Shown here one piece after another: positions 1-12,379 of a stretch of DNA of 12,379 bases. Made by a program: the position numbers and the translations under genes. Below the pieces are notes generated by a model, which searched no databases, had not been told where the DNA came from, and saw only the letters and a list, made by a program, of their open reading frames with translations. Source of the stretch: Chloroflexota bacterium (lineage in GTDB: Bacteria; Chloroflexota; FW602-bin22; JACPRP01); NCBI GenBank assembly GCA_016210495.1, contig JACQUC010000262.1:1-12379 (forward strand), read 5' to 3'. The stretch's first letter is position 1. Every line of letters begins with the position of its first letter.

Positions 1-211
1 GAGCTACCCCGTCCACAGAGACTGCAACGCCTTCCTTAGTGTAGACTCTGGGAGTTTCCACCGTGAGCGTCATTACCTCCAAGGACAGTCGCTGTACCTG
101 ATGAATCATAGGAAACGCAAACAGCCTACCTCCTACAATCACCTTCGGCTGCTTCCCTCCACCCGATCGGATCAGAGCCATGTTTGGACCTGTAGTATAA
201 ATGCCCGCCAT
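1..211 (-). CDS. Flotillin-family (SPFH/Band 7) protein, 5' part only
   Basis: The minus strand opens with ATG at 211-209 and stays open to the window edge, giving the first 70 codons. The translation begins MAGIYTTGPNMALIRSGGGK, continues through VIVGGRLFAFP and QRLSLEVMTLTVETP, and reaches TKEGVAVSVDGVA. This is the start of the flotillin SPFH domain (GPNEAL-RSGG, RLSLE-MTL, EGVA-V-G-A blocks). A GGAGG at 222-218 lies 6 nt before the ATG, and no other start fits better. Flotillins are membrane-associated scaffolds that assemble into oligomers organising lipid and protein domains; they commonly pair with NfeD proteins, as here. There is no N-terminal transmembrane segment before the SPFH domain, so membrane attachment probably uses hydrophobic or acylated patches, as in eukaryotic-type flotillins. 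The gene follows nfeD by 88 bp with no clear terminator and is probably cotranscribed with it. The C-terminal coiled-coil part lies outside the window. Confidence 0.85.
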   Translation of the reverse strand, partial: MAGIYTTGPNMALIRSGGGKQPKVIVGGRLFAFPMIHQVQRLSLEVMTLTVETPRVYTKEGVAVSVDGVA

Positions 212-299
212 TATTCGCCTCCATTCAAAATGCTGTGGCCGGAGTCTGGAGAAGGCCAGTCTAACTCAGCCTCCCCAATCCTGGGGCCGCCGAACCTCT

Positions 300-1703
300 C
301 TACCGTCCTTGAGATCGTAGTCGCCCAAAGAATCTGTGCAAAACTGATGGCTTTTCCACCTCGCTTTCCGGCGACGCCCTGGCTACCTTTAGGATATCCC
401 CGTAAACTCCAAGTACCGTCACCTCAACTCCTTTTTCAACACGCTCGCCAGGCCGAACTGCAGCCGTCCACTCCTCATCACCTAGCCGAATCATGCCCGA
501 TGGCTGCAAATCCACCACGACTATCCCGGTTCGCCCTACAAGTGCCGCTTTTGAGCCTAAAACATATCCGTATGCGGACCCTGTCGCCCTTGCGAAATAC
601 AGAACCAGAATTGTAGCGACAACCAGGGTTCCTCCCACAAAACCTATGAGCCACCCACTTACCCGTACGGTCGCTCCAGGGAACACCGGCGTGTCAAAGT
701 AGTTGCCGAAAAGAAGGAAGGCACCAAGGACGAAGCAGATTGCGCTTCCGAGTCCGAATATGCCCCATCCAGGTGCTTGCAGTTCGACAAAGAACAGGAT
801 CATCGAAAGCACGATCAGCCCGACTGCTACCCAGTTTACAGGTAGATTCCCCAAACCCAGAAGGCCCAATGAAAATGCAATAGCTCCCACTACGCCCGGT
901 CCGATAAAGCCAGGCGACCACATCTCCACAATGATCGCCAGCCCTCCAAAGAGCAGAAGCACAACCGCCAAGGTCGGATTGGCTATCACGCTGAGAAATC
1001 GCTCCAGGAGCGTCATGCCAATCTCACTGGTGCGGGCATCGCGGGTTTGCAGAGTAACACGACCTATCGCGGTTTCCGCCGTACGGCCGTCAAGCTGAAC
1101 TAGCATATCTTCCATGTCGCGAGCGATGAAATCAACTACGTTTCTCTCGACCGCCTCACGAGCCGAATATGAACTGGCCGCCGTTATGGTTTCCTCCAAA
1201 GCCGTGGCGTTCCTGCTTCTCTGCTCAGCAATGCTTCTTATGAAGGCAAGCGTGTCCTCAACGACCTTCTTCGATAAGGTTGCTGGCAGGTCTTCCCCTC
1301 CCGAGCCAACCGGCGATGCTGCCCCAATATTTGTTCCGGGGGCCATGACGGCAAAATTGGCAGCCGCAGTAACAAAAACCCCTGCCGATGCGGCTCGCGC
1401 CCCCGGCGGCGACACGTAGACTGCTACGGGGATTTCGGAGCTCAGAATGGCCTCCACCATATCGCGCGTGGAGCTCAGCAGGCCGCCTGGGGTGTCGAGC
1501 CTGATAATAGCCAACTGAGCGCCGCTGGACGCCGCCACATCAAGGCCTCTTCTGAGGTAGCGAGCGCTGATTGGCTCTATATCGCTGTCCAAAGTTATCA
1601 CGGCCACGTGGCCACCTCCGGCGAGAGCGGGCGAGAGGTTGGACAGGATGAACAGCAACCCGACTCCAAACCCAAGAACCAGATATTGCAGTCTTCGCCT
1701 CAT
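300..1703 (-). CDS. nfeD: NfeD-family membrane-bound serine protease (ClpP class)
   Basis: 467 aa, full-length for the long NfeD class. Residues 1-28 are a signal peptide ending SPALA. Residues about 32-230 form a ClpP/crotonase-like protease domain with DTPGG at 70-74, the nucleophile in RAASAG (Ser106) and a candidate general base Lys146 in KKVVED. This is the Ser/Lys dyad arrangement of the archaeal homologue PH1510. About four to six hydrophobic segments follow (roughly 240-370). A soluble NfeD (OB-fold-like) domain closes the protein, with LVGRTGIVVVDLQPSG and the GVYGDILKV end. The protease domain is predicted to lie outside the membrane and to cut hydrophobic C-terminal segments of partners such as stomatins or flotillins. 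The next gene is flotillin, the classic partner. The start is supported by GAGG 6 nt upstream. It overlaps by ATGA the end of a vestigial frame (1816-1700). The gene sits under a c-di-AMP riboswitch. Confidence 0.93.
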   Translation of the reverse strand: MRRRLQYLVLGFGVGLLFILSNLSPALAGGGHVAVITLDSDIEPISARYLRRGLDVAASSGAQLAIIRLDTPGGLLSSTRDMVEAILSSEIPVAVYVSPPGARAASAGVFVTAAANFAVMAPGTNIGAASPVGSGGEDLPATLSKKVVEDTLAFIRSIAEQRSRNATALEETITAASSYSAREAVERNVVDFIARDMEDMLVQLDGRTAETAIGRVTLQTRDARTSEIGMTLLERFLSVIANPTLAVVLLLFGGLAIIVEMWSPGFIGPGVVGAIAFSLGLLGLGNLPVNWVAVGLIVLSMILFFVELQAPGWGIFGLGSAICFVLGAFLLFGNYFDTPVFPGATVRVSGWLIGFVGGTLVVATILVLYFARATGSAYGYVLGSKAALVGRTGIVVVDLQPSGMIRLGDEEWTAAVRPGERVEKGVEVTVLGVYGDILKVARASPESEVEKPSVLHRFFGRLRSQGR

Positions 1704-1816
1704 GGCAAACCTCGAAAGAGAAGGTGCCGATAGCCCCGCGTGATGCCAGTACCCCTTTTCGCCGACCCAGTTGCCAATCTAGTGCCGTTCCCCGCAGCCA
1801 GGACTACCGCTTTTAT
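1700..1816 (-). pseudogene. Remnant of a nucleotidyltransferase 5' end (ATG replaced by ATA)
   Basis: The minus strand has an ideal AGGAGG (1826-1821), a 4-nt gap, then ATA AAA GCG, reading IKAVVLAAGNGTRLATGSAK over the first 20 codons. KAVVLAAGxGTRL is the N-terminal nucleotide-binding signature of the sugar-phosphate nucleotidyltransferase superfamily (GlmU, RmlA, GalU, MobA types), which normally begins Met-Lys-Ala at exactly this place. The rest of the family is missing: after about 20 residues similarity stops, and the frame ends at TGA 1702-1700, overlapping the nfeD ATG. The simplest reading is the surviving start of a gene largely deleted, with the Met codon mutated to ATA. The same frame can also be read from an ATG at 1894 within the terminator stem, but that has no good ribosome site. 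It could still be translated weakly and couple to nfeD. A functional micro-ORF is possible but less likely. Confidence 0.5.
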
Positions 1817-1841
1817 GCTGCCTCCTTCTAGCAATGGTTTT

Positions 1842-1887
1842 GGACAACAATAAGAGGAGCAAGAGGACAAAGCCTCTCGCTCCCCTT
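1842..1887 (-). terminator. Terminator-like hairpin of the riboswitch expression platform
   Basis: On the minus transcript AAGGGGAGCGAGAGG (1887-1873) pairs with CCUCUUGCUCCUCUU (1866-1852) around a CUUUGU loop. That is 15 consecutive pairs, including two G-U. The hairpin is followed by a moderately U-rich AUUGUUGU tract (1851-1844). It lies about 30 nt after the riboswitch core and before nfeD, as expected for an OFF switch. AAGAGG at 1911-1906, just after the aptamer, could pair with CCUCUU of the 3' arm as an anti-terminator. The U tract is interrupted, so termination may be partial. Confidence 0.6.
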
Positions 1888-1909
1888 CGCCCATTTCCGA
1901 GGCAGCCTC

Positions 1910-2040
1910 TTCTTTACACGCCTACGAGGTTAGCTGACGGGTTCGGCAAGAAGAAGTTCGCCTATCCTTCCGATGAAGGAATTCACCCCAAGAACTGGTT
2001 CCCCCGCTCCTCTTTTAAGGATTTGGCTCGGTCTCGTATG
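1910..2040 (-). promoter_or_regulatory. Cyclic-di-AMP riboswitch (ydaO/yuaA type)
   Basis: The minus transcript contains, in order and with family-like spacing, the conserved blocks of the ydaO/yuaA riboswitch. These are CCGAGCCAAA near the 5' end, GGGGGAACC (2005-1997), UUGGGGUGAAUUCC (1991-1978), and the hallmark GUCAGCUAACCUCGUAGGCG (1938-1919). Between them are a UCCUUC-AUCG-GAAGGA hairpin (6 bp) and a GGCGA/UUGCC arm, which fit the variable stems. This RNA class binds c-di-AMP and usually turns genes off, acting on cell-wall hydrolases and on potassium or osmolyte transport. Here a promoter lies just upstream and a terminator-like hairpin just downstream, then nfeD and flotillin. Recognition is from memory of the consensus; exact ends are approximate. 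Confidence is high because the sequence blocks are long and ordered. Confidence 0.9.
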
Positions 2041-2054
2041 TTGTTGTCGCAGAC

Positions 2055-2083
2055 ACTTTAGCCTAGAAGCCAAACTTTGTCAA
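2055..2083 (-). promoter_or_regulatory. Sigma-70 promoter of the riboswitch-nfeD operon
   Basis: The minus strand has a perfect TTGACA (2083-2078), a 17-bp spacer, and TAAAGT (2060-2055), a 4/6 match to TATAAT. Transcription would start near 2048, a few bases before the 5' side of the c-di-AMP aptamer. That placement makes it the obvious promoter for the riboswitch transcript. Confidence 0.75.
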
Positions 2084-2258
2084 CTGATTGATCTGAGATT
2101 CGTCACCCATGAGCAACGGTCATAGGTGCGTGCCCTGCCCCGGCCCAGCAGGCAAAGCGGCTGAAGTCCCCGCCCGGCGACGTGTGGGCGTACCCGCAGC
2201 CATCTGGGACAACCTGGTCGCTGGCGGCGAGCTTGTGGGGGCGGGCCGGCTGACGAGG
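2084..2258. other. GC-rich stretch after rpoD, no clear gene
   Basis: This part of the 555-bp gap is clearly richer in G and C than the riboswitch region beside it. I see no tRNA, known small RNA or U-tract terminator. On the minus strand the rpoD frame stays open for 51 codons after the rpoD TAG until TGA at 2105-2103. A 7-bp hairpin CCUAUGA-CCGUUGC-UCAUGGG occupies 2126-2106, and CCCGCCC near the rpoD stop is complementary to GGGCGGG about 70 nt further on. It may be a structured rpoD 3' UTR. Confidence 0.35.
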
Positions 2259-3560
2259 CTATTCCAAATAATCCTTCAGCTTCTTGCTGCGGCTGGGGTG
2301 GCGGAGCTTGCGGAGGGCCTTGGCTTCGATCTGCCGGATGCGCTCGCGGGTGACACCGAACTCCTTGCCCACTTCCTCCAGCGTCCGGCTGCGGCCATCG
2401 TCGAGGCCGAAGCGGAGCTGCAGCACGCGGCGCTCGCGGTGGCTCAGCGAGTCGAGCACATCCTCGACCTGCTCCTTGAGCAACTGGTGGGAGGCAGCCT
2501 CCGCCGGGGGCAAGGTCCCTTGATCCTCGATGAAGTCACCCAGGTGGCTGTCCTCCTCTTCGCCGATGGGCGTTTCGAGGGAAACGGGCTCCTGGGAAAC
2601 CTTGATGATCTCGCGGACTTTTTCGGGGGAGATTTGCATCTCGTCGCCGATTTCTTCCGAAGTGGGCTCACGGCCTAGCTCCTGAAGAAGCCGGCGAGAG
2701 ACCCTGATGAGCTTGTTGATGGTCTCTACCATGTGGACGGGGATGCGGATGGTGCGCGCCTGATCGGCGATGGCGCGCGTGATCGCCTGGCGGATCCACC
2801 AGGTGGCATAAGTGCTGAACTTGTAGCCTTTGCGATAGTCGAACTTCTCTACGGCACGAATGAGGCCGATGTTTCCTTCCTGGATAAGGTCCAGGAGCGA
2901 CATGCCGCGGCCGATGTACTTCTTGGCTACGCTCACGACAAGACGCAGGTTTGCTTCGGTGAGACGCTGGCGGGCCAACTCGCCCTTTATCACTTCCTGC
3001 TCGATCTTGGCCCGCTCCTCGGGGGACAGCCTGCGCTGAGAGAGCCGGTAAGCCGACGCCATGCCCCTCTCCATCATCATGGCGAGTTGTACCTCCTCGG
3101 TGGCCGATAGCAGGCTCACGCGGCCAATCTCGCGGAGGTACATCCTGACGGGATCGTCGATGCCATCGTGTTCGAACTCGACGATGGGCTCGATCTCGAT
3201 CTCGGGCTCCTCGCCCTCGACGATCTTGGGCTCGTCGTCTTCCCAGCCGTCAGCGGGCAAGTCGCCATCGACGACTTCGACGTCGGCGGCGATGAGTATG
3301 TCTTCAACCGCATCGAGGTTGAGCTCAGGGTTGGGGAGGACGTCGAGTATGTCCTCCGGCGTGAAAAAACCTTGGTCCTTGCCTTTGCAGACCAGCTCCG
3401 CGCTGCTTTCACAGAGGCCACCCTCTTCTTCGGAGTGGCCGTTGTCTTCCTCAGCTACGGCAAGCTCCTGGTCCACGGCGACATCCACCACCGGAGCCAA
3501 GCGCGCGATCTTCTCCCGCTTCTCTGCGTCCTGGTACTCAGTTCCTCTATCGATTGCCAT
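2259..3560 (-). CDS. rpoD: Primary RNA polymerase sigma factor (sigma-70 group 1)
   Basis: Numbering here starts at the first of two adjacent ATGs (3563), giving 434 aa. Residues 1-135 are a divergent, strongly acidic leader with a region 1.1-like helix set ([20 protein letters not shown]). Region 1.2 is [13 protein letters not shown] (137-149). Region 2 spans about 203-284 with [31 protein letters not shown] and [18 protein letters not shown], the -10 recognition and melting part. Region 3 follows with HMVETINKL and region 4 is 365-430 with the helix-turn-helix [20 protein letters not shown] that reads -35. It ends in the usual LKDYLE. All core regions are intact, so it directs housekeeping transcription. 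AGGAGG lies 1 nt before the first ATG and 4 nt before the second (3560), so the second is chosen. It follows dnaG by about 75 bp, the dnaG-rpoD arrangement seen in many bacteria. Confidence 0.97.
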
Positions 3561-3638
3561 CATTCCTCCTCACCAGCCAAGAGGGTCAACCCCACCACCC
3601 CACCGCTGATTGCAAGATTACCATAGGCGACATCTACC

Positions 3639-5573
3639 TTACCTCCATACCGAGGCCCGCGTGTCGCCGTGCTCAAAAGGCTCGAGCTCAGACCTTAGTT
3701 GCTCTATTTGCTCGATGAACTGCCGAGAGCCTTCCAGGTCGGACTCGTTTGCCGCCTGATGTGAAAGGTACTCTAACTGGCGGATGCGCTCTCTGAGATT
3801 CCTACGTCGCAGCTCGCGGAGGCACTTTTCTGCCTGGCGCTGTAGCTCGGCGTCGACTACTGAAGGGCCCTGCCGAGCTCGATCCAGCAGGTCGCCGACG
3901 AAGTCCTGAAGCGCGGGATCGAGGGTCTCGGCGAAGCGATCGAGATCGAATGGCTCAGCGCTGCCAACAGCATCCCGAAGGGCGGAGAACACCAGGCACA
4001 CTCTGGAGTCCTGCACTTCGTTGAGCTCGATCTGATAGACGGTGTCCGCAAGCTCGGGATTGCTCAATACCAAGGACAGATAATACGCCTCCAGCGAGAG
4101 CGGTGGCCTCTGGCGGGCACCCTCCTGTTTGGAGACGGCACCGCCGGATGCCTGGGCGCCTCCCTCGCCAGGGTGCGGGGTCCCGGGGCCTTCCCTATTT
4201 CTCGTGGATAGCGAAGGAAGGGCGGGCCCTTTGAGACGTACTCTGGCCAGGGATTCGGCCAATGTGCGCTCGTTAACCTGTACCAGGTGCGCGAGCTTCT
4301 GCAGATAGTGAGCTTGCTCCACCTTATCAGGCAGCTCCTTGATCACAGGAAGCAGTTGGTCCACGGCCGAAGACTTGTCTTTGGCCGACGTTAGATCGAG
4401 TGCCGACGTCACTGTGCTGAAGTAGTAATCGACGATGGGCAACGCCCTGTCCAGAAGCCACTGCCATCGAGCGGGATCCTCGCGAATCACCTCATCCGGA
4501 TCCTTGCCCCGTGGCAAGGTAATGATGCGGATATCGGCGTCCAACTTGTACTCGTAGTGAATCAAGCCTCGCCAGGTGGGCACGGGCACGACTCTCTTGT
4601 CGAAGACCTCCCTGGCCACATCGAGTCCGCGCAAGGTGGCTTCGTCGCCGGCCTTGTCGGGGTCGAGGGCCAGAATCAGGTGTTTCGTAAGCTTCTTCAG
4701 TGTCGCCACCTGGCGCTCGGTCAGGGCGGTCCCGAGGGAAGCCACCACTTTTGTCATACCACATTGATGGGAGTGCAAAACGTCGACGTAGCCTTCGACG
4801 ATGACGGCGCTATCGGCTTCGCGCATGGCCCGTGCCGCTCTGTCTATGCCATATAGCGAGCTGCTCTTGTCGAAGATCGGGGTCTGTGGCGAGTTCAGGT
4901 ACTTTGGCTGGGAGCTGTCCAGGGCGCGAGCGCCGAAGCCGGTGACGTTGCCGCGAATGTCTCTGATGGGAAACATCAATCGCCCACGGAAGCGGTCGTA
5001 GTGATCGCCTCCCTCCTTTTGAACGACGAGGCCGGCATCGAGCAGCTCCTTGGACTCGAATGCCTTGCCGCTCAGATACTGGCCGAGCGATTGCCAGCTA
5101 TCTGGCGCGTAGCCGAGCTGGAAGGCCTCGACGGTGTCGCCGTTGATCCCACGCTTCGCCAGGTAGGATCTGGCTACCTCGGCCGCTTCGGAGCGCATCA
5201 GGACGTGATGGAAAAACTGCGCAGCGGCGGCGTTGATCTCACGCAGGCGCTCGCGCCGCCGATCCTCGACGACATCGGCACGGCGCTCGGGCAGAGCCAC
5301 GCCCGCCTTATCGGCAAGCAACTTGAGGGCGTCGCCGAAGGCCAGGTTTTGCGTTTTCATTATGAAAGTGAACAGGTCGCCGTTGGAGTCACAGCCGAAG
5401 CAATGGTAGTTGCCCTTGTCCGGGTACACTACAAATGAGGGAGTCTTTTCGCCGTGGAACGGGCAAAGACCCTTGAAGTTGCGCCCGGCCTTCTTCAGCG
5501 CGACGTATGGAGAGATGACGTCGACTATGCTCAATCGGTCTTTGATTTCGTCGACGACGCCGCCGACTGGCAT
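3639..5573 (-). CDS. dnaG: DNA primase
   Basis: 644 aa, full-length. It synthesises RNA primers for DNA replication at the fork. The N-terminal zinc-binding domain has C37, H40, C58 and C61 (CPFH and HCFGC). The catalytic core includes the RFRGRLMFPIRD block (194-205). The TOPRIM residues are in place: E260 in VIVEGYVD, D304/D306 in LALDPDKAG, and KDPDE at 357-361, so it should be active. After the DPDKAG block a segment at about 325-345 (VVPVPTWRGLIHYEYKLDAD) looks extra compared with E. coli DnaG. A Gly/Pro-rich linker (about 450-490) precedes the C-terminal helicase-interaction region, which ends in charged helices. The start has an ideal AGGAGG 8 nt upstream, and this site overlaps the TAG of the protease gene before it, so the two are probably translationally coupled. 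Confidence 0.97.
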   Translation of the reverse strand: MPVGGVVDEIKDRLSIVDVISPYVALKKAGRNFKGLCPFHGEKTPSFVVYPDKGNYHCFGCDSNGDLFTFIMKTQNLAFGDALKLLADKAGVALPERRADVVEDRRRERLREINAAAAQFFHHVLMRSEAAEVARSYLAKRGINGDTVEAFQLGYAPDSWQSLGQYLSGKAFESKELLDAGLVVQKEGGDHYDRFRGRLMFPIRDIRGNVTGFGARALDSSQPKYLNSPQTPIFDKSSSLYGIDRAARAMREADSAVIVEGYVDVLHSHQCGMTKVVASLGTALTERQVATLKKLTKHLILALDPDKAGDEATLRGLDVAREVFDKRVVPVPTWRGLIHYEYKLDADIRIITLPRGKDPDEVIREDPARWQWLLDRALPIVDYYFSTVTSALDLTSAKDKSSAVDQLLPVIKELPDKVEQAHYLQKLAHLVQVNERTLAESLARVRLKGPALPSLSTRNREGPGTPHPGEGGAQASGGAVSKQEGARQRPPLSLEAYYLSLVLSNPELADTVYQIELNEVQDSRVCLVFSALRDAVGSAEPFDLDRFAETLDPALQDFVGDLLDRARQGPSVVDAELQRQAEKCLRELRRRNLRERIRQLEYLSHQAANESDLEGSRQFIEQIEQLRSELEPFEHGDTRASVWR

Positions 5574-5585
5574 CGAGACTTCCTC

Positions 5586-6563
5586 CTATACCTGGCCGAA
5601 ATACAGGGCGGTGAAAGCCACCGAGTTGTTCATGGCGTGGGCGATCATTGTCGGAACGACGCTGTTGTTTAGCCGATATATATGGGCAAAAGTAAGGCCG
5701 ATGGCAAATATGGGTACTACGCTGGGAGGCGAGTACAAATGCGCCAGAGCAAACACCAGTGAGCTAAAAAGGTATGCCTGCCAGACACCCTTTTTCGCCA
5801 GGTAGGCTCTAAAGACGTAACCGCGAAAAAAGGATTCCTCGACGAAACCGGCCAATGCCCCGCCCGCGAGCAGCAGAAGAATGAACTGTAGCGTCGAAGC
5901 CTGCTTGATGGAAGCGAATTGCTGCATTTGGGTCTGCTCGATTCCCAGTTGGCGCAACACGAGCTCGATGACGACGACAATTACGAACACGGCGAAACCG
6001 CCGCCAATTCCCGCTAATATGCGTCGCCCAAGCCTCTGCGAGGTAATTCCCATGTCGCGCCACGTTATCACGCCGGGACGGATAATGCGCAGCCAAAGCA
6101 CGAGGAGCAGCGCGATCTCGACGGTGACGACCGAAACCAGGATGACAACCGGGCTCGGAATCGCGCTCACAGAACCGGTGGGACTTGTCACCTGGACCGT
6201 CAGAGCGTTCCCCGTGACGGCTGAGTACAACAGGGCGTAGGCGCCTTGAAACACAAGTGAGGCGACGATGGCCAGCGCAAGACAGGCGAAGACGGTGCGA
6301 TGGCTGCCGTAGTCCTGCTGCGCCCGCTCCCGCGACGATCCGGGCACGACCACGTAGATGACGAGTCCGGCGACTAGGATCAGCGCCGCCAGGACGGACA
6401 GCACGATGGCAAGGGCAAGCCCTATTGCTACCAGGGTATCGGGCTGCTGGCCGATGGGAGTGGAACGATAGAGAAGGAACGCGATGATGCCGCTGGGCAC
6501 GCCCAACGCGATCCCGATCAGTATCAGCCAGCCGCCCAGCGAAACGAGTCTAGACACCGTCAT
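5586..6563 (-). CDS. CPBP-family intramembrane glutamic endopeptidase (ABI/CAAX-like)
   Basis: 325 aa with about eight hydrophobic segments along its length. The C-terminal third is the CPBP (Rce1/ABI) domain with its three motifs: EESFFR at 242-247 (catalytic Glu pair and Arg), FALAH at 271-275, and HAMNN at 309-313. These polar residues sit within membrane helices and form the proteolytic site in the Rce1 family. The substrate cannot be told from the sequence; bacterial members act in bacteriocin immunity, protein export or membrane protein processing. It lies between dgt and dnaG. Its likely ribosome site AAGGA overlaps the dgt stop TAA (6576-6574), and its own stop overlaps the dnaG ribosome site, so it is embedded in the replication operon. 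Why a membrane protease sits there is unknown. The N-terminal part (1-160) is less conserved and I do not recognise it. Confidence 0.88.
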   Translation of the reverse strand: MTVSRLVSLGGWLILIGIALGVPSGIIAFLLYRSTPIGQQPDTLVAIGLALAIVLSVLAALILVAGLVIYVVVPGSSRERAQQDYGSHRTVFACLALAIVASLVFQGAYALLYSAVTGNALTVQVTSPTGSVSAIPSPVVILVSVVTVEIALLLVLWLRIIRPGVITWRDMGITSQRLGRRILAGIGGGFAVFVIVVVIELVLRQLGIEQTQMQQFASIKQASTLQFILLLLAGGALAGFVEESFFRGYVFRAYLAKKGVWQAYLFSSLVFALAHLYSPPSVVPIFAIGLTFAHIYRLNNSVVPTMIAHAMNNSVAFTALYFGQV

Positions 6564-6573
6564 CCTTCGGTCC

Positions 6574-7704
6574 TTAGCCCCACGCCGTCCGTAGCCTGGG
6601 GAGGTAGAGGTCCTCGAAGACCTGCAAAGCGTATCTGTCCGTCATGCCCGAAACGTAATCGCACACCATCCGCTCGACAGACTCGTCCCGGCGGGAGCTC
6701 CTGAGCTCCGTGGGCAACTGCTCGGGACGATCGCGGAAATGCCGGTAAAGGAGCCTGAGCAACTCCTTTGCTTTGGCAGACTCCTGCTCGGCCATGGCCG
6801 CGGAGTACACCTTCTGAAAAAGAAACTCGCGCAGCTCGTCCACCGCCGCGAGGATGGCCGGGCTCATAGTGATCAACGGCCGATTTTGCGCGGCAGACGC
6901 GGCGATTTGCTCGTAGCACTCCGCATATTTGTCGGCAGACTGGCGCGGACTGCTCTCGCTGGCCTTTGACTGCTCGAAGCTATGGTCGATAACGTCACAG
7001 ACCATAGTGTTGATGCGGTCGGAGTGCTTGTGTCCCAGCACCCGCACGCTCGATACCGGAAGACTTTGATTGGATAACACGCCCGCCCGGATCGCGTCGC
7101 CGATGTCGTGGTTGATGTAGGCGATGCTGTCGGCGATCTTCACGATCTGCCCCTCGAGCGTGGCCGCCACACCCCAGGCCTCCGCCGAGATGCTGGCGCG
7201 TATCTTAGAGTGCTTGAGGATGCCATCACGAACCTCGGACGTCAGGTTCAGTCCCGCGCCGTCCTTTTCCAGGATGTCCACCACCCGGAGACTCTGTTCA
7301 TTGTGTCGGAATCCTCCCGGGTGCATCTCGTCCAAAACATCCTCGCCGACGTGGCCGAAAGGCGTGTGTCCGAGGTCGTGGGCCAGAGCGATGGCCTCGG
7401 TAAGGTCCTCGTTCAGGTTGAGTGCACGGGCGATGGAGCGGGCGATCTGGGCCACTTCCAGCGTGTGCGTAAGACGGGTTACGAAGTGGTCTCCCAGCGG
7501 CGAGATGAAGACCTGGGTCTTGTGTTTCAGTCGGCGAAAGGCCTTGGAATGAACCACCCGGTCCCGGTCTCGCTGGAAATCGGTTCGCATAGGGGAAGGC
7601 TCTTCGGGCAAGAGCCTTCCCCGAGTATACCGGCTTTTGGCGGCGAGAGGCGACAGCCGCTCCTCGCCATCTTCGATTCTCGCGCGAATGTCCACGCGCA
7701 TCAT
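6574..7704 (-). CDS. dgt: dGTPase-like HD-domain dNTP triphosphohydrolase
   Basis: 376 aa. This family hydrolyses dNTPs (dGTP preferred by classical members) to the nucleoside and tripolyphosphate, controlling the precursor pool. The family opening PEEPSPMRTDFQRDRDRVVH is followed by SKAFRRLKHKTQVF (53-66). Metal ligands are visible: H80 in RLTHTLEV, H109-D110 in LAHDLGHTPFGH, and D192 in IADSIAYINHD; H134 in GFRHNEQSLR is also conserved. The length and compact form fit the shorter dGTPase-like group, so dGTP specificity is not assured. The start has two adjacent ATGs 15 nt after ppdK and no clear Shine-Dalgarno, so it may depend on translation of ppdK. A perfect 13-bp inverted repeat lies inside codons 28-38. 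The neighbouring dnaG suggests shared control of dNTP supply and replication. Confidence 0.92.
   Translation of the reverse strand: MMRVDIRARIEDGEERLSPLAAKSRYTRGRLLPEEPSPMRTDFQRDRDRVVHSKAFRRLKHKTQVFISPLGDHFVTRLTHTLEVAQIARSIARALNLNEDLTEAIALAHDLGHTPFGHVGEDVLDEMHPGGFRHNEQSLRVVDILEKDGAGLNLTSEVRDGILKHSKIRASISAEAWGVAATLEGQIVKIADSIAYINHDIGDAIRAGVLSNQSLPVSSVRVLGHKHSDRINTMVCDVIDHSFEQSKASESSPRQSADKYAECYEQIAASAAQNRPLITMSPAILAAVDELREFLFQKVYSAAMAEQESAKAKELLRLLYRHFRDRPEQLPTELRSSRRDESVERMVCDYVSGMTDRYALQVFEDLYLPRLRTAWG
7592..7622. repeat. Perfect 13-bp inverted repeat inside dgt
   Basis: GGGGAAGGCTCTT (7592-7604) and its exact reverse complement AAGAGCCTTCCCC (7610-7622) flank a 5-nt CGGGC. The pair encodes the conserved GRLLPEEPSP part of dgt, starting about 80 nt after its start codon. 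As RNA it would be a very stable hairpin near the 5' end of the gene. Confidence 0.8.
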
Positions 7705-7719
7705 ACGCGCACGGGATTT

Positions 7720-10383
<2,664 letters not shown>

Positions 10384-10439
10384 CCCTGGATGGCCTCCTA
10401 CAGATTAGTGGTGCATCTTTCTAGGCACACGATAGCAAT

Positions 10440-10445
10440 ATTATA
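10440..10445 (-). promoter_or_regulatory. Candidate -10 box for ppdK
   Basis: A perfect TATAAT sits on the minus strand 57 nt upstream of the ppdK ATG, directly abutting the end of the glyS-ppdK repeat element. I find no good -35 at 16-18 bp, because that space is repeat sequence. The promoter is plausible but unproven. Confidence 0.4.
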
Positions 10446-10574
10446 CCGCAGATCACGCTGATCGCGCTGGTTACGCCGGTCGCTGATCCGCGTAATGACC
10501 ACAGATTAGTCTGATTGTGCCGATTGCGCTGACTGCTGACCCGCGTGATCAGCGTAATCTGGTTAATCTGCGGT
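10445..10574. repeat. Repeat element of two 53-bp tandem units with terminal inverted repeats
   Basis: On the plus strand two tandem units, 10445-10497 and 10498-10550, align without gaps at about 37 of 53 positions; most differences are transitions. A partial third piece follows. The element is bounded by a perfect 9-bp inverted repeat, ACCGCAGAT (10445-10453) and ATCTGCGGT (10566-10574). Many internal GATCAGCG/CGCTGATC words allow extended folding. A further copy of ACAGATTAGT lies at 10400-10409. It overlaps the 3' end of glyS and abuts TATAAT upstream of ppdK. It resembles degenerate intergenic repeats known in many bacteria, but I cannot name a family. Confidence 0.7.
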
Positions 10575-11861
10575 CAGCTTGTGCTTCAACAGTGCAGCCA
10601 GCTCCACGATGGGCACGCGGACCTGGTCCATGGTGTCGCGATCCCGAATGGTCACCGCCCGATCGTCCAGAGACTGGAAGTCGACGGTGACGCAGAATGG
10701 GGTTCCTATCTCGTCCTGGCGCCGGTAGCGCCGGCCGATGCTCTGGGCATCGTCGTAGGACGTCATAAAGTGCGGCCGCAGGGTCGCCCACACGTCCCTG
10801 GCTGCCGCCACCAGGTTCTCTTTGCGCGACAACGGCAGCACGGCGACCTTGATAGGCGCGATTTGCTTGTGGAGACGCAGCACGACGCGCGTGCCCTCCT
10901 TGTCGGGCTCTTCATCGTAGGCGTCGAGGAGGAACGCCAGCGCCGAGCGATCGACACCGGCCGAGGGCTCGATGACGTAGGGCGTGAGGTGCTGGTTAGT
11001 CTCCTCGTCGAAATAGGTAAGGTCCTGGCCGCTGTACTGCGCGTGCTGCTTCAGGTCGAAATCGGTGCGGTTGGCGATGCCCTCCAGCTCCGACCAGCCG
11101 AACGGGAAGTTGTACTCGACGTCGGCGCAGGCCTTGGCGTAATGTGCGAGCTCGTCGGGATCGTGTGGGCGCAGTCGCAGGTTCTCGGGCTTGATCCCAA
11201 AGCGAACGTACCAGCTCAGGCGCTCCTGGAACCAGTGGCGATGCCAATCGTCGTCGGTGCCGGGCTTGACGAAGTACTCGATCTCCATCTGCTCGAACTC
11301 GCGGCTGCGGAAAATGAACTTGCCGGGCGTGATCTCGTTGCGAAAGGCCTTGCCGACCTGGGCGATACCGAAGGGCAGCTTGCGGCGGGATGTGACGAGG
11401 ACGTTGGCAAAGTTGACGAAGATGCCCTGGGCGGTTTCGGGGCGCAGGTAGGCGACGGCGGCGTCCTCTTCGACCGGGCCGACGAATGTCTTGAACATGG
11501 TGTTGAACCAGCGGGGCTCGGTGAGCTCGCCGCCGCAGTTGGGGCAGCGGTCCGTTTCCAACTGATCGGCGCGAAAGCGCTGCTTGCAGCTCTTGCAGTC
11601 CACCAGGGGCTCGATAAAGCCCTGAACGTGACCGGAGGCGACCCAGGTTTGCGGGTGCATGATGATTGCGGCGTCGACGCCGACGACGTCGCCGCGCTCC
11701 TGGACGTTGGCGCGCCACCAGGCATCTTTGATGTTCCGCTTGAGCTCGACCCCCAGCGGCCCGTAGTCCCAGAAGCCGCCGAAGCCGCCATAGATGTCGC
11801 TGCTCTGGAAGATGAATCCCCTGCGCTTGCAGAGTGAAACGAGGGTGTCAAGCTCAACCAT
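10563..11861 (-). CDS. glyS: Glycyl-tRNA synthetase (single-chain, class II)
   Basis: 432 aa, the alpha2-type GlyRS (GlyQS/Grs1) rather than the two-subunit bacterial type. It charges tRNA-Gly with glycine in the cytoplasm. The N-terminus [18 protein letters not shown] and [15 protein letters not shown] (30-44) is diagnostic. A zinc-type C89-x2-C92 and C106-x2-C109 insertion follows. Motif 2 is [21 protein letters not shown] (173-193), motif 3 [14 protein letters not shown] (302-315). The anticodon-binding domain starts near 335 ([10 protein letters not shown]). The ATG start matches the family. GGAGG lies within the last codons of the upstream ferredoxin gene, 12 nt away, so translation may be coupled. 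The last codons (ACC GCA GAT TAA) are part of the flanking inverted repeat element, so the repeat supplies the natural C-terminus. Symbol usage varies (glyS or glyQS). Confidence 0.97.
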
Positions 11862-11868
11862 TAACGGT

Positions 11869-12174
11869 CTAAACCTCCGATTTGTTCAGGGCGAAGTACA
11901 GAAGGCGTGGCACCACCCGGTTGCTTTTGAGGTGCTCCGCGACGATGGTGGCGACATCCCGAAAGTCGACGCGCGAGTACCAGATGCCCTCGGGATAGAC
12001 GATGACGATGGGTCCCTCTTCGCACACCTTGACGCAGCCGACCTTGGTGAGCAGCACGTCGTCCAGCCCGTGCCGATCGAGCTCCTCCTTGAAGACGTCG
12101 AGCAGCTCCTCGGCGCCGTACTCGGCGCAATCGGAGCTGGTGCAGACGAGGACGTGTTTGCGATACGGCTTCAC
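11869..12174 (-). CDS. Small thioredoxin-like [2Fe-2S] ferredoxin
   Basis: 101 aa from a GTG start (12174-12172). The protein begins [16 protein letters not shown] and ends NKSEV. Four cysteines, C11, C16, C47 and C51 (CTSSDC and GCVKVC), with the [13 protein letters not shown] strand after the last pair, match the thioredoxin-fold [2Fe-2S] ferredoxin family related to NuoE. It probably carries electrons for an unidentified partner. An upstream ATG at 12300 keeps the frame open, but the added 42 residues (MELCTDLSSPICELSL...) look non-coding and cover a promoter. GGGGGAG lies 4 nt before the GTG, where family members start. It ends 7 nt before glyS and holds the glyS ribosome site. No redox role near glyS is obvious; the linkage may simply be operon sharing. 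Confidence 0.85.
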
Positions 12175-12238
12175 GAAGCTCCCCCACGAAAAAGGAGAAA
12201 AGCCTGGCGCTGTTTCTCCCACGAGTATGTTCGAGTAC

Positions 12239-12268
12239 ATTCTAAACGATGGAAGGGAAAGTTCGCAA
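12239..12268 (-). promoter_or_regulatory. Candidate sigma-70 promoter for the ferredoxin-glyS operon
   Basis: The minus strand has TTGCGA (12268-12263), an 18-bp spacer and TAGAAT (12244-12239), 4/6 and 5/6 matches. Transcription would start near 12232, about 58 nt before the GTG start. Two near-direct 10-mers, CGAGTATGTT and CGAGTACATT on the plus strand, straddle the start site and could bind a regulator. Confidence 0.45.
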
Positions 12269-12379
12269 ATGGGGGAACTGAGATCCGTGCATAACTCCAT
12301 GCGTACTGGAAGACGGTAGTAAGGCGTTGTGGATTTCTCGGCAGCTTAGGCGCTCAATCAAGTCCCGGAGTTGAAACCA

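Follow-up and report, generated by a model that had tools for sequence, protein, structure and literature searches.

A c-di-AMP riboswitch aptamer in front of an NfeD-flotillin gene pair in a Chloroflexota contig, with two marks of a recent junction

Does a c-di-AMP riboswitch control a membrane protease and flotillin operon in a member of the Chloroflexota, and, if the two lie together, is their pairing an established one? The question arises from a 12,379-nucleotide stretch of DNA (contig JACQUC010000262.1, here called the window and analysed at its full length), in which all eight frames treated as genes lie on the minus strand, in the order glyS, ppdK, dgt, CPBP-like protease, dnaG, rpoD, aptamer, nfeD, floT. 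A preliminary description of the locus had placed a ydaO/yuaA aptamer between a consensus-like promoter and nfeD, and had proposed an NfeD-flotillin operon under c-di-AMP that might recur in related genomes. The features on which the analysis turned are collected in Table 1.

Table 1. Features of the window between rpoD and floT, in the order in which they are read.
Feature	Position	Strand	Evidence or remark
rpoD (primary sigma factor), preceding the switch	2259..3563	-	Sigma-70 regions 1.1-4; RpoD_Cterm over cut-off
Promoter-like site, TTGACA-17-TAAAGT, ending 16 nt before the aptamer	2055..2083	-	Consensus scan, 10 of 12 matches
c-di-AMP (ydaO/yuaA) riboswitch aptamer, RF00379	1904..2038	-	Rfam covariance match
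Hairpin of terminator-like form with 15 pairs and a poor T tail, ATTGTTGTCC; may serve as expression platform	1852..1887	-	Terminator scan
Open frame of 64 codons through the hairpin, SD-like AGAAGGAGG and fragment KAVVLAAGNGTRL	1700..1894	-	Frame list; TGA overlaps the nfeD ATG
nfeD, NfeD1b membrane serine protease, intact, 467 aa	300..1703	-	NfeD1b_N, NfeD_membrane and NfeD C-terminal over Pfam cut-offs
floT (flotillin, SPFH), truncated after 70 aa at the window end	2..211	-	Band_7; FloT model partial, below cut-off

The identity of the aptamer was evaluated with the Rfam covariance model, as the preliminary description had proposed, and the outcome was decisive. RF00379 matched with 101.7 bits (gathering score 38) and an E value of 9.9e-24 over model positions 1-134 of 134, with a single pair flagged as non-standard; it was the sole Rfam match in the window (both strands, E up to 1). 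The presence of a ydaO/yuaA aptamer between the promoter-like site and nfeD was thereby borne out, and a chance aptamer was rejected given this E value over the whole model. A second covariance model (R1), built in this analysis, scored the window aptamer at 111.7 bits, the window being one of its 34 training rows. In all 34 aligned aptamers the 3' purine strand can pair with an internal pyrimidine tract, forming 5-10 pairs with a mean of 7.4; when partners were swapped among the 34 sequences the mean was 6.5 pairs, and the observed mean was reached in 0 of 500 rounds. The window aptamer forms 9 of these pairs (3' strand AAGAAGAGG with internal CUUCUUCUU), a number not above its pairing with the strands of other sequences (up to 11). 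By sequence and structure model the riboswitch is real and an ordinary member of its class, and its binding of c-di-AMP is predicted from this membership.

The consensus-like promoter of the preliminary description is present upstream of the aptamer, but taken alone it is weak, because the shuffled region yields 0.8 such sites on average. It was the sole promoter-like site found by a sigma-70-like scan of window positions 1-3500, and the switch likely uses it (2083-2055). Only one other genome (G189, locus L178) was found to have an aptamer immediately behind rpoD, again preceded by a promoter-like site. There the aptamer (4239-4374) directly follows rpoD, as in the window, and a TTGACA-17-TAAATT site, read by eye, ends 7 nt before it. 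Whereas the two loci have the aptamer and promoter-like site straight after rpoD in common, the gene directly behind the aptamer of L178 encodes a family-2 glycosyltransferase, and no nfeD lies in its 7.8 kb. The placement beside rpoD is therefore credible, and the targets behind it change. Riboswitch control of rpoD itself was excluded, as the aptamer is positioned after rpoD on the same strand.

To place the window among its relatives, 30 pre-selected genomes were compared with its DnaG and PPDK. Nearest among these by PPDK and gene order was G028, a genome drawn from the class of G004 (Tepidiformaceae; locus L004), which has the order ppdK-dgt-dnaG-rpoD with identities to the window of 69, 57, 48 and 63%; by DnaG, G048 scored slightly above G028, and by RpoD, G042 scored highest. 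A search for nearer kin in the family and in the order of G028 gave one genome each. The CPBP-like intramembrane protease gene of the window (5586-6563, minus strand), which lies between dgt and dnaG, was assigned from matches below curated cut-offs; only 41 bases separate the dgt and dnaG matches of G028 (L299). Of the 17 related genomes examined for the c-di-AMP cyclase (DAC), 13 yielded genes for it, among them G028, G189 and G001; none was found in the remaining four (G025, G050, G105 and G390). Most of the named relatives are metagenome-assembled genomes, and absences in them are therefore weak.

We then asked from both sides whether the pairing is conserved. Among the matches listed, NfeD was found near the aptamer in 0 of 252 other RF00379 contexts, a sample in which many contexts cover only 1.5 kb per side and some stop early at a contig end. 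Neither tblastn (E 1e-4) nor a profile of an NfeD alignment (A1; E 1e-3) detected NfeD in the 157 class contexts, which comprise 37 loci, 119 matches located in further loci, and L178, one contig-end match having been dropped. The same was true of 69 further loci, which take in some but not all of the matches listed for the phylum of G028 and of which four (L309, L310, L335 and L336) had already been counted with the 157, and of 30 more loci among the matches listed in a search of the phylum of G750, where the profile found nfeD in 6 of 6 positive controls. From the opposite side, model R1 revealed an aptamer at 0 of 110 nfeD loci (103 distinct places), a sample of 80 contig loci and 30 class loci, 7 of the latter duplicating the former, that has fewer than 500 bases before the matched part in 4 loci and does not include the NfeD relatives of 60-68% identity. 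A single R1 match in L041 (13.5 bits, E 0.59) was taken as noise, and Rfam's own model at the gathering score found no aptamer in L001-L013. Of the operon proposed in the preliminary description, the arrangement itself stood, with the aptamer before an intact nfeD and the start of floT. Its standing as an established regulon did not, and the expectation that the aptamer would be kept upstream of nfeD and flotillin in relatives failed in those sampled. Within this sample a conserved nfeD regulon was rejected: among the loci examined, the pairing was seen in the window alone.

RF00379 occurred in at least 127 of the 294 genomes sampled from the class to which G004 belongs, in 63 of 400 from the phylum of G028 and in at least 78 of 396 from the phylum of G750, an Actinomycetes genome, the larger searches having used stricter filters by which weak matches were lost. 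To survey the genes behind these switches, every long open frame downstream, including some that are surely not genes, was entered into a clustering, and representatives from a number of the most frequent clusters were compared with Pfam. One cluster of 11 contexts contained trehalose-6-phosphate-synthase-type glycosyltransferases (GT20; 4 scanned, 4 matched), an osmolyte-making rather than osmolyte-uptake target; its contexts (L094, L182, L185, L274 and 7 further) are among the commonest behind the class switches. Family-2 glycosyltransferases formed a cluster of 7 that includes L178, and other frames behind switches were of VTT, PIN-TRAM, BrkB, MFS, radical-SAM and small zinc-ribbon-like type. 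In G028, two of four switches (C59 and C144) precede GT20 frames, and the aptamer of C235 (L206) precedes MscS-type channel and alpha-amylase/CBM48 frames. At three loci (L220, L188 and L184) at least two c-di-AMP aptamers lie within a few kilobases. In outline, this picture of class targets fits the osmotic roles described for ydaO targets in the available parts of two reports (PMC3766115; PMC10117811). The window shares with the ydaO/yuaA class the full-length covariance match; it differs in the gene behind it, NfeD-flotillin, whereas the available parts of the same reports name transporters, for potassium and for amino acids, and cell-wall enzymes as targets.

The leader between aptamer and nfeD is 200 nt long and holds, beyond what the preliminary description had recorded, a terminator-like hairpin, a strong SD-like sequence and apparent N-terminal codons of a nucleotidyltransferase. 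The hairpin comes first, AGAAGGAGG follows, and then a frame reading KAVVLAAGNGTRLATGSAK, which we take to be an N-terminal signature of nucleotidyltransferases. When the spacer was shuffled 100,000 times by mononucleotides, this pattern arose in 0 cases, and it was present 8 times in 2.17 Mb of fetched loci (six frames), all 8 being read by eye as genuine nucleotidyltransferases and one (L201) confirmed as IspD by Pfam, figures that are somewhat overstated because the pattern was chosen after the sequence had been seen. The best Pfam match of the fragment was to IspD positions 2-21 (12.5 bits, E 0.13, below cut-off); its homology ends after 13-20 residues, and the 64-codon frame as a whole had no Pfam match. 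The expected start-codon position of the fragment reads ATA, with an in-frame ATG further up at 1894. Judged by its sequence, the stretch 1700-1894 is probably the remnant of the start of a nucleotidyltransferase gene that would have been the earlier target of the switch. IspD-like frames lie downstream of the aptamer in 4 of the 157 class contexts, 0.85-0.96 kb away and in no case first in line, so that a pairing of switch and nucleotidyltransferase is not established; in these four (L201, L205, L228 and L250) the frame runs in the same direction as the aptamer. The leader frame was also considered as a conserved leader peptide, and tblastn with 1894-1700 matched nothing in the 157 class contexts and 69 further loci, which is a weak test for so short a query.

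As to how such a leader might act, the number of terminator-like sites in the region (4) was close to that expected from shuffles (3.6), and the predicted fold of positions 1895-1845 has an energy of -26.8 kcal/mol. Across the SD-like sequence, GCUGCCUC can pair with GAGGCAGC. A clean switching pair or mechanism is not demonstrated by these predictions, because the core of the SD-like sequence is paired in the predicted fold both with and without the aptamer, and the T tail of the hairpin is weak. The ydaO elements are generally off-switches. For the ydaO-like switch of Streptomyces rpfA, the available part of one report describes premature transcription termination upon binding of c-di-AMP (PMC10117811). 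By analogy, we infer an OFF switch acting on the leader, in which high c-di-AMP would lower expression of the downstream genes, as in characterised ydaO switches, either via the hairpin (1887-1852) or by masking of the SD-like sequence. Under such control nfeD would be expressed from this leader, perhaps by coupling to the 64-codon frame, the TGA of which overlaps the nfeD ATG in a way predicted to allow translational coupling.

Residues 37-238 of the window NfeD align with chain 2deo of PH1510-N, and Ser106 and Lys146 stand opposite chain positions 83 and 124 (counted from the alignment); both residues, presumably the catalytic pair, are invariant in the 30-row alignment A1. An nfeD adjoining floT is common in the relatives. 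The window also has in common with NfeD1b-SPFH operons, as described in the available part of PMC2636767, a ClpP-class N-terminal protease, a membrane part, a C-terminal NfeD domain and a flotillin/SPFH gene directly downstream, while a riboswitch leader and a remnant of another gene start are added in the window. Joint lateral transfer of NfeD and SPFH genes is proposed in the same source.

Base composition sets the pair apart from its surroundings. GC3 was 0.58 for nfeD and 0.54 for floT, the latter resting on 70 codons, compared with 0.72-0.86 in the six neighbouring genes. In a fit over 77 nfeD genes that had over 2 kb of flanking sequence, GC3 tracked flank GC closely (sd 0.059), and the window nfeD, with an expected GC3 of 0.75, had a lower z (about -3) than any of the 77. 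Measured against the same trend, two fairly close relatives (49-50% identity) came near it, L007 with z -2.67 and L006 with z -2.51; as they deviate nearly as much, the low GC3 of nfeD is suggestive of transfer and not decisive. The window nfeD is 53-55% identical to those of L001 (G001), L002 and L004 (G004), versus 40% to its counterpart in G028. Two types of nfeD occur in many genomes (54% and 42% in G004, for example), so G028 may have lost one of them. The closest NfeD proteins, 60-68% identical, are metagenome entries, and no second contig carries this NfeD (P0001, present on the window's contig only). The nfeD-floT pair likely arrived from another lineage. The broken gene start and the unusual composition of nfeD and floT point towards either a recent pairing or an artefact of the contig, and away from an established regulon. 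The aptamer before nfeD-flotillin is real in this contig, and it carries these two marks of a recent junction.

The explanation we put forward, tentatively and at a little short of an even chance, is that a c-di-AMP switch already resident at this site was separated from an earlier target and now has a foreign nfeD-floT pair behind it. The switch would fire from its own promoter after rpoD and would once have controlled a nucleotidyltransferase gene, the first codons of which would remain in the leader; the nfeD-flotillin pair now placed there would have come from another lineage. A stricter version, in which the foreign pair landed, destroyed the earlier target and in one step brought membrane-domain organisation and proteolysis under c-di-AMP (riboswitch capture), is possible and somewhat doubtful. 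The preferred explanation is weakened by the brevity of the nucleotidyltransferase assignment, which covers about 13-20 residues and reaches no curated cut-off, and also because an assembly join of two organisms predicts the same shift in composition and the same odd junction. In such a chimeric contig, the rpoD-riboswitch end of one organism would have been joined to the nfeD-floT end of another, and there would be no pairing at all. The change in GC3 does coincide with the broken gene start, the pairing is absent from the other loci examined (among the matches listed), and this nfeD occurs on one contig only. However, the suspected join at about 1790-1705 would fall outside the aptamer, which as the conserved stretch should be the easiest place for crossover by a short-word assembler, and the leader frame is open up to a stop that overlaps the nfeD start, although this could arise by chance. 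We consider an assembly join improbable.

The closeness of the parts may also be taken at face value, with c-di-AMP directly controlling a native NfeD-flotillin operon that is shared by close relatives outside the collections. The aptamer, the promoter-like site and an intact nfeD stand in line with no complete gene between them, the c-di-AMP cyclase is common in relatives (13 of 17), the closest NfeD proteins (60-68%) are metagenome entries outside the loci examined, and the nfeD genes of two relatives are nearly as deviant in GC3 without a known join. The absence of conservation in the 110 nfeD loci and, among the matches listed, in the 252 riboswitch contexts, together with the fragment of another gene start in the leader and the unusual base composition of nfeD and floT, argues against such an operon and makes it unlikely. 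The switch might, on the other hand, be stranded, if transcription ended at the hairpin or if the dead frame alone were controlled, nfeD-floT using another promoter. A strong hairpin does lie between aptamer and nfeD, and the best SD-like sequence serves the broken frame, that of nfeD itself looking weak by eye; but the sole promoter-like site that the sigma-70-like scan found in positions 1-3500 precedes the aptamer, and we regard a stranded switch as very improbable.

A literature search, outside which subscription papers and the original target lists mostly lay, found no paper in which ydaO, the c-di-AMP riboswitch and NfeD all appear. Nor, with subscription papers again mostly outside its reach, did it find c-di-AMP, flotillin and NfeD together or, in the texts available in part, a statement tying c-di-AMP to flotillin membrane domains. 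The available part of PMC6193735 mentions c-di-AMP, riboswitch and NfeD apart from one another.

The census adds to the genes found behind c-di-AMP switches in this Chloroflexota class. Should the junction prove to be an assembly join, riboswitch-target pairs taken from single metagenome contigs would need a check of leader and composition. If the junction is real, the locus would offer a snapshot of regulon growth, in which a leader that senses a ligand has come together with a new operon, and flotillin membrane domains would have been wired to a second messenger for osmotic state.
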